From Haloplanus sp. (GTDB lineage: Archaea > Halobacteriota > Halobacteria > Halobacteriales > Haloferacaceae): a stretch of 64,000 nucleotides of DNA. Positions 1 to 64,000 of the stretch are shown in pieces (the stretch's first letter is position 1; every line of letters starts with the position of its first letter). The stretch spans positions 1-64,000 of the forward strand of contig NZ_JAQCNJ010000020.1 in the NCBI RefSeq assembly GCF_028275055.1, read 5' to 3'. A program made the translations under genes and the position numbers. Under the pieces are notes generated by a model. The model saw nothing but the letters and a program-made list of their open reading frames with translations, made no database searches and was not told where the DNA came from.

Positions 1-64
1 CGGTCGGCGATTCGAACCCGCAACTGAGACACCTGACGCTGGTGGTGGCTGTGTCGTCGACCAT
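1..64 (-). CDS. Zinc-ribbon protein, N-terminal 21 residues (truncated by window edge)
   Basis: The minus strand opens with ATG at 64 and reads through position 1 without a stop. The 21 visible residues include RCLSCGFESPT, that is a Cys-x2-Cys-Gly knuckle typical of small haloarchaeal zinc-ribbon proteins, whose second CxxC would lie outside the window. A TATA-like stretch 24-31 nt upstream fits leaderless transcription from this ATG. The gene is divergent from moaB. The function of such short zinc ribbons is mostly unknown; nucleic-acid or protein binding is the usual guess. Only the start is visible, so the family is not assigned. Confidence 0.6.
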   Translation of the reverse strand, partial: MVDDTATTSVRCLSCGFESPT

Positions 65-87
65 GCCCGCTACTACGTTCCGACGTG

Positions 88-95
88 TCATAGTG
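88..95 (-). promoter_or_regulatory. TATA-like box for the truncated zinc-ribbon gene
   Basis: Read on the minus strand this is CACTATGA, in an otherwise GC-rich divergent spacer. It sits 24-31 nt before the ATG at 64, the spacing expected for a haloarchaeal leaderless transcript. Confidence 0.4.
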
Positions 96-145
96 TTTTC
101 TCGTCGACGACAATCCCTTTGGTCGGCGGGCGTCGATAGCGGGAC

Positions 146-718
146 ATGACCGAGGACGACCACGACCACGGAGACGGGAACGGGAACGACAGTCACGAAC
201 ACCACGGACACGATCATGATGACCACCACCACCACGACATCGAGACCATCGGAGCCGGCATCGTGACCGTCACCTCCTCCCGGACGCTCGACGACGACCG
301 GGCGGGCGACGCCATCGCCGCGGCGTTTGAGGCCGAAGGTCACGAGGTGGTGACGCGGGAACTCGTCCCGGACGACCACGACCGGGTGCAGGCGGCGCTG
401 GCGAACCTCGCGGGGCGGGACGATGTCGACGCCGTCGTGAGCACGGGCGGAACGGGCGTGACGCCGGACGACGTGACCGTCGAGGCGGTCCGGCCGTTGT
501 TCGAGCGGTCGCTGCCGGGCTTTGGCGAACTCTTCCGGCGGCTGTCCTACGACGAGATCGGGACGCGTGTGGTCGGCACGCGGGCGGTCGCGGGACTCGT
601 GGACGGCACGCCGACGTTCTGTCTGCCGGGAAGCGAGAACGCGGCGACCCTCGGTGCCGAGGAGATCATCGTCCCCGAGGCCGGTCATCTGTCCGGGTTG
701 GCGAGTCGCGAGGAGTGA
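146..718 (+). CDS. moaB: MoaB/Mog-family molybdopterin protein with His-rich N-terminus
   Basis: A 190-residue MoaB/Mog protein. The family binds molybdopterin and adenylylates it ahead of metal insertion by MoeA. The MPT-binding core starts near residue 38; the signature STGGTGVTPDD lies at 99-109, and a GTPTFCLPGSENAA segment typical of the family follows near 155-168. The unusual part is the first ~32 residues, a run of His, Asp and Gly with about 13 histidines, which probably binds divalent metal. Two moeA paralogues at the far end of the window act in the same pathway but are not linked to it. The start follows a short divergent promoter region. Confidence 0.88.
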   Translation: MTEDDHDHGDGNGNDSHEHHGHDHDDHHHHDIETIGAGIVTVTSSRTLDDDRAGDAIAAAFEAEGHEVVTRELVPDDHDRVQAALANLAGRDDVDAVVSTGGTGVTPDDVTVEAVRPLFERSLPGFGELFRRLSYDEIGTRVVGTRAVAGLVDGTPTFCLPGSENAATLGAEEIIVPEAGHLSGLASREE

Positions 719-767
719 TCGGACGTTCGTCGTCAGGGTTTAACCCCCCGGCCCAATAGGTCGGGTT

Positions 768-2516
768 ATGAGTCAGCAGGAACCACCCGATCGGGACGAC
801 GAGTCGCCGTACGCCGGGAGCAAAGACCCCGACCTCCGGAGCCGCGAAGTGACCGAGGGGCGCGACCGTGCCCCCCACCGGTCGATGTTCCGGGCGATGG
901 GGTTCGACGACGACGACCTCGAGTCGCCGATGGTCGGCGTCCCCAACCCCGCGGCGGATATCACGCCGTGTAACGTCCATCTCGACGACGTCGCCGAGTC
1001 TGTCGTCGACGGTGTCGACGAAGCGGGGGGTATGCCCATCGAGTTCGGCACGATCACCATCTCCGACGCCATCTCGATGGGGACAGAAGGGATGAAGTCA
1101 TCGCTCGTCTCGCGGGAACTGATCGCCGATTCCGTCGAACTCGTCTCCTTCGGCGAGCGGATGGACGCCCTCGTCACGGTCGGTGGCTGTGACAAGAACA
1201 TGCCCGGCATGATGATGGCCTCGATTCGAACGGACCTCCCCTCTGTTTTCTGTTACGGTGGGTCGATCATGCCCGGCGAACACGACGGTCGCGAGGTCAC
1301 CATCCAGAACGTTTTCGAGGGTGTCGGCGCCGTCGCCGAGGGTGAGATGTCCGACGAGGAACTCGACACGCTCGAACGGAACGCGTGCCCCGGTGCGGGC
1401 TCCTGTGGCGGGATGTTCACCGCCAACACGATGGCGTCGATCAGCGAGGCAATCGGCTTCGCCCCGCTGGGCTCCGCGTCCCCGCCCGCGGAGGACGCGG
1501 CCCGCTACGAGGTGGCCCGTGAGACGGGCGATCTCGTCGTCGACGTGATCGAGGCAGAGCGCAGGCCCTCGGACGTTCTCTCGAAGGAGTCTTTCGAAAA
1601 CGCCATCGCGCTCCAGGTCGCGGTCGGTGGCTCGACCAACGCCGTCCTCCACCTGCTGGCGATGGCCGCGGAAGCCGGCGTCGACCTCGGTATCGAGGCG
1701 TTCAATCGTGTCAGCGAACGGACGCCCAAGATCGCCAACCTCCAGCCCGGCGGTGAACGGGTGATGAACGACCTCCACGAGGTCGGCGGCGTGCCGGTCG
1801 TGTTGGGGGAACTGCTCGATGCCGGTCTGCTCCACGGCGACGCGCTCACCGTGACGGGCGAGACGATGAGCGAGGCGCTCGACCGCTACGATCCGCCCGC
1901 GGTTTCCGACCTCGATGCCGACTTCCTCCACACCGTTGCCGACCCGATCCACGAGCGGGGTGCGATCCGGGTTCTCACCGGCAACCTCGCCCCCGGCGGC
2001 GCGGTCATCAAGATCACCGGCGAGGACCACCTCCATCATGAGGGTCCCGTGCGGGTGTTCGAGGAGGAGAAAAACGCCATGGAGTACGTTCAAGCGGGCC
2101 GGGTCGAGTCGGGCGACGTGATCTGCATCCGGAACGAGGGGCCCCGCGGCGGCCCCGGGATGCGCGAGATGCTAGGGGTCACGAGCGCAGTCGCCGGGCA
2201 GGGTCACGCCGAGGACGTGGCGCTCTTTACCGACGGCCGCTTCTCCGGTGCGACGCGTGGGTTCTCCATCGGCCACGTCGCCCCCGAGGCGTTCGTCGGT
2301 GGCCCGATCGCCGCACTCGAAGACGGCGACGTGGTGACCATCGACATCGACGACCTCGAACTCTCGGTCGATCTGAGCGACGAGGAGATGGCAATACGTC
2401 TGGAGGGGTACGAACCGGAGCCGAACTACACCGCAGGCGTGTTGGCGAAGTACGGGCAGATGTTCGACTCAGCGGCAAACGGTGCGGTCACGGATCCGGG
2501 CTCGAAAGAGGACTGA
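768..2516 (+). CDS. ilvD: Dihydroxy-acid dehydratase IlvD
   Basis: A full-length (582 aa) IlvD/Edd-family dehydratase, which converts 2,3-dihydroxy-isovalerate and -methylvalerate to the 2-keto acids in valine, leucine and isoleucine synthesis. The iron-sulfur Cys motifs GGCDKNMPG (about residue 141) and [10 protein letters not shown] (about 207-216) are present, as is the C-terminal [10 protein letters not shown] motif of the family. A TTTAA stretch at about 739-743 lies 25-29 nt before the ATG, consistent with a leaderless transcript of its own. It converges on the small zinc-finger gene with a 9-nt gap. Confidence 0.96.
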
Positions 2517-2525
2517 TCGGACGAT

Positions 2526-2786
2526 TCACGCCTTCTTATCGACGATTTCGACCCCGTCTGCGGTCGTTCTGACGTACAGGAGCACGTCGGCCGGACCCGG
2601 ACCGGTCACGTCGTTGAGTTCGGGTGCACACCCCATCATCCCGACGTCGTTGAACCCACAGGCGTCACAGACCGCGTCAGCCGGGTGAGGGTCGTAGCCG
2701 TCGTCGAGCGCCGCAGCCGGGAGGTAACCGGCGCCGGTGATCGGGTCGCCACACGCCGAACAGCGCAGGGTGTCGGGGAAGTCCAT
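2526..2786 (-). CDS. Small zinc-finger protein (86 aa), haloarchaeal hypothetical
   Basis: An acidic 86-residue protein with two Cys-x2-Cys knuckles, CSAC near residue 9 and CDAC near residue 40, separated by a loop rich in Asp, Pro and Ala. This spacing fits one zinc ribbon. The C-terminal ~30 residues (DVLLYVRTTADGVEIVDKKA) look like two beta strands. It has haloarchaeal codon use and sits between ilvD (convergent) and the UbiA-fusion gene (same strand, 60 nt upstream). No enzymatic motif is visible. Function is unknown. Confidence 0.75.
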   Translation of the reverse strand: MDFPDTLRCSACGDPITGAGYLPAAALDDGYDPHPADAVCDACGFNDVGMMGCAPELNDVTGPGPADVLLYVRTTADGVEIVDKKA

Positions 2787-2846
2787 ACCCCCAGTCGGTG
2801 GGTCTCGTACATAGACCTGTGTGAGATGTACCGGGGCGACGCCGGC

Positions 2847-4010
2847 CTACTCGTCGAACAGGCCACGGAGCGTCTCGTGGACGCCGACGACCATCGCCGG
2901 AACGATCAGCATGAACAGGTGTTCTTCCAGCGGGATCCCCAGCAGTTCGACGCCCGTCCGCATCGGGATTGCGAAGACGCCGACAGAGAGCGTATACCAG
3001 TCCCAAACGTACGCGAAGGGGTAGAGTACGGCGGTCGTCCGCATGGCGGCCCACACCGCGTCGGCCCGAACCACCAGTGCAACGGCGACGGTTCCCCACA
3101 GCACCTCGGTCGCGAGGTACGTGTACGGACCGAGGGCGGTGATGTCGGGCAACGAGACCCCGGATAGCGGCCGGAACCAGACGGCGACGACGAGGAGGGC
3201 AAAAAAGAGATACGACGCCCGCACGAGCAACATCGTCGCGAGTTCGGCGTCGGCCCGGCGGGCGAGGAGGGCGACGGCGAGAAACGGAATCGTCGCGAGC
3301 GCGGATCCGCGGGGGACGACACCGGTCACCGAGAGGGCGGCGACGGCGGCCATACCCGCGCCCATCAGGGTGCCGGCGACGACCCGCGCCCGCCGACGGC
3401 CGACGACCACCGCGACGGTTCGCTTGTCGACCGACCGGTCGTACGCGTAGTCTGTGGCGTCGTCGACGACCTTGATGCCCGCGAGAACGACGACGAACAC
3501 GACGGCGAACGCGAGGACTGTCGTCGAGAGCGCCCGGGACTGGACGTAGTGGCCGCCGAGCAGGGCGAACCCGATACCGACGGGGTAGCCAAGCGTCGCT
3601 CCAAAGGGATTCGTATCGAGGTGGGGTGCGTGGAGTACGGCGACGAGCCACCCCGGGATGGCGAGTGTGGCGGCGACGGCGTCAACGCGGAGTCCGAGGG
3701 CGACGACGCCGATACCGAAGAGCAGTGTCGACCCGGCGAGCGCGAGATGACAGCCACGACGGGTGAGCGGGTGGTCGTCGTCCTCGCCACGGTGGTGGAA
3801 GTCGACGAGGCCGTCCTTGACGTGGGCGGTGTAGAGTGCACAGAAGGCAACGCCGAGATGGAGCGCCGCGAGGCGGGGCGCGCCGAGACCGCCGAGAACG
3901 GCGCCGAACCCGGAGGCGGCAAGCGGCGGGAGCATAAACACCGGGTGGATCTGGGAGGCGACGGCTCCGAGCGATGCGCGAAGGCCGGTGCCGTGCCGGG
4001 CGATGGCCAT
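2847..4010 (-). CDS. UbiA-family prenyltransferase fused to a lycopene cyclase domain
   Basis: A polytopic membrane protein of 387 residues. Residues 1-290 look like a UbiA prenyltransferase: the first Asp-rich motif is KDGLVD (65-70) with EDDDHP after it, the second is DDATDYAYDRSVD (183-195). Residues ~300-387 match a single lycopene cyclase domain: a WDW segment, a GVF..P turn and the signature GIPLEEHLFM, with the paired glutamates near 362-363. Lycopene elongases (LyeJ, CrtEb) are UbiA proteins, and CrtYe/CrtYf supply such cyclase domains as separate subunits, so a C50-carotenoid or related prenyl tailoring role is inferred. The ATG at 4010 is chosen because the longer frame upstream is Arg/Pro-rich noise overlapping the divergent gene. 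Confidence 0.75.
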   Translation of the reverse strand: MAIARHGTGLRASLGAVASQIHPVFMLPPLAASGFGAVLGGLGAPRLAALHLGVAFCALYTAHVKDGLVDFHHRGEDDDHPLTRRGCHLALAGSTLLFGIGVVALGLRVDAVAATLAIPGWLVAVLHAPHLDTNPFGATLGYPVGIGFALLGGHYVQSRALSTTVLAFAVVFVVVLAGIKVVDDATDYAYDRSVDKRTVAVVVGRRRARVVAGTLMGAGMAAVAALSVTGVVPRGSALATIPFLAVALLARRADAELATMLLVRASYLFFALLVVAVWFRPLSGVSLPDITALGPYTYLATEVLWGTVAVALVVRADAVWAAMRTTAVLYPFAYVWDWYTLSVGVFAIPMRTGVELLGIPLEEHLFMLIVPAMVVGVHETLRGLFDE

Positions 4011-4087
4011 GGGAGTACGGATACGCCCCACACCCACATATACTGCCGGCCATCGTAAGTTATGAGTCGACGGTACAACACACCGCC

Positions 4088-4606
4088 GTGCCCGGAACCC
4101 CACACCACGCGCTCGGCAGCCCGCTTCTGACCGGAGCGGCCGCGACGCTCGTCGCCATCGTCGTCGCACGGGCGGCGGTCGGACCGCGGTCGGGGTCCGT
4201 GCGTCCCCGGTCGCTTGCGGTCGGCGTCGGCGTCGCGTACGGCGTTGGTCTCCTTTTTTTGTGGGCGGTGGTCCGTCTGTTGTTCTGGCGGATCGAACCC
4301 GACCCCCGGTCCTCGCCGTTCTTCGCGGCCGTGGTCGTCGGGGGAACAGGACTCGCACTCATCGTACAGGGCGGCGTCCCGACATACCTCCACGCGAAGC
4401 GGGGGCTGTGGACGCCGCTCGCATGGCTGGTCGGGAGCAGTTGGCTCTGTGTGTACGCCTTTCTCCGCGTCGGCGGCGAGTCGGGCGCGTTCTTTCTGCT
4501 TCTCGTCTGGACGGTCGGGATCGTCCCCCCGGCGTTGCTCGTTCTCGGCGTCTGCTGGGGTTTCGAAGCCGGCTACCGTCGACTCCGCGACAACGACGGG
4601 CCGTGA
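4088..4606 (+). CDS. Polytopic membrane protein, unknown function
   Basis: The GTG at 4088 gives a 172-residue protein with about five hydrophobic segments (roughly residues 11-30, 40-62, 76-96, 107-127 and 136-160) and a short basic tail. An open frame continues upstream to 3974, but it would overlap the divergent UbiA fusion and starts with implausible Arg-rich sequence, so the GTG is preferred. The next ATG in frame is far inside. It is divergent from the UbiA-fusion gene and 47 nt upstream of the CoA-transferase gene. No family is recognised. Confidence 0.6.
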   Translation: MPGTPHHALGSPLLTGAAATLVAIVVARAAVGPRSGSVRPRSLAVGVGVAYGVGLLFLWAVVRLLFWRIEPDPRSSPFFAAVVVGGTGLALIVQGGVPTYLHAKRGLWTPLAWLVGSSWLCVYAFLRVGGESGAFFLLLVWTVGIVPPALLVLGVCWGFEAGYRRLRDNDGP

Positions 4607-4623
4607 TCCGTCGGAGCGCATCG

Positions 4624-4629
4624 CTTATC
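4624..4629 (+). promoter_or_regulatory. TATA-like box for the CoA-transferase operon
   Basis: CTTATC in GC-rich surroundings, 25-30 nt before the ATG at 4654. This supports that ATG over the in-frame ATG at 4630, which would sit on the box itself. Confidence 0.45.
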
Positions 4630-4653
4630 ATGACACGCGGGCATCCGGTTCAC

Positions 4654-5871
4654 ATGAACGCACGCGAACGACAGGGGCCGCTAGATGGGCTCCGTGTCGT
4701 GGACTGCTCCGGGATGATCGCCGGCGGGTTCGCGACGACGCAGTTGGCCGACTTCGGCGCGGACGTCATCAAGATCGAACACCCGGAGGGAACCGATCCA
4801 CTGCGCGAGTGGCCCCCCTACGACGAGGGGGTGTCGCTCTGGTGGAAGTCGATCGGTCGGAACAAGCGGTGTGTAACGCTAGATCTGAGCACGCCGGAAG
4901 GGAGCGCGCTCCTTCTCGCCCTGATCGAAGACGCCGACGTTCTTTTCGAGAACTTCCGACCGGGCACGATGGAGAAGTGGGGGCTGGGCCCGGACCGACT
5001 CCACGAGGAGAACCCCGGACTGATCGTCGTCCGGCAGTCGGGCTATGGGCAGACGGGGCCCAAGTCGGACAAGCCGGGCTTTGGCACCGTCGCAGAGGGC
5101 ATCACGAACTGGGCACACGTCAACGGGTTTCCGGACAGCAAGCCCCTGTTGCCGCCGATCAGTCTCGCCGATCTGACCGCCGCCACCTTCGCCGTTCAGG
5201 GCGTCATGTTCGGGGTGTTCGAGCGCGACGTAGGGCGAGACGGTGGGAGTGGCCGAGGGCAGGTTGTCGATATGAGCCTGTATGAACCACTCTTTCGGCT
5301 CTTTCTCTCGGAGGTGGAGGCATATGACCGCCTCGGCGCGGTCAGAGAACGGATCGGGAACCACCACGAGAACGCCGCGCCGCGGAACGTCTACGAGACG
5401 GCCGACGGCCACATGACCCTCTCTGCGTCGGCCCAGTCCATCTTCGAGAACGTGGCCGAGGCTGTCGGCCGCCCCGACCTGATCGACGACCCACGCTTCG
5501 CCGACAACGAGAGCCGGGTCGAACACGCCGACGAACTCGACGAGGTGATCGAGGCGTGGACGAGGGAACGCTCGACCGAGGAGGCCATCGCGGAGATGGA
5601 GGCCGCCGACGCCATCGTCGGTCCCGTCTACGACATGGGTGACATCTTCGAGGACGAGCAGTACGCGGCCAGAAACGACATCGTCGAAACCGAGGACGAG
5701 GACCTCGGACGCCTGAAGACGGCCGCACCGGTGCCCCGTTTTACCCGGACGCCCGGCGCGGTCGACCACGCGGGGCCGGGACACGGACAACACAACGACG
5801 AGGTGTATCTGTCCGAACTCGGCCTCGACAGGGGCGAGTACGACCGCCTCCGCGAGGAGGGCGTGATCTGA
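4654..5871 (+). CDS. Class III (CaiB/BaiF-type) acyl-CoA transferase
   Basis: A 405-residue family III CoA-transferase, which moves CoA between organic acids through an aspartyl-CoA thioester. The start LDGLRVVDCSGMIAGGFATTQLADFGADVIKIE is classic for the family (given here by its parts: LDGLRVVD, then GADVIKIE). FENFRPGTMEKWGL near residue 105 and QSGYGQTGP near 129 are also family landmarks. The presumed catalytic Asp is in VVDMSLYE (about residue 206). The stop overlaps the start of the LeuA-like gene by one base, so the two are almost certainly co-translated. The acid substrates cannot be read from sequence. Confidence 0.9.
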   Translation: MNARERQGPLDGLRVVDCSGMIAGGFATTQLADFGADVIKIEHPEGTDPLREWPPYDEGVSLWWKSIGRNKRCVTLDLSTPEGSALLLALIEDADVLFENFRPGTMEKWGLGPDRLHEENPGLIVVRQSGYGQTGPKSDKPGFGTVAEGITNWAHVNGFPDSKPLLPPISLADLTAATFAVQGVMFGVFERDVGRDGGSGRGQVVDMSLYEPLFRLFLSEVEAYDRLGAVRERIGNHHENAAPRNVYETADGHMTLSASAQSIFENVAEAVGRPDLIDDPRFADNESRVEHADELDEVIEAWTRERSTEEAIAEMEAADAIVGPVYDMGDIFEDEQYAARNDIVETEDEDLGRLKTAAPVPRFTRTPGAVDHAGPGHGQHNDEVYLSELGLDRGEYDRLREEGVI

Positions 5872-6968
5872 TGGCGGTCCTCCGAGACGTGACCGTCCGG
5901 GAGGGTGCACAGATGCCCGGCCGGAGCTACGGCGTCGAGGCGCGGGTGGCCGCCGGCCGGGCGCTCGACCGCCTCGGAATCGACGCCGTACAGGCCGGCT
6001 TTCCGGTTGTCGGCGAGGACGACCGGGAGGCGATACGGCGACTCGCCGGCGACGAGGGTGTCGACGCCGACATCGTCGGTATCGCCCGCGCTACGACCGG
6101 CGACGTGGAAGCCGCCCTCGACGCCAGCGCGGACGTGATCGAGGTGTTCGTTCCCACCTCCGAGCGACAACTCGAACACGTCATGGGGATGTCGCGGGCG
6201 GAGGCGATGGAGACGGCGGGCGAGGCACTGGACCGTGCCCGCGAGGGCGGCGCGGGCGTCCACCTCACCCTCGTCGACGGCTTCCGGACCGACCCCGACC
6301 ACCTCGCGAGGACGTTCGATACGTTTCCGTCCGTGCCGACGATCACCGTTGCCGACACGGTCGGTGCGCGAACGCCGGGCCGCGTACGAGCGGTGATCGC
6401 CGACCTCCGTGGCCGCGGCGTCGACTGCGACCGCCTCGGCGTCCACTTCCACGACGATATGGGCGTGGCGGTTGCGAACACGCTGGCGGCCGTCGACGCG
6501 GGCGTGACGATGGCTGACGTAAGCGTCGCGTCGCTGGGCGAGCGGGCGGGCAACGCGGCGCTCGAACGGGTGGTCGTCGCCGACGCCGTGGACGGTGAGG
6601 GGGCGTTTGCGGCCGACCGGTCGGCGCTCGTGCCGGCGTGTCGGGCGGTGCTTGACGCACTCGAGGAGCGGATCGACCCGCGGACGCCCGTTCTCGGGGA
6701 GGCGGTGACGACTCACGAGTCGGGGATTCACACCGCCGCGATGCTCCGTGACCCGGGCACGTTCGAACCGTTCGACCCCGCGGCGTTCGGCGGGGAACGC
6801 CGCCTCGTCTTCGGCGAGGGGAGCGGCCGGGGCAGCGCCCAGGCACTTCTGGAACGGGCAGGGATCGATCCGACGGCCGACCGTGTGGACCGACTCCTCG
6901 ACGCCCTCACCGAGCGTGGCCCGATGGACGCCGCCGCCGCGGCGACGCTGATCGAGGAGCTGTTCTGA
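5871..6968 (+). CDS. LeuA/homocitrate-synthase-like acyltransferase (HMGL family)
   Basis: A 365-residue TIM-barrel Claisen condensing enzyme of the HMGL-like family. Instead of the usual DTTLRDGEQ it begins DVTVREGAQMPG (residues 6-17). The metal motif HFHDDMGVAVANT follows near 199, and HESGIH near 283 introduces the subdomain that separates LeuA, homocitrate and citramalate synthases from HMG-CoA lyase. It lacks the ~120-residue LeuA regulatory domain, so classical leucine feedback is unlikely. It is joined by a 1-nt overlap to a CoA-transferase, which suggests the condensed acid or its precursor is a CoA ester. Specificity is open: homocitrate, citramalate or another 2-alkylmalate. Confidence 0.82.
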   Translation: MAVLRDVTVREGAQMPGRSYGVEARVAAGRALDRLGIDAVQAGFPVVGEDDREAIRRLAGDEGVDADIVGIARATTGDVEAALDASADVIEVFVPTSERQLEHVMGMSRAEAMETAGEALDRAREGGAGVHLTLVDGFRTDPDHLARTFDTFPSVPTITVADTVGARTPGRVRAVIADLRGRGVDCDRLGVHFHDDMGVAVANTLAAVDAGVTMADVSVASLGERAGNAALERVVVADAVDGEGAFAADRSALVPACRAVLDALEERIDPRTPVLGEAVTTHESGIHTAAMLRDPGTFEPFDPAAFGGERRLVFGEGSGRGSAQALLERAGIDPTADRVDRLLDALTERGPMDAAAAATLIEELF

Positions 6969-7033
6969 GGGTGGGCGGGGCGTGCCAGCGTGGCTCACGG
7001 AATCGATTTACGACACTAGCCCGTATTTGGCGT

Positions 7034-7645
7034 ATGAACTACGATTCCGCGCTCGACCGTGCATACGACACGCTCCCCGAGCGAACGCGGGAGGCGGGCG
7101 ACCGCCTGCAGGTTCCCGACCCGGTCGGTGAGACGGACGGTGCGTTCACGCGGCTGACGAACCTCGGCGACATCGCCGAGGCCTTGTCGCGGGACCCGGA
7201 ACACGTCCACCGGTCGATCCAGCGCGAACTGGGGACGAACGGCCAGTTCGACGGCGACCGCGCCCGGTACAACGGTTCCTTCACCGCCGACGAGTTCGAC
7301 GCCGCTGTCGACGCGTACGTCACCGAGTTCGTCACCTGTTCGGAGTGTGGGTTGCCCGACACCAACCTCGTCAACGAGGATGGGGTCGACATGCTCCGGT
7401 GTACGGCGTGTGGGGCGTTCCGCCCGGTTGCAAAGCAGACACAGGAAACCGCAAACGAGGAACAGGCCGTTCTCGAGGAGGGGAAGACCTACCAGGTACA
7501 GATCACCGGCACCGGCCGCAAAGGCGACGGCGTCGCCGAGCGCGGAAAGTACACCATCTTCGTGCCCGGCGCACAGGAAGGGCAGGTCGTCGACGCGTAC
7601 ATCGAGAACATCAGCGGAACGCTCGCGTTCGCGCAGTTGGCATAA
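7034..7645 (+). CDS. Translation initiation factor aIF2-beta with C-terminal TRAM domain
   Basis: A 203-residue protein. Residues 1-135 match aIF2/eIF5 beta: an N-terminal helical and alpha-beta domain, then a zinc ribbon with CSEC (about 99-102) and CTAC (about 119-122). The last ~58 residues (LEEGKTYQVQITGTGRKGDG and following) are a TRAM RNA-binding beta barrel, which the canonical ~135-aa aIF2-beta lacks. Haloarchaea usually carry a second, short aIF2-beta elsewhere, so this may be the variant form, delivering initiator tRNA or acting as an RNA chaperone. The start ATG at 7034 removes a spurious 21-codon extension. Single-gene transcription unit. Confidence 0.88.
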   Translation: MNYDSALDRAYDTLPERTREAGDRLQVPDPVGETDGAFTRLTNLGDIAEALSRDPEHVHRSIQRELGTNGQFDGDRARYNGSFTADEFDAAVDAYVTEFVTCSECGLPDTNLVNEDGVDMLRCTACGAFRPVAKQTQETANEEQAVLEEGKTYQVQITGTGRKGDGVAERGKYTIFVPGAQEGQVVDAYIENISGTLAFAQLA

Positions 7646-7683
7646 ACCGAAACCGATAGCCCGAGGGCCACCGTCGTCGGCCC

Positions 7684-8397
7684 ATGCGACTGGCACGCAT
7701 CTCGACCCCGAAGGGACCGCTGACCGGAGAGTACGACGGCGGTGTGGTTTACGCTGATGGCGACGCGTACGTCGTCAGCGAGGACGGTGATCTGATGGCT
7801 CCCTGCGATCCGGCGGCGATATTCTGTACCGGCCGAAACTTCGGCGCGAAGATCGAACAGATGGGTGAGGACGACCGCCCGGACCGACCGGACTGGTTCA
7901 TCAAGCCGCCCCACTCGTTGCACCCACCGGCTCACCCGATCACGTACCCCGACTGGGTGGAGTCGTTCACCTACGCCGGGGAGCTTGCGGCCGTGATCGA
8001 CGAGCGATGCCACGACCTCGCGGTCGACGAGGTCGACGACGTTCTCCGAGGCTATACGATCCTGAACGACCTCGACGCCTACGAACAGGACCGTCGCACG
8101 GCCCGGAAGGCCTTCGACGGGGCCGCGCCACTCGGCCCGTGGATCGAGACCGATGTCGACCTCGACGGGATGGGGATGGAGACGGTGATCTCGGGCGAGC
8201 AACGGCAGTCCGCGACGACCGACGAGATGCTCTTCTCACCGGAGGAGGTCGTCGCCGTTCTCTCGGAGCGGTACACGTTCCGACCGGGCGACGTGGTCTC
8301 TTTCGGTAGTCCGGCCAATCCCGGCCTGCTGGAACGGGGCGATACGATCGAGATCACCTACGAGGGGGTCGGGACGCTCCGAAACACGGTCGAGTAG
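7684..8397 (+). CDS. Fumarylacetoacetate hydrolase (FAH) family protein
   Basis: A 237-residue FAH-family enzyme; the family includes acylpyruvases, 2-keto-pentenoate hydratases and oxaloacetate decarboxylases. Features include FCTGRNFGAKIEQMG (about 47-61), WFIKPPHSLHPPAHPI, the metal-ligand region ELAAVIDERCHD, GYTILNDLDAYEQD and the late GDVVSFGSPANPG segment. The usual metal ligands E-x-E are reduced to EL-A-VIDE in this protein, so the geometry may differ. It stands alone between aIF2-beta and a small zinc-finger gene; substrate unknown. Confidence 0.85.
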   Translation: MRLARISTPKGPLTGEYDGGVVYADGDAYVVSEDGDLMAPCDPAAIFCTGRNFGAKIEQMGEDDRPDRPDWFIKPPHSLHPPAHPITYPDWVESFTYAGELAAVIDERCHDLAVDEVDDVLRGYTILNDLDAYEQDRRTARKAFDGAAPLGPWIETDVDLDGMGMETVISGEQRQSATTDEMLFSPEEVVAVLSERYTFRPGDVVSFGSPANPGLLERGDTIEITYEGVGTLRNTVE

Positions 8398-8435
8398 CCA
8401 AAACGCCTTTCAGCCGCGCGTGCGGCGACGACCCC

Positions 8436-8684
8436 ATGCCCGAGTGTCTCGACATCTCCGAGGGGTTCGATGTCCACGAGTACCGCGCGGGGCTGAAGCT
8501 CCGGACACAGGACGGCAACTCGATGCATCTGGAGAACCGCGAGGGGTACGGCTGTCCGGCTTGTGGGCGGCGGTTCGACCGGCTGTTCGTCTCGTCGGAC
8601 GACCGGGTGAGCTTCAACGATCCGCCGAACGCGCCGTTCTGTCTGGCCCGGACGGCGGAGCAACTGTTGTTGTTGACCCACTGA
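8436..8684 (+). CDS. Small haloarchaeal zinc-knuckle protein (DUF7385-like)
   Basis: An 82-residue protein with one CPACGRRF knuckle (residues 40-47) and a later Cys in PFCLART; the segments HEYRAGLKLRTQDGNSMHLENREGYGCPACG and LLLLTH (named here by their ends) are highly characteristic of a conserved haloarchaeal family. From memory this family is sometimes labelled flagella cluster protein, but nothing here is a flagellar neighbour, so that label should not be trusted. It starts at an ATG 38 nt after the FAH gene. Confidence 0.75.
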   Translation: MPECLDISEGFDVHEYRAGLKLRTQDGNSMHLENREGYGCPACGRRFDRLFVSSDDRVSFNDPPNAPFCLARTAEQLLLLTH

Positions 8685-8792
8685 TCGTCCACCCCTGCGG
8701 TCATCACGGCGTGCCACCGGACCGTGGAACGACCGCGACGTGTTCCCGGAAACCGAAAAGGGTGTCAGGGTCGGTTGAGAACCGACCACACG

Positions 8793-9221
8793 ATGTACGA
8801 GGAGGTCCTGCTCCCGACGGATGGGAGCGAGTCGATGGACGTGGTGGTCGACCACGCGGCCGAGGTGGCGGCGCGGCGGGACGCGACCGTTCACGTTCTG
8901 TACGTGATCGACGATCGGTCGTTTCTGACCCTACAGGACGGTATGCAGACCGACGTGGAAAACGAACTCCGCACGGAGGGCGAAACCGCGACCGCCGCCG
9001 TCGCCGACCGTCTCGACGACGCGGGCGTGACCGTCCGGACGGTGATCCGCAAGGGTGACCCTGGAGAGGAGGTTCTGGCCTACACAGAGGAGTCGGGAGT
9101 TGACCTCGTGGTGATGGGCACCCACGGCGACGACTACCAACGGACCATGCTCGGGAGCGTCTCCCAGAAGGTGGTGACGATGGCCGACGTGCCCGTTCTC
9201 ACCGTCGGCGTCGGGGGTTAG
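8793..9221 (+). CDS. Universal stress protein (UspA family)
   Basis: A 142-residue single-domain Usp. It starts [13 protein letters not shown], the usual beta-1/Walker-like Asp region, and carries the nucleotide-binding motif G-x2-G-x9-G-S as [14 protein letters not shown] (about 112-125), so ATP binding is likely. The ATG at 8793 begins exactly at the family start; an in-frame extension to 8724 is not family-like. It shares its final 4 nt with the stop of the convergent msrB gene. Confidence 0.93.
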
Positions 9222-9622
9222 TCCTCGGGATCGAACGCCAGTGCGACGGAGTTGATGCAGTAGCGTTCGCCCGTCGGATCGGGACCGTCCTCGAAGACGT
9301 GGCCGAGGTGGCCGTCACACCGGGCACACGACACCTCGGTTCGGGTCATCCCGTGGCGGGTGTCGGTCTCGAAGACCACCGCATCCTCGATGGCGTCGTA
9401 GAAACTGGGCCAGCCGCTTTTGGAGTCGAATTTGGTGTCGGAGGCGAACAACGGCGCACCACACCCCGCGCAAGCGTAGGTGCCGTCCTCCGTGTTTTCG
9501 AGAAGGTCGCCGCTAAACTTGGGTTCGGTACCGCGTTCGCGGAGGATGTTGTACTCCTCCTCGGAGAGCCGGTCGCGCCACTCGTCGTCGGACAGGTCGC
9601 TCAGGGATCGTTCTTCGCTCAT
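9218..9622 (-). CDS. msrB: Peptide-methionine (R)-S-oxide reductase MsrB
   Basis: A 134-residue MsrB, which reduces methionine-R-sulfoxide in proteins. Both zinc CxxC pairs are visible (CAGC near 52-55, CARC near 99-102), as is the catalytic motif RYCINSVAL near the C-terminus with the resolving/catalytic Cys. The N-terminal ~25 residues are an acidic leader. The gene converges on the Usp gene, and the two stop codons interlock in TTAG. Confidence 0.95.
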
Positions 9623-9679
9623 ACGGGTCCTACGTGCCGGGGACTGATAGCCTCGGCGGCTGGCGTGGCGGCCACGACG

Positions 9680-10357
9680 TTACGTCCGGGTCGGCACGCC
9701 GTCGAGAGCGAGCAGATCGGCCAGCCCGTCGAGTTCGAACGTCGGCGCGACCGAAAGGTCGTAGCCCTCGCGGTGGGGACGGCGGATGAACGCGGCGTCG
9801 GCGCCGGCGTTTTGGGCCGCCAACACGTCGGACTCGCTGTCGCCGATAAAGAGGGTGTCGGCGGCGTCGACACCTATGTCCGAGAGGGCGCGCCGGAGGT
9901 AGTACGGAGCGGGCTTTTTTCGGGTCAGGCTTTGGATCGTGGGCGAACGTCCGTACACCGGGTCGAAGAGGTCGGCCGTTTCAAAAAAGTCGTGCATGAA
10001 CTTGAGGGTCGCCTGCTGGTTCGAACTGACGATACCACGAGGTGTGTCGATGTCGTGAACGACGTCGAAGTCGTCGTACAGCGTCGCCCGACCCGCCCGA
10101 AGTTCGACGCGTTGAGCGTGCGAGGAGTAGTGGTCGCGGGCGCGCCAGAGCCGCGACGGGTCGAGACCGTATCTCGCACACACCGAGGAGAGGCGGTCGG
10201 GCGTGACACCGATGGAGAGTCGTGCGACGTCGTCGTCGTCCGGGTCGGGAACGCCGAGAGCGTCGAACGCCTCCCACGTCGCGCGCCGGAGAACGGAGTG
10301 GCCGACCGGTTCGACGAGAACACCGTCGTTGTCGAACAGCACCGCCTCGTATGGCAT
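9680..10357 (-). CDS. HAD-superfamily phosphatase
   Basis: A 225-residue HAD hydrolase. Motif I is FDNDGVL (residues 8-14), motif II is the serine of GIVSSNQQ (about 128), the motif III lysine is in KKPAPYYL (about 170), and motif IV is FIGDSESD (about 193). It has an alpha-helical cap between motifs I and II, as in phosphoglycolate phosphatase-like enzymes. Substrate unknown. It lies 57 nt upstream of msrB on the same strand and could be co-transcribed with it. Confidence 0.9.
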   Translation of the reverse strand: MPYEAVLFDNDGVLVEPVGHSVLRRATWEAFDALGVPDPDDDDVARLSIGVTPDRLSSVCARYGLDPSRLWRARDHYSSHAQRVELRAGRATLYDDFDVVHDIDTPRGIVSSNQQATLKFMHDFFETADLFDPVYGRSPTIQSLTRKKPAPYYLRRALSDIGVDAADTLFIGDSESDVLAAQNAGADAAFIRRPHREGYDLSVAPTFELDGLADLLALDGVPTRT

Positions 10358-10459
10358 ACACGGAGGTTGGGACCGACGGCGAAAAGCGTTTAGTTCTTGC
10401 CGGCGGCGCGATCCGTCGGAGGGCCGGGGTTTAATCCGCTCGCCCGAGATGTGTGTCCG

Positions 10460-11083
10460 ATGGGTGACGAGCGCGTAACTCGGCGGGCCATCCTCGGAAC
10501 CGGGGTCGGGGTACTCGCCTCGCTGTCGGGCTGTGGGCGGCTGTTTATCGAGCCGGAGCCGACACCGCCGGACAGCGGTGACACACCGGCGTCATCGCCG
10601 ACGGCCACAGCGACCGAGCCTCCGACCGTCACGGAGACGGTCGAAACTCGGGCGCGGGCACGGACGCGAACGGCCGCCGCCGTCGCGCTTCCGGGCGACG
10701 GAATCGAGGTACGGAACCGACGGCTCTCGATCCGGCTGACGCCGACGGAGTCGCACGCGTTCGTCAACTATCAGTTCGAGGTGGAGAACACGGGCGAACG
10801 GCCGATAACGGACGTCGAGTTCCGGGTGGATGTCCGTTACGCGCGCGAGGACGTCTCCCGCGTCGTCGCAACCGACTATCCACGGTTCTGGTTCGTCCCG
10901 CTTGCGAGCCGTGGCGACGGTGATGAGGACGATGGGAACGGGAACGGGAACGGACTGGATCGGGACGACAGCGAGCGGGTAGGCAACGAGGTCCGGTTCG
11001 AACGCGACGGTCGTGCGGAAGGCTCGACCGACTCCGACCGGTTCGACATCGAACTCGCGATCCGGCGGGTCCGGCGGCGTTGA
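10460..11083 (+). CDS. Tat-exported lipoprotein, unknown function
   Basis: A 207-residue protein with a twin-arginine signal (VTRRAIL at residues 6-12), a hydrophobic stretch and the lipobox SLSGCG, with the modified Cys at about 25. A Pro/Thr/Ser-rich spacer follows, then an immunoglobulin-like beta segment (FVNYQFEVENTGERPITDVEFRV by its ends) that is common in haloarchaeal surface proteins. A GDGDEDDGNGNGNG low-complexity loop lies near 170. Probably anchored to the outer face of the membrane. It precedes another envelope gene. Confidence 0.8.
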   Translation: MGDERVTRRAILGTGVGVLASLSGCGRLFIEPEPTPPDSGDTPASSPTATATEPPTVTETVETRARARTRTAAAVALPGDGIEVRNRRLSIRLTPTESHAFVNYQFEVENTGERPITDVEFRVDVRYAREDVSRVVATDYPRFWFVPLASRGDGDEDDGNGNGNGLDRDDSERVGNEVRFERDGRAEGSTDSDRFDIELAIRRVRRR

Positions 11084-11207
11084 GACCGAGCGGAGACAGT
11101 GAACCGTCGGGACGGGCAGCGGTGGCGCGGCCGCCGACTGCTTCGGTGACAATACCTAAGTTTGTCGGCGACCGAGCAGCATTGTCCGGCATCGGCCGGT
11201 GGTACAC

Positions 11208-12266
11208 ATGTTCGCGCTCGCCTTGTTCGCACTGTTTCTCGCCGCCGGCCTGTTCGTCGGGGGATACGTCATCGCCCGAGCCGGTAGGACCGGCCGCCGC
11301 CGGACCGTCATCGTCGCGGCCGTCCTGCTCGCCGCGGGCGGTGTGACCGTACCGGCGATGCCGGCGGCCGTAACGCCGTCGCCGGAGCCGATGACGTCCG
11401 CGCCGATGCCGGCGGCTGTGGCTGACGCCGGTGCGGGGGCGGGAGCGGCGGCGGACGAGCGCAGGGACACACGGGCGGGCGCCGCGACGGTGGCGGCAAA
11501 CGCGACGGTCGTGGCGGTGAGCGCCCCCGACCGCCTCACGTACCGAACCGGGTCGGGGGCTCGGCGAACGGTGCGCCTCGCCGGTGTCGATGCCCCGGGT
11601 CTCGACGCGGCCACCCTCGAACCGTTCGATGGCGTTCCGACCGGCGACCAAGGCCGGCGGTGTCTCGCCGACCATGGCCAGCGGGCGCTCGTCGACTTAC
11701 GGACGGACCTGGTCGGTGCGGGGGTGACCGTCCGGACGACGAGTACGGCGGTGGGAACGCGGACAGCAGTGGTCACCGTCGACGGACAACCCCTCAACCG
11801 ACGGCTCGTCGAACGAGGGCGCGCCCGGGCGACGGACGGGCGGTATGCCGACGCCGAGCGGGCGGCACAGAACGCTCGCCGGGGTATCTGGTCGTGTGGT
11901 GTCGTCGAGCCGACCCGGCCGATCCGCGAGTCGAACACCTCGGCGCTCCGCATCGTAGCGGTCCATCCCAACCCGCCGGACGACGCGGCGGCGGGAATCG
12001 ACGACGAGTTTATTATCATCGAAAACACCGGAGAGCGAGCGATCGACCTCTCCGACTGGTCACTTATCGTCGACGACACGCACTACTACTTCTTCGGCGA
12101 CCGGCGCCTCCAACCGGGAGCCGAACTCGTCGTCAGCGTCGGAACGGGACGCGACGACGAGGGTCGTGTCTACTGGGCGACCGGTCGTCCGGTTCTTGAC
12201 GACGGAAGCGGGACGATCCGACTCATTGACGGCGACACCGACCGCTCGGTTTGGTTGTCGTATTGA
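11208..12266 (+). CDS. Membrane-anchored thermonuclease-like protein with lamin-tail domain
   Basis: A 352-residue protein with two N-terminal hydrophobic segments (about 1-20 and 32-50), then an Ala/Pro linker. Residues ~105-235 resemble a Staphylococcus-nuclease fold (VRLAGVDAPG, later DGQPLNRRLVERGRA and ARRGIW), but the usual catalytic Glu after the DAPG turn and the YGR arginine are not clearly present, so catalysis is doubtful. Residues ~245-352 are a lamin-tail domain (FIIIENTGERAIDLSDWSL, GRDDEGRVYW). Such SNase-LTD proteins are common outside the haloarchaeal membrane, where they bind or cut DNA. ATG 11208 is preferred over GTG 11199. Confidence 0.7.
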   Translation: MFALALFALFLAAGLFVGGYVIARAGRTGRRRTVIVAAVLLAAGGVTVPAMPAAVTPSPEPMTSAPMPAAVADAGAGAGAAADERRDTRAGAATVAANATVVAVSAPDRLTYRTGSGARRTVRLAGVDAPGLDAATLEPFDGVPTGDQGRRCLADHGQRALVDLRTDLVGAGVTVRTTSTAVGTRTAVVTVDGQPLNRRLVERGRARATDGRYADAERAAQNARRGIWSCGVVEPTRPIRESNTSALRIVAVHPNPPDDAAAGIDDEFIIIENTGERAIDLSDWSLIVDDTHYYFFGDRRLQPGAELVVSVGTGRDDEGRVYWATGRPVLDDGSGTIRLIDGDTDRSVWLSY

Positions 12267-12379
12267 CCGACACGCATCGGCCGTACCCGGTAGGTAGTAA
12301 ATACCGAACACGTTCAACCAAATTTTAGTTTGATATATTGGATCGTCATCGTTATTATTGGGCGACCGCAGGTGTATTT

Positions 12380-14008
12380 ATGAAGCGGATCACGATTCTG
12401 GCGGTCGTCGGCCTGTTGCTGGTCGCGCCGGTCGTTCCCGCGTTCGCATCGAGCGTTGTCTCCGGGAACCCGGTATTGGGTGTCAGCGTTGCCGACGAAA
12501 CCTTCCAGTCGAACGAGGAGGCGCGGCTCACGGTCGTCGCGAGCAACGACGGCAACATTGAGGATGGCGGGCCCAGCCGGTTCGAGGAGCAGGTCCAGAC
12601 GGCTCGGAGCGTCCGGATGCAGGTCGATGAAGACCAGGTCGACGCCCCGATAGACGTAAAGACGGGGACGGTCACGGCCGGGAGCATCGGCCCCGGTGGA
12701 ACGGCCGAGTTCAGCTTCAATGTGGATATCGGTAACGCCGAACCGGGGCGGTACACCGTCCCCGTCGAAATCACGTACCGACACGCGCGGGCCGTGCTCT
12801 ACGATGAGACGAGCACCGGTCCGGCAAACATCGAGTACACGTGGCTCGAAAAGGAACGGACGGTCGATCTGACGATCCGGATCGAGGAACGCGCCGAGTT
12901 CGACGTGATTTCGGAGGGATCCAACGAGTTGCTCGCGGGCGACACCGGATCGCTCGCGTTCACCATCGAGAACACGGGCACTCAGACGGCGCGGAGCGCG
13001 ACGGTCCGGTTGGAATCGCGGGCGTCGGGGCTGTACTTCGGGAGCCCCGACGCGCCGTCGACGACAACCGGCGTGTTCGTCCGGTCGCTCGATCCGGGCG
13101 AGACCAGACGGGTGTCCGTGCAGGTGGGCGCGGACGCCGACCTCTCGCCGGGTGAGTATCCCGTCGACGCCGTGGTCTCCTATCGCAACCGAAACGACAT
13201 CGCAAAGCAGTCGAACAGCCTGACCGCGGGTGTCGTCGTCCAACCCGAACGGAGTTTCACGATCGAGGACCTGACGACCGAGAACTTCCGGGTCGACGAG
13301 TCGGAGGCGACGTTGTCCGGCCGGGTCGTCAACACGGGACCGGCACCGGCTCGGAACGTGGTCGTCAGGATGCGCGACGCCGGCCCGGTGACACCGACAA
13401 ACGGCGAGTCGGCGGTCGGAACCCTCGATCCGGGTGAGTCGGCACCGGTCACGTTCACCGTGGCCATTGCGGGCGACGCCGAACCCGGAACCAACTCGTT
13501 CACCTTCGGCGTGGAGTACGAGAACGCCGACGGCGACGTGCAAACGGCGTCGAACCCGATCCGGAAGCGGGCGACGGTCGACGAGTCACGCGACCGGTTC
13601 GAGGTGGAAAACGTCTCGACAACGGTGACACCCGGCGGTACGGCGCGGCTCACCGTCGACGTGCGGTACGTCGGCGACGACCCCGTGTCGGCGACCAACA
13701 CACGACTGTTCACCAGCGACCCGCTGTCGACCTCCGACGACGGGGCGTTTCTCGGACGACTGGGGCCGGGCGAGACGGCGACCGCCTCGTTCCGGATCAG
13801 CGCGACGAGCGACGCCATCCCCAAGCGGTACAACGCCGCTGTCCAGGTGCGGTACGACGAGGCCGACGGGGATACGAAGTTCACCGACGAGATACCCATC
13901 GGCGTGGGGGTGAACGAGGCCGATGGCGGACCGCCGATTCTCCCGGTCGGCGGCGGCGCGATACTGCTCGTCGCCATCGTCGGGGGGCTCTGGTACCGTC
14001 GACAATGA
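12380..14008 (+). CDS. COG1361-type secreted protein with CARDB-like repeats, membrane anchored
   Basis: A 542-residue exported protein. A signal peptide covers residues 1-24 (MKRITILAVVGLLLVAPVVP, then AFAS). Several ~110-residue immunoglobulin-like modules follow, each with a phrase like IENTGTQTARS, VVNTGPAPARN or GPGETATASF. A single C-terminal helix (ILLVAIVGGLW) anchors it, facing outside. Its stop overlaps the ATG of a 26-codon ORF, with an RND exporter gene just after; COG1361 proteins next to MMPL/RND pumps are a recurrent archaeal pair, so it may be an external partner of that pump. The upstream 110 nt are unusually A/T-rich and hold the promoter. Confidence 0.85.
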   Translation: MKRITILAVVGLLLVAPVVPAFASSVVSGNPVLGVSVADETFQSNEEARLTVVASNDGNIEDGGPSRFEEQVQTARSVRMQVDEDQVDAPIDVKTGTVTAGSIGPGGTAEFSFNVDIGNAEPGRYTVPVEITYRHARAVLYDETSTGPANIEYTWLEKERTVDLTIRIEERAEFDVISEGSNELLAGDTGSLAFTIENTGTQTARSATVRLESRASGLYFGSPDAPSTTTGVFVRSLDPGETRRVSVQVGADADLSPGEYPVDAVVSYRNRNDIAKQSNSLTAGVVVQPERSFTIEDLTTENFRVDESEATLSGRVVNTGPAPARNVVVRMRDAGPVTPTNGESAVGTLDPGESAPVTFTVAIAGDAEPGTNSFTFGVEYENADGDVQTASNPIRKRATVDESRDRFEVENVSTTVTPGGTARLTVDVRYVGDDPVSATNTRLFTSDPLSTSDDGAFLGRLGPGETATASFRISATSDAIPKRYNAAVQVRYDEADGDTKFTDEIPIGVGVNEADGGPPILPVGGGAILLVAIVGGLWYRRQ

Positions 14009-14085
14009 GCGCCGAGACGGGGCCGGCGGAGACAAGCGTGGGCGGGAACGAGGACGAGCACAAAGACGAGAACGGAGGAGACTGA
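14005..14085 (+). CDS. 26-residue acidic small ORF between exoprotein and RND exporter
   Basis: The ATG at 14005 overlaps the preceding stop as ATGA, and the TGA at 14083-14085 ends one base before the GTG of the exporter gene. The product MSAETGPAETSVGGNEDEHK plus DENGGD is very acidic, with no hydrophobic segment. Tight packing on both sides suggests it is translated, perhaps as a coupling peptide carrying ribosomes to the strong Shine-Dalgarno sequence inside it. It could equally be only a coupling device. No family is recognised. Confidence 0.45.
   Translation: MSAETGPAETSVGGNEDEHKDENGGD
14074..14080 (+). promoter_or_regulatory. Strong Shine-Dalgarno GGAGGAG before GTG 14087
   Basis: GGAGGAG ends 6 nt before the GTG at 14087. 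Most starts in this window are leaderless or have weak RBSs, so this clear purine box decides the GTG as the exporter start. Confidence 0.65.
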
Positions 14086-14086
14086 C

Positions 14087-16438
14087 GTGGGACGACTCGA
14101 CCACCTCTTCGGCGGCATCGGCAACGAGGTGCAGGCCCACCCGGTCGCGACGCTACTGATCGCGGTGGTCCTCCTCGTCGCCGCCTTTGGCGGCGCCGCA
14201 CAGATCACGAGCGTCACCGGCGATCAGGCCTTCACCGCCGGGAACCCGACCCTGAACACGTTCGACGAGACGTTCGACCGTGGCTCCATCTCCGTGCTGG
14301 TCCGAGGGGAGGTGAGCGATCCGGCGACGATCAGGGCGGTGGCCCGCTTCGACGACCGGATGTCGGCGGTCGACGACGTGGCCTACGTGTCGAGTCCGGC
14401 CGACCGGGTGCGCGCGGAGTACGGCCGGGTCCCCGACTCGCAGGCGAAAGTCGAGCGAGCGATCGGTGATCCGGACACCGCGTTCGTTCGGGTGGTGTTC
14501 GAACCGGGACTGACACAGCCCGAGGAACGACCGATCTACGAGGAGGCGACCGGGGCCGAGGAGTGGGCACGCTTCCCAGCCGGTGTCGACGTGATCGTCA
14601 CCGGGTCGGCGGCGTTCTCCGCACAGCTGTCGGCGTTGATCCAGCAGAGCACGAACCAACTGCTCGGGTTGGCGGTCGGGCTGATGATCGTCGCCCTCTT
14701 TTTCCTGTTTCGTGGGGTGCGCCTGCGGCTCCTCCCGATCGTCGCGGTCTTTACCGGCGTGTTGTACACGTTCGGGGCCATCGGCTACGCCGGCGTTCCC
14801 AACTCGACACTGACGAGTTCCGTCTTCCCGATCCTGATCGGTCTCGGCATCGACTACTCCGTGCAGTTCCACGAGCGCTACGAGGAGGAGTTGGAGGTGG
14901 CGCCGCCACGGGAGGCCCTGCCACGGGCGTTGTCGGGCATCGGTCCGCCGGTGTTCGTGGCGATGCTCGCCGCCGCACTCGGCTTCGGCGCGACGTGGAT
15001 GTCGACACAGGGGTCGCCGGCGTTCGTCTGGTTCGCCCAGACCTCGATCTTCGGGGTCTTGCTCACCTTTCTCGCGGCGATCCTAATCTTGCTCCCGACG
15101 CTGACGCTGTACGCGCGGTGGCGAGAACGAGGGCGAGGGCGGGATGCCGACGAGACCGAACGACGCGGCGGCGGGCAGACCGGCGGCGAGGGACCGGCAG
15201 ACGTCGATCCGGTGGGGCCGGCGGATCCGGCAGGATCGACACCCGACCTCGACGAGTCGGACCGCGTCGGCGTCTTCGGGCGGACGCTCGGACAGGGTGC
15301 TCGGACGGTTGCGGCCAATCCGGGACTCACGCTGGTGGTGGCGGTGCTCCTGATGGGTGCGGGATTCCAAGCCGGCACCGGACTGGAGACGCTTGCGGAC
15401 ACCGAGGAGTTCGTGCCACAGGACCTGCCGGCGTACGTCGACCTCCAGCAGTTCCGCGCCCAGACCGGCGGCGGGAGCGCCGTCCAGTTCGACGTGCTCG
15501 TTCTCGGGAGCGACCTCACCCACCCCGAGGTGTTACGCTGGATGGAACGGTTCGAGCGTGTCGCCGTCGGTACACCGCTGGTCCAGGGGGTAGACTCGCC
15601 GGCGACGCTCGTCTCCGAGTACAACGGCGGCGAGATTCCCGAGACGCGGGCGGGCGTCGAACGTGTTCTCGCCGACGTTCCGGAGGAGGAGCGCGTCAAC
15701 TACTACAACGACGGCTACGCCCACATCACCGTTATCGGTGCCGAGGACATGACGACCGACCAAACGTTGTCGTTTATTACGAACGTCGACAAGGCGATCG
15801 CGTTCAGCAACCCACCGCCGGGTGTGCAGGTGACGCTCACCGGTACGGAAGCGGTTTCTCCGCCGTCGGTCGTCGAGCAGATCGAGAACCGGAACGTGAC
15901 GACGGGACTGGGCGTTCTGTTCGTGTTCGGTCTCCTACTCGTCTACTACCGGCGGCTGACGAAGGCGGTCGCGCCGCTGATCCCGATGGTGTTCGTCATC
16001 GGGTGGCAGAACCTCTACATGGCCGCCCTGAACATTCCCGTCTCGCCGCTCGGGGCGTCGCTGGGGGCCATGAGCGTCGGCATCGGGGCCGAGTACACCA
16101 TCATCGTGATGGAGCGGTACTACGAGGAGAAGGCGCTCGCAGGCGTGAGCAGGCTCGACGCCGTGGAAACGGCGGCCACACGGGTCGGCAAGGCCATCTC
16201 GGTGTCGGGGATGACCACCGTCTTTGGCTTCTCGGCGCTGACGCTCTCGCCGTTCCCGATCCTCGCGGACTTCGGCTACCTCACCGTCGGTGTTATCTTT
16301 CTGACGCTGGTGGCCGCACTGGCGACGCTACCGCCGACGCTGATCGTTCTCGACGAACTGGTCGAGCGGCTCCCGACGCCGTTCTGGGCGGCGAGCGCCG
16401 ACGCCGGCGTCGGCGGGGAGAAGGGAACGCATAACTGA
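14087..16438 (+). CDS. RND-superfamily (MMPL-type) exporter
   Basis: A 783-residue pump with about 12 transmembrane helices in two similar halves. One helix lies at 19-37, then a large external loop, then a helix bundle (about 190-345); the pattern repeats from ~405, with the second bundle at ~610-765. GIDYSVQFHERYEEE (about 260) and its counterpart GAEYTIIVMERYYEE (about 665) are the conserved RND helix segments with acidic residues for proton or ion coupling. Cargo is unknown; archaeal members are thought to handle lipids or hydrophobic compounds. It is the third gene of an exoprotein / small ORF / pump unit. Confidence 0.9.
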   Translation: MGRLDHLFGGIGNEVQAHPVATLLIAVVLLVAAFGGAAQITSVTGDQAFTAGNPTLNTFDETFDRGSISVLVRGEVSDPATIRAVARFDDRMSAVDDVAYVSSPADRVRAEYGRVPDSQAKVERAIGDPDTAFVRVVFEPGLTQPEERPIYEEATGAEEWARFPAGVDVIVTGSAAFSAQLSALIQQSTNQLLGLAVGLMIVALFFLFRGVRLRLLPIVAVFTGVLYTFGAIGYAGVPNSTLTSSVFPILIGLGIDYSVQFHERYEEELEVAPPREALPRALSGIGPPVFVAMLAAALGFGATWMSTQGSPAFVWFAQTSIFGVLLTFLAAILILLPTLTLYARWRERGRGRDADETERRGGGQTGGEGPADVDPVGPADPAGSTPDLDESDRVGVFGRTLGQGARTVAANPGLTLVVAVLLMGAGFQAGTGLETLADTEEFVPQDLPAYVDLQQFRAQTGGGSAVQFDVLVLGSDLTHPEVLRWMERFERVAVGTPLVQGVDSPATLVSEYNGGEIPETRAGVERVLADVPEEERVNYYNDGYAHITVIGAEDMTTDQTLSFITNVDKAIAFSNPPPGVQVTLTGTEAVSPPSVVEQIENRNVTTGLGVLFVFGLLLVYYRRLTKAVAPLIPMVFVIGWQNLYMAALNIPVSPLGASLGAMSVGIGAEYTIIVMERYYEEKALAGVSRLDAVETAATRVGKAISVSGMTTVFGFSALTLSPFPILADFGYLTVGVIFLTLVAALATLPPTLIVLDELVERLPTPFWAASADAGVGGEKGTHN

Positions 16439-16459
16439 TCGCGGGTCGAGACGCCAGGC

Positions 16460-17371
16460 ATGCCAACGGCACCCGCCGATTCGGCGTACGGTACCAGCCT
16501 CGTTCCGACGGTGACGCCCTTCGTGGACGGGTCGGTCGACACCGATGCGATTGCCGACCTCGTCGAGTTCGTTCTCGAAAACGGCGCTGACGGCTTGGTT
16601 CCCTGCGGGACGACCGGCGAGTTCGCCAGCCTCACCCACGAGGAGTACGAAACGGTCGTGCGAGCGAGCGTCGACGCCGCCGACGGCGCGTCGGTGCTCC
16701 CGGGAGCGGCGGCATCAAGCGTCGCCGGAACCCTCGATCGGATCGACACCGCGGCCGACTGCGGCGCGGACGCCGTTCTCGTCGTGCTGCCGTACTTTCA
16801 CGGCGCGAACGACCCGACCGGCAACGAACGGTTCGTCCGTGCGGTGCTCAAGGAGACGGCGCTACCGGTCGTTCTTTACAATATTCCTTCGTGTGTCGGG
16901 CAGTCGATCGGCGCCGACCTGCTCGACGCCGTCGCCGACCACCCGGACCTCGTCGGGATGAAAGACACGAGCGGTGATCTGACACACCTCACGGAGGTCA
17001 TCCGGCGGACCGGCGAGAACTTTCACCTGTTTCAGGGGTTCGACAGCCAGCTCGCCCCCGCGGTGTCGATGGGGGCGACGGGTGGCATCAACGCCGTCGC
17101 GAACTACCGCCCGGGACTGGTCGCAAACACCATCGACGCGGCGGCGGACAACGACGTAGAACGGGCCCGGAACCTGCAGGTGAACCACATCGGCCCGGTG
17201 TTCGACGTCTCGCTGAACCACGGCTTCGCCCCGGCCACAAAGGCGGCGCTGGTCGAACGCGGCATCATCGGTGACGACGCCGTCCGCCCGCCGCTGGTCG
17301 AACTCGACGACGACGCACTGGCGGCGGTGCGGTCGGTGCTCGATAACACACCCGGCACGGTCGCGGAGTGA
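16460..17371 (+). CDS. DapA-family (dihydrodipicolinate synthase/aldolase) enzyme
   Basis: A 303-residue class I aldolase-type TIM barrel. It has PCGTTGEFASLTHEEY (about 52-67, the GTTGE carbonyl-binding loop), YNIPS (about 139) with the family Tyr, and GMKDTSGD (about 167-174) with the Schiff-base Lys. In true DapA the YN-P loop normally reads YNVPGRT; here it is YNIPSCV, which weakens the arginine contact to the substrate, so a keto-acid or keto-sugar aldolase is as likely as lysine synthesis. It stands 21 nt after the exporter and 38 nt before a PHP gene. Confidence 0.82.
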   Translation: MPTAPADSAYGTSLVPTVTPFVDGSVDTDAIADLVEFVLENGADGLVPCGTTGEFASLTHEEYETVVRASVDAADGASVLPGAAASSVAGTLDRIDTAADCGADAVLVVLPYFHGANDPTGNERFVRAVLKETALPVVLYNIPSCVGQSIGADLLDAVADHPDLVGMKDTSGDLTHLTEVIRRTGENFHLFQGFDSQLAPAVSMGATGGINAVANYRPGLVANTIDAAADNDVERARNLQVNHIGPVFDVSLNHGFAPATKAALVERGIIGDDAVRPPLVELDDDALAAVRSVLDNTPGTVAE

Positions 17372-17409
17372 GCCACGGGGCTTATCGTTCCACCCCTCGA
17401 AGAACGGTC

Positions 17410-18168
17410 GTGAGTCAGACGACGGTCCGGATCGACCCACACGTCCACTCCGAGGCCTCGTACGACGGACACGACCCCGTCGAGTTGCTACTGGAGCAGG
17501 CGGCGGAGGTTGGACTCGACGGCGTCGTCGTCACCGACCACGACGTGATCCACGAGTCGGTCCGGGCGGCGGCACTCGCCCCCGAGTACGGCCTGCTCGG
17601 CATTCCCGGAGTCGAGGTGTCGACCGCCGTTGGCCACCTCCTCGCCATCGGCGTCGATGAGATGCCACCGCGACGGACGGGCCTCAAGGAGACGGTCGGG
17701 TGGGTGCGCGACCACGGCGGAATCGCGGTCGTTCCACACCCGTTCCAGCGGAGCCGTCACGGGGTACCGCGGCGACACCTCGTCGACTGTGACGCCATCG
17801 AGGTGTTCAACTCGTGGCTGTTCACCGGCTACCGGAACCGGCGGGCACGGCGGTTCGCGGCCGAAAGGGGCTACCCGGGGGTCGCCGCCAGCGACGCCCA
17901 CTCGGTGCCCCACGTCGGCCGGGCGTACACCGAACTGGTCATCGACGACGCCGACCGGGACACGCTGGACGGCAAGCAGGTACTGGATGCCGTCCGGAGC
18001 GGCGCGACGCGGATGCGGGGGCGACGGCAACCGGTGGTCGACTCGGTGCGCCACTACGCCGTCGGAACGGCGCGCAAAAGCGGCTACTACGCGAGGGTTG
18101 GGGCGCTGAAGGGACGCTCCGGACTGGTTCGTGGCGCACAGTTGTTGTCCGACGCCGCCTCTCGCTGA
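17410..18168 (+). CDS. PHP-domain metal-dependent phosphoesterase
   Basis: A 252-residue PHP protein. The four PHP metal motifs are visible: DPHVHSEASYDG (HxH at about 10-12), VVTDHD (about 41-46), the His of GIAVVPHPFQ (about 117) and ASDAHSVPHVG (about 165). Such proteins hydrolyse phosphodiesters, for example TrpH-like 5'-3' exonucleases or histidinol phosphatases. The start is GTG 17410, because it begins directly before the first metal motif; the open frame to 17368 has no better candidate. Confidence 0.85.
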   Translation: MSQTTVRIDPHVHSEASYDGHDPVELLLEQAAEVGLDGVVVTDHDVIHESVRAAALAPEYGLLGIPGVEVSTAVGHLLAIGVDEMPPRRTGLKETVGWVRDHGGIAVVPHPFQRSRHGVPRRHLVDCDAIEVFNSWLFTGYRNRRARRFAAERGYPGVAASDAHSVPHVGRAYTELVIDDADRDTLDGKQVLDAVRSGATRMRGRRQPVVDSVRHYAVGTARKSGYYARVGALKGRSGLVRGAQLLSDAASR

Positions 18169-18208
18169 CCGACCGACGTTTTTTGTACGCTCCCTCCAAC
18201 CGACGTGT

Positions 18209-19165
18209 ATGGCGAACCGAATTCGGGGTCTTTTGCGGCGGATCGCACGCTCCTACGTGTTGTTCGTCGTTATCGGCGTCGTCGTCGGGTTGGCGTTGGC
18301 TCCCGTCGCGTGGAACGCCACCTCCTCCGATGGGACGGTGGCGGTCGTGCCGGTTGCTGGAGCCATCGACGGCGGAACCGCCGCCGGCGTCACGTCGATG
18401 CTCCAACAAGCCCGCTCGGACCCCGACGTGGAAGCTGTCGTACTGCTCGTGAACAGTGGGGGTGGTGGGGCCGCCGCCAGCGAGGAGATGTACCTCCAAA
18501 CCAAACGGACGGCCGGCGAGATGCCGTTGGTGACAAGCGTCGACGCCGCGGCGGCCTCCGGCGCGTACTACACCATCGCCCCGAGCGACCACATCTACGC
18601 CAAGCCGTCCTCGACGGTCGGGAGCGTCGGCGTTCTCGCGACCACGCCCCAGGCGCTGGAGCCAACGGGGCTCGTCTCGACAACGGGGCCGAACAAGCTG
18701 ACCGGCGGCGACGAGCGGGAGTTCAACTACATTCTCGAATCGCTGGGCAACGCCTTTATCGGCGCGGTGTTCGAGCAGCGGGGCGACCGGCTGGAACTGT
18801 CTCAGAGCGAGGTCGAACAGGCGCGAATCTACAGCGGAACGCAGGCGGTCCAAAACGGAATGGCCGACTCGATCGGCGGTCGGCAGGCCGCGGTTGAACA
18901 CGCGGCCGAGGAGGCGGACCTCGACAACTACGACGTGCGCGTGATGCGCCCCGGCGGAACAACGCGGTTCCTCTCGCGGTCGAACTACGTGTCGTCGAAC
19001 GCGTCGGACAAGGAGATGGTGTCCGCGGAGTACCTCTACGGCGAGGACACGACCGAGCCGGTGTTTCTGATGGTGCCGGCGTCGTATCTCGACACCGCAG
19101 ACACCGAGTCGGGGGCACCGCCGGCGAACGCAACCGCCGACGTAGGAGGCACGCATGTGGCGTGA
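18209..19165 (+). CDS. SppA-like S49 signal-peptide peptidase
   Basis: A 318-residue membrane-bound S49 protease with one N-terminal helix (about 17-36). The nucleophile Ser is in DAAAASGAYYTIA (about 118), and the general-base Lys is probably that of GPNKLTGG (about 170); VLLVNSGGGGA is the conserved glycine-rich oxyanion region. The short single-domain form is the archaeal/Bacillus type. The gene overlaps the next (DUF4350) gene by 11 nt, so they are translated together. A T-run (ttttttgta) at ~18180-18187 is the likely promoter. Confidence 0.88.
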   Translation: MANRIRGLLRRIARSYVLFVVIGVVVGLALAPVAWNATSSDGTVAVVPVAGAIDGGTAAGVTSMLQQARSDPDVEAVVLLVNSGGGGAAASEEMYLQTKRTAGEMPLVTSVDAAAASGAYYTIAPSDHIYAKPSSTVGSVGVLATTPQALEPTGLVSTTGPNKLTGGDEREFNYILESLGNAFIGAVFEQRGDRLELSQSEVEQARIYSGTQAVQNGMADSIGGRQAAVEHAAEEADLDNYDVRVMRPGGTTRFLSRSNYVSSNASDKEMVSAEYLYGEDTTEPVFLMVPASYLDTADTESGAPPANATADVGGTHVA

Positions 19166-20150
19166 ACTCGGCAAACGGGTCGCCGTCCTGGTTATAACCA
19201 TCGTCGTCGTGGTGGCGGTGGCGGCGGCGGGACCCATGCTGCTCCAAGCCGGTGACGAGGGATCGGATGCACCCGCAAACCCCGAGTACGATCCGGCCAC
19301 GGTCGCACCCGATCCGATCGAGGCGACGGGGGAAATCGAGGCCGACCCCGCGGCCGACGCCGACGGTAGTGGGACGGTCCTCATCGACCGCGGGCACTCG
19401 AACCGGTTCACACGGACCGATATCGAACCGATCGTCGACGCCTTGGTGCAACAGGGGTATGACGTCGAGTTCTACAACAGCGGAAACCTGTCGTCGAATC
19501 TGGAAGATGTCGACGCGTTTCTCGTCATCGATCCCGGTGAGGAGTATCTCACCGGCGACATTGAGGAGGTGCGGAAGTTCACCGGGAACGGCGGTCGGTT
19601 GGTGATGATCGGCGAACCCGACCGGACGGCGATCAGCACCGGGCTCCTCGGTGCGAGCATCACGACACAGGAGAGTCAACTCACGACGCTCGCGTCCCGC
19701 TACGGGATGAGCATCGACACACAGTATCTCTACAATCAGGAGCACGCGGACGGGACGTTCAAACACGTTCTCGCGCGGCCGACCGGGGCAGGTGGCGCCG
19801 GCGATGCCGACCGGCTGGCGATGTACACCGCCGCCGCCGTCACCACCGACGATGGGACCGTTCTCGTGCGGAGTGCGCCGAACACCCACAAGTCGGGAAC
19901 CGATGGCCAGAGCGGCGAGTATCCGGTCGCCGTTCGGTCGAACAACGCCCTGCTCGTCGGAGACAAGACGTTCATGCGGAGCGACCGCTACAACGTCGCG
20001 GACAACGAGGAGTTTCTTGCCTACCTCGTCGAGTTCATGATCGAGGGCGATCAAAAAGGGTCATCCGCAGAAACGGCTAGCAACTCGGGGTCGGACTCCG
20101 AACCGGGACCGACATCCCCATCCACATCCGCGGCGACGCCGGGTGAGTGA
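19155..20150 (+). CDS. DUF4350-domain membrane-anchored protein
   Basis: A 331-residue protein anchored by one N-terminal helix (about 9-29), with its bulk outside. Residues ~75-290 form a DUF4350 domain, a Rossmann-like fold of the glutamine-amidotransferase/ThuA kind: VLIDRGHSNRFT, DVDAFLVIDPGEEYLT, GNGGRLVMIGEP. The C-terminal ~40 residues are a Ser/Thr/Pro linker. It starts within the SppA gene, so a joint role in envelope proteolysis or surface maintenance is inferred. No catalytic Cys is evident at the amidotransferase elbow. Confidence 0.75.
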   Translation: MWRELGKRVAVLVITIVVVVAVAAAGPMLLQAGDEGSDAPANPEYDPATVAPDPIEATGEIEADPAADADGSGTVLIDRGHSNRFTRTDIEPIVDALVQQGYDVEFYNSGNLSSNLEDVDAFLVIDPGEEYLTGDIEEVRKFTGNGGRLVMIGEPDRTAISTGLLGASITTQESQLTTLASRYGMSIDTQYLYNQEHADGTFKHVLARPTGAGGAGDADRLAMYTAAAVTTDDGTVLVRSAPNTHKSGTDGQSGEYPVAVRSNNALLVGDKTFMRSDRYNVADNEEFLAYLVEFMIEGDQKGSSAETASNSGSDSEPGPTSPSTSAATPGE

Positions 20151-20209
20151 TCGCCCATCGGTCGGTCGTCGGTCAGCAACGTTATGCCGACGGGTCGCCT
20201 GATGATGGT

Positions 20210-20755
20210 ATGAGCAATCCGGCTGCGACGCTCCGAACGACACACGGCGACATCACGGTCGAACTGTTCGAGGACCGGGTTCCGACGACGGTCGAGAACT
20301 TTCTCAACCTCGCGGAACACGACCCCGCGGCGAACGACGACCCCGGGCCGGAAACGACGACGTGGGAAGACCCAGAGACCGGCGAGATCCGGGGCGACGC
20401 GCTCTACAACGACGTACCGTTTCACCGGATCATCTCGGGGTTCATGCTCCAGTGTGGCGATCCGACCGGGACCGGGCGCGGCGGCCCCGGCTACACCTTC
20501 GACGACGAGTTCCATTCGGACCTGAGCCACGACGGTCCGGGGGTTCTCTCGATGGCCAACCGTGGTCCGGACACCAACGGGTCGCAGTTTTTTATCACGC
20601 TGGACGCCCAGCCCCACCTCAACGGCGACCACGCCGTTTTCGGGGAGGTCGTCGATGGGATGGACGTCGTCGAGGAGATCGGAGCGGTGCCAACCGGCCC
20701 GAACGACCAGCCCAAAGAGGACGTCGTGTTGAAATCCATCGATGTCGAGCGCTGA
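20210..20755 (+). CDS. Cyclophilin-type peptidyl-prolyl cis-trans isomerase
   Basis: A 181-residue cyclophilin. Motifs in order: TVENFLNLAEHD, FHRIISGFMLQCGDPTGTGRGGPGY (by its ends; contains the catalytic Arg of FHRII), SMANRGPDTNGSQFFITL and LDAQPHLNGDHAVFGEVVDG. A ~25-residue insertion (DPGPETTTWEDPETGEIRGD) between strand 2 and the active site is longer than in bacterial enzymes. It is cytoplasmic, as there is no signal peptide. The ATG at 20210 matches the domain start. Confidence 0.94.
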   Translation: MSNPAATLRTTHGDITVELFEDRVPTTVENFLNLAEHDPAANDDPGPETTTWEDPETGEIRGDALYNDVPFHRIISGFMLQCGDPTGTGRGGPGYTFDDEFHSDLSHDGPGVLSMANRGPDTNGSQFFITLDAQPHLNGDHAVFGEVVDGMDVVEEIGAVPTGPNDQPKEDVVLKSIDVER

Positions 20756-20818
20756 GCCGACCGGGGCATACCGTCCGGCGGGTGGTGAACACGGCGACCC
20801 CGGCGGGAGGGTGAGCGC

Positions 20819-22270
20819 GTGACGGGGACGGTGACGACCGACCGGGCGTCGTTCCGGGCGACCGCCGAGGGTAAGCCCCCCGAAACACGCGTGCCGGTCG
20901 TCGTGGAACTGGAGACCGACCCGTTCGAAGCCTACCGGCGGGCGCGGGGCGAGGACCCCTCGATCTTTTTCGAGACGTCGGGGGGCCAGCCGGGATGGGG
21001 CTACTTCGGCGTCGCGCCCGATACCGTCCACGAGGTCGACGGTGAGGGGGTGTTGGAGACGATCACCGACCTCGTCGGCGGGGAGTCGCTCGCCCGCGGT
21101 GACTGCGGGGTGCCGTACCCGGGTGGTTTTTTCGGGTGGCTCTCGTACGATGCCGTCCGGGAGATCGAGACGTTGCCGTCGACGACGGTCGACGACCGTG
21201 GGCTACCACGCCTCCAACTCGCTCGGTACACCTGCCTCGCCGCGTGGCAGGCCGGCGGGTCGACGCTTCGTTTCGTCGCGACACCGCGGATCGGGGAGGA
21301 CCCCGACACCGCGTACGACCGCGGCCTCAAACGAGCCCGAACGCTCGCGGCGGCCGCGACGGAGGGCGACCCCTCGGTCGGATCGCCGCCGGTGACGGGA
21401 CCGGTGAGCTTCACCAGTTCCTGCGAGCGGTCGGCGTACGCCGACCGGGTGCGCCGGGTCAAGGAGTACATCCGCGATGGCGACACGTTCCAGGCGAACG
21501 TCTCCCATCGGCTGACCGCGCCGGCGGCCGTCCACCCGGTGGCGGCATTCGCCGCCCTGCGGGACGTGAACCCGGCGCCCTACTCGGGGCTGGTCGAGTT
21601 TCCCGGCGTCGACCTCGTGAGCGCCAGCCCTGAACTCCTGTTGGAGCGGAAGGGTGACCGCCTCCGGACCGAACCGATCGCCGGCACGCGTCCCCGGGGT
21701 TCGGACGACGAGGCGGATCGTCGGCTCGAAGCCGACCTCAGGAACGACGAAAAGGAACGGGCCGAACACGCGATGCTGGTCGACCTCGAACGGAACGATC
21801 TAGGGAAGGTGAGCGAGCACGGCTCCGTCACGGTCGACGAGTACCGCCGGATCGACCGCTACTCCGAGGTGTTCCACCTCGTCTCGACGGTGTCAGGGCG
21901 ACTGCGCGACGATCACGACCTGGGCGACGCCATCGGCGCGACGTTTCCTGGCGGAACGATCACCGGCGCGCCAAAGCCCCGGACGATGGAGATCATCGAC
22001 GAGGTGGAACATCATCGGCGTGGCCCCTACACCGGGAGCATGGCCGCGATCGGCTTCGACGGCCGAGCGACGCTCAACATCATCATCCGGACGCTGGTTC
22101 GCCACGGCGATGAGTACCACCTCCGGGTCGGCGGCGGCGTCGTCCACGACTCGGTGCCGGATCTGGAGTACGACGAGACGCTCGCGAAGGCGCGTGCGCT
22201 GATCAACGCCGTCGACGACGCACTCGGTGGGGAAACGGAGATGGAGATGGAGGCGGAGGTGGAGGCGTGA
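20819..22270 (+). CDS. pabB: Aminodeoxychorismate synthase component I (PabB; TrpE family)
   Basis: A 483-residue chorismate-utilising enzyme. The C-terminal domain has the family signatures [57 protein letters not shown] (by its ends) and [20 protein letters not shown]. TrpE and PabB are hard to separate, but the next two genes encode a glutamine amidotransferase and a class IV aminotransferase, which is the PabC role, so p-aminobenzoate synthesis is preferred. The start is a GTG at 20819. It ends in a GTGA overlap with pabA. Confidence 0.82.
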
Positions 22271-22848
22271 GCCGAGTCCTCGTTGTCGACAACTACGACT
22301 CCTTTGCGTACAACCTCGTTCAGTACATCGGCGAGTGTGCCGACGAGGTGGTCGTTCGCCGGAACGATGCCGTCGATATCGATGGCATCAGGCATCTCGA
22401 TCCGGACGGTATCGTCGTCTCGCCGGGGCCGGGGACGCCCGCCGACGCGGGCGTGTCGATGCCAGTCTTCGCCGACCTCGACTTTCCCACGCTTGGCGTC
22501 TGTCTCGGCCATCAGGCGTTGTGTGCGGTCCACGGCGCGACGGTCGGACACGCCCCCGAGGTGGTCCACGGAAAGCGCTCGGTCGTCACCCACGACAGCC
22601 GTGGCGTGTTCGCCGACCTCCCGGCCCGACTGGAGGTCGGGCGGTACCACTCGCTCGCGGTTCGATACGACGACGTGCCCGACACGTTGGAGGCGACGGC
22701 CCGAACCGACGACGAAGCCGGTGTCGTGATGGGCGTCCGCCACCGTGATAGACCCCACGTCGGCGTCCAGTTTCACCCCGAGAGCATCCTGACGGAGAAC
22801 GGCAAACACCTCGTTCGGAACTTTCTGGACCTGTGCAGTACCACGTGA
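22267..22848 (+). CDS. pabA: Aminodeoxychorismate synthase component II (glutamine amidotransferase)
   Basis: A 193-residue class I glutamine amidotransferase. The nucleophile Cys is in [11 protein letters not shown] (about residue 79), and the His-Glu pair is in [11 protein letters not shown] (about 170-173). It supplies ammonia to PabB. The start GTG overlaps the pabB stop by 4 nt and its own end runs 16 nt into pabC, so the three are one translationally coupled unit. The same fold serves anthranilate synthase; context decides for pab. Confidence 0.85.
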
Positions 22849-23696
22849 ACGGCGAACTGGTCGAGGCGGGGGAGGCGACCGTGAGCGTCGAGGATCGTGG
22901 CTTCCAGTACGGCGATGCCGCCTTCGAAACGCTCCGGGCGTACGGTGGGACCGTCTTCGAGTGGGCGGCCCACCGCGACCGACTCAACGGCACCTGCGAG
23001 ACACTCGGGATGCCCGAAGCGGTCCCGGACGACCTCCATGACCGGATCCGAGCGACACTCGACGCGAACGGCCTCAAAGACGCGTACGTCCGGGCGTCGG
23101 TGACGCGGGGCGTTCAGGCCGGCAAACTCACGCCCGCGGCCGAGGTGGACCCGACGGTCGTCGTCGTCGTCAAACCGCTCCCGCGGGGCGGGGTCGAGGG
23201 GACGCCGGTGTGGGGCGGGCCGGCGACGGTGCGGACCGTCGAGTCGCGCCGGACCCCCGAGGCGGCGATGCCCGCCGACGTAAAGACCCACAACTACCTC
23301 GGCGGGATCCTCGCACGCCTCGAACTCCGGGGGACCGACGCCGACGAGGCGCTCGTCCGCGACGTCGATGGGAACGTCGCAGAGGGGGCGACGAGCAACG
23401 TCTTTTTTATCGACGACGGCGTTCTCCGGACACCCGGACTCTCGGGACCCATCCTGTCGGGTGTGACGCGTGCGGTCGTTCTGGACATCGCCCGGGACCG
23501 CGACATCCCGGTCGAGACGGGGTGGTACGGCGTCGAGGACGTTCGCTCGGCCGACGAGGCGTTCCTGACGAACACGACGTGGGAGGTCCGGCCCATCGGA
23601 TCGGTTGACGGTGTTGCCGTCGGCGGCGGGCCGGTCACCGACCGCATCGTGTCGGCGTTCGACCGCCGGGTCGAGGGGTTGTACGGGTCAGTGTGA
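22833..23696 (+). CDS. pabC: Aminodeoxychorismate lyase (PabC-like, class IV PLP enzyme)
   Basis: A 287-residue fold-type IV PLP enzyme. The catalytic Lys is in ADVKTHNYLGG (about 152), and the cofactor loop EGATSNVFFI (about 186-195) and FLTNTTWEVRPI (about 247) are family features. In this setting it would release pyruvate from aminodeoxychorismate to give p-aminobenzoate. Branched-chain or D-amino-acid transaminases share the fold, so the call rests on the operon. The GTG start overlaps pabA by 16 nt. Confidence 0.78.
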   Translation: MQYHVNGELVEAGEATVSVEDRGFQYGDAAFETLRAYGGTVFEWAAHRDRLNGTCETLGMPEAVPDDLHDRIRATLDANGLKDAYVRASVTRGVQAGKLTPAAEVDPTVVVVVKPLPRGGVEGTPVWGGPATVRTVESRRTPEAAMPADVKTHNYLGGILARLELRGTDADEALVRDVDGNVAEGATSNVFFIDDGVLRTPGLSGPILSGVTRAVVLDIARDRDIPVETGWYGVEDVRSADEAFLTNTTWEVRPIGSVDGVAVGGGPVTDRIVSAFDRRVEGLYGSV

Positions 23697-23781
23697 GACT
23701 GCGACGCAGGCGGGCCAGAACGAGGCAAGCGGTCCCGTACAGCGCATCCGCGACCGAACGCAACACACGACACTGTGACCG

Positions 23782-23956
23782 GTGATCGATCCCTCCGACC
23801 GACCGGGGGCTGCTGTTGACCCTCACGGTCGGGGTCGCGGCGTGGCAGTTCGTCGTCGGTGGGTCCGTCACCGCAACACTCGCCGGAGCGGTGCCGTTCG
23901 GTGGCGGTGTTGTCGGCGTCGGCTTGCGTGTCCTCCGGTGGTACCGCGGGCGGTAG
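23782..23956 (+). pseudogene. Small membrane-protein gene split by +1 frameshift at a GGGGG run
   Basis: GTG 23782 opens a frame reading VIDPSDRPG, then hits a run of five G (23805-23809). In the frame reached by removing one G the text continues LLLTLTVGVAAWQFVVGGSV and further hydrophobic residues to RWYRGR and a TAG at 23954-23956. The restored product would be 57 residues with two membrane segments, and the second frame has no start codon of its own after the upstream TGA at 23783. The likeliest readings are a recent frameshift mutation or an assembly error in the homopolymer. No named family is recognised. Confidence 0.55.
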
Positions 23957-24095
23957 CCCCCGAGACCGCCGCTAGACGGCCGTATGCGCTCCCGTGCGGG
24001 TGAGGCCACTTCCGAGACGACCGGGCGGCATACCTGTCGGATGACTTATTATTGTCTGACGATGGTTTATCACCGAGAAGCCCGATACGTGGGGT

Positions 24096-24611
24096 ATGAA
24101 GATCAATCCAGCCAACGGGGCCGGCACCGATGCCGAGCGCTCGGACGCCACCGGAGCGGACGGCGGGGCCGAAGCCGAGGCGCGTCCGGCCAGCGCCGAC
24201 GACGCCGACGGCACCGACGACCCGGCAGAACCCAAAGCGAGAGTGGTCGACGATTCGACCGACTCGGAAGCGGATACCGTCGACGCCGCCGGGCCGCTGA
24301 CCATCACGCTGCCTGACGGTAGCGAGAGCGTCTCGGAGGCCATCCTCTCGAACCGGCGGATGCTCACGAACCCGGAGGAACACGGCCTCGTGTCGGCGAG
24401 CGAGGTAGACGACGTGCGCGGTGCGCTCGACACCCTATCGGCGGAGGTGTCCGACGGCCTGCAGGACGAGGTGGCAACCCTCGAAACGTCGCTTGCGGAG
24501 GCAGAGAAACAGCTCGACCGGCAGAGTCGACGGATCGAGGAGCTTCGCGACACCGTCTCGTCGCTTGCGGAGATTCTCGGCGCGTCCGTCGAGTTTCAGG
24601 AACCGGAGTGA
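24096..24611 (+). CDS. Haloarchaeal coiled-coil protein, unknown function
   Basis: A very acidic 171-residue protein. Residues 1-65 are disordered (Ala/Asp/Glu/Gly/Thr), residues ~67-90 contain the conserved-looking phrase GPLTITLPDGSESVSEAILS, and residues ~110-162 form a heptad-patterned coiled coil (LDTLSAEVSDGLQDEVATLE and LAEAEKQLDRQSRRIEELRD). Cytoplasmic. A TTTATC stretch about 27 nt upstream (near 24065) is a good leaderless promoter. Function unknown. Confidence 0.72.
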   Translation: MKINPANGAGTDAERSDATGADGGAEAEARPASADDADGTDDPAEPKARVVDDSTDSEADTVDAAGPLTITLPDGSESVSEAILSNRRMLTNPEEHGLVSASEVDDVRGALDTLSAEVSDGLQDEVATLETSLAEAEKQLDRQSRRIEELRDTVSSLAEILGASVEFQEPE

Positions 24612-24676
24612 CACCGTCGGTCCCGCCCGGGGGACCGAAAGTCACTTCGGGGGCAGTGGAAAACTGAGGTTGTGGA

Positions 24677-24761
24677 GCGAGGGTGGCTGAGCTAGGCCAA
24701 AGGCGGCGGGCTTAAGACCCGCTCTCGAAGGAGTTCGGGGGTTCGAATCCCCTCCCTCGCA
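24677..24761 (+). tRNA. tRNA-Leu (anticodon UAA)
   Basis: An 85-nt class II tRNA. The acceptor arm GCGAGGG pairs with CCCTCGC at 24754-24760, with discriminator A at 24761. The anticodon stem GCGGG/CCCGC encloses the loop CTTAAGA, giving anticodon TAA. A long variable arm (TCTCGAAGGAGTTCG region) and the T arm GGGGG-TTCGAAT-CCCCT follow. CCA is not encoded. There is no intron, unlike haloarchaeal tRNA-Trp. Confidence 0.96.
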
Positions 24762-24904
24762 TCGAGTGAGGCGCTCAAACTCGGATCGAAGGGTGATCGG
24801 ACCGGCCATGACTCGAATCCCTTCTCGGGTACCGTCCGGACGAGCACACGGTGTAGAGAAGCCGAGTGTTCTCAGTCCGTCCTCAAGGGTTGTGAGCGAG
24901 GTAC

Positions 24905-25050
24905 TGGTCGGGAGAAGCGTCATGTGAACTGAAAAGCGAGAAGCGATCGTACGGGGAAAGAGGGGTCCGTACGGTCGCCTGCCGCCCTGATTGGTCCCCG
25001 CTGACGCTTCGGCCCTCCAGACAAAGCGTCATATTTGGCCAATCGGGGAA
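24905..25050. other. Structured gene-free element downstream of tRNA-Leu
   Basis: The 390 nt between the tRNA and the next gene hold no convincing ORF. An 11-12 bp stem pairs 24944-24954 with 24967-24977 (CGATCGTACGG against CCGTACGGTCG, one wobble). It is nested inside a perfect 9-bp stem, GAAGCGTCA at 24914-24922 with TGACGCTTC at 25002-25010. AAGCGTCAT recurs at 25024-25032, just past the element's 3' arm, so the 3' arm could switch partner, and GATTGG (24989-24994) is complementary to CCAATC (25039-25044). It may be a small RNA, an attenuator or a degraded miniature transposon; it matches no RNA family I recognise. Confidence 0.4.
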
Positions 25051-25151
25051 GAAACTTAAACGTGCCGCCGCCGGCGTTGCCGCCGGGGACCGGAAGGAAC
25101 GGGCAGCCACGACGCGAGGGACTTTTGCCCGCTCACGACGTCCATCCGATC

Positions 25152-25637
25152 ATGACAGAGACGCCGAGGCGGGTCAAGCGTGCGGTCCGTGACGACGACA
25201 CGTTCGATCCGATCGAGGGCGGGCGATTCGAACTGACGACCACGGCGTTCGAGGCCGTGATGACGGCGACGGAGACGGACGGCCGGATCGACTTCGAGGT
25301 ACGGATGCGAGCACCGTTGCTTTCTGCGGCCGTCGACGACGACGTGGCCGACGTGGTCGAGGAGGGGTGGCTAGAAACGTTCGAGCGACGGATGGAAGAC
25401 GTCGGGGGTGCCATGCGCGGTGACGACACGCCGGAGCCGACGGTCCGCGCGACGGCCGACGAGATCGTTATCGAGGCGTCGTTCACCGACATCAACGAGC
25501 GCCGGGGCGTCGAGGACGCGGCGGCAATCGTCAACTACGCAGAGGGAACCTACGTGCAGGGGCTCATCCCGGGCTACGACTACGTCGATCCGGTCGCGGG
25601 ACTGGTCGCCCGGGCGCGCCGGACGGGCGGGGGCTGA
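25152..25637 (+). CDS. Haloarchaeal DUF5813-like protein
   Basis: A 161-residue acidic cytoplasmic protein that begins TETPRRVKRAVRDDDTFD and continues with alternating beta strands (GGRFELTTTAFEAVMTATET by its ends; DFEVRMRAPLLSA), ending in YAEGTYVQGLIPGYDYVDPVAGL. This architecture matches a conserved haloarchaeal family that I recall as DUF5813; no function is known. The ATG at 25152 is preferred over an upstream extension that lies in the gene-free element. Confidence 0.72.
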   Translation: MTETPRRVKRAVRDDDTFDPIEGGRFELTTTAFEAVMTATETDGRIDFEVRMRAPLLSAAVDDDVADVVEEGWLETFERRMEDVGGAMRGDDTPEPTVRATADEIVIEASFTDINERRGVEDAAAIVNYAEGTYVQGLIPGYDYVDPVAGLVARARRTGGG

Positions 25638-25675
25638 GTCGACAGGCCAAAGCCGGTCGAGCCCGTCATCCTACC

Positions 25676-25993
25676 ATGGCGACGGTTCTCGACATCGTCC
25701 TGATGGGCGTCGTTCTCGTCGGCAACACCCTTCTCGCAGCCGTGATGACCCGGTTCTTTCGGATTCAACTCGACACGCGATGGGGGGCGGTCGTTTACAC
25801 CGTGTTCATCGTGCCGGTCGTTCTCGCGGTGACGACGATCGGGGCGTTCAGCCTCGGCGTGGGCGTCGACCTCGGGAGCACGGCCGCCGCCCTCGGGCTG
25901 ATGGTCGGACTGCCGATGGGGCTGGGCGTAACCATCGACGTACTGTACGTCCCCGCGCCGGACGAGTACGAGCTGCCCGATACGGCGCGCTAG
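25676..25993 (+). CDS. Small membrane protein (105 aa), haloarchaeal hypothetical
   Basis: 105 residues with about three transmembrane helices (4-24, 42-64, 68-92), a positive loop after helix 1 ([14 protein letters not shown]) and a short hydrophilic tail. It has a small-residue-rich second half ([20 protein letters not shown]). It follows the DUF5813-like gene by 38 nt, and its stop interlocks with that of tmk (CTAG, 4 nt shared). Function unknown. Confidence 0.75.
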
Positions 25994-26574
25994 TCGATCA
26001 GCCGGTCGACCGCCGCCGTCACGTCCCCACGCACCGCCTCCACCGGCCGGGTGGCGTCGATGCGGACGAACCGGCCGGGGTCGTTGTCCAGTAGCCGTTC
26101 GTAGCCCTCCCGAACGTCACGAAGGTAGTCGACGCGTTCGAACTTGTTCGTCCCGCCGCTTCGGTCGACGGCCGTCTCGGGATCGACATCGAAATACAGC
26201 GTCGCGTCCGGCGACCGGGAGAATGGTTCATGGATCGACCGGACGTACGAGAACGGGTCGTCGACGCGGGAGCCGTCGAGTGTCGCGGCCTGGTAGGCGA
26301 TCCGGGAGTCGGAGTAGCGATCGGAGACGACGGGCGATCCCTCGTCAAGCGCCGGTCGGATCACCCGAGAAAGGTGGTCTGCGTGGTCGGCGGTGTAAAG
26401 AAACAGCTCGGCCACGGGATCAGCGTCGTCGTTGGCGATCGATCGGGCGACGGCGTCGCCGTACCACGAGTCTGTCGGCTCGCGGGTGAACACCGCCTCG
26501 GGGTAGCGGTCTCGGAGCGCCCGCCACGCGGTCGTTTTGCCGCTACCGTCGAGGCCCTCGAGCGTGAGGAGCAT
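25990..26574 (-). CDS. tmk: Thymidylate kinase
   Basis: A 194-residue dTMP kinase, making dTDP for DNA synthesis. The P-loop [14 protein letters not shown] begins at residue 7, the DR(Y/S) substrate motif is [12 protein letters not shown] (about 89-100), and [11 protein letters not shown] is the dTMP-contacting loop near residue 34. A lid with [12 protein letters not shown] follows near 133. Slightly short compared with bacterial enzymes, as is usual in archaea. Confidence 0.93.
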
Positions 26575-26694
26575 ACCCCAGTATACCGGGCGACGGGATT
26601 AATCCCCCGGGTCGTGGCCGCGGGCCGAGGAACCGGAAACACCGACGGCGGCGAGCGCGTTAGTTTTAGGTCAGCACACGGATACCTACGAGGC

Positions 26695-27582
26695 ATGAAG
26701 ATTCTGGTAACCGGCGGAAGCGGATTCGTCGGTCGATACCTGTGTCGCGAGTTGAAGACCCGCGGCCACTCCGTAACGGCGCTGTCCCGGACGCCGAGCG
26801 ACGGCGATCTGCCGGGCGGTGTCGAGAAGGCGATGGGCGATGTGACGGCGTACGACTCGCTGGTCGAACCGATGCGCGGGCAGGACGCGGTCATCAATCT
26901 GGTCGCGCTCTCGCCGTTGTTCAAGCCCTCGGGCGGCGACGAGATGCACGACCGGGTTCATCGGCAGGGAACCCGAAACGTCGTCGACGCGGCCGAGGAG
27001 GTCGGTATCGAACGGATCCTCCAGATGAGTGCGCTCGGTGCCGACCCCGACGGGGCGACGGCGTACATCCGTGCGAAAGGGGCCGCCGAGGAGATCGTCA
27101 AATCATCGTCGTTGCGGTGTGTGATCTTCCGGCCGTCGGTGATCTTCGGCGACAGCGGTGAGTTTGTCCCCTTCACGAAGAAACTCGCGCCGCCGTATCT
27201 CGCGCCCCTCCCGGGTGGGGGAAAGACACGCTTCCAACCCGTCTGGGTCGAGGATCTGGTCCCGATGCTCGCCGACTCGATCGAGGACGACGCCCACGAC
27301 GGTGGCGTGTACGAGATCGGTGGCCCCGAGCGACTCACTCTCGCCGAGATCGCCAGACAGGTCCACGAGAGCGACGGCCGGTCGACGACGGTGCTCCCCG
27401 TCCCCATGGGACTGGCCAAGATCGGGCTAACGGCCCTCGGAAGCGTCCCCGGCGCGCCGATGGGTGCCGACCAGTACCGTTCGCTACAGTTCGACAACAC
27501 GACCGACCGCAACGATATCGGGACGTTCGGCGTGACCGAGAGCGACCTGACGACACTCGGAGAGTACCTCAGGAGCCACTAA
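26695..27582 (+). CDS. NDUFA9-like NAD(P)-dependent epimerase/dehydratase
   Basis: A 295-residue atypical short-chain dehydrogenase/reductase. The glycine-rich motif GGSGFVGRYL lies at 7-16. Later landmarks include INLVALSPLFKPSG, RILQMSALGADPD, CVIFRPSVIFGDSGEF and YEIGGPERLT. The YxxxK catalytic pair becomes YIRAKGAAEE (about 123-132). This subgroup resembles complex I subunit NDUFA9 and quinone- or lipid-linked reductases; in haloarchaea it is widespread and its substrate is unknown. Monocistronic, with a TTAGTTTTA stretch at about 26661-26669 as promoter. Confidence 0.87.
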   Translation: MKILVTGGSGFVGRYLCRELKTRGHSVTALSRTPSDGDLPGGVEKAMGDVTAYDSLVEPMRGQDAVINLVALSPLFKPSGGDEMHDRVHRQGTRNVVDAAEEVGIERILQMSALGADPDGATAYIRAKGAAEEIVKSSSLRCVIFRPSVIFGDSGEFVPFTKKLAPPYLAPLPGGGKTRFQPVWVEDLVPMLADSIEDDAHDGGVYEIGGPERLTLAEIARQVHESDGRSTTVLPVPMGLAKIGLTALGSVPGAPMGADQYRSLQFDNTTDRNDIGTFGVTESDLTTLGEYLRSH

Positions 27583-27687
27583 CCGGCGACAGACGGGCGT
27601 CAGACGACCGGCGGTCGGAATCACCCCGCTGTTGTCTATCGGTTTGACGCATGGAATCGGCGGCTGACGGCGACGTCTCCCACAAGG

Positions 27688-27693
27688 TTTATG
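27688..27693 (+). promoter_or_regulatory. TATA box for cetZ1 transcript
   Basis: TTTATG in a GC-rich intergenic stretch. Haloarchaeal transcripts start about 25-30 nt downstream of this element, that is near 27715-27720, which coincides with the ATG of a 7-codon ORF (27720) and lies ~20 nt before cetZ1. Confidence 0.5.
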
Positions 27694-27719
27694 CCCGCTT
27701 TCCACCTGCGTTATTCCCA

Positions 27720-27743
27720 ATGACAAGGGGTATGAGATTATGA
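27720..27743 (+). CDS. 7-codon upstream ORF coupled to cetZ1
   Basis: ATG 27720 encodes MTRGMRL and stops at TGA 27741-27743, overlapping the cetZ1 start (ATG 27740) as ATGA. The predicted TSS falls at this ATG, so the uORF could be the leaderless start of the mRNA, with cetZ1 reached by reinitiation. There is no other evidence for the peptide itself. Confidence 0.35.
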   Translation: MTRGMRL

Positions 27744-28927
27744 AGTTGGCCATGATCGGCTTCGGACAGGCCGGTGGCAAGGTCGTTGATAAGTTCCTCG
27801 AGTATGACCAGCGTACCGGGAGCGAAATCGTTCGCGCGGCGGTGGCGGTCAACACGGCGAAGGCCGACCTGATGGGCCTCGAAAACATTCCGCAGGATCA
27901 GCGCGTCCTCATCGGCCAGTCTCGGGTGAAAGGGCACGGCGTGGGCGCGGACAACGAACTCGGGGCCGAAATCGCCGAGGAGGACATCGGCGAGATTCAG
28001 GGCGCTATCGACAATATCCCGGTCCACGAGGTGGATGCCTTTCTCGTCGTCGCCGGACTGGGCGGCGGCACCGGAAGCGGCGGATCGCCCGTTTTGGCGA
28101 AACATCTCAAGACAATCTACACGGAACCGGTCTATGGGCTCGGCATCCTCCCCGGAAGCGACGAGGGGGGAATCTACACGCTCAACGCCGCCCGTTCGTT
28201 CCAGACGCTCGTCAACGAGGTCGACAACCTCCTCGTGTTCGACAACGACGCGTGGCGAAAGACGGGCGAGTCCGTCCAGAGCGGCTACGACGAGATCAAC
28301 GACGAGATCGTTCGCCGATTCGGCATCCTGTTTGGCGCTGGCGAGGTCCGTCAGGGCCAAGAGGTCGCCGAGTCGGTCGTCGACAGTTCGGAGATCATCA
28401 ACACCCTTTCCAGCGGCGGTGTCTCAACGGTCGGGTACGCCTCCGAGACGGTCGAACGCAAACAACAGTCGAACGGGCTGTTGTCGAAACTCACCGGCAG
28501 CGAACAGTCGATCGAGGATCAACTCGACTCCGCAAACACCACCAATCGTATCACGAGTCTCGTCCGCAAGGCGGCGCTTGGTCGCCTGACACTCCCCTGC
28601 GAACTCGACGGGACCGAACGCGCCCTCCTCGTGATGGCCGGTCCCTCCGCGTACCTCAATCGGAAAGGGATCGAACGCGGGCGGAAATGGCTCGAAGAGC
28701 AGACCGGAAGCATGGAGGTTCGAGGCGGCGATTACCCCGTCAACGACAGCGACTTCGTCGCCTCCGCAATCTTGCTGTCGGGGGCCACGAACGTTCCCCG
28801 AATCAAGGAACTCCAGCAGGTAGCGATCGAAGCGCAGGACAACATCAGCGAGATCCGCGAAGAGAGCGAAGCCAACCTCCAAAACCTAGTCGAAGATGAC
28901 GAGGACGAACTGGAATCGCTCTTTTAG
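27740..28927 (+). CDS. cetZ1: CetZ1 tubulin-family cell-shape protein
   Basis: A 395-residue FtsZ/tubulin-superfamily GTPase of the CetZ group, which controls haloarchaeal cell shape and rod/motile differentiation. The N-terminus MKLAMIGFGQAGGK is the CetZ nucleotide-binding start. The tubulin signature loop is GLGGGTGSGGSP (about 106-117), and the T7 region lies near NDEIVRRFGILFG. The C-terminal ~35 residues are an acidic tail (EEDxE-type), as in CetZ1 proteins. It overlaps the next gene by 32 nt, so the two are expressed together. Family match is strong by recall of CetZ1 sequences. Confidence 0.94.
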   Translation: MKLAMIGFGQAGGKVVDKFLEYDQRTGSEIVRAAVAVNTAKADLMGLENIPQDQRVLIGQSRVKGHGVGADNELGAEIAEEDIGEIQGAIDNIPVHEVDAFLVVAGLGGGTGSGGSPVLAKHLKTIYTEPVYGLGILPGSDEGGIYTLNAARSFQTLVNEVDNLLVFDNDAWRKTGESVQSGYDEINDEIVRRFGILFGAGEVRQGQEVAESVVDSSEIINTLSSGGVSTVGYASETVERKQQSNGLLSKLTGSEQSIEDQLDSANTTNRITSLVRKAALGRLTLPCELDGTERALLVMAGPSAYLNRKGIERGRKWLEEQTGSMEVRGGDYPVNDSDFVASAILLSGATNVPRIKELQQVAIEAQDNISEIREESEANLQNLVEDDEDELESLF

Positions 28928-29696
28928 GGTCGTCCTCGCCGCGGTCATCGTTCTGCTCGCCGCGATGGTCCCGGCGGCAGCAGTGTCCGTCACTGACGAG
29001 GATATCCCTTCGGAGGGCGAAGTCGGCACGCAGATTTCGGCGACGGTCACGCTGGAGGAACTGTACCGGAACCCCCAGAGCGAGCAGTGGCAACTGTCGG
29101 GCGAGACGGGACTGACAGACGTCTCGTGGACCGTGACGTTCTACGACCAGACCGGCTCGCAGGTCGACATCATCGAGCCGACCGGGCAGTCCTTCTCCGG
29201 GCTCGACGTCGCCGCGAGTAGCGACACGGCCGAGGTCGAGGTTCGCGTCACCGGAACCGTCCCGACGGTCGAGTCCTACAGCTACGACCCGGCACACGAG
29301 TTCCTGCTGATGGAACTGACACGCGGACAGGCGGGCGGGGCGAGCAACACGATCGACAGTTGGCAGACCCACCACTACACCGCCGAGAGCGACTCGGCGC
29401 GCGAGGCCATCGACGAGGCCGGGAGCGCGATCGAGGATGCGGAGGCGAGCGGCGCAACTCCCAGCGACGCACAGGCCAACTACGAGGACGCGGTTGCGGC
29501 CTACGAGGAGGGGAGTTTCGGGGTCGCGACCAACCTCGCGAACCGAGCGACCGAACAGGCAAACAGCGCCCAACAGTCCCAGCAGACCCAGCAGTTGGTC
29601 ATCTACGCCGTCGGGGGCCTGATGGTGGTCGCGCTCGTAATCGGGGGGGTTCTCTACTGGCGCTCCCAGCAGGGACCGGGCGATCCGCTCGGCTGA
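28896..29696 (+). CDS. Single-pass exoprotein overlapping cetZ1
   Basis: A 266-residue protein with an N-terminal signal sequence (about 8-30, SFRVVLAAVIVLLAAMVPAA), a beta-rich extracellular domain (~31-150), a helical segment with alternating Ala/Glu (SAREAIDEAGSAIEDAEASG, ~165-225), and a C-terminal transmembrane helix (~230-252) followed by a short inner tail WRSQQGPGDPLG. The reading frame begins 32 nt before the end of cetZ1. The pairing suggests an envelope partner of the CetZ1 cytoskeleton, but nothing in its sequence proves this. Family not recognised. Confidence 0.8.
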   Translation: MTRTNWNRSFRVVLAAVIVLLAAMVPAAAVSVTDEDIPSEGEVGTQISATVTLEELYRNPQSEQWQLSGETGLTDVSWTVTFYDQTGSQVDIIEPTGQSFSGLDVAASSDTAEVEVRVTGTVPTVESYSYDPAHEFLLMELTRGQAGGASNTIDSWQTHHYTAESDSAREAIDEAGSAIEDAEASGATPSDAQANYEDAVAAYEEGSFGVATNLANRATEQANSAQQSQQTQQLVIYAVGGLMVVALVIGGVLYWRSQQGPGDPLG

Positions 29697-29702
29697 TCGC
29701 CG

Positions 29703-30368
29703 ATGCGAACGCTCGTCCCGTTCGAGGCGGCACGGCCCAAAACGCGGCTCGATCCGTTTCTTGACGACGACGAGCGGGCGGCGTTTGCCCGCTCGATGCT
29801 CCGTGATGTGATCGGCGCCGTCGAGCGCGCCGGTCACGACCCGGAGGTGGTGGCGACCGCACCCCTCGAGTTGAGTTCGGCTTCCGTTTCCGTTCCCGTC
29901 GCCGTCGACGACCGTCCGCTCTCGGCGGCGGTGAACGCCCGTCTCGACGGTGTGGACGCGAACGATCCGGTGGCCGTTCTCGTCTCTGATCTCGGCCTCG
30001 TAACCCCGGCTGCGGTGTGTCGTCTCGTCGACGCCGAGGGGGCCGACGCCGATGCCGACGCTGGCGTTGCCATCGCTCCGGGCCGGGGTGGGGGAACGAA
30101 CGGTCTGGTCGTTTCCCACCCCGAGTTTCGGGTCGACTTCCATGGCACCTCCTACCGCGACCACCGCCGGACCGCCCGCGCGGTCGGGGCGTCCGTCCGT
30201 GTCGTCGACTCGATGCGGTTGTCGACCGATGTGGACGAACCCGAGGACCTCGTCGAGGTGTTGCTCCACGGCGAGGGAGCGGCGGCGGCGTGGCTCCGGT
30301 CGGCGGGAGTCGGCCTCGGCGGCGGCGACGGCGGCCGAGTGGAGGTGACGAGATCGGGCGAAGGGTGA
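29703..30368 (+). CDS. cofC: 2-phospho-L-lactate guanylyltransferase CofC
   Basis: A 221-residue nucleotidyltransferase that activates 2-phospholactate (or PEP) with GTP in F420 side-chain assembly. Features: the N-terminal VPFEAARPKTRL, the substrate loop AIAPGRGGGTNGLVV (about 122-136) and the C-terminal FHGTSYRDH. It stands 6 nt after the cetZ1-linked exoprotein gene and 34 nt before cofG. Together with cofG and cofH this is a partial F420 locus. Confidence 0.92.
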   Translation: MRTLVPFEAARPKTRLDPFLDDDERAAFARSMLRDVIGAVERAGHDPEVVATAPLELSSASVSVPVAVDDRPLSAAVNARLDGVDANDPVAVLVSDLGLVTPAAVCRLVDAEGADADADAGVAIAPGRGGGTNGLVVSHPEFRVDFHGTSYRDHRRTARAVGASVRVVDSMRLSTDVDEPEDLVEVLLHGEGAAAAWLRSAGVGLGGGDGGRVEVTRSGEG

Positions 30369-30402
30369 TACCTTTTTTACTGTCGGCCGATCATCCGAAA
30401 TC

Positions 30403-31569
30403 GTGTCACGGGCACCCGAAACCGACGACGAGCGGGTCGACCCCGATTCGCTCGTCGGCGCCGATGCCGTCGACGCCCTACTCGGTGTCACGCCGGCGGA
30501 CATCGATCCGGCGTCGGAGCTCAGCTTCGCTCGAAACGTTTTCCTGCCGTTAACGACCGCCTGCCGCTACACCTGCACCTACTGTTCGTTCTACGACGTT
30601 CCCGGCGAGGCGACGCTGATGCCTCCGGACGCAATCCGGGAGCAACTGCGCCACGGGGTGGCGGCCGGCTGCACCGAGGCGCTCTTTACCTTCGGTGACG
30701 CCCCGGACGAGCGGTACACGGCGATCCACGACCGTCTCGACGCGTTAGGCTGTGACTCGATGCTCGACTACCTCTACGACGCCTGCGAGATGGCGCTCGA
30801 CGTCGGCCTGCTCCCTCACAGTAACCCCGGCGATCTGACCGAGGCGGAGTTCGACCGCCTCGCCGAGGTGAACGCGAGCATGGGCGTGATGTTGGAGACG
30901 ACGGCAGACGTGGCCGCACACTCGGGGAGTCGGAAAAAAACCCCGGAGCGCCGGCTCGGGACGATCCGTGCGGCCGGCGAAACGTCCGTCCCGTTTACCA
31001 CCGGGATCCTCGTCGGCATCGGCGAAACCCCCCGCGACCGGGCCGAAAGCCTCCTCGCTATCGCAGAACTCCACGAGCGGTACGACCACGTTCAGGAGGT
31101 GATCATCCAGAACGTCGTGCCGAACGAGCGTTCCGATTTCGACCGACCGAGCGTCGAGACGATGCGTAAAACGGTCGCGATGGCCCGGGCAGCCCTGCCG
31201 ACCGAGGTGTCGGTACAGGTTCCACCCAACCTCTCACCGACCCGCGAGTTGCTCGACTGTGGTGTCGACGACCTGGGCGGCGTCTCGCCGGTGACGGAGG
31301 ACTTCATCAACCCCGACTACGCGTGGCCCGAACTCAGCGAACTGCGGGATATCGCGGCGTCGGCGAGCGTTCCGCTGTGGGAGCGACTCCCGACCCACGA
31401 GCGGTATCTACCCGAGCGGTACCGGCGGGACGACGGCCGGCAACCGGCGGCAGGGTCGTGGCTCCGCCCGCCCATCCACGAGGCACTCGACGGGATGGAG
31501 CGGCGGCAAGCGGCCGGCGAGGGCAGGCAGGAACGGCGGCCACGTCCCCCAGCGGCCGACGACGATTAA
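30403..31569 (+). CDS. cofG: FO synthase subunit 1 CofG (radical SAM)
   Basis: A 388-residue radical-SAM enzyme that, with CofH, builds the 7,8-didemethyl-8-hydroxy-5-deazariboflavin (FO) chromophore of F420. The cluster motif CRYTCTYCSF (Cys-x3-Cys-x2-Cys, about 47-56) is intact. SMGVMLETTADV and NFVPNERSDF-like segments (here NVVPNERSDF) are CofG landmarks. The start is GTG 30403, just past a poly-T tract that serves as promoter. It shares a 4-nt stop overlap with the frameshifted YdjM-like gene. Confidence 0.93.
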   Translation: MSRAPETDDERVDPDSLVGADAVDALLGVTPADIDPASELSFARNVFLPLTTACRYTCTYCSFYDVPGEATLMPPDAIREQLRHGVAAGCTEALFTFGDAPDERYTAIHDRLDALGCDSMLDYLYDACEMALDVGLLPHSNPGDLTEAEFDRLAEVNASMGVMLETTADVAAHSGSRKKTPERRLGTIRAAGETSVPFTTGILVGIGETPRDRAESLLAIAELHERYDHVQEVIIQNVVPNERSDFDRPSVETMRKTVAMARAALPTEVSVQVPPNLSPTRELLDCGVDDLGGVSPVTEDFINPDYAWPELSELRDIAASASVPLWERLPTHERYLPERYRRDDGRQPAAGSWLRPPIHEALDGMERRQAAGEGRQERRPRPPAADDD

Positions 31570-32119
31570 AACAACCGCTCCTCGACTCGAGGGAGGTGCT
31601 TGCGGACGAGGGTGTAGCACCCGCCGACAACCAGAAAGACGACGGTCACACGACGGACGGTCGGTCCGAAGACGACGAGTCCGGGCGAGAAACAGACCAC
31701 GGTGAGAAGGTAGTCCTCGGGTGCCCCGTCGTAACGGACCCAGTACCGGGGGGCGACCCACCGGTTCCGGGAGTGGACGTACACCGCCTCGTCGGAGGTC
31801 CGCTCCCACGGACGGGTTCGGTGCCGGCACCGAAGGCATCGGCCACCGAGTGGACGGCCGCGGAAAGAAAAAAGTACGCGACTGCAACGACCGCTGGTCC
31901 GGGCACGACAACGGCGGCGGCGAGGGCAGGGACTGCACCCACCCAGTAGTAGTCGGGGAAGTGGAGGCTCTTGCGGTGGACGCCGACGAGCAGATCGAGA
32001 TCGGGAAAGACACCGCCCGCGACCCCGGCGAGGGCGGCGACGGGAGCTAGGTCGGGCGCCACGACGGTTAACGGGACGGCAAGGAGAAGACCGGCGGCCG
32101 CGTGGGTGGTGGCCATCAT
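31566..32119 (-). pseudogene. YdjM-like metal-dependent hydrolase, frameshifted
   Basis: From ATG 32119 the frame reads MMATTHAAAGLLLAVPLTVV, GGVFPDLDLLVG, SLHFPDYYWVG and VHSVADAFGAGTEP, matching the YdjM/LexA-binding membrane hydrolase family (PF04307; His in ATTH, PDLD motif). Near 31809 it leaves the family text. The shifted frame then continues WERTSDEAVYVHSRNRWVAP, RYWVRYDGAPEDYLL and two more helices to TAA at 31566. Inserting one base before TGGGAG (for example a third C in GTCC) restores ~184 residues. It sits one base after cofH. Either a mutation or a sequencing error. Confidence 0.72.
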
Positions 32120-32120
32120 C

Positions 32121-33488
32121 TCAGTCGTCCGCCGGCGGCGACCGGGAGGGATCGAGCATCGGCGTGCCGTCGGCGCGGGGACCGAGGCGGGGACCGTGGG
32201 GAGTATCGGCCGGATCGATCGGGCGACGGCGCTCGTAGTCGGTCGAGCGCTCAACCGGCCGCCGGCCGATCGCCGTCACCATGTCGACGTAGTCGGCGAC
32301 CGACCGGAACTCGCCGTGGTCGCCGCCCGCGCGCTTGGTGATTTCCTCGGAGAGGAGCGTCCCCATGAAATCGTCTGCACCGCAGGAGAGCGTCTTCAAC
32401 GACTTCTCGTCGCCGAACTTCGCCCACGAGGTCTGGATGTGCTCGATGTTGTCGAGAAAAAGGCGGGAGACGGCGATCATGAGTTCGTCCTCGGCGTCGC
32501 TCGCGCCGCCGTCGACGAGGCCCTGTTCGTACAACGGCGTCCGCTCGTGGACGAAAGAAAGGGGGACGAACTCGGTGATGCCGCCGGTTCGGTCCTGCAG
32601 ATCACGGATCCGTTTGAGATGCATGACGCGGTGCATCTCGGTTTCGACGTGGCCGTACATGATCGTCGCGGTGACGGGGAGGCCGGCGGCCATCGCACCC
32701 TCCATCGCGGCGAGCCACTCGTCGGTGTCGATCTTCGCGGGACAGATCACGTCCCGCACCTCGTCGACGAGTATCTCGGCGGCCGTGCCGGGAACGCTGT
32801 CGAGGCCGGCCTCGCGGAGGCGGCGATACACCGACTCGTAGGAGCGGTCGGTTCCTCTGCGAGCGTGGTAGGCCTCCTCGGGGGTGATCGAGTGGACGTG
32901 GACGCCGTCGACGGACATGGCGCGGATCTGCTCGGCGTAGGTGCCCGGCGACGTGGTGTAGGCCTCGGGCGACCGGTAGTTCAGCCGTTCGGGATCATCG
33001 GCCGCCTCGAGCAGTTCGCGGTGGTCGGCATCAAGCGCGAAGGCTGGGTGGAGGCCGCTGACCGAGCACACCTCGTAGATGCCCGAGTCGAGGGCCTCCT
33101 CGACCGCACGTCGGGAGTCGGCGGGTGTCTTGGTGAAGCCGCCGTGGTCGTCGGGCGCGTCCGTCTCGAACGCCGACGCGCGGTCCTTGAAGTTACAGAA
33201 CAGACAGCCCGTGTCACAGGCCGTCGTGACGTTGTTGTTGAGGTTGGCGACAAAGGTGACGTCGTCGCCAGCCACCTCGGCGCGCCGGCGGTCGGCCGCC
33301 TCCAGTACGCGTTCCTTGCGAACGGGGTCGATTCCGGCGCGGTCGGTGCCGGTCGTCAGGAGTTCGACGCCGTCGTCGACGGTGAGGCGGTGGCCGTCCC
33401 GAGCCTTCGCGAGTGCGTTCTCGAACTGCTGGTCGGTTTCGGGGACGTGATCGAACGCCGCCACCGCCTCGGCCGGATCGCTCATCAT
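32121..33488 (-). CDS. cofH: FO synthase subunit 2 CofH (radical SAM)
   Basis: A 455-residue partner of CofG that forms the aminomethyl/hydroxybenzyl adduct from tyrosine in FO synthesis. The radical-SAM motif CDTGCLFCNF follows NLNNNVTTA, and EVCSVSGLHP, SVDGVHVHSITPEE and ATIMYGHVETEMHR are CofH features. The C-terminal ~50 residues are a disordered Pro/Arg/Asp tail. Two adjacent ATGs (33488, 33485) can start it. It is followed after one base by the YdjM-like gene and lies head-to-head with uppS. Confidence 0.93.
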   Translation of the reverse strand: MMSDPAEAVAAFDHVPETDQQFENALAKARDGHRLTVDDGVELLTTGTDRAGIDPVRKERVLEAADRRRAEVAGDDVTFVANLNNNVTTACDTGCLFCNFKDRASAFETDAPDDHGGFTKTPADSRRAVEEALDSGIYEVCSVSGLHPAFALDADHRELLEAADDPERLNYRSPEAYTTSPGTYAEQIRAMSVDGVHVHSITPEEAYHARRGTDRSYESVYRRLREAGLDSVPGTAAEILVDEVRDVICPAKIDTDEWLAAMEGAMAAGLPVTATIMYGHVETEMHRVMHLKRIRDLQDRTGGITEFVPLSFVHERTPLYEQGLVDGGASDAEDELMIAVSRLFLDNIEHIQTSWAKFGDEKSLKTLSCGADDFMGTLLSEEITKRAGGDHGEFRSVADYVDMVTAIGRRPVERSTDYERRRPIDPADTPHGPRLGPRADGTPMLDPSRSPPADD

Positions 33489-33590
33489 ACCGGATGAGGT
33501 ACCCGAGCGTGAAAAACGGGACGGTCGGGGAACCGTGGGGTAGGGCCCGTAATGACAAGACCCATACCGGTCGGGGGCGACCGTTCGCGC

Positions 33591-34517
33591 ATGCACTCAC
33601 GGCTCCGTCGGTGGGCCGACCGGGCCTACGAGCGCCTGCTCAGACGCGACATCGACGGCGGCCCCAACCACGTTGCGATCATCCAGGACGGCAACCGGCG
33701 GTACGCCCGGGAGCGTGGTGGAGGTGCGACCGACGGCCACCGGGAGGGAGCCCAGACAACGGAGCAGGTGTTACGCTGGTGTCAGGAGCTTGGTGTCGAG
33801 GAACTCACCCTCTATGCGTTTTCGACGGAAAACTTCGAACGCCCGCCCGAGGAACGGGATCAGCTGTTCGACCTCATCGAGTCGAAACTCCGGGAGTTCG
33901 CCGACGCGACCGAAATCCACGAAAACGAGGTGTGTATCCGGGCGCTGGGCGATGTGTCCCGCCTGCCCGACCGGGTCCGGGACGCCGTTGCCTACGCCGA
34001 GAAGCGAACCCGATCCTACGACCGCTTCCGGCTGAACGTCGCACTGGCGTACGGCGGGCGCGCGGAACTCCTGGAGGCGGCCCGCGACACGTTGGAGGCG
34101 GTCGATGCCGGCAGCCTCGACGCCGAAAACGTGGACGCGGCCGAAATCGAGCGTCGACTCTACGCCCGGCCGGTCCGGGACGTTGATCTGATCGTCCGCA
34201 CGGGCGGCGACGAACGGACGAGCAACTTTCTACCGTGGCACGCCAACGGCAACGAGGCGGCCGTCTTTTTCTGTGCGCCGTACTGGCCAGAGTTCTCGAA
34301 GGTGGACTTTCTTCGGGCGATCCGCACCTACGAGTCCCGCGAGGCGTCATGGCGACACACCCGAACCGAACGAGCGGTTGCGCTGGTCAGGGCAGTCGCG
34401 GGGTCGTCGCTGGTCGAGACACGGGAGGTCGTTGGCCGCCTGCGCGAGCAGTTGCCACGCGCGAGCGCGGAGGAACTGTCGGCCGAACTCGACGGACAGG
34501 ACGGCACGACCGAGTAG
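33591..34517 (+). CDS. uppS: Polyprenyl diphosphate synthase (UppS family, catalytic-type subunit)
   Basis: A 308-residue cis-prenyltransferase making the polyprenyl (dolichyl) carrier lipid for glycosylation. HVAIIQDGNRRYARERG has the catalytic Asp (D33); TLYAFSTENF and VDLIVRTGGDERTSNF are the other conserved blocks. The C-terminal ~70 residues extend beyond the bacterial enzyme and contain no R-x-G motif after the WPEF segment, where homomeric bacterial enzymes end RRFGG. This is the pattern of the DHDDS-type subunit of heteromeric enzymes. A second, degenerate paralogue lies at 42.7 kb. Confidence 0.9.
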   Translation: MHSRLRRWADRAYERLLRRDIDGGPNHVAIIQDGNRRYARERGGGATDGHREGAQTTEQVLRWCQELGVEELTLYAFSTENFERPPEERDQLFDLIESKLREFADATEIHENEVCIRALGDVSRLPDRVRDAVAYAEKRTRSYDRFRLNVALAYGGRAELLEAARDTLEAVDAGSLDAENVDAAEIERRLYARPVRDVDLIVRTGGDERTSNFLPWHANGNEAAVFFCAPYWPEFSKVDFLRAIRTYESREASWRHTRTERAVALVRAVAGSSLVETREVVGRLREQLPRASAEELSAELDGQDGTTE

Positions 34518-34595
34518 CGTCGGGCCGGGACCGAGCGAGCCTCGGGCGCGCCATTTAATATCGTACAGTCGTTTCGTCCGACCGGATAGTGAGGC

Positions 34596-36395
34596 ATGGC
34601 AACAAACAACTCGGAAGAAGGCGTCTCACGACGGGCATTTCTGCAGGGAACGGGGGGTGTCGCCGCCGCCGCCGCGGTTGCGGGATGTGGCGGGGGCGGC
34701 GATGCCGAAACGGGGGCGGGGACCGACAACGCCGGAACGGAGCGAGGTGAACCGGATCCCGACGCGACGTTCAACCTGATCAACTCGACGATCACCACCC
34801 TCGATCCGGTCGCGGCGACCGACACGGCCTCGGGAGCCGTTATTGAGAACGTCTTCGACGGTCTGATGAACTACCCAAACGGGGTCGCAGAGGTTGAGGC
34901 GTTGTTGGCGACGGAGTACGAAACCTCGGACGACTTTACCACGTACACGTTTTCGCTCACCGACGCACAGTTTCACGACGGCAGCGAGGTCACGGCACAG
35001 GACTTCGTCTACTCGTTACACCGATTGGCGTTTTCGGAAAACAGCCGGCGCACGCGGTTCGTCATCGACTCACTGGGGGTTACCCGACCCGAGGAAGGGG
35101 AACTCGGGGTCAGCGCCGTCGACGACAGGACGCTCGAAATCCGGCTACAGGAGCCGTTTCATGCCGTTCTCGAGATGCTGGCGTACTCCGCGTTCGCCGT
35201 GGTGCCGGAGGGCATCGTCGGCGATATCGACGGCTACGACGGGGAGATACCGTACGAGACGTTCGCACAGAGCGACCCGGTCGGGGCGGGGCCGTACGAG
35301 TTCGAGGACTGGACTCAAGGGACCAGCGCGGACATCAGACGGTTCGACGACTACCACGGCGGCGACGTCTCGAACGGTGGCGTTCACTGGGACATCATCG
35401 AAGACGATCAGGCGGCGTACAATCACGCGATGAATCAAAACGCCGACCTGTTCGGCCTGCCGACCGCACAGTACGATCCCTCGAAGGTGGGCGTCGACCG
35501 GACCGACGACCGAGGACGCGAACACGGAACCTACGGGGAGTTGCGCAACGGGCTGACCGCCAACTATCTCGCCGTGCCGGAGATTTCGGTGTACTACGTC
35601 GGGTTCAACACTGCCGTCGTTCCGAAGCCGGTCCGGCAGGCGTTTGCGTACGCGACCAACCAGCATCTCCTCGTCGACGAGGTGTTCAAACAACGCGGCG
35701 AGCCGGCTTATCATTTCAGTCCGCCGGGTGTCTACCCCGGCGGCGCGGAGGCATACGACGAACACGCGCGGAACGCCTACCCGTACGGCTACAACGAGAG
35801 TCGGCTCGACGCGGCCGCACGGATCATGGAGGATGCGGGGTACGGCCCGGACGATCCGTTCCAGATCGAATGGACGCAGTACGAGTCCGACTCCTGGCGA
35901 CAGATGGCCCAGATTCTGCGCGATCAGCTGGCGAGGGCGCACATCGAGATGGAGATCCAACGAGCGCCGTTCTCGACGTTGACCGAACGCGGTCGCAACG
36001 GGGATTTGGAGGCGTACACCCTGGGTTGGATCGCGGACTGGCCAGCGCCGGACAACTTTCTACAGCTGCTCAACCCACCACAGACGGACACCTCAACCGA
36101 TGCCCCTATCTCGTTCACGAACTGGAGTGCCGACACCGGCGATGCCGCCGGCCGGGCGACCGAGGCCTACGGGACGATTCGAGACAATCCCGAGCCGACG
36201 GACGCCGCACAGCGGGGCCGGGAGGGAGCGTACATCGAGATGGAGGAGGCCAACTGGGAGGACGTCGGGATTCTCAGCGTCTACCACTCGCTCGGCGAGC
36301 GGTTCTGGTACGACTGGGTCGATATCGAACCCGACGGGGGCATGGGCGGGTCGCGACAGAAGTTCGACGACGTGACGCTCTTCGAGCATGAGTGA
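34596..36395 (+). CDS. Peptide ABC transporter substrate-binding lipoprotein
   Basis: A 599-residue family 5 solute-binding protein (DppA/OppA type). A Tat signal (SRRAFLQGTGG) leads to the lipobox AVAGCGGG with the lipid Cys at about 31, then a Gly/Glu/Thr linker. The binding fold begins at ATFNLINSTITTLDPVAATD and includes DAQFHDGSEVTAQDFVYSLHRL (by its ends). It opens an operon with two permeases and a fused ATPase, so it captures oligopeptides (or another small solute) outside the cell. A TTTAATA box lies 36-42 nt upstream. Confidence 0.92.
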   Translation: MATNNSEEGVSRRAFLQGTGGVAAAAAVAGCGGGGDAETGAGTDNAGTERGEPDPDATFNLINSTITTLDPVAATDTASGAVIENVFDGLMNYPNGVAEVEALLATEYETSDDFTTYTFSLTDAQFHDGSEVTAQDFVYSLHRLAFSENSRRTRFVIDSLGVTRPEEGELGVSAVDDRTLEIRLQEPFHAVLEMLAYSAFAVVPEGIVGDIDGYDGEIPYETFAQSDPVGAGPYEFEDWTQGTSADIRRFDDYHGGDVSNGGVHWDIIEDDQAAYNHAMNQNADLFGLPTAQYDPSKVGVDRTDDRGREHGTYGELRNGLTANYLAVPEISVYYVGFNTAVVPKPVRQAFAYATNQHLLVDEVFKQRGEPAYHFSPPGVYPGGAEAYDEHARNAYPYGYNESRLDAAARIMEDAGYGPDDPFQIEWTQYESDSWRQMAQILRDQLARAHIEMEIQRAPFSTLTERGRNGDLEAYTLGWIADWPAPDNFLQLLNPPQTDTSTDAPISFTNWSADTGDAAGRATEAYGTIRDNPEPTDAAQRGREGAYIEMEEANWEDVGILSVYHSLGERFWYDWVDIEPDGGMGGSRQKFDDVTLFEHE

Positions 36396-36455
36396 CACGG
36401 GAATCCGCGCGGCGCGGGCGGGACCGAACGCGACGGCCCGGTCGGGGAGCCGTCG

Positions 36456-37502
36456 GTGAGCCGTTGGAGTTACTTCGCACGGCGGGTGTTGCTCGCGGTT
36501 CCGGTCGTGTTTTTAGGTACGACCGTTGCTTTTCTGATCGTTCGGCTGGGACCGATCGATCCCGCGGCGGCGATTCTCGGGGCACAACAGGTCGGATCGC
36601 CGGAGTACTATCAGCTTCGCGAACAGCTTGGCCTCACCGATCCGTTGTGGGAGCAGTACATCGACTTCATGTGGGAGATGGTCACCTTCCAGCTCGGCCG
36701 GTCGTGGGTGATCAGTCCCGGCACGCGCGTCAACGACCTCATCGCCATCTACGCTCCGCGAACGATCTGGCTGGGGTTCTGGTCCGTGCTGATCGCGCTC
36801 TGTGTCGGCATCCCGCTGGGGGTGTACGCGGGGCTCAACCCCAACACGCTCGGTGATTACGTCGCCTCATTGGGGGGGATCGTCTGGCGAGCGATGCCGA
36901 ACTTCTGGCTCGCGGTCATCATCGTTACCGTGCTGTCACAGTCTCAGGCGCTGGTCGGGGTCGACTGGGAGCGGCTGTGGGTGTCGACACAGGTCGTTAC
37001 GCCGCCGGACCTGAGCGTCTTCGCCCGCCCGAGAATCCTCATCACGCGTCCGGGCGAGGCGTGGACGCAGGTTGCGGTCGCGGTCAAGCAGGTCGCCCCG
37101 GCCGCGCTGGTGCTCGGTTCGGCGTCGATGGGCAACGAGATGCGCATCGGACGAACAGCCGTTCTCGAGATCATCAACGCCGACTACATTGAGGCCGCAC
37201 GGGCAAAAGGCGTTTCGAGTCGGCGGCTGATCTGGAAACACGTCTTCCGGAACGCCCTCATCCCGCTCGTCCCGATCATCACAGCCGAGGCGTTTCTGCT
37301 CATCGGGGGTTCGGTGCTGGTGGAAACCGTGTTCGCGATCAACGGGCTCGGATACCTGTTCTTCCAAGCCACCGTGCAAGGTGACCTGCCGCTCGTGATC
37401 TCGCTCATGTACATCTTTATTCTGCTGCTCGTCGCCGCGAACATCCTGCAGGACTTTCTCTACACGCTGATCGATCCCCGTGTGGGATACGAACGGAGCT
37501 GA
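36456..37502 (+). CDS. Peptide ABC transporter permease (DppB-type)
   Basis: A 348-residue permease with six transmembrane helices. It has the DppB N-terminus (YFARRVLLAVPVVFLGTTVAF), the LREQLGLTDPLWEQY segment typical of the family, and the EAA loop YIEAARAKGVSSRRLIWKHVFRNALIP (by its ends), which docks onto the ATPase. The start is a GTG. It pairs with the next permease as the heterodimeric channel. Confidence 0.93.
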   Translation: MSRWSYFARRVLLAVPVVFLGTTVAFLIVRLGPIDPAAAILGAQQVGSPEYYQLREQLGLTDPLWEQYIDFMWEMVTFQLGRSWVISPGTRVNDLIAIYAPRTIWLGFWSVLIALCVGIPLGVYAGLNPNTLGDYVASLGGIVWRAMPNFWLAVIIVTVLSQSQALVGVDWERLWVSTQVVTPPDLSVFARPRILITRPGEAWTQVAVAVKQVAPAALVLGSASMGNEMRIGRTAVLEIINADYIEAARAKGVSSRRLIWKHVFRNALIPLVPIITAEAFLLIGGSVLVETVFAINGLGYLFFQATVQGDLPLVISLMYIFILLLVAANILQDFLYTLIDPRVGYERS

Positions 37503-37506
37503 GACG

Positions 37507-39009
37507 ATGCACGATAGAACACCACCGGTGGACACGGAGGGCGGCCACGCCGAGGGGAGCACCGCAACCGGCGAGAAAACGGCGTCACTCACCGAACGCA
37601 TCGCGGCGACCCCGACCCCCGCGGTGTTGTGGGCGGTTGGCCTGTTGGTCCTGCTCGGCGTCGAGTTCGGCGCCGTTCTGCAGACGGGGGCCGCACTCGT
37701 CGCGGGGCTGGGACGGGCGGTCCCCGGCCTCTCGCCCGAGGCACTCGACGGTCTCCGGTCGGCCGCTCGGTCGGTGCCGACACTGCTCTCGCGGGAGACG
37801 ATTCCCACTCAGGGCTGGCGGACGGGTGCCGATGGGCCGTGGCGGTCGACGTTCGCCGGGGTCGAACCCAAACACGCCTGGCTCGTCCGGGTCGGGCTCA
37901 TCTACACCTACGCGTTCGTGTTCTTGGCGTGGCTCTGGCTCGGCTATCGCACCTACCGTCGTCACTACCGGCGCGCCGACTGGACGCCACGAGACGACGT
38001 GATCGACCGGCTACGGAGCCATCGATGGGGGCAGTTCGGCCTCGTCATCGTGTTGGCGTTCGTGGTCATGGCGCTTTTCGCGCCGGCTATGGGTCCGACC
38101 ACCGCCGACCGGAACATCCTCAACCCCTACGACCACGAGATCAAGTATTACGACGCGAGGACGGGCGGAGTCGAGACTATCGCGGTCGGGGACGCCAACC
38201 TCAGGTCGGGATCGGAGGGACCGAGCCGGAACGTGGGACCGTGGACCTACGACGCGTACGGCCGGTTCCACCCGTTCGGAACCCTCCCGAGCGGGAAGGA
38301 CCTGTTCACCTTTCTGGCCGAGGGTGCACGCATCTCCCTGAGCATCGGCGTCGCGTCGATGCTCATCTCCGGTGTGATCGGGATGGCCATGGCCACGATC
38401 ACCGCGTACTACAAGGGGGTGGTTGATCTGCTTGTTGTCCTCACGAGCGACTCGATAAAATCGCTCCCGTTGTTGATGGTGCTCATCCTGGTCGTGGTGG
38501 TGTTTCAGGGGACCTGGCTCGCCGAGGTCTACGACGGTGCCGTCCTGTTGACGTTGGTGTTGGCCCTGGTCAACTGGCCACACCTTTGGCGGGCCGTCCG
38601 CGGGCCCGCACTACAGGTCGCGGAGGCGACGTGGATCGACGCGGCGCGGAGTTTCGGCCAGTCGCCGGCGGTGATCATGCGCAAACACATGGCGCCGTAC
38701 ATCGTCGGGTACATGATGGTGTACGCATCGATGAGTTTGGGCGGGGTCGTCATCTCCGTCGCCGGACTCTCCTTTCTCGGCCTCGGGATCACACCCCCGA
38801 CGCCGGAGTGGGGTCGCGCCGTCAGCGTCGGACAGCCGTACGTGGCGACCGCCTCGTGGCATATCTCGCTTCTGCCGGGCATCCTCGTCACCCTCGTAGT
38901 GACCGGGTTCAACGCGCTTGGAGACGGTCTCCGCGACGCCATCGATCCGGAGAGCGAGGGCGACACGGCCGACGTCGAGAGCACGACGGCCGGCGGAGGT
39001 GGCGCGTGA
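37507..39009 (+). CDS. Peptide ABC transporter permease (DppC-type)
   Basis: A 500-residue permease, unusually long: ~160 extra residues at the N-terminus hold two or three membrane segments (about 38-62, 130-155) before the canonical DppC core ([22 protein letters not shown] by its ends). The EAA loop is [19 protein letters not shown]. The core carries a long external loop (about 195-265). It starts four bases after the DppB stop and ends in a GTGA overlap with the ATPase gene. Confidence 0.9.
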
Positions 39010-41510
39010 CCGACCACAGAGCGGGACCGACAGAACGGACACGGGAGCGCGCCAGCGAGCCGGTTCTCGCCGTGGAGGGCCTTCGGACGACCTTCGAGAC
39101 CGATAAGGAGACGATCAGAGCCGTCGACGGAATCGACTTCGACGTGTGTCCGGGCGAGACGGTCGGACTGGTCGGTGAGTCCGGATCCGGCAAGAGCGTG
39201 ACCGCCCGTTCGATCATGGGGTTGATCGACGCGCCGGGTCGGATCGACCCCGACAGTAGCATCCGTTTTGACGGTGCGGAGTTGGTCGGGAGCTCCGATG
39301 CGGAGTGGCGGGCGGTTCGTGGCGGAAAGGTCGCGATGGTGTTTCAGGATCCACTCTCGCGGCTCAACCCGGTGTACACCGTCGGGAACCAGATCAAGGA
39401 GGCGCTGCGCATCCACCGCGGGCTTCGCGGGGCGGCGGCGACGGCGGAGGCGGTCGAGTTGCTGGAGTCAGTCGGCATCGCGGACGCACAGCGTCGGCTC
39501 GACGAACACCCCCACCAGTTCTCGGGCGGCCAGCGCCAGCGCGCGGTGATCGCCATGGCGCTTGCCTGTGATCCCGAGGTGTTGATCGCCGACGAGCCGA
39601 CGACGGCGCTGGATGCCACCACCCAGGCAAAGGTTCTCGAACTCCTCAAGCGACTGCAGGCCGAGCGGGAGCTGGCGATTCTGTTCATCACACACGACAT
39701 GGGCGTGATCGCGGACGTCTGCGATCGGGTGAACGTCATGTACGCCGGGGAGATCGTCGAGACGGCTGACGTCGAGACGCTGTTTGCCGAACCGGCGCAT
39801 CCGTACACCGAGGGGCTACTGGCGAGTATCCCGGGCGCGCAGTCGGAAACACGGCGGCTGCGGACCATCGAGGGCGAGGTGCCGACGCCGACGGATGCGC
39901 CAACGGCCTGCCGGTTCGCGCCGCGCTGCCCGAAGGCGTTCGGGGAGTGCGAGCGGGTTCACCCGGAGTCGACGGGAGTGACCACCGACGAGTCGGACCA
40001 CACGGTGGCCTGCCTGCTGTACCCGGAGGATGCCGACACCAGTTCCGACTCCAACTCCAACTCGGATTCAGAGTCGGGGGTCGCTGCAAACGTCGATGCC
40101 GGGACTCGACGGGGAGAGCCTGCGAGAGCCGACCGGCGAGAACCGTCGGGGACCGCGAGCGCCGGCGAGAACACGCGTCGGGGCGACCCCACGGGTGAGC
40201 CGTTGATCGAGGTGCGTGGCGTGGAGAAACACTACGAGGTCGGTTCGGGTCCGTTCAGGTCGGCGGCGGTCAGGGCGGTCGATGGGGTGAGCTTCGATAT
40301 TCGGCGAGGGGAGACGCTTGGCCTCGTCGGGGAGTCGGGGTGTGGAAAGACCACACTCGGACGGACCCTTCTTCAACTCGAACGGGAGACGGCTGGCACC
40401 ATCCGGTATGACGGGCGCGACCTGGCCGAGATGTCGGCCACGGAGCGTGAGGGATGGCGTCGCAACGTGGGGATGGTGTTTCAGGACCCCGACTCCAGCC
40501 TCAACGAGCGGATGACGGTCGGCGAACTCGTCCGCGAACCGCTCGACGCACACGGCTGGAAAACACCACCGCGCCGGCGGGCGCGGGTTCGCACCCTGCT
40601 GGAGGACGTGGGACTCCGGCCGGAACATTATCACCGGTATCCCCACCAGTTCTCGGGCGGCCAGCGCCAGCGTGTCGCCATCGCGAGGGCGCTCGCGTTA
40701 CATCCCGAATTTCTCGTTCTCGACGAACCCGTCTCGGCGCTCGATGTCTCCGTGCAGGCACAGGTGCTCAATCTCCTCGATGACCTGCAGGCCGAGTACG
40801 ACCTCACGTACCTGTTTATCGCCCACGACCTCTCGGTCGTACGGCATGCGTGTGACCGGGTTGCGGTGATGTATCTCGGTAACGTACTCGAGTTCGGCGA
40901 GACGGAGACGCTGTTCGAGACCCCCGCAAACCCCTACACCATCTCGCTTCTCTCGGCGGTGCCAACGGCGGAGCCGACACAGGAGACAAACCGGATCACG
41001 CTCCAAGGAACGCCGCCGACGCCACGCGAGCAACCGACCGGCTGTCCGTTCAGCACGCGTTGTCCGATGAAGGTCAGACCGCCCGAATTCGCCGACCTCG
41101 ACGAGGAACTCTTCGACCGGATCGAGACGCTCCGGACGGTCCTCCGGGAACGGTCACAGGCCGACAGATCCCTGACCGATCGGGTCGCGTCCGTGTTCGG
41201 CCGGGGTGGTGCGAACGCGGATGTCGCAACGATTCGAGACGAACTGTTCGGCGATGTCACACTGCCCCCGAAGGCAAAGCGACCGGTAGACGATGCGCTG
41301 GCGAGGCTGGAAGCGGGCGAACTCGGGGCCGCACGGCGAACGCTGGCCGACGCGTTCGGCAGCGACTGTGACAACGCCACGCCCGAAACGTACCGGGTAG
41401 GACCGACCGGGCGGACGAGCCGGTGTCACCGCCACCGCGACGGCGAGGTCGACCCCGGATCGACGGTCGACCTCGATCGGTACACCCTCGGCTCCGGTCC
41501 AGACGAATGA
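39006..41510 (+). CDS. Fused double ATPase of peptide ABC transporter (DppD-DppF)
   Basis: An 834-residue protein with two complete nucleotide-binding domains in one chain. NBD1: Walker A GESGSGKS (about 58-65), signature SGGQRQR, Walker [16 protein letters not shown]2 begins ~400: Walker [10 protein letters not shown], signature SGGQRQR, Walker [12 protein letters not shown]. Both end in the Oligo_HPY Cys motif. An acidic Ser/Asn/Asp linker of ~60 residues joins them. NBD2 has a ~110-residue insertion ([20 protein letters not shown] onward) before its last Cys-x-His pair. In most organisms DppD and DppF are separate. The GTG start overlaps the permease by 4 nt. Confidence 0.92.
39510..39541 (+). 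repeat. 32-nt identical repeat in the two ATPase halves (second copy 40641-40672)
   Basis: The DNA from CCCCACCAGTTCTCGGGCGG to CAGCGCCAGCG is identical at both sites, covering [10 protein letters not shown] in each NBD. Identity at every wobble position over a diverged gene pair suggests strong codon bias or local gene conversion. Confidence 0.6.
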
Positions 41511-41553
41511 TGCGGGTCGTCGGAGCGATCCGCGGGTGGGGTGGCCCGGAGTC

Positions 41554-41976
41554 ATGACCACGACGCCGCGGTCGGCAGGCCGGTGGGGGCGGCGCCTGCT
41601 TGATCTCGTCGGCTACGCGGTCGGGTCGACGGCGGCGGCAGTTCTGCTGACCGCACCCGTGAGCCTCGCGGCGGGACGTGGGATGGTCGGTGTCAAGATC
41701 GGCCTCTTTATCTCCGGTGTCGTCTGCGTCGGCTACGCGACCGTGCTCTGGTGGCCATCGCGGTCCGAAGCGGGAACCGACACCGCGCCGAACCACGCCG
41801 GCCGCGGCGGCCGGCCGACCGGGTTCGAGGCGGTTCTCGACCGTGTCCCGCCTTGGAAGTGGTACGGCCTCGATCCGCGGGACCGGGTCGACCCGGGGAC
41901 CAAGCTGTACGCCGCGGGTACGCTGATGTTTGTCATCTCGTTTCTGTTGGAGGCGGCGTTCGGCGTCCGGGCCTGA
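41554..41976 (+). CDS. Small membrane protein, haloarchaeal hypothetical
   Basis: 140 residues with three likely helices (about 17-35, 41-65 and 118-137) and a conserved-looking hydrophilic loop KWYGLDPRDRVDPGTKLYAAG. From memory this resembles a haloarchaeal DUF7555-like family; no function is known. The ATG at 41554 follows the ABC operon by 43 nt; the upstream extension is not credible. Confidence 0.68.
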   Translation: MTTTPRSAGRWGRRLLDLVGYAVGSTAAAVLLTAPVSLAAGRGMVGVKIGLFISGVVCVGYATVLWWPSRSEAGTDTAPNHAGRGGRPTGFEAVLDRVPPWKWYGLDPRDRVDPGTKLYAAGTLMFVISFLLEAAFGVRA

Positions 41977-42025
41977 GCGACGGCCGTCACGGCCGTTTTT
42001 GTCCGTGTAACCCGAAACACCACAT

Positions 42026-42571
42026 ATGCCAGCGGCCGGCGACGACGACATCGACGACGCGGAGCGTCTCGCCGCCTACGCGGCCCGTAACAAGCAGGCT
42101 TGGCAGGCGACGATAGCCGATATGAACGCCATATCGGCCGACCGGGCGGACGACGGGTGGGAGACGGTGACGGTTGCGGCGGGACACACCGAGCCCCGGC
42201 CCCGCGAGGCCGGCGTAACCGACCGGTACGGACTCGTCCACGTCGTCTCCGGGAGCGAGGCCGACTCGGTCGCCTCGGCGCACGATGCCGGCAGCTACCC
42301 GCGCTACGACGTCTACCGCGGGACGACCGCCACCCGCATCTTTCTGGTGACCGAGTGTCTCGACCCCGAGAGCCGGACCGCCGTTCTCGTCGCCGGGAGC
42401 GTCCGACGGCATGACGCCGGAGAACTCGCCCGAACCGCCGCTCGAACCGGGCGGATGTACACCCACATCCGGACGCTGGACGGCACACACGTGGGATCGT
42501 TCGAGCATGCAAGCCCCGAGAAGTTCTTTCCGACGACCGCTCGAACGCCGCCACCCGACAACGATGACTGA
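42026..42571 (+). CDS. Conserved haloarchaeal protein (DUF7529-like), cytoplasmic
   Basis: An acidic 181-residue protein. An N-terminal helical part (DAERLAAYAARNKQAWQATI) is followed by an alpha-beta domain with YGLVHVVSGSEADS, YPRYDVYRGTTATRIFLVTE and GSVRRHDAGELARTAARTGRMYTHIRTLDGTHVGSF (by its ends). Such pieces recur in a haloarchaea-only family I recall as DUF7529. No membrane segment or catalytic motif is seen. It has its own promoter region downstream of the membrane-protein gene, and converges on uppS2 with an 86-nt gap. Confidence 0.7.
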   Translation: MPAAGDDDIDDAERLAAYAARNKQAWQATIADMNAISADRADDGWETVTVAAGHTEPRPREAGVTDRYGLVHVVSGSEADSVASAHDAGSYPRYDVYRGTTATRIFLVTECLDPESRTAVLVAGSVRRHDAGELARTAARTGRMYTHIRTLDGTHVGSFEHASPEKFFPTTARTPPPDNDD

Positions 42572-42657
42572 CCCCAACCGGTGTCCGGATCCCCGGCCCC
42601 GACCTCGGCCGTCATCGATCGGCGCCGACTGCCCGTGCTGTCGCGGTGTGCTTCGGC

Positions 42658-43266
42658 TTATCGGCCGAACCGTCGCTGGCGGTTCTGGTAATCGAGCACC
42701 GCCCGGAGGTAATCGCGCTTGCGCACGTCCCGCCAGTTCACGTCGGTGAAGTACAGTTCCGAGTAGACGGACTGCCAGATCATGAAATCGGAGAGGCGTT
42801 CGGCTCCCGTCTTGACCAGAAGGTCGGGTTCGTCCGGAAAGACCAGACGACGCTCCACGTCGGTCTCGTCGACGTCGGCAGGGTCGAGCCGGCCGGCGTC
42901 GACCTCCTCTGCGAGCGAGCGGACGGCGGCGGCGAACTCACCCTTGCCGCCGAGGCCGACGTTCACCTGAACGGGGGCGGCGACGGGTTCGGTGTCGTCC
43001 GGAGCCCGGACCGCCACCGGTCGGGGCGCGTCGACCGACCGGAGTTCGCGTTCGAGCGTCGGCACCACCGCCTCGTCGAGAACACTCACCGAGACGGTGA
43101 CGCGGTCGGCACCGTACTCGAACGCCCAGCGGAGAACGCGTTCGAGACGGTCGTAGGCTCCCTGTTCCAGCAGGTCGCGCTCGGTGAGGACAAAGGCGAC
43201 GTGGGCGGGCGGGGCGCCGTCGTGGAGGTGGTGTCTGAGCGCGAGATACCGGTCGTACAGTCCCAC
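42658..43266 (-). CDS. Degenerate UppS-family paralogue (NgBR-like accessory subunit?)
   Basis: A 202-residue cis-prenyltransferase homologue. Its C-terminal half is clearly UppS-like: DLLVKTGAERLSDFMIWQSV, SELYFTDVNW and the terminal NRQRRFGR, which contains the R-x-G motif as RFG. But the catalytic N-terminal block HVAxxxDGN is replaced by HVAFVLTERD (22-31), with no DGN, and the substrate Arg of the VRTGG block is Lys. It is therefore unlikely to be active alone and may pair with the 33.6-kb UppS. GTG 43266 is taken as start; the frame extends further but not family-like. Divergent from the DUF92 gene. Confidence 0.75.
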   Translation of the reverse strand: MGLYDRYLALRHHLHDGAPPAHVAFVLTERDLLEQGAYDRLERVLRWAFEYGADRVTVSVSVLDEAVVPTLERELRSVDAPRPVAVRAPDDTEPVAAPVQVNVGLGGKGEFAAAVRSLAEEVDAGRLDPADVDETDVERRLVFPDEPDLLVKTGAERLSDFMIWQSVYSELYFTDVNWRDVRKRDYLRAVLDYQNRQRRFGR

Positions 43267-43350
43267 ACGAATCGCAGGCGTCGCCGGCTCAAAAGCACAA
43301 CGGGTCCGACAGCCAAGGGGGCGGCGAACCACGAGGGGCGTGTCGGGAGC

Positions 43351-43356
43351 GTTAAG
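43351..43356 (+). promoter_or_regulatory. TATA-like box for the DUF92 gene
   Basis: GTTAAG, 19-24 nt before ATG 43375, in the divergent spacer to the UppS paralogue. Confidence 0.35.
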
Positions 43357-43374
43357 TGGCCATCGCAGGTAGCG

Positions 43375-44694
43375 ATGGGTGTGACGTCCACCCTTCGGCG
43401 GGCGGGAGGGTTCGCGGCCGTCGGAACGCTCGCGCTCGCCGCCCCCGAACTCGGACGTGCGGTGGCCGCCCCCTTTGCCGTCGTAGCACTTCTCGCGGCG
43501 TTCGTGATCAACGAGGGGCGGCTGTTCGACCTGTTCGCCCGGCCACAGGACCGCCGGGACGGCCGCCTCAACGGGCTGGCAGGGTTCGCGCTGGCCGCCA
43601 CGGGACTCGCGGTCCTCTCAACGGCCCCGCGAGCGTCGATGCCGACGGCCGTCTTCGTCGCGGCGGTGTTGGTCGTCGGCTACGGCAACCTCGGCGCGCG
43701 CGCCGTCGAGCAGGTGGACACCGATCCGTTCCGCGTTGTTGCCGGCTTCAGCCTCGCCGCCTTCGCCGCCGCCGTCGCCGGGCAACTGGTCGTCGGGTGG
43801 ACGCTCGGCTCGGTCCGGCCGGTGCCGACCGTTGCCTTTCTCGCCGCGGCCGGTTCGCTCGTGGCGGCGCTCATACGGACGATGCTGTTCGAACGCGACG
43901 ACCCCATCGTGATGCTGTCGACCGGCCTCCTGCTTTGGCTGTTCGAGGGTATCGGTGTCGGTCCGGGGTTCGAGGAGGTCGGCGTCGCCCTCGGAGTGAC
44001 GGTCGCCCTCGGCTACGTCTCCTACCGCACAGGCACCGCGTCCGTGCCGGGGATGGTGACCGGGGTGTTGCTCGGTCTGCTTACCATCGTCTTCGGCGGG
44101 TTCGGGTGGTTCGCCGTTCTCATCGCATTTTTTGGGGTCGGTGGTCTCTCCGCCAAATACCGATACGACGAGAAACGGTCACGGGGTGTCGCCGAGGACA
44201 ACGAGGGGGCGCGGGGGAGCGGGAACGTTCTCGGTAACGCCGCCGTCGCGCTGATGGCCGTTATCGGCTTCGCCGCGAGCGCCGGGGTCCCGGTCGACGG
44301 CACGCTCTTTCGGTTTGCCTTCACCGGATCGCTCGCCGCCGCAATGAGCGACACGCTGTCGAGCGAAATCGGCGTCCTGTTCGATCGCCCACGGCTGATT
44401 ACGACGCTTGAACACGTCGACCCCGGTACCGACGGCGGGATCACGTGGCAGGGGTATCTCGTCGGCGTCGCCGGGGCCGGCATCATCGCCGTCGTCGCCG
44501 TCGCCCTGTTCGTGTTCAACCGACCCGCGCTCGCGGCGGCGGCCGTCGTCTGTGGCGGCGTCGCCGGGATGACCGTCGACAGCGTTCTCGGTGCGACACT
44601 CGAGGGCGGCCGCGTCGGCAACCAGACGGTCAACTTTCTCGGCACGCTTGCCGGTGCCATCGTGAGCGTCGCCCTTGCCGCTGTCCTGCTGTGA
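43375..44694 (+). CDS. DUF92/TIGR00297-family integral membrane protein (kinase-like)
   Basis: A 439-residue protein with ~11 helices. The C-terminal ~250 residues carry the DUF92 core: VGGLSAKYRYDEK, GNVLGNAAVALMAVIG, FTGSLAAAMSDTLSSEIG and TVDSVLGATLEGG, with the invariant acidic and polar residues in SDTLSSE. The first ~170 residues are a haloarchaeal extension of membrane helices. Plant VTE6 and cyanobacterial relatives of DUF92 phosphorylate phytyl monophosphate with CTP, so a polyprenyl- or phytyl-phosphate kinase role is inferred. The neighbouring cis-prenyltransferase paralogue fits. Stop overlaps the GNAT gene start (GTGA). Confidence 0.8.
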   Translation: MGVTSTLRRAGGFAAVGTLALAAPELGRAVAAPFAVVALLAAFVINEGRLFDLFARPQDRRDGRLNGLAGFALAATGLAVLSTAPRASMPTAVFVAAVLVVGYGNLGARAVEQVDTDPFRVVAGFSLAAFAAAVAGQLVVGWTLGSVRPVPTVAFLAAAGSLVAALIRTMLFERDDPIVMLSTGLLLWLFEGIGVGPGFEEVGVALGVTVALGYVSYRTGTASVPGMVTGVLLGLLTIVFGGFGWFAVLIAFFGVGGLSAKYRYDEKRSRGVAEDNEGARGSGNVLGNAAVALMAVIGFAASAGVPVDGTLFRFAFTGSLAAAMSDTLSSEIGVLFDRPRLITTLEHVDPGTDGGITWQGYLVGVAGAGIIAVVAVALFVFNRPALAAAAVVCGGVAGMTVDSVLGATLEGGRVGNQTVNFLGTLAGAIVSVALAAVLL

Positions 44695-45107
44695 TCCGTC
44701 CGGCGACGCCGGCCGAAGAGCCCGCGCTCGTCCGTCTTCAGTCGCGACTCCCGGAGCCGAGTCCCGGGTTGCTGGACGCGTGGGCGAGCGACCCCGTCGC
44801 CTCACCGGTGGAGGTGTTGGTGTCGGCGACCGAGGCCGGCCGGCCGGCCGGCTACCTGCTCGCAGTGCCCGGCAACGGGACGGCGTACGTCGCAGAGCTG
44901 GTCGTCGCCCCTGGCCACCGACGAGAGGGACGGGCAGCGGCGTTGTTGTCGGCGTATGTCGCCGGTTCCGAGGGGAGCGTCACGGTGACCGTCGCGCCCG
45001 GCAACGAGGCAGCACGGGCATTGTACCGGGACTGTGGCTTCGAGCGAGTCCGGCGGCTTCCGGGCTTTTTCCAACGGGGAGACGCGGTGTTGTATCGACG
45101 GGATTAG
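44691..45107 (+). CDS. GNAT-family N-acetyltransferase
   Basis: A 138-residue GNAT. Motif A is VAELVVAPGHRREGRAAALLSA (by its ends; acetyl-CoA pyrophosphate loop R-x-x-G-x-A), and the late VTVAPGNEAARALYRDCGFERVRRL matches the RimI-like C-terminal block. It may acetylate protein N-termini or a small amine. GTG 44691 overlaps the DUF92 stop by 4 nt. The stop interlocks with dnaG (4 nt shared). Confidence 0.86.
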   Translation: MIRPATPAEEPALVRLQSRLPEPSPGLLDAWASDPVASPVEVLVSATEAGRPAGYLLAVPGNGTAYVAELVVAPGHRREGRAAALLSAYVAGSEGSVTVTVAPGNEAARALYRDCGFERVRRLPGFFQRGDAVLYRRD

Positions 45108-46516
45108 TCGACCATCGCGAGTTGGTCGACCGTTCGAACACGGACATCGACGGGCGTCTTCACCATCTCGTCGGCGGATCGTGCGACGATGTGTTCGACC
45201 CCGCGCTGAGCCGCCACATCGAGCAGTCGCTGGGTCACCATGCCGTCCAAAACGACCGCGTAGGGCGTCGTCTCGGCGTCTGACACCGCGTCGAAGGCTT
45301 CATCGGCCGGCACGGTTTCGGAAAGCTCGAAGTCGTCATCGAGGAGACGGGCGGTTCCGGTCTCTCCCTCGATGGCCGTACGGACGTGTTCCCCGAGTGT
45401 CGAGACGTCGCTGGCGTCGTCGGCGCCGTCGGCGTCATCGGTGTCGTCCGTGTCGTCCGTGTCGTCCGCACTCCCGTTCTCGGGTCGCTCGTCGGCCACA
45501 GCGCCGTCGGAATCGGCGTTCGCGGCCTGTGTCTCCGACGGCGACGGGGTGGAACCGGATCCGGGGTCGGGGTCGGAGTCGGGAGTTGGATCGGGGTCTG
45601 AGGACCCGTCACCGGCCGGGACTGCGGTCGTCGGCGTCGACTCGGTGGACCGGGGCGAGCCGTCGGCGTCGGCGGCCGCCGAGGGGTCACCGGGGGTCGA
45701 GAGGTCGTCGGCTCCCTCAAACTCCGCGTACGGCGTCTTATCGCGGAGCGCGGACATGACCTCGTGGTGGTTGAGGTCCTCGACCGACCGGTTCTCGGGG
45801 GCGAAAACGACGTAGTCGACATCGCCGATCTGTGCGAGTTCCCGGAGGATGAGTTCGCCGCCACGGTCGCCGTCGAGAAAGGCGGTGACCGTCCGCTTCT
45901 CGGTGAGGCCGGCCACCGCGTCGGGAACGTTCGTCCCCTCGACGCCGACGGCGTTTTTGATGCCGTATCCGAGCAACGTCAGCACGTCTGACCGACCCTC
46001 GACGACGATGATGGCGTCGGAGTCGGCCACCCGTGGCCCCGCTGGCAGGCCGTGGTAGTCGGTGATGTCGTCGATTCGGACGCTTTCACGAACTTCCTTG
46101 AGGATCTTCGAGGAGTCCATGACGCTCTCGTCGAACGACCCCGCGAGCAGTTCCTTTGCGCGGTCGATGACCTTTCGTCGCTTGGCCTCGCGGATGTCTT
46201 CGATGTCCGTCACCTCGACCGACGCCTGACACGGGCCGACACGGTCGATGGTTTCGAGCGACGCCGCGAGGATGGCTGTCTCGACCTTGTCGAGGTTTGT
46301 CGCGATTGTGATATGTCCGAACGACTGTCCGTTCTCGCTGTCTACCTGTACGTCTATCCGACCGACCTTCGAGGATTGTTGGAGATCCCGAAGGTCGAGG
46401 TCGTCGCCGAGCAGACCCTCGGTCTGCCCGAAGACGGCGCCGACGACATCGCTTCGCTCAACGACGCCGTCGGCCGCAATGGATGCGTGAATGAGGTATT
46501 TGGCTGTGTCGTCCAT
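45104..46516 (-). CDS. dnaG: Archaeal DnaG-type Toprim protein (exosome-associated)
   Basis: A 470-residue archaeal DnaG homologue, best known as an exosome subunit that binds poly(A)-rich RNA; a primase role is debated. N-terminal domain 1-165 (TKYLIHA-type start, here AKYLIHASI), then the Toprim domain with the metal-binding Glu in IIVVEGRSDVL (about 172-182) and the DxD in VTAFLDGDRGG (about 214-224). A ~130-residue acidic linker follows, rich in Asp/Ser/Pro/Thr with an imperfect DDTDDTDDTDD repeat, before the ~90-residue C-terminal domain. ATG 46516 matches the family start. Confidence 0.93.
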   Translation of the reverse strand: MDDTAKYLIHASIAADGVVERSDVVGAVFGQTEGLLGDDLDLRDLQQSSKVGRIDVQVDSENGQSFGHITIATNLDKVETAILAASLETIDRVGPCQASVEVTDIEDIREAKRRKVIDRAKELLAGSFDESVMDSSKILKEVRESVRIDDITDYHGLPAGPRVADSDAIIVVEGRSDVLTLLGYGIKNAVGVEGTNVPDAVAGLTEKRTVTAFLDGDRGGELILRELAQIGDVDYVVFAPENRSVEDLNHHEVMSALRDKTPYAEFEGADDLSTPGDPSAAADADGSPRSTESTPTTAVPAGDGSSDPDPTPDSDPDPGSGSTPSPSETQAANADSDGAVADERPENGSADDTDDTDDTDDADGADDASDVSTLGEHVRTAIEGETGTARLLDDDFELSETVPADEAFDAVSDAETTPYAVVLDGMVTQRLLDVAAQRGVEHIVARSADEMVKTPVDVRVRTVDQLAMVD

Positions 46517-46523
46517 TGATAAT

Positions 46524-46536
46524 CCCCTCGTGGGGG
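46524..46536 (-). promoter_or_regulatory. Small hairpin over the dnaG leader RBS-like GAGGGG
   Basis: On the minus strand the leader reads CCCCCACGAGGGGATTATCA before ATG 46516. CCCC pairs with GGGG (4 bp, 5-nt loop), covering the purine-rich GAGGGG that could act as RBS. Confidence 0.35.
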
Positions 46537-46572
46537 TGATGATGATGAGTCCATGGGCGGCCCCATGCACAC

Positions 46573-46580
46573 TCATATAC
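46573..46580 (-). promoter_or_regulatory. TATA box for dnaG
   Basis: GTATATGA on the minus strand, 57-64 nt before ATG 46516. This predicts a ~30-nt leader, so dnaG is not leaderless, unlike most genes here. Confidence 0.5.
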
Positions 46581-46680
46581 TTTTCGGGGAGCGCTGAAAT
46601 ACTTGTCGTACTTCGAGGGTCGCGGGGCACCGGGGTGGTCGTACCAACGGTTATGTCGCCGAGGCGTGTAGCCGACCCAC

Positions 46681-47550
46681 ATGGCCCGCATCGAACGGCT
46701 CAGGCGGTATCCGGTGAAAGGGCTCGACCGGACGGAGGCCGATTCGGTGCGGATATCGGGGTCCGGAACGGTTGCTGGCGACCGCGAGTTCGCCATGTGT
46801 GAGTCCACCGCCGACCGGATCGAGACGGGTGAGCAGATGCAAACACTGACCTACAACGGCAAACAAACCGACCGACTCCACGACCTCCGGACGACGTTTG
46901 ACTCCGAAACCCGAACCCTGACCGTCGACCCGAACACCGGCGGCCGTCGGGAGTTCGACCTCTCGACCGGCGACGGCCGTGAGGCCGCGAGCGAGTGGTT
47001 CAGCGGGTTCATCGGCGATGACGTGGAGTGTCGTCGGCACGAACCGCCGGCATTTGTCGACCGTCCCCACGCCGGCCCGTCGGTGATCAGTACGGCGACA
47101 CTGGAGAACGTGGCGTCGTGGTTCGACGGCATGAGCGTCGAGGGTGCGCGTCGCCGGCTCCGGGCCAACGTCGAGATCGGCGGCGTCCCCGCGTTCTGGG
47201 AGGACCGTTTCGTCGGTGAGCGGGATGCACCTGACTCCCGGGCGGAGTCCGGAACCGTCGGCACGGACGCGCCGGGATTCGTCGTCGACGGTCCCGACGG
47301 CGAGGTCCGATTCGAGGGCGTCGAACCCTGCGCACGGTGTGTCGTTCCCAGCCGCAACCCGGAGACGGGTGACCCGCTCCCCGGCTTCCGTGAGCGGTTC
47401 GTCAAGCGCCGGAAGGCGACGTTTCCCGAGTGGGCCGACCGCGACGCCTTCCCGCATTTTTACACGGTTATGCTCATCTCACGGGTTCCCGAGACATCGC
47501 GGGGGCGGACGGTCAGGGTGGGCGACGACGTGTGGGTGAGAGACGCCTGA
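46681..47550 (+). CDS. MOSC-domain protein (mARC-like)
   Basis: A 289-residue protein with the N-terminal MOSC beta-barrel domain (RIERLRRYPVKGLDRTEAD, about 3-21) and a C-terminal MOSC domain (FRANVEIGG-type text, here LRANVEIGGVPAFWED, and EPCARCVVPSRNPETG with the Mo-ligating Cys near 222). Such proteins carry molybdenum cofactor in N-oxide or sulfur transfer reactions. The mature enzyme could draw on the moaB/moeA genes of this window. Single gene. Confidence 0.87.
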   Translation: MARIERLRRYPVKGLDRTEADSVRISGSGTVAGDREFAMCESTADRIETGEQMQTLTYNGKQTDRLHDLRTTFDSETRTLTVDPNTGGRREFDLSTGDGREAASEWFSGFIGDDVECRRHEPPAFVDRPHAGPSVISTATLENVASWFDGMSVEGARRRLRANVEIGGVPAFWEDRFVGERDAPDSRAESGTVGTDAPGFVVDGPDGEVRFEGVEPCARCVVPSRNPETGDPLPGFRERFVKRRKATFPEWADRDAFPHFYTVMLISRVPETSRGRTVRVGDDVWVRDA

Positions 47551-47647
47551 TCAATCGTACCGGCAGGCGGGGAGCGTGACCACCGTCGTGGATGACGATG
47601 TGGGACTCGTGGGTGCCGACACACCGAACGCACCCGGACGCGACGGG

Positions 47648-47776
47648 CTAATCGATCCTGTACCGTCCGACCTCATTCGACCCACACTCGGGACACTCGT
47701 CCGTGTCCGGTTCGACGTTTGCTCCACACCGGCGACACTCCCCGATTACGTTACTGTCGTTAGAAAATAATCGCAT
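47648..47776 (-). CDS. 42-residue zinc-ribbon protein
   Basis: ATG 47776 to TAG 47648: the product starts MRLFSNDSNVIG, then has CRRC (14-17) and CPEC (29-32), and ends NEVGRYRID. The CxxC-x11-CxxC spacing is a rubredoxin-like zinc ribbon of the short haloarchaeal kind. A perfect TATA stretch lies 25-34 nt before the ATG, so the gene is very likely expressed leaderless. The overlapping plus-strand frame (47576-47770) has no family character and is rejected. Function unknown. Confidence 0.8.
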   Translation of the reverse strand: MRLFSNDSNVIGECRRCGANVEPDTDECPECGSNEVGRYRID

Positions 47777-47800
47777 GAGAACCGTGCGGATACCCATTGT

Positions 47801-47810
47801 AACTTATACA
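47801..47810 (-). promoter_or_regulatory. TATA box for the 42-residue zinc-ribbon gene
   Basis: TGTATAAGTT on the minus strand, 25-34 nt before ATG 47776. Confidence 0.6.
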
Positions 47811-48085
47811 ACAGATCCTCGTTAATCAATCCCTACGATGACTCACTTGATTAAAAATTGGGCGTGTGCCGGCATCTGAACATCATCGAGAGTTTACCCT
47901 CGGGGGTACCGAACCGGCGAAGACACGCCTGATTCCGCGCTTGTGGCCCGCCGGTGTTCGTGCCCCAAACGCGGCAGTATGCTGACATGTGGGTGACTCG
48001 GTCTTACATTTGAGGCCACACGGCTCGTTGAGGGCGCGGCGACACGGGTCAACGACGCACGAAGCGACGGTCCTGAGACTTGTAC
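47811..48085. other. Gene-free stretch, partly A/T-rich
   Basis: Between the two promoters. 47811-47870 is A/T-rich (runs such as GATTAAAAATTGG); 47880-48080 is GC-rich with no credible ORF on either strand. A minus-strand open frame runs in here from the DUF6293 gene as a shadow. It may hold decayed sequence, but I recognise no IS or RNA gene in it. Confidence 0.4.
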
Positions 48086-48095
48086 TTTTTATAAA
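48086..48095 (+). promoter_or_regulatory. TATA box for the DUF6293 regulator gene
   Basis: TTTTTATAAA, 22-31 nt before ATG 48117: a near-ideal haloarchaeal leaderless promoter. Confidence 0.7.
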
Positions 48096-48116
48096 TGCCG
48101 GCCACACGTTCCACGT

Positions 48117-49040
48117 ATGAACACCCACATCGTCCCGGTCGGGTTCGACTACGACCGGCTGATCGCGCCGCTGATCCGCGACCAGTTCGACGTGGACCGC
48201 GTCATCCTGTTGGAGGGCGCGGTGGGGAGCGAGGCCAACGTGGAGTATTCGCGGAACATCTCGGCCAAACTGGAACAGGACTTCCGCAACCTGCTCGGTG
48301 CCGAGACACGGCGGGTCGTCATCGAGGACGTGTACGACTACGACGCCGCCTTCGAGGACGCATACGACCTCATCAACAATCAACTGGACGAGGGCGCGCC
48401 GGACGGCGAGGTGTGGGTGAACGTGAGTTCGATGCCCCGACCGGTGAGCTTTGCTTTCGCCACGGCCGCTCATTCGATCACGCTCGAACGACAGGCCGAC
48501 CGTGACCGCATCCACACCTACTACACCGCGCCGGAAAAGTACCTAGAGACGGAGCTGGCGGAGGAGTTACGGGCGAACCGGGAGCTTCTGTCCGATCTGC
48601 TGGAGGGCGACGACGGAGACGGGGAGGCTCGCCTCCGGGAGCGCCTCGAAGGAACGACGGCGCTGCTCGACGAGTTCGACGAACGCGGCACCACAATCGG
48701 GGCAAAGCGCATCGGCGACGACCACATCGTCGAACTGCCGGTCGCCTCCTTCTCGAACGTCAAACCGTTCGAGGAGGTGATCCTTTTCGAACTCGGCGAA
48801 CGGGGCGAATTCGAGTCCGTCTCTGAGTTGGCGGAAGCGCTCGCCGCCGAACTCGGCGAGGAGTACACCGACAGCTTCCGGTCGAAGGTGATCTACAACG
48901 TCGACCGTCTCGGTCCCGGAGGAAAAGGGTATATCGAACAGGAGGAACAGGGAAAGTCCTACCGGACGCGTCTCTCGCGGATCGGCGAACTCTGGGTGCG
49001 CGCCCACGCCGGTAGCGGCGACGGGTCGAGCGCGGATTAG
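48117..49040 (+). CDS. DUF6293 (HFX_2341-type) transcriptional regulator
   Basis: A 307-residue protein. Residues 1-140 are a Rossmann-like sensor domain (HIVPVGFDYDRLIAPLI, GEVWVNVSSMPRPVSFAFA) of the haloarchaeal DUF6293/HFX_2341 kind. Residues ~200-300 contain a winged helix (VSELAEALAAELG, SFRSKVIYNVDRLGP, YRTRLSRIGELWVRAH). The architecture, a Rossmann sensor plus wHTH, resembles CARF-wHTH regulators such as Csa3, but no CRISPR locus is in the window. Ligand and targets are unknown. Its stop is shared with the convergent enolase-like gene. Confidence 0.8.
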   Translation: MNTHIVPVGFDYDRLIAPLIRDQFDVDRVILLEGAVGSEANVEYSRNISAKLEQDFRNLLGAETRRVVIEDVYDYDAAFEDAYDLINNQLDEGAPDGEVWVNVSSMPRPVSFAFATAAHSITLERQADRDRIHTYYTAPEKYLETELAEELRANRELLSDLLEGDDGDGEARLRERLEGTTALLDEFDERGTTIGAKRIGDDHIVELPVASFSNVKPFEEVILFELGERGEFESVSELAEALAAELGEEYTDSFRSKVIYNVDRLGPGGKGYIEQEEQGKSYRTRLSRIGELWVRAHAGSGDGSSAD

Positions 49041-50095
49041 AAATCAAGGCCGCGAGCCGCCCGGTCGGGACGGAGCGGGCTCCCGGGCAGGTCGGCCGGC
49101 AGGTCGGGGAGGTTGTAGCCGCCGGGGGCGACGTCGTTCGGCGCGTCGGGAAAGAACGTCGCCGCGAGCGTCTGGATGTGGTCTCGACCCACGTCAAGTT
49201 CGAACTGACCGCCGGCATAGCAGACGATACCGTTCTCGCGGGCGTACTCGGTCGTTTCGAGCAACGACTCGACGGTGCCGAATCGGGAGGGCTTGATGTT
49301 GAGCCACCGGGGGCGATACGGCAGGTCGCGGACACTCTCGACGCTCGTGATCGGCGCGTCCCACGAGAGGCGGTCGGTGGCCCCGTTGACGATCGGTCGG
49401 GTCGCCTCGGTGACCGCCGGGTCCTCGATAACCGCGTCCGGGAACGCCTCGATCACACGGTCATAGAGCGCCGGATCCGCCGACTGATCGACCATCGTTC
49501 CGGTGTAGTGGCCCTTCAGGTCGAGCACCTGTACCGCGTCGGTCGCCGCGAGCGCGTCGACAACGTCGTCGGTCCAGTCGCTCGTCGGGTCGAGTTTCAG
49601 CCCTAAGCCAGGGTGGCGAGCCAGGATCGAGTCGACGCGGTCGGTCGTCGGTGGATCGCCGAGGCGGGTACTCACGACGAACTCAACCGGATCCCGGGTA
49701 CGCCCGAGGGCCTCGGCAAAACTGGTGTCCGCCCGTTTCAGCGCCAGGTCCACCCCAGCGCTTTCCAGCGCCCAACGCCGATAATGGCGGGCGGAGGGCC
49801 GTTCCGGCGACTTCGTCGGGAAGAGATCGAGACCGTCGAGCGCCGTCGAAAACTCGTCGAACGTCCACGTTCCGGTGAGGGCGTCTGTGAACGTGTCGTC
49901 GGGGACGGCCGAGAGTGCGTCGTGGTCCTCGGCGTCGTAGGTCACGTCCTCGCCGCGTCCGACGACACCGTCGCCGTGGAGTTCGAAGACGGTGGTCACG
50001 CGGGTGAAATCACTCGACGTCTCGCGTTCGTGGCGGGTGCGGGCGGTCGTATCGATCGAGAGGGTGCGGTCGGCGAGACGATCGTACGCGGACAT
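49037..50095 (-). CDS. Enolase-superfamily enzyme (MLE/OSBS-like)
   Basis: A 352-residue enolase-superfamily barrel. The expected acid-base Lys pair and three metal ligands are present: K167 in GLKLDPT, D192 in VLDLKG, E224 in IEDPAV, D246 in SWDAPIT and K268 in NIKPSRFG. This set is that of the muconate-lactonising / o-succinylbenzoate synthase subgroup. The N-terminal capping domain (~1-110) is less conserved. It is unlinked to menaquinone genes here, so the substrate stays open (dipeptide epimerase, OSBS or N-succinylamino acid racemase activity). Start ATG 50095 is chosen over 50101. Confidence 0.82.
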   Translation of the reverse strand: MSAYDRLADRTLSIDTTARTRHERETSSDFTRVTTVFELHGDGVVGRGEDVTYDAEDHDALSAVPDDTFTDALTGTWTFDEFSTALDGLDLFPTKSPERPSARHYRRWALESAGVDLALKRADTSFAEALGRTRDPVEFVVSTRLGDPPTTDRVDSILARHPGLGLKLDPTSDWTDDVVDALAATDAVQVLDLKGHYTGTMVDQSADPALYDRVIEAFPDAVIEDPAVTEATRPIVNGATDRLSWDAPITSVESVRDLPYRPRWLNIKPSRFGTVESLLETTEYARENGIVCYAGGQFELDVGRDHIQTLAATFFPDAPNDVAPGGYNLPDLPADLPGSPLRPDRAARGLDF

Positions 50096-50203
50096 ACACA
50101 CACCAGACCGGCAACAGGGATAACCGTATGCCCGCGGGGAGCGGTTAGCGAACGCGATTTAATCCGGTTGAATCGCCCGAAATTCGGGGGGAGCGCCGGT
50201 ACG

Positions 50204-50209
50204 TTATAT
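50204..50209 (+). promoter_or_regulatory. TATA box for the 50.2-kb short ORF / exoprotein unit
   Basis: TTATAT, 26-31 nt before ATG 50235, predicting a leaderless start on that ATG. Confidence 0.5.
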
Positions 50210-50234
50210 GCGGCCGGGACCCGTTTGTCAGGAT

Positions 50235-50336
50235 ATGATGAACGCGACCGCACGGACCGCCGCCGCCGCCACGCCGACAACGGACGGGGACAACGACGGA
50301 AGCGTAGACCACGCGGCCGCCGGGATGGTGGGGTGA
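50235..50336 (+). CDS. 33-residue leaderless short ORF
   Basis: Two ATGs (50235, 50238) open a frame ending at TGA 50334-50336; the product is MMNATARTAAAATPTTDGDN plus DGSVDHAAAGMVG. The TATA box lies exactly at leaderless distance, so ribosomes should begin here. The exoprotein gene starts 7 nt after this stop. It may be a leader peptide, a small protein of its own, or the site where translation of the unit is coupled. No family is recognised. Confidence 0.5.
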   Translation: MMNATARTAAAATPTTDGDNDGSVDHAAAGMVG

Positions 50337-50343
50337 GCGGGCC

Positions 50344-50889
50344 GTGCGCGACCGCTCCATCGCGGTGGGTGCCGTCGTGGTGTTTGCCGTCGTCGTCACG
50401 GGCGTTATCATCGTGAGTGCGTCCGGGGCCGGGAGCGGCGGGAACGGCGACGCGGTGTCGACGGACGACCCGTTCCCGACGCAGACGCCGGCCGACTCGG
50501 GGGCAGGATCCGGTGACGGAGCGAACGACGCGGGGACAGCCGACGCCGAGCCCTCCTTCGCGTTCGACATCGACCGCATCGAGTCCTGTGGAGAGACCTG
50601 TCGAGACGTGACAACGACGCTGACGAGCGAGGGTGCCGGAGCGGCGGACGTGACCGTCTACACCCGGATCTACGCCGGTAACGGAACCGACGGCGACGTG
50701 GTCTGGGAGGGCAGCGAACCGATCGGCGACCTCGACGCGGGCGAGTCGTACACGGGAACGGAGCGGGTCGATCTGTCGATAACCCAGGCCTACGCGATCC
50801 AGCGATCCGGCGGCTGGATCACGGTCCGGACGACGATAGACTCCGACGAGCGGACGGTGACCACGACCGAGCGACGAGAGGTGGTCTGA
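50344..50889 (+). CDS. Membrane-anchored exoprotein, unknown function
   Basis: A 181-residue protein from GTG 50344. One N-terminal helix (about 5-28, IAVGAVVVFAVVVTGVIIVS) anchors it; a Ser/Gly/Asp/Pro spacer (30-75) precedes an immunoglobulin-like domain (RIESCGETCRDVTTTLTSEG, DVTVYTRIYAGNGTDG, DLDAGESYTGTERVDL by parts). The two Cys of CGETC may form a disulfide outside. It is preceded by the 33-residue ORF and converges on the DUF1405 gene with a 19-nt gap. Family not recognised. Confidence 0.72.
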   Translation: MRDRSIAVGAVVVFAVVVTGVIIVSASGAGSGGNGDAVSTDDPFPTQTPADSGAGSGDGANDAGTADAEPSFAFDIDRIESCGETCRDVTTTLTSEGAGAADVTVYTRIYAGNGTDGDVVWEGSEPIGDLDAGESYTGTERVDLSITQAYAIQRSGGWITVRTTIDSDERTVTTTERREVV

Positions 50890-50908
50890 CGGGACAGAAC
50901 GGGACCGG

Positions 50909-51664
50909 TTACCCCCGGGATTCCAGTTTCTTCACCCGTGTCGCGAGCGTCAGAAACGTCGCCGTGAGCGTCAGAACGACCGCGCCCGTGGCGGCGATTT
51001 CGTGGACCGGCGAGAGGTGGGTGATCGACCCGTCGACGATCCGCTGGCCGGGGAGAAGCGTGTGATGGGGCGTTCCAACGAGGGGGATGAAGTAGTCGAC
51101 GGCGTCGTTCAGACCGTACCACACGACGGCGACGGTGACGGCGCCAACGGGGAAGTCGCTGTAACGGTGAATAAGAAACGCCTCGACGACCATCATGAGG
51201 TGGCTCCCCAGAAGGAACGCGTACATCGGAAGCGGGGTTGTCGCGAGAAAGCCGTCGGCAAAGGCGACGAGAACGAACGGCGTCCAGAGACCGAGTTTCC
51301 AACAACCGAAAAAGGCGAGGGCGTTCACCACCTCGTTTGACCGGCCCAGTTTCCAGAGAGCGAGCGAGAGACCGATAAAAAGCGTCGCGACGGGGCTGTC
51401 GGGAACGAGCGGCCAGATCACGAAGGGTTCGGCCGCGAACTGAAAGCGATAGTACCAGAATCCGAAGGCGGTACCGACGAGGTTGATCCCGACAACGAGC
51501 CACACGAGCGAGAGGCCGAGGTTCTCGACGGCGCGGGGCAGAGGTGCGAGCCACCGTGGGAGCGGGTCGGGGTCCGGGAGCCCGTCGCCGACCAAAACCG
51601 AGCGGACGCGGCCGGTCGCAGGGTCGGCGTCGGACGGTGATTGGGGGCCGGACCCGGAAGCCAT
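50909..51664 (-). CDS. DUF1405-family integral membrane protein
   Basis: A 251-residue protein with ~6 transmembrane helices. FYRFQFAAEPFVIWPLVPDSP (given here as WYYRF and WPLVPDSP) and YFIPLVGTPHHTLLPGQ are hallmarks of the DUF1405/YpjA family. Function unknown. The first ~45 residues are disordered. ATG 51664 is preferred over an A/T-rich extension. Divergent from pdxS. Confidence 0.83.
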   Translation of the reverse strand: MASGSGPQSPSDADPATGRVRSVLVGDGLPDPDPLPRWLAPLPRAVENLGLSLVWLVVGINLVGTAFGFWYYRFQFAAEPFVIWPLVPDSPVATLFIGLSLALWKLGRSNEVVNALAFFGCWKLGLWTPFVLVAFADGFLATTPLPMYAFLLGSHLMMVVEAFLIHRYSDFPVGAVTVAVVWYGLNDAVDYFIPLVGTPHHTLLPGQRIVDGSITHLSPVHEIAATGAVVLTLTATFLTLATRVKKLESRG

Positions 51665-51757
51665 CAGCTGATATGATGGCGGGGATGGGTAAATCGGTGG
51701 CGATGGCAACATCTACCGAAAGACTGGGGTTAAGTGGATCCCACCGTAATATGAATT

Positions 51758-52657
51758 ATGGCTGATCTTGAAGAGTTGCGGCGGGGAACGGAACTGGTGA
51801 AACGCGGCTTCGCTCTGATGCAGAAGGGCGGCGTCATCATGGACGTCGTCACCGCGAAACAGGCCCGCATTGCCGAGGACTGCGGTGCGGTGGCGGTGAT
51901 GAGCCTCGAATCGGTTCCGGCGGACATCCGCAAGCGCGGCGGCGTCGCGCGGATGGCCGATCCGGCCGCCCTGACCGAGATTCTGGAGGAGGTGTCGATC
52001 CCGGTGATGGGGAAAGCGCGCATCGGCCACACAAAGGAAGCCGAGATTCTCGAAGCGACGGGCGCGGACATGATCGACGAGAGCGAGGTGCTGACGCCCG
52101 CCGACGACGACTACCACATCGACAAGCGGGAGTTCACCGCGCCGTTCGTTTGTGGAGCACGGAACCTCGGCGAGGCGCTCCGCCGCATCGACGAGGGCGC
52201 GGCGATGATCCGCACCAAAGGTGAGGCCGGAACGGGCGACGTGAACCAGGCGGTCACCCACCAGCGGGCGATCAAAGGTGCGATCCGAAAACTGGACGGG
52301 ATGGCCTACGAGGAGCGTGAGCGATGGGCGCGCGAACACGGCGCACCCCGTGACCTCGTCCACGAGACGGCAGAGATGGGTCGTCTCCCGGTCGTCAACT
52401 TCGCCGCCGGAGGTATCGCGACGCCCGCCGACGCGGCGCTCATGATGCATCACGGCTGTGACGGTATCTTCGTCGGCTCCGGTGTCTTCGGTGCCGAGAA
52501 CCCCGAGGCGATGGGAACGGCCATCGTCGAGGCGGTCAACAACTGGGACGACCCCGACCGACTGGCCGAGATCGCGACGAACGTCGGCAAGGGGATGAAA
52601 GGCCAGTCGAACGCCGACATGCCCGAGGAAGAAAAGCTACAGGGCCGGGGCGTCTGA
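51758..52657 (+). CDS. pdxS: Pyridoxal 5'-phosphate synthase lyase subunit PdxS
   Basis: A 299-residue PdxS/SNZ protein, which joins ribose-5-phosphate, glyceraldehyde-3-phosphate and ammonia to PLP in a dodecamer with PdxT. The sequence is family-typical throughout: [19 protein letters not shown] (by its ends), the Schiff-base Lys of [31 protein letters not shown] and [19 protein letters not shown] box lies 23-28 nt before the ATG. The glutaminase pdxT is not in the window. Confidence 0.97.
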
Positions 52658-52740
52658 GCGGTATCAACCGGACCGAGGGCCGTGAACCGCCGTTACGAGA
52701 GGTGAACTGTTTTGAGCGGGAGTGAGACGGGCCGGAACCG

Positions 52741-53616
52741 TCAGTACAACGTCGCGCCACGACCGATGTTCGTCTGATAGGCGCGCGCGTCGACGCCGAC
52801 GTCTTCGAAGCCCTCGACCATGGCGGCCGCAATCGCCTTGCGGTCGCCGGGGTAGCAGGCGGCAAGGATCCCCGGACCGGCACCGCTGACGGTGACGCCG
52901 GTCGCGCCCGCCGAAAGCGCCGCCTCGCGGACGTTGTTGTAGCCGGAGATGAGGTCGGCCCGTGCCGGTGTGACGAGGCGGTCGTGCATTCCCTTGCCGA
53001 CGAGGCGGGGATCGTTCCGGCACATCCCCGTGGTGAGGGTGGCGGCGCGGCCAACGGTGTAGACGAGTTGTTCCATCGTCGCCCCCGCGGGGACGACATC
53101 TCGGGCGTCACGCGTCGAAATTGCGATTTCGGGGAGACAGGCGACGAGGGGGATGTCGGCGTCGACGGTCGTCACGTCCCTGCCGGTCGCCACTGTAAAC
53201 CCGCCAAGCAGGGCGGGCGCGACGTTGTCGAGGTGGACCTCACCGGAGACGGTCGCCTCCCCTTGCCCGGCGATCGGGACGAGTTCCGTTCGCGTGAGCC
53301 CACGGTCGTACAGTTCGTTCAACGCGACCGCCGCGGCGGCGGCGCTGGCACCCGAGGAGCCCAGCCCCGAGGAGGGTCTGATCCCCTTGTCGATCCGGAT
53401 GTGAGCCGGGGCGTCGAGGGCGTCCGCCACCGCGCCGACGGTGTTGTTTTCCGGGTCCTCGGGGATGAACTCGCTGCCGTACCCCGTCACGTCGATCGTC
53501 GTCCGGTCGGCCTTCTCGACGCGGATGATATCCGCCGGTCGGGCAAGGGCCGCGCCGAAGACATCGAACCCACTGCCAAGGTTCGCACTCGTTGCGGGGG
53601 CCCTGACCGTAACCAT
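52741..53616 (-). CDS. thrB: Homoserine kinase ThrB (GHMP)
   Basis: A 291-residue GHMP kinase phosphorylating homoserine in threonine synthesis. It starts MVTVRAPATSANLGSGFDVFG; the ATP-binding GHMP motif is GIRPSSGLGSSGASAAAA (about 82-99), and the C-terminal motif 3 is GVTVSGAGPGILA (about 245-257). The ATG at 53616 directly precedes the conserved start. It converges on pdxS with an 83-nt gap containing a T-run. Confidence 0.94.
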   Translation of the reverse strand: MVTVRAPATSANLGSGFDVFGAALARPADIIRVEKADRTTIDVTGYGSEFIPEDPENNTVGAVADALDAPAHIRIDKGIRPSSGLGSSGASAAAAAVALNELYDRGLTRTELVPIAGQGEATVSGEVHLDNVAPALLGGFTVATGRDVTTVDADIPLVACLPEIAISTRDARDVVPAGATMEQLVYTVGRAATLTTGMCRNDPRLVGKGMHDRLVTPARADLISGYNNVREAALSAGATGVTVSGAGPGILAACYPGDRKAIAAAMVEGFEDVGVDARAYQTNIGRGATLY

Positions 53617-53899
53617 GCCACGGAGTTGCGCGAGTCGGGTCAAAAACCTGCCGAAGGTGTAGGGCGGGCGAGGCCTCGATGAGGTATGGAAGTGGTCAAA
53701 CAGCCGACTGCCGGCGGCCGGCGGCTGGCGGCCGGCAGCCGCGCTCTCATCCACCCAAGCGGTGTTCCCGACACGATCCTCCCGTCGGTCCGGCCCGTCG
53801 AAGCCGTCGGCTCTGGCGTTCGACGTTCTGCCGGTGTTGGGGTGCTCGTCGGGACGGCTAGAGTCAGAAGCCGACTCAAAGAAGGTCGACGACCCGGCG
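53617..53899. other. 283-nt intergenic stretch upstream of thrB, GC-rich hairpin
   Basis: No ORF on either strand looks real; the open plus frame from 53686 runs antisense into carA. At 53701-53745 near-repeats of GGCGGCCGG and CCGGCAGCC can fold into a strong GC hairpin, which could terminate carA transcription (carA ends at 53900 on the same strand as thrB). Confidence 0.4.
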
Positions 53900-54967
53900 T
53901 CAGTCCGAGGTGGCGACCGTCGTGTCGGTCTCCACCAGATCGAGCACGTCCTCGAAAAAGTCGAGCGAGTCGTTGGGACCGGGGTGGGCCTCGGGGTGGT
54001 ACTGGCGGGTGAGAACGCCGAGATCGTCGTTTGCGAGGCCCTCGGCGGTGCCGTCGTTGACGTTTACCTGCGTCACGTCGAGGCGGTCGCCCAGGTCGCC
54101 CACGGTGTAGCCGTGGTTCTGGGTGGTCATAACGACCCGGCCGGAGTTGAGATCACGGACCGGCTGGTTGACCCCACGGTGTCCGAAGTCCATCTTCTCG
54201 GTGCTGCCACCGAGGGCGTTGGCGACGACCTGTTGACCGAGGCAGATGCCCGCGATGGGGAGATCACCCAGAAATTCGGCGACGAGTGCCTCGGCGGCCT
54301 CGAAGTTCTCGGGGTCGCCGGGACCGTTCGAAATAAAGAGCACGTCGGCATCGACGGCCTCAACGTCTCCGGGCGTCGCGTCGTACGGCAGGACGTGGAC
54401 GGTGGCGTCGCGGTCGAGAAGGGACTCGGCGATCGACCCCTTCGCGCCGCAGTCGATCAGCGCGATCGTCGCGGCGTCGCCGCCCTCGTAGACAAGCGGC
54501 TCCGCGACGCTCACCTGTGCGCCGATGTCGACGTGTTCGCTCATCCCCTTGCAGGCCGCGAGTTCCTCGCGGGCGGCCTCGGGCGTCGCGTCCGGGCCGA
54601 CCGCTAGCCCACATTTCATCGCACCCCCCTCTCGGATCAAGGTAACGAGGTCACGGGTGTCGAGGTGGTCGATGGCGGGAACGCTCTCGTCGTCGAGCCA
54701 CTCGACGACCGCCTCCGTGAACTCGCGGGCGATGGCCGCCCGGGGGTGGACCCGATCGGACTCGAATCGCTCGGCTCGGACGCCGTAGTTCCCGACGAGG
54801 GGGTAGGAGAACGTGAGCACCTGCTCCTCGTAGGAGGGATCCGTCAGGCTCTCCTCGTATCCGGTGTAGGCGGTCGTAAAGACCAGTTCACCACGGCTCC
54901 GACCCGGAACACGGCCACGCGCCTCGACGACGCGGCCGTTTTCCAGAGCGAGATAGGCGTCCGACAT
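53900..54967 (-). CDS. carA: Carbamoyl-phosphate synthase small (glutaminase) subunit
   Basis: A 355-residue CarA, which supplies ammonia from glutamine for carbamoyl phosphate (pyrimidines, arginine). N-terminal domain 1-150 (ELVFTTAYTGYEESLTDPSY); the class I amidotransferase nucleophile is in GICLGQQVVANALGG (about 244-258), with His/Glu in VLTRQYHPEAHPGP (about 325-338). carB is not in the window. ATG 54967 lies 26-32 nt after a TATA box; an extension to 54979 is not needed. Divergent from an Lrp regulator gene. Confidence 0.95.
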   Translation of the reverse strand: MSDAYLALENGRVVEARGRVPGRSRGELVFTTAYTGYEESLTDPSYEEQVLTFSYPLVGNYGVRAERFESDRVHPRAAIAREFTEAVVEWLDDESVPAIDHLDTRDLVTLIREGGAMKCGLAVGPDATPEAAREELAACKGMSEHVDIGAQVSVAEPLVYEGGDAATIALIDCGAKGSIAESLLDRDATVHVLPYDATPGDVEAVDADVLFISNGPGDPENFEAAEALVAEFLGDLPIAGICLGQQVVANALGGSTEKMDFGHRGVNQPVRDLNSGRVVMTTQNHGYTVGDLGDRLDVTQVNVNDGTAEGLANDDLGVLTRQYHPEAHPGPNDSLDFFEDVLDLVETDTTVATSD

Positions 54968-54992
54968 TACGAGATACACAGAAAGTCACGGC

Positions 54993-54999
54993 AAATAAG
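54993..54999 (-). promoter_or_regulatory. TATA box for carA
   Basis: CTTATTT on the minus strand, 26-32 nt before ATG 54967, giving a leaderless transcript. Confidence 0.55.
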
Positions 55000-55005
55000 C
55001 CTTGC

Positions 55006-55026
55006 TTTCGAAGCTGAGTTACGAAA
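55006..55026. promoter_or_regulatory. Inverted repeat in the carA-lrp divergent spacer
   Basis: TTTCG at 55006-55010 and CGAAA at 55022-55026, separated by 11 nt. It lies directly upstream of the carA TATA box, between it and the lrp gene. The arrangement suits a dimeric Lrp-type regulator acting on carA, on itself, or both. Confidence 0.35.
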
Positions 55027-55065
55027 TTCGCAATCGGTAAGTCGTCCCCGCAACAACGCGGTGGC

Positions 55066-55479
55066 ATGGACGATCTGGACCGGCGGATCCTGAGCATCCT
55101 CCGTCGGGATTCGCGGGCACCGTACACGCAGATTGCGGACCGAGTCGGCACCTCCGAGGGCACGGTTCGAAACCGGGTCGAACGACTGGTCGACGAAGGG
55201 ATCATCGAGCGGTTCACCGTGGCGACGCGCACGGGCAACGTCAAGGCGATGGTGGAGGTTTCCGTCGCCGTCGACGTCGACACCACGGCGGTCTCCGGTC
55301 GCCTCGCGGAATGGGACGAGGTGGATTTCGTCTGGCAGGTCTCCGGCGAGGAGGACATCGTCATGGTCGTCGACGCGACCGACACGAACGCCGTCAACGA
55401 ACTGATCACGAGAACGCGGGGGTTGGACGAGGTACAGAACACGAAGACACGACTCATTCTGGACGAGCGACTCGGCTGA
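55066..55479 (+). CDS. Lrp/AsnC-family transcriptional regulator
   Basis: A 137-residue Lrp/AsnC regulator. The N-terminal winged helix runs LDRRILSILRRDSRAPYTQI, then GTSEGTVRNRVERLVDEGII (recognition helix about 28-38). The C-terminal RAM domain (~65-137) includes VWQVSGEEDIVMVVD, as in amino-acid or nucleotide-sensing Lrps. It is divergent from carA with 98 nt between, so control of carbamoyl-phosphate synthesis is a fair inference; the effector is unknown. Confidence 0.9.
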   Translation: MDDLDRRILSILRRDSRAPYTQIADRVGTSEGTVRNRVERLVDEGIIERFTVATRTGNVKAMVEVSVAVDVDTTAVSGRLAEWDEVDFVWQVSGEEDIVMVVDATDTNAVNELITRTRGLDEVQNTKTRLILDERLG

Positions 55480-55529
55480 CGCCCGCCGAAACCGTCATCG
55501 GTAAAGCCGCGCCACGCTCACTGACGTGT

Positions 55530-56000
55530 ATGAGCGAAGGCGAAGGCGAGGGCGAAGGTGAAAGCGAGAACGAGTCCGGTGTACTCGATGAGGATCTCTA
55601 CCGACGAACGAAGGCGTTGCTCGAACCCGGCGAGATCGACCTATCCGGCGTGATCGTCCACACGGACCTCACGGGCCAGGAGGACCTCGAAATGCACGAA
55701 CTCACCGTCGAACTCAACGAGGTCATCGCGACCCACGCCGGGGCGGGGGAGACGTACATCTACGCCGGCAACGACGACACCGACTTCTCCTCGAACCAGT
55801 TTCAGGGGCTGACCGTCGAAGACGACACGTTCGTCTGGGAGTGTCAGCAACTCCTCCGGGATGGCACCTTCGACATCGTGTTCTACTACGAGGCCGACGT
55901 GGATCAGGCGGCGCTTGTCGAGGCCATCCGCGAGCGAGGGCACGAGGTGACGAGTGTCGTTCTCGACGACGACGGGATGACGGCGACGCGGGAGTCGTAG
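55530..56000 (+). CDS. DUF5778-like haloarchaeal protein
   Basis: A 156-residue acidic cytoplasmic protein. A repeat-like leader SEGEGEGEGESENES precedes a conserved alpha-beta fold: LYRRTKALLEPGEIDLSGVI, LTGQEDLEMHELTVELNEVI, and ETYIYAGNDDTDFSSNQFQG (each by 20 residues). I recall this as DUF5778; function unknown. The ATG at 55530 follows the lrp gene by 50 nt and precedes a long non-coding gap. Confidence 0.75.
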   Translation: MSEGEGEGEGESENESGVLDEDLYRRTKALLEPGEIDLSGVIVHTDLTGQEDLEMHELTVELNEVIATHAGAGETYIYAGNDDTDFSSNQFQGLTVEDDTFVWECQQLLRDGTFDIVFYYEADVDQAALVEAIRERGHEVTSVVLDDDGMTATRES

Positions 56001-56377
56001 CTACCCGAGGCGGCCGATGACACCGCTGGAACGGGGCTCGCGGTCGCGGGCGAGCTTCGACAGAAAGGTATCACTGATCATAGACGTACCGCCGGCACCG
56101 GCGAAGTCTGTACCCGCCGACAGGACGTCGCAGGTGGACAGGTTCCGGCCGTCGGAAGACGACGAGGCTTTTATTACACAGTACACATGAGAGACGTGTA
56201 TGCAACGGACCGAGCGGACTCGTCGGTCGGCGTCCTCGACCGCTTCCGGTCGGCTCGGAGCGGCGACGTCGACGGCGTGGACGAGCGGCCGACGACAACG
56301 GCAGAGGGTAGATAGAGCGGCGACGAATCCCAGTCAGAACCGAGGCGTGTGATCGACGTGTCAACCGGTGATCAACT
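56001..56377. other. 377-nt gap upstream of hemA; no convincing gene
   Basis: A 61-codon minus-strand frame (56001-56186) and a 42-codon plus-strand frame (56187-56315) exist, but both are Arg/Ser/Asp-rich and unlike any family. A TTTTATTA box at about 56169-56176 is the best promoter in the gap; it would give a ~180-nt leader for hemA. The precorrin-2 dehydrogenase gene that often precedes hemA in archaea is absent here. Confidence 0.45.
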
Positions 56378-57721
56378 GTGAAGACGGGTGTCATCCGCGG
56401 GGTATCTGTCTCCCATCGGCGGGCAACCATCGACGAGATCGAGTCCGTCGTTGACGGCGACGCGTCGACGGCGGTGCGGGATCTCCTCGTAAACGACGGG
56501 GTCGACGAGGCGTTCACCATCCGGACGTGTAATCGAGTGGAGGCGTACGTCGTCACCGACGACGCGCCGACCGGCAGAGCGGTGCTTTCGGCGTTTGTCT
56601 CGTCGGTTCCCGACGGAGCGGTCCGGGAGATGGACCACGAAACCAGCCTTCGGCACCTGATGCGGGTTGCGACGGGACTGGAATCGCTCGTCCTCGGCGA
56701 GGACCAGATCATCGGCCAACTCCGTACGGCGTTCGAGGAGGCACGTGGTATCGGCGGCATCGGCCCGCTACTCGAACCGGCGATCACGAAGGCGATCCAC
56801 GTCGGCGAACGCGCCCGAACCGAGACGACGATCAACGAGGGCGTCGTGTCGCTGGGTAGTGCTGCGGTCGAACTCGCCTCGCGGGAGTGTGACCTCGACG
56901 GAGCGACCGCACTCGTCGTCGGTGCGGGGGAGATGGGCCAACTCGCAGTCCGGGCGTTCGACGGGACAGGAGTCGACGACCTCGTGGTCGCGAATCGGAC
57001 GGTGTCCCGTGCCGCCAGCCTCGTTGACGAGGTCCGGACGACGGGGAGAGCCGTTGGACTCGACGAGGCGGCCGTGGCCGCGAAGCGGGCGGACGTACTC
57101 ATCACCGCTACAGACAGCCAAGAGTACGTTCTCGACCGGTCGGACCTCGACGACGCCGGCTCGACGCTCGTTATCGACCTCGCACAGCCACGGGATGTCG
57201 ACCCGACGGTGGCGACGGTCGGCCCCATCGACACCTTCGACATCGACTCGTTGGAGCGGATCACCGACGAGACGCGGGAGCGTCGCCACGAGGCCGCCGA
57301 ACGGGTCGAAAGGATGATCGACAAGGAACTCGACCGCCTCCTCGACTCGTTCAAGCGCCAGCAGGCAGACGAAGCAATCGGGATGATGTACGAGAGCGCC
57401 GAGATGGTGAAAGAACGCGAGGTCCGGACCGCCATCTCACAGCTCGAATCACAGGGCGGGTTGACCGACGAGCAACGGGAGACTGTCGGGGCACTGGCGG
57501 ACGCACTCGTCGGGCAGTTGCTCGCCGCGCCGACAAAGAGCCTCCGCGACGCCGCCGCAGAGGACGATTGGACGACGATCCAGACCGCGCTCGAACTCTT
57601 CGACCCGGAGTTCGGCGGCGACCGACCGACGCCGCCGGAGACGGAGGTTCCACGCGAGGGGGTGGACCTGAACCGCGACGATGTCCCGCAACACGTTCTC
57701 GAACGGCTCGGGGAGGAGTAA
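56378..57721 (+). CDS. hemA: Glutamyl-tRNA reductase HemA
   Basis: A 447-residue GluTR, first enzyme of C5 tetrapyrrole synthesis (glutamyl-tRNA to glutamate-1-semialdehyde). The catalytic Cys is in TIRTCNRVEAYVV (about 50), the substrate domain has GLESLVLGEDQIIGQ, the NADPH-binding domain starts ALVVGAGEMGQLA (about 184), and a C-terminal dimerisation helix contains VERMIDKELDRL. The start is GTG 56378, at the family beginning (MKTGVIRGVSVSHRRA). The C-terminal ~40 residues are a haloarchaeal acidic extension. Confidence 0.95.
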   Translation: MKTGVIRGVSVSHRRATIDEIESVVDGDASTAVRDLLVNDGVDEAFTIRTCNRVEAYVVTDDAPTGRAVLSAFVSSVPDGAVREMDHETSLRHLMRVATGLESLVLGEDQIIGQLRTAFEEARGIGGIGPLLEPAITKAIHVGERARTETTINEGVVSLGSAAVELASRECDLDGATALVVGAGEMGQLAVRAFDGTGVDDLVVANRTVSRAASLVDEVRTTGRAVGLDEAAVAAKRADVLITATDSQEYVLDRSDLDDAGSTLVIDLAQPRDVDPTVATVGPIDTFDIDSLERITDETRERRHEAAERVERMIDKELDRLLDSFKRQQADEAIGMMYESAEMVKEREVRTAISQLESQGGLTDEQRETVGALADALVGQLLAAPTKSLRDAAAEDDWTTIQTALELFDPEFGGDRPTPPETEVPREGVDLNRDDVPQHVLERLGEE

Positions 57722-57831
57722 CGGTAACCCGCCTGACACGGCGCGACGGCGGTGTCCAACCAGTCAAGAGGTGTGTGGCATGGCCGGGGGAGACCACGGA
57801 CACACGGTCCCGTTCGGTGGCGGGCGGTGAG

Positions 57832-57909
57832 ATGGCGGCGTACGTCTTCCGCGTGACCGTCCGGCTCGATCCACCGTCGGTCGGTGTCGACCCCGACCGG
57901 ATCGAGTAG
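57832..57909 (+). pseudogene. Remnant of an LWR-salt-type gene (first 25 residues)
   Basis: ATG 57832 begins MAAYVFRVTVRLDPPSVGVD and ends PDRIE at TAG 57907. The opening AYVFRV-R-DP matches my recollection of the haloarchaeal LWR-salt family, whose members are ~120 residues long, but none of the expected following text (the LWR motif) appears in any frame to 58111. It therefore looks like a truncated remnant. The rest of the 390-nt gap between hemA and the HAD gene shows nothing else. Confidence 0.4.
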
Positions 57910-58111
57910 GGCCGCGGATCGACCGGCGTCCACTTTCCATCCCCGCCCGCCCTGCGGGTGCGGGTCCGACGTGTTCCGGCTGCCACAGAACTGACCGACC
58001 GTTCGGAGTGGGCTATCGGAACGGTGACTCCCTCGACCACCCGCGGCCTTTCTCCCCGTTTGAGAATCACGTCGGAACACACTTGTTCCGGCCCGGCATA
58101 GCCACGAACGA

Positions 58112-58774
58112 ATGGTCGCACACGCCTACGATTTCTGGCTGTTCGACCTCGACGGGACGCTCGTGGACGTGGATCCCGCCTACGCCCGGTCGGTGTTCGA
58201 CCGCGTCGGCGACCGTCTCGGCCGTTCGTTCTCCGAACGCGAAATCGAGGTGCTCTGGCACGGTCTCTCCGGGGAACGAACCCCACAGCTCCGCGAGTGG
58301 GGGATCGACCCGGACGCGTTCTGGGCCGCCCTCCACGAGGCCGAAGACCCGGCGGCACGCGTGGAGGCGACGTATCTCCACGATGACGCCGCCTTTGTCG
58401 CCGACCTCGACCGTCCCGTGGGCCTCGTCACGCACTGCCAGGAGTATCTCGCCGCGCCGGTGCTCGACCGCCTCGACATCCACGACTGGTTCGATACGGT
58501 CGTGATGTGTACGGGCGAGTTGGGGTGGAAACCCGACCCTGCACCGGTGTATCACGCCATGTCCGACCTCAGGGTCGACGACGAGGCGGCGGGCGCTCTC
58601 GCGGGCGACGGGCCAAACGACGTTGGCGCGGCGTGGAACGCCGGTCTCGACGGCGTCCACGTCGAGCGCCACGGCCCGGACCGCCGTGGCCGGTGTGTGC
58701 TTGGCGACTACCGGGTTCGGAGTCTGGACGAACTCCGAGGTATCGGGCGACCTCCGGCGGCCGGAGACGACTGA
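58112..58774 (+). CDS. HAD-family phosphatase
   Basis: A 220-residue HAD hydrolase with the nucleophile motif FDLDGTLVDV (about 10-19), motif II Thr in GLVTHCQE (about 107-114), the motif III Lys in ELGWKPDPAPVY (about 140) and motif IV AGDGPNDVGAAWNAG (about 168-182). The helical cap is typical of phosphoglycolate phosphatase/Gph-like enzymes. Substrate unknown. It converges on the moeA pair with a 7-nt gap. Confidence 0.9.
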   Translation: MVAHAYDFWLFDLDGTLVDVDPAYARSVFDRVGDRLGRSFSEREIEVLWHGLSGERTPQLREWGIDPDAFWAALHEAEDPAARVEATYLHDDAAFVADLDRPVGLVTHCQEYLAAPVLDRLDIHDWFDTVVMCTGELGWKPDPAPVYHAMSDLRVDDEAAGALAGDGPNDVGAAWNAGLDGVHVERHGPDRRGRCVLGDYRVRSLDELRGIGRPPAAGDD

Positions 58775-58781
58775 TCGGGTG

Positions 58782-60662
58782 TCAGTCGAGGTCGAACCCC
58801 GGGAGCGACGCCACCGCGTCGTTGAGCCCCGAATCGAGCGCCTGTTCCAGTGCCGAGACGCCGGGCTTGTCTCTCCGCTCCGGATTGGCGAGAACGCGGA
58901 CGGATTCGACACCGAGGGAAACGAAGTCACAGTCGAGCGCCGCGGCGGTGGCCCGGAGGCCGAGGCCGGCGTCGGCCGCCCCCGAGAGCACCTTTCGGGC
59001 CGGGCTCTCGAACCCCTTGACCGTCAGGTCGTACCCGTCGATGGCGTCGGTGAGGTCCCGACGGTCGACACCGCGATCGGCGGCGACACGGTCGAGTTCG
59101 GCGTCGAAACTGGCCCGGAGTCCGGAGTCCCCGCTCCGGTTGACAAAGCGGTAGTCACCGTCGATCAGATCGACGACCCCGGACACGCCGGCGTCGGGAG
59201 CGACGACCATCCCCCACTCGCGGGTCCACCCACCGAGGTCGACGGCGTCGACGTCGCGGTCGGAGGGTCCGGAGACGACGGCGGCGTCGGGGACACCGTC
59301 GCGGAGGCGGCGGCGACCCTGCCGACTCCCCACGTCGAGGTAGCGCGGGCGTTCCAGTCGGTCGAGCAGGCGGGAGAGCGCGGGGTCGTCCTCGCCGACA
59401 CCGAGGAGGGTCGGCGGGCGCACGTCGGGCGAGAACAGTCGAACGGTCACGTCCTCGCCCTCGGCGAGGTACGCGGTGTCTGCGTCCACCTCAACGACGC
59501 CGTCGGCCTCGACCAGGCTCGTCGTCGCCCCGCTACCCTTGTCGACGGGGTAGACGAGGGTGTCGCCGTCGGCTTCGACGAGACCGACAGGCATCAGGCG
59601 GGTTCGTCCCTCACCGTACCGTTCTTGGACGGCCATCCGGCCCTCGACGGTCGCCGTCCGCGGATCGGGGAGGCCGGCGGCCGACCGGATCGCCGGCGCG
59701 ACGAAGGTGCGGAAGATGGTGAGCGCGGAGACGGGGTAGCCAGGGAGGCCGACGTACGCCGAGTCCTCTAGCCGGCCGACGAGCATCGGCTTGCCCGGCT
59801 TCACCGAGACGCCATGGAGCAGGAGTTCCCCCTCACTCTCGATAACGCGGTAGATCACGTCGACGGCGCTCGCGGAGGTCGACCCCGACGAGAGAACGAG
59901 GTCACACTCGTCGGCGGCCTCGACGAGCAGGCGTTCCATCTCGTCGTAGTCGTCGCCGGCGTGGGGGTAGAGAACGGCCTCGCCGCCCGCCTCCTCAACG
60001 CCGGCGGCGATGGTGTAGGAGTTGACGTCGTAGATCTGACCGGCCTCGCTGTTGAGGTCGTCGCCTGGACGGACGAGTTCGTCGCCGGTCGAGACGATGC
60101 CGACCGTAGGCGTGCCACGGACGGGCACCTCGTCGACGCCGAGCGCCGACAACAGGCCGATCTCTCTGGGCGTGATCAGGGTTCCGGGACCGAACGCCCG
60201 GGACCCGGCGGCAACGTCCGCGCCCGCGAACATGACGCGGTCACCCGGCGCGACAGACGTGCGGATCGCCACGCCGGCGTCGATCTCGTCGGTCCGCTCG
60301 ACCATCACGACCGCGTCGGCCCCGTCGGGCAACACCGCGCCGGTCGATATCTCCGCGCAGGTGCCCTCCCGGACGGTCACGTCCGGTTCGGCCCCGGCGT
60401 GAACCGTTCCCACGTGGTCGAGAACGACCGGATCGGCCTCGTCGGCACCGAAGGTGTCGCGGGCGCGGACGGCGTAGCCGTCGACGCTCGCGCGGTCGAA
60501 CCCGGGGACATCGAGGGTGGCGTCGGCGCGGTCGGCGAGAACACGCCCCCGTGCCTCCGCAAGCGGGACCGTTTCCGCCACCGGCGTCAGATCGAGGCTC
60601 CGGATCGCCTCGCGGGCCTCGTCGGGGGAGGCGAGATCGCGGAACTGTCTCCGGTCGCTCAC
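58782..60662 (-). CDS. moeA: MoeA-type molybdopterin molybdenumtransferase fused to a PBP-like domain
   Basis: A 626-residue protein. Residues 1-410 are a complete MoeA (metal insertion into adenylylated molybdopterin): DVPGFDRASVDGYAVRA, STGAVLPDGADAVVM, VGIVSTGDELVRPGD, the DLVLSSGSTSASAVD block and GLPGYPVSALTIF. Residues ~420-620 form a substrate-binding-protein-like domain (PF12727 type; RYRFVNRSGDSGLRA-like text, here YRFVNRSGDSGLR) seen in archaeal MoeA-LysR-like fusions; it may bind molybdate or tungstate. The GTG start overlaps the upstream moeA stop by 4 nt. The two may serve different metals. Confidence 0.9.
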   Translation of the reverse strand: MSDRRQFRDLASPDEAREAIRSLDLTPVAETVPLAEARGRVLADRADATLDVPGFDRASVDGYAVRARDTFGADEADPVVLDHVGTVHAGAEPDVTVREGTCAEISTGAVLPDGADAVVMVERTDEIDAGVAIRTSVAPGDRVMFAGADVAAGSRAFGPGTLITPREIGLLSALGVDEVPVRGTPTVGIVSTGDELVRPGDDLNSEAGQIYDVNSYTIAAGVEEAGGEAVLYPHAGDDYDEMERLLVEAADECDLVLSSGSTSASAVDVIYRVIESEGELLLHGVSVKPGKPMLVGRLEDSAYVGLPGYPVSALTIFRTFVAPAIRSAAGLPDPRTATVEGRMAVQERYGEGRTRLMPVGLVEADGDTLVYPVDKGSGATTSLVEADGVVEVDADTAYLAEGEDVTVRLFSPDVRPPTLLGVGEDDPALSRLLDRLERPRYLDVGSRQGRRRLRDGVPDAAVVSGPSDRDVDAVDLGGWTREWGMVVAPDAGVSGVVDLIDGDYRFVNRSGDSGLRASFDAELDRVAADRGVDRRDLTDAIDGYDLTVKGFESPARKVLSGAADAGLGLRATAAALDCDFVSLGVESVRVLANPERRDKPGVSALEQALDSGLNDAVASLPGFDLD

Positions 60663-61885
60663 GCCGACCACTCCCAGTCCTCGACCACCACCGTCTCGCC
60701 GGCGTCGAACCCTTCCCGCTTCTCGGGGACAACGACCCAGCCGTCGGCGAGCGCGACGCTTGAAAGAACGCCGGAACCGCTGGCGCGGGTTGGTTCGGCG
60801 GTCGGCAGGTCGGTATCGTCGTCGTCCACCAGTCGAACCCGAGCGAACGTCCGGGTGCCGGGTTCGCTGGATATCTTTCGGTCGAGGTTGGCCTCGACGG
60901 TCGGGTGAGACGGGACGGGCATGTTGCCGACCGTTTTGAGGATGGGCCGGAGAAACTGGACGGCGTTGACGATACAGGCGACGGGGTAGCCCGGCAGCAT
61001 GATGACCGGTGTCTCCTCAACGACGCCGAGCGCGACGGGGTGACCCGGCTTCAACGCGACGCCGTGGACGAGGACATCGCCGATGTCGTCGACCACCTCG
61101 GGGGTGTAGTCGCGCTCGCCAACGGAGGAGCCGCCCGTGGTGACGACGACGTCTTTTGCGAGGTCCCGCTGGATCGCGGCCCGGATGGCGTTCGGGTCGT
61201 CGTCAACGACGTTGCGGTACGTGGGGACTGCGCCCCAGCGGTCGGCGAACTGCGAGACCGTTAGGCCGTTTGTCTCGATCACCTCGCCGGGGTCGGGGTT
61301 GCGCTGGACGAGTTCCTCTCCCGTCGGGATCACACCGACGGTGGGGTGATCGTACACCTCGACTCGCTCGATGCCGACGGACTTCAGGAGACCGAGGTCG
61401 GAGGGACGGAGGCGGTGTCCCGGCTCGTACAGTTTCTCGCCCTCTGCCACGTCTTCGCCGACGTCGCCGACGTTTTCACCCTCGGCGACGGCGTCGAACA
61501 CCTCTATTTCGTCGCCGACGGTCTCGGTCTGTTCGATCATGACAACGGCGTCGGCGCCCGCCGGCAGGTCGCTCCCGGTGTGGACACGGACGGCATCGCC
61601 GGAACGAACGTCGCCCTCGCCTTCGCGGAGGACCGTCGGAGAGCGGTCCGTCGCGCCGAAGGTGTCGCTGGCCTGGACGGCGTATCCGTCCATGGCGGCG
61701 CGATCGTAGCCCGGGACGGGGTGGGGGGCGGTCACAGTCTCGGCGAGCGTCCGGCCGTCGGCTCTGCCGATGGCCACCCGTTCGGTTCGGTCGTGGCCCG
61801 TGACCGCGTCAAGGACGGTGTCGAGGGCTTCGGCCACGCGGGTGCGGTCTTTGAATCCCGCGTGTTCGAGGTTGTCGTGACTCAT
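60659..61885 (-). CDS. moeA: Molybdopterin molybdenumtransferase MoeA
   Basis: A 408-residue canonical-length MoeA without the extra domain. The catalytic text is PVPGYDRAAMDGYAVQA, HTGSDLPAGADAVVMIEQ, VGVIPTGEELVQRN, VVVTTGGSSVGERDYTPEVV (by its ends) and MLPGYPVACIVNAV. In other MoeAs the residue before this last motif coordinates metal. It is first in a two-gene operon with the fused paralogue. A duplication with one copy gaining the binding domain is the simplest history. Confidence 0.92.
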   Translation of the reverse strand: MSHDNLEHAGFKDRTRVAEALDTVLDAVTGHDRTERVAIGRADGRTLAETVTAPHPVPGYDRAAMDGYAVQASDTFGATDRSPTVLREGEGDVRSGDAVRVHTGSDLPAGADAVVMIEQTETVGDEIEVFDAVAEGENVGDVGEDVAEGEKLYEPGHRLRPSDLGLLKSVGIERVEVYDHPTVGVIPTGEELVQRNPDPGEVIETNGLTVSQFADRWGAVPTYRNVVDDDPNAIRAAIQRDLAKDVVVTTGGSSVGERDYTPEVVDDIGDVLVHGVALKPGHPVALGVVEETPVIMLPGYPVACIVNAVQFLRPILKTVGNMPVPSHPTVEANLDRKISSEPGTRTFARVRLVDDDDTDLPTAEPTRASGSGVLSSVALADGWVVVPEKREGFDAGETVVVEDWEWSA

Positions 61886-61990
61886 ACCCGTCTTTGCATT
61901 CGGGGACACAAAAACCCGTAGCCGGGCGACCGCGCCGGGTCGGCACGACACACCGCGGCCTTTTTCGATCCCCGGACCCTACAGGAGACC

Positions 61991-62347
61991 ATGTCAGCAC
62001 TGCGGGACGCGCTTCGGGACCTCCCCGAGGCGGTGTTCGCGGACCTGCTCGAGAGCGACGACGCCTACCTCCTCGTCCTCGACCTGCCGGGAGCGGCCGC
62101 CGGGACGGTCGACGCACGGGTCGAGAGGGGACGGCTCAACATCGAGGCTCGGCGCGAGAAGGCCCTCCCCGGTTCGTTCGAGTACGTTCGCGAGGACCGC
62201 TCGCTCTTTCTCGACGCCGAACTCCCGCTGCCGCCGGACGCAACGGGGGCGGGGGCCGAGGGGTCGATGGAGCGGGGCGTCCTCAAACTCCGTCTCCCGA
62301 AGTACGAGGCCGCACCGGAGCAGTCCGTCCCGATCGAGGACGCGTAA
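61991..62347 (+). CDS. Small heat-shock protein (Hsp20/alpha-crystallin family)
   Basis: A 118-residue Hsp20-type chaperone. The alpha-crystallin core includes AYLLVLDLPGAAAGTVDARV, RLNIEARREK and SFEYVREDRSLFLDAELPLPP, with the GVLKLRLPK motif (about 96-104) near the C-terminus, as in the G-x-L-x-x-x-x-P signature. It is short at the N-terminus compared with typical Hsp20s. Followed by the ABC1 kinase gene after 6 nt, so likely co-transcribed. Confidence 0.85.
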   Translation: MSALRDALRDLPEAVFADLLESDDAYLLVLDLPGAAAGTVDARVERGRLNIEARREKALPGSFEYVREDRSLFLDAELPLPPDATGAGAEGSMERGVLKLRLPKYEAAPEQSVPIEDA

Positions 62348-62353
62348 GCCCGG

Positions 62354-64000
62354 GTGGTCACGCTGGTCAATCTCCGTGCATACTGGCGATTCGTCCTGGT
62401 CGTCTACCAGTTCCTCCCGCTTCTGTTCGCGTACGCCCGCGACCAGCGGCGGTTTCTCCTGTTCGGGAGCGGTCGGAGCGTCGATCCGGGGACACAGCGA
62501 GAACGGGCCGATCGGCTGCTGAACTCGCTTTTGACCCTCGGGCCGACGTTTATCAAGCTCGGTCAGCTGTTGTCGACCCGGCCGGATATTCTGCCGCCGG
62601 CGTACATCGAGGTTCTGGCCTCACTCCAAGACGACGTGCCGCCGGCGCCGTGGGAGGAGACACGGCCGGTTCTCGAAGACGAGGTCGGACCGGTCGACGA
62701 GATGTTCGATGACTTCGAGCGGGACGCCATCAGCGGGGCCAGCCTCGGCCAAGTGTACCGCGCGACCTACGACGGCGATCAGGTGGCGATCAAGGTTCGA
62801 CGGCCGGGGATCGAGCCCCTCGTCGAGGCCGACCTGCGGGCGGTCGGGTGGGTTCTGCCGATCCTCCTGCGGTTCACCGACGAGGCGCGCCGATTCTCGT
62901 TGTCGAACCTCGCCGACGAGTTCTCCGACACGATCAGAGAGGAGATGGACTACAGCCGCGAGCGGCGGATGCTCAACGAGATTCGGGGGAACTTCGAAAC
63001 CAACGACCGGATCCGTATCCCGACCGCGGTCGACAGCCTATCGGGCGAACGCGTTCTCGTCATGGAGTATATCGGCGGCACCAAGATCAACGACATCGAG
63101 ACACTCGATGCAAAGGGGCTCGACCGGACCGACCTCGCTGAGAGCCTCCAGCGGATCTACCTCCAAATGATCGTCGAAGACGGCGTTTTCCACGCCGACC
63201 CACACCCCGGAAACCTGTCGGTTGATGACGACGGCGCGATCATCTTCTACGACTTCGGTATGAGCGGGCGTGTAGACGCCTTCTTCCAGGAGAAGATCAT
63301 CGACTTCTACATCTCGGTCGCCAATCAGGATATCGACGGCATTCTCGACGCGATGATCGAGATGGGGACGCTCAGCCCCGAGGCCGACCGCGAGGTGATG
63401 GGTAACGTGATGGAACTGGCCATCGCGGACGTTCGCGGCGAGGATCTGGAGCAGTACCGCGTCCAGCAGGTGATCCAGCAGGTCGAGGACACAATCTACG
63501 AGTTCCCCCTCCGACTGCCACGGAACTTCGCGCTCATCCTGCGGGTAGCAACGGTCGTCGAGGGGGTGTGTGTCACCCTCGACCCTGACTTCGACTTCAT
63601 CAGCGTCGCCACCGACTACCTCACCGAACAGGGGTACCGCGAGGAGGGCGTCCGACAGGCCGTCGAGTCGGTCGGCGACCAACTGGAGGAGACGGCCCGC
63701 TCGCTGGTGACCGTCCCGCCGAAACTCGACGACGTTCTCGACCGGGTCAAGCGTGATGACCTCACGATACAGGTCCAACTCGACGGGGAAAACGACGTGT
63801 TGGATCGACTCGCAAAACGAATCGCCTACAGCATTCTCGCGGCGGTCGGGGTGCTCTCGACGGCCATTCTCTACTCGTTCAACCAGACGCCCGAGGCGGC
63901 CGTTGTCGCCGCGGTCATAACGGTCCCGGTCGGCGGCCTGCTCTACCGGTCGCTCCGGCGCAAACAGGGCGTCACGGCTCGGCCACAGTTCACCCGACAG
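62354..64000 (+). CDS. ABC1/AarF (UbiB) family protein kinase-like, truncated at window end
   Basis: 549 codons are visible from GTG 62354 to the last base. This is an ABC1/UbiB-family atypical kinase, which supports quinone or isoprenoid-lipid metabolism. The KxGQ motif is FIKLGQLLSTRPD (about 75-87), with the glycine-poor AQVY-type P-loop as GASLGQVYRA (about 130-139) and Lys in VAIKVRRPG (about 145). DGVFHADPHPGNL and FYDFGMSGR carry the catalytic Asp residues. Two C-terminal helices (about 490-535) anchor it. Only the last few residues may be missing. The frame is open across the edge, so the true stop is unseen. Confidence 0.9.
   Translation, partial: MVTLVNLRAYWRFVLVVYQFLPLLFAYARDQRRFLLFGSGRSVDPGTQRERADRLLNSLLTLGPTFIKLGQLLSTRPDILPPAYIEVLASLQDDVPPAPWEETRPVLEDEVGPVDEMFDDFERDAISGASLGQVYRATYDGDQVAIKVRRPGIEPLVEADLRAVGWVLPILLRFTDEARRFSLSNLADEFSDTIREEMDYSRERRMLNEIRGNFETNDRIRIPTAVDSLSGERVLVMEYIGGTKINDIETLDAKGLDRTDLAESLQRIYLQMIVEDGVFHADPHPGNLSVDDDGAIIFYDFGMSGRVDAFFQEKIIDFYISVANQDIDGILDAMIEMGTLSPEADREVMGNVMELAIADVRGEDLEQYRVQQVIQQVEDTIYEFPLRLPRNFALILRVATVVEGVCVTLDPDFDFISVATDYLTEQGYREEGVRQAVESVGDQLEETARSLVTVPPKLDDVLDRVKRDDLTIQVQLDGENDVLDRLAKRIAYSILAAVGVLSTAILYSFNQTPEAAVVAAVITVPVGGLLYRSLRRKQGVTARPQFTRQ

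Follow-up and report, generated by a model that had tools for sequence, protein, structure and literature searches.

By the textbook rule, heteromeric cis-prenyltransferases (cPTs) make chains over C70 and homodimeric ones chains of C50-55. In the human heteromer of DHDDS and NgBR (NUS1), the NgBR tail crosses the subunit interface and its RxG backbone holds a phosphate in the DHDDS active site. The C-terminal helix-turn-helix of DHDDS is incompatible with a homodimer whose tail reaches the active site, and the human complex is approximately 400-fold more active than the weakly active homodimers that DHDDS forms alone (PMC7573591). Among archaea, Methanosarcina mazei possesses three paralogues, of which MM_0618 and MM_1083 form a heteromer with C45-50 products, as described in PMC8131916, which cites Emi et al. 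(2019); the methanogen enzyme that the earlier note on this DNA, a first reading of the sequence, had mentioned is real. Haloarchaeal dolichyl phosphate has a length of about C55-60, and PMC10821996 gives about C60. In a literature search that covered little subscription literature, no paper naming or describing the enzyme for the haloarchaeal dolichol chain was found. The kind of enzyme is already known from eukaryotes and M. mazei, and what is new is that it extends to haloarchaea, that it is nearly universal in Halobacteriota and that its gene order is conserved.

The DNA analysed here (the window) is a stretch of 64,000 nucleotides from Haloplanus sp., and its features of interest are listed in Table 1. 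The earlier note had described two UppS paralogues, a long one which keeps the DGN block (D33) but has no RxG motif and carries a helical C-terminal extension, and a short one which lacks DGN (HVAFVLTERD), has VKTGA for VRTGG and ends with NRQRRFGR; all of this is borne out by the sequences and by an AlphaFold model of the long protein. The long protein carries VRTGG at residues 202-206 and continues after YESREASWRHT with a 50-residue tail, which is devoid of a terminal RxG. In its model (mean pLDDT 89.6), helices span residues 237-270, 274-287, and 290-304. As mere strings, RTG, as part of VRTGG, and RGG near residue 42 also fit RxG, neither of which is the C-terminal motif. In the short open reading frame only the C-terminal half of PF01255 (119-223 of 224) is matched, and HVAFVLTERD aligns with HVAIIMDGN of UppS. 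Comparison with genus mates places the start of the short gene at the GTG at 43266, since VGLYDRYL is conserved and the 22 residues upstream of it are not. The short protein begins at the cPT domain, and an N-terminal membrane anchor ahead of the domain is absent.

Table 1. Features of the cPT pair and its neighbour in the Haloplanus window.
Feature	Position	Strand	Evidence
Putative catalytic cPT subunit (long paralogue, DHDDS-like)	33591..34517	+	PF01255 1.5e-69, residues 31-252
D33-G-N-R-R catalytic block	33687..33701	+	Invariant in 202 aligned long sequences
C-terminal helical extension replacing the UppS homodimer RxG tail	34341..34514	+	AlphaFold helices; 132 paired long copies without UppS-like tail
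Putative accessory cPT subunit (short paralogue, NgBR/Nus1-like in role)	42658..43266	-	PF01255 C-terminal half, 1.8e-24
HVAFVLTERD replacing the DGN block	43174..43203	-	DGN absent here in 167 aligned short sequences
VKTGA replacing VRTGG (lysine for the IPP-binding arginine)	42802..42816	-	Lysine in 83% of the short and arginine in 100% of the long copies
R199-F-G201, C-terminal RxG, predicted to reach into the active site of the long subunit	42664..42672	-	R/K199 and G201 in essentially all short sequences
DUF92/TIGR00297 membrane protein, encoded head-to-head with the short gene; a genomic neighbour and no component of the enzyme	43369..44694	+	PF01940 9.8e-55

We consider it highly probable that the long and the short protein together form one heteromeric cPT, as its two subunits, and that this enzyme makes the dolichol precursor. 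The long subunit would bind the allylic diphosphate and Mg2+ via D33 and IPP via R203, R209, and S211; it lacks the tail that crosses the dimer interface in homodimeric UppS. The short subunit, predicted to have the same fold without the catalytic residues, would dock onto the long one, whereby its C-terminal RRFGR would pass into the active site of the long subunit, comparable to the NgBR tail in the DHDDS site. The product would very likely be a polyprenyl diphosphate, presumably of C55-60, that is converted to the haloarchaeal dolichyl phosphate. Complex formation, the dependence of activity on both subunits and the product length are what we infer from the sequences, and the dependence on the short subunit may not be absolute, DHDDS alone being weakly active. 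The heteromer would be the only enzyme with which this archaeon makes cis-polyprenyl diphosphates; its genome assembly is 79% complete.

In order to follow the motifs over the phylum, 201 long and 166 short sequences were extracted and the window copies were added, which resulted in sets of 202 and 167. R203, R209, and S211, the IPP-binding residues, are as invariant in the long set as DGNRR. In the short set, E170 is invariant, and DGN does not occur at the catalytic position in any of the 167 sequences; a DGN string in the short copy of locus L286 was rejected as a catalytic block, as it sits in an unrelated loop. For pairs from the same genome, DGNRR was found in 132 of 132 long copies and the terminal tail motif in 132 of 132 short copies. 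DGN and RxG together in one chain, the trait of homodimeric UppS, occur neither in the window proteins nor in the paired sets. Outside the pairs, one catalytic-type copy of family f15 (L069:1408-2184 (+)) ends with the RxG-like RRFGGQKYK, whereas its close relatives end with RRYSSQKYK. This tail is possibly a regain or a relic of homodimer competence, and the loss of RxG from the catalytic subunit is therefore not absolute phylum-wide. The pairwise distances of the two subunits correlate with 0.94 over 133 genomes, but this value was set aside as a sign of subunit contact, since both subunits track the species tree.

These motif data bear on the possibility that the long subunit is complete as a homodimer and that the short one is a mere modulator, stabiliser or membrane-recruitment factor. 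The long protein does hold every residue that binds the allylic diphosphate and IPP, some orthologues in family f15 are devoid of the C-terminal extension, and the weak activity of DHDDS alone (PMC7573591) is a precedent. However, the extension stands in place of the UppS-like tail, which none of the 132 paired long copies carries, and the tail and E170 of the short protein are invariant like catalytic residues, which a modulator would not need. We therefore regard a self-sufficient long homodimer as improbable compared with a heteromer of both proteins.

The occurrence of the pair was analysed in 391 Halobacteria genomes and in a phylum sample of 197 Halobacteriota genomes, 157 of them outside Halobacteria. 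A routine presence of a single copy, which would have refuted the proposal of the earlier note, was not observed in haloarchaea: at least two PF01255 copies are present in 388 of the 391 Halobacteria genomes, and the same applies to 154 of the 157 genomes outside this class. The window's own genome contains exactly two PF01255 genes, one long and one short. The copies were assigned to classes in 156 genomes (93 haloarchaeal, 63 outside Halobacteria), with most genera represented by one genome, whereby long denotes a match over the whole domain and short a match that is limited to the C-terminal half and reaches the very end. Both classes were found in 91 of the 93 haloarchaeal genomes, G072 apparently being the only one without a long and G382 the only one without a short copy. 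These two genomes and G390, which has neither, are the three Halobacteria exceptions, and all three assemblies are fragmented or incomplete. In G382, nothing occupies the site downstream of the long gene where the short gene is usually found. In G236 and G386, the short copy is incomplete owing to a contig end or a frame break; in the latter genome (G386:C1:97118-97463) the accessory gene is split across two frames, for which a sequencing error and a recent break are both possible. Two genomes of family f18 (G397 and G405, approximately 91% complete) have no PF01255 gene, and one haloarchaeal genus has a third, divergent PF01255 protein that ends with RRNEGR (L268:714-2099 (-), genome G002; IPDGHRRYADERG).

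A maximum-likelihood tree of 79 proteins recovered a short clade (88/100) and a long clade (87/91), each of which comprises haloarchaea, Methanosarcina-like and other lineages. Methanosarcina genomes have a single copy of each class and in some cases an additional one, which corresponds to MM_0014 (2e-127 to 7caq). Like the window pair, the MM_0014 type is an archaeal PF01255 protein, but it is a single-chain, DGN-bearing short-chain cPT that is confined to some Methanosarcina-like genomes. Because the third Methanosarcina paralogue is MM_0014, and given the grouping in the tree, the haloarchaeal pair is assigned as orthologous to MM_0618/MM_1083 of M. mazei, an assignment that follows from the tree and from the elimination of MM_0014, and not from the locus tags. 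The enzymes of M. mazei and of haloarchaea would share one DGN subunit, one RxG subunit and a product that is the precursor of a glycosyl carrier. They differ in chain length, the C45-50 of M. mazei standing against about C55-60 of haloarchaeal dolichyl phosphate. Furthermore, the Methanosarcina genes are unlinked, whereas the haloarchaeal ones are usually convergent neighbours, and the haloarchaeal enzyme must, unlike that of M. mazei, function in molar salt.

With a profile from 60 long orthologues, human DHDDS was the best solved relative (1.7e-71), followed by E. coli UppS (3.8e-70), and in structure comparison the AlphaFold model of the long protein matches both equally well (Z 29.4 to UppS, 1x06; Z 29.1 to DHDDS, 7pb1_A). 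The UppS homodimer has the same fold and chemistry as the long subunit, but it combines DGN and RxG in one chain. Human DHDDS and the archaeal long subunit both have a C-terminal helical extension. A profile of the short subunit covers the whole cPT domain of human NUS1 (4e-13). The short model superimposes on NUS1 (6z1n_B) with Z 15.8 and an rmsd of 3.9 over 179 residues, with UppS (Z 15.8) and plant cPTs tied, so that structure comparison fails as a means to tell NUS1 from UppS for this protein. Both models have their lowest confidence near the loop preceding the last strand, the short one also in its tail; in the human complex, these are regions that face the partner. Human NUS1, the sequence of which was verified against PDB 6w2l_B, has HMGLVITEVE in the DGN region, where the archaeal short copies have HVALVITERD, both without DGN. 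It has VLKFG for VRTGG and ends with EQRLGK, so that NUS1 and the archaeal short subunit share the change of the IPP arginine to lysine and a retained terminal RxG. These changes in NUS1 and the motif complementarity of the paired copies match the division of labour of DHDDS and NgBR/Nus1, to which the earlier note had likened the pair. NgBR carries an N-terminal membrane anchor, which the archaeal subunit does not have, and the human product is C85-100 compared to about C55-60 for haloarchaeal dolichyl phosphate.

In the tree, DHDDS groups with bacterial UppS (88/58), outside the long clade, but joining it to the long clade was not rejected (p 0.298). NUS1 sits on an end branch of 5.68 and is unplaced; its joining to the short clade was not rejected either (AU p 0.346). 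The likeness of the archaeal pair to human DHDDS/NgBR is therefore taken as functional and not as proof of common descent. It seems rather unlikely that the heteromer is ancestral in archaea, that NgBR/Nus1 derives from the archaeal short subunit and DHDDS from the long one, and that the two archaeal subunit genes and DUF92 represent an old polyprenyl-phosphate cluster with DUF92 as a prenyl- or polyprenyl-phosphate kinase. If such a descent were true, the human dolichol synthase would be an archaeal inheritance.

Where both genes lie on one locus, they are convergent in 91 of 92 cases. In 69 of the 93 haloarchaeal genomes, no more than 5 kb separates them, and in 22 of these 93 no more than 100 bp; outside Halobacteria, 20 of the 63 genomes stay within 5 kb. 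By chance, two unrelated genes would be that close in well under 1% of 3.5-Mb genomes, a figure to be read with the relatedness of the genomes in mind, whose counts are not independent. In the window, the convergent genes are 8.1 kb apart, in accordance with the spacing of 8 kb stated in the earlier note, and are separated by an oligopeptide ABC-transporter operon (34596-41510) and a DUF7529 gene. This gap is a local exception, as most haloarchaea have the two genes as convergent neighbours; in the genus mate G233, they lie approximately 2.6 kb apart. On the other side, the short gene stands head-to-head with the DUF92 gene, an arrangement found in 89 of 154 loci with sufficient flank (including L033-L062 and L375-L408) and, by gene positions, again in several deep families. 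Nearly all of the 65 loci without it are Methanosarcinaceae-like or ANME-1-like. All 60 Halobacteriota genomes that were sampled contain DUF92 once, and a PDB search yielded no solved relative of it. Plant VTE6, which we take to belong to DUF92, is a phytyl-phosphate kinase. DUF92 is a candidate for a prenyl- or polyprenyl-phosphate kinase that would act next to the cPT, which is a lead worth following.

The DUF92 gene in these 89 loci, a genomic partner at least as close as the long gene in many lineages, would fit a short paralogue that serves a separate process, either in prenyl-lipid binding or together with DUF92, and is no partner of the long protein. We consider this very improbable, since the most conserved part of the short protein is the tail, which in all known relatives serves the active site of another subunit, since its co-occurrence with the long gene is near-perfect and the two are linked convergently, and since the Methanosarcina orthologue is, according to PMC8131916, a demonstrated cPT subunit. 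A reading of the short gene as a duplicate in decay, which the lost catalytic block might suggest, is refuted by selection and distribution, with a dN/dS of 0.06-0.12 against seven genus mates and an old clade found phylum-wide, and we give it next to no weight. This dN/dS identifies a working gene under purifying selection and, together with the 132 of 132 genome-level pairs, indicates that the complementary defects exceed what chance or decay would produce. Overall, the proposal of the earlier note that the haloarchaeal dolichol synthase is a heteromer appears well supported by motifs, co-occurrence, linkage, fold, and orthology.

Haloarchaea are main models of archaeal N-glycosylation, and with a two-subunit enzyme that would be near-universal in Halobacteriota, work on a single gene would mislead. 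As archaeal heteromers would make chains of C45-60, the rule that assigns long chains to heteromers and short ones to homodimers is weakened. Moreover, the archaeal pair may provide relatives of the human disease complex that are soluble and carry no membrane anchor.
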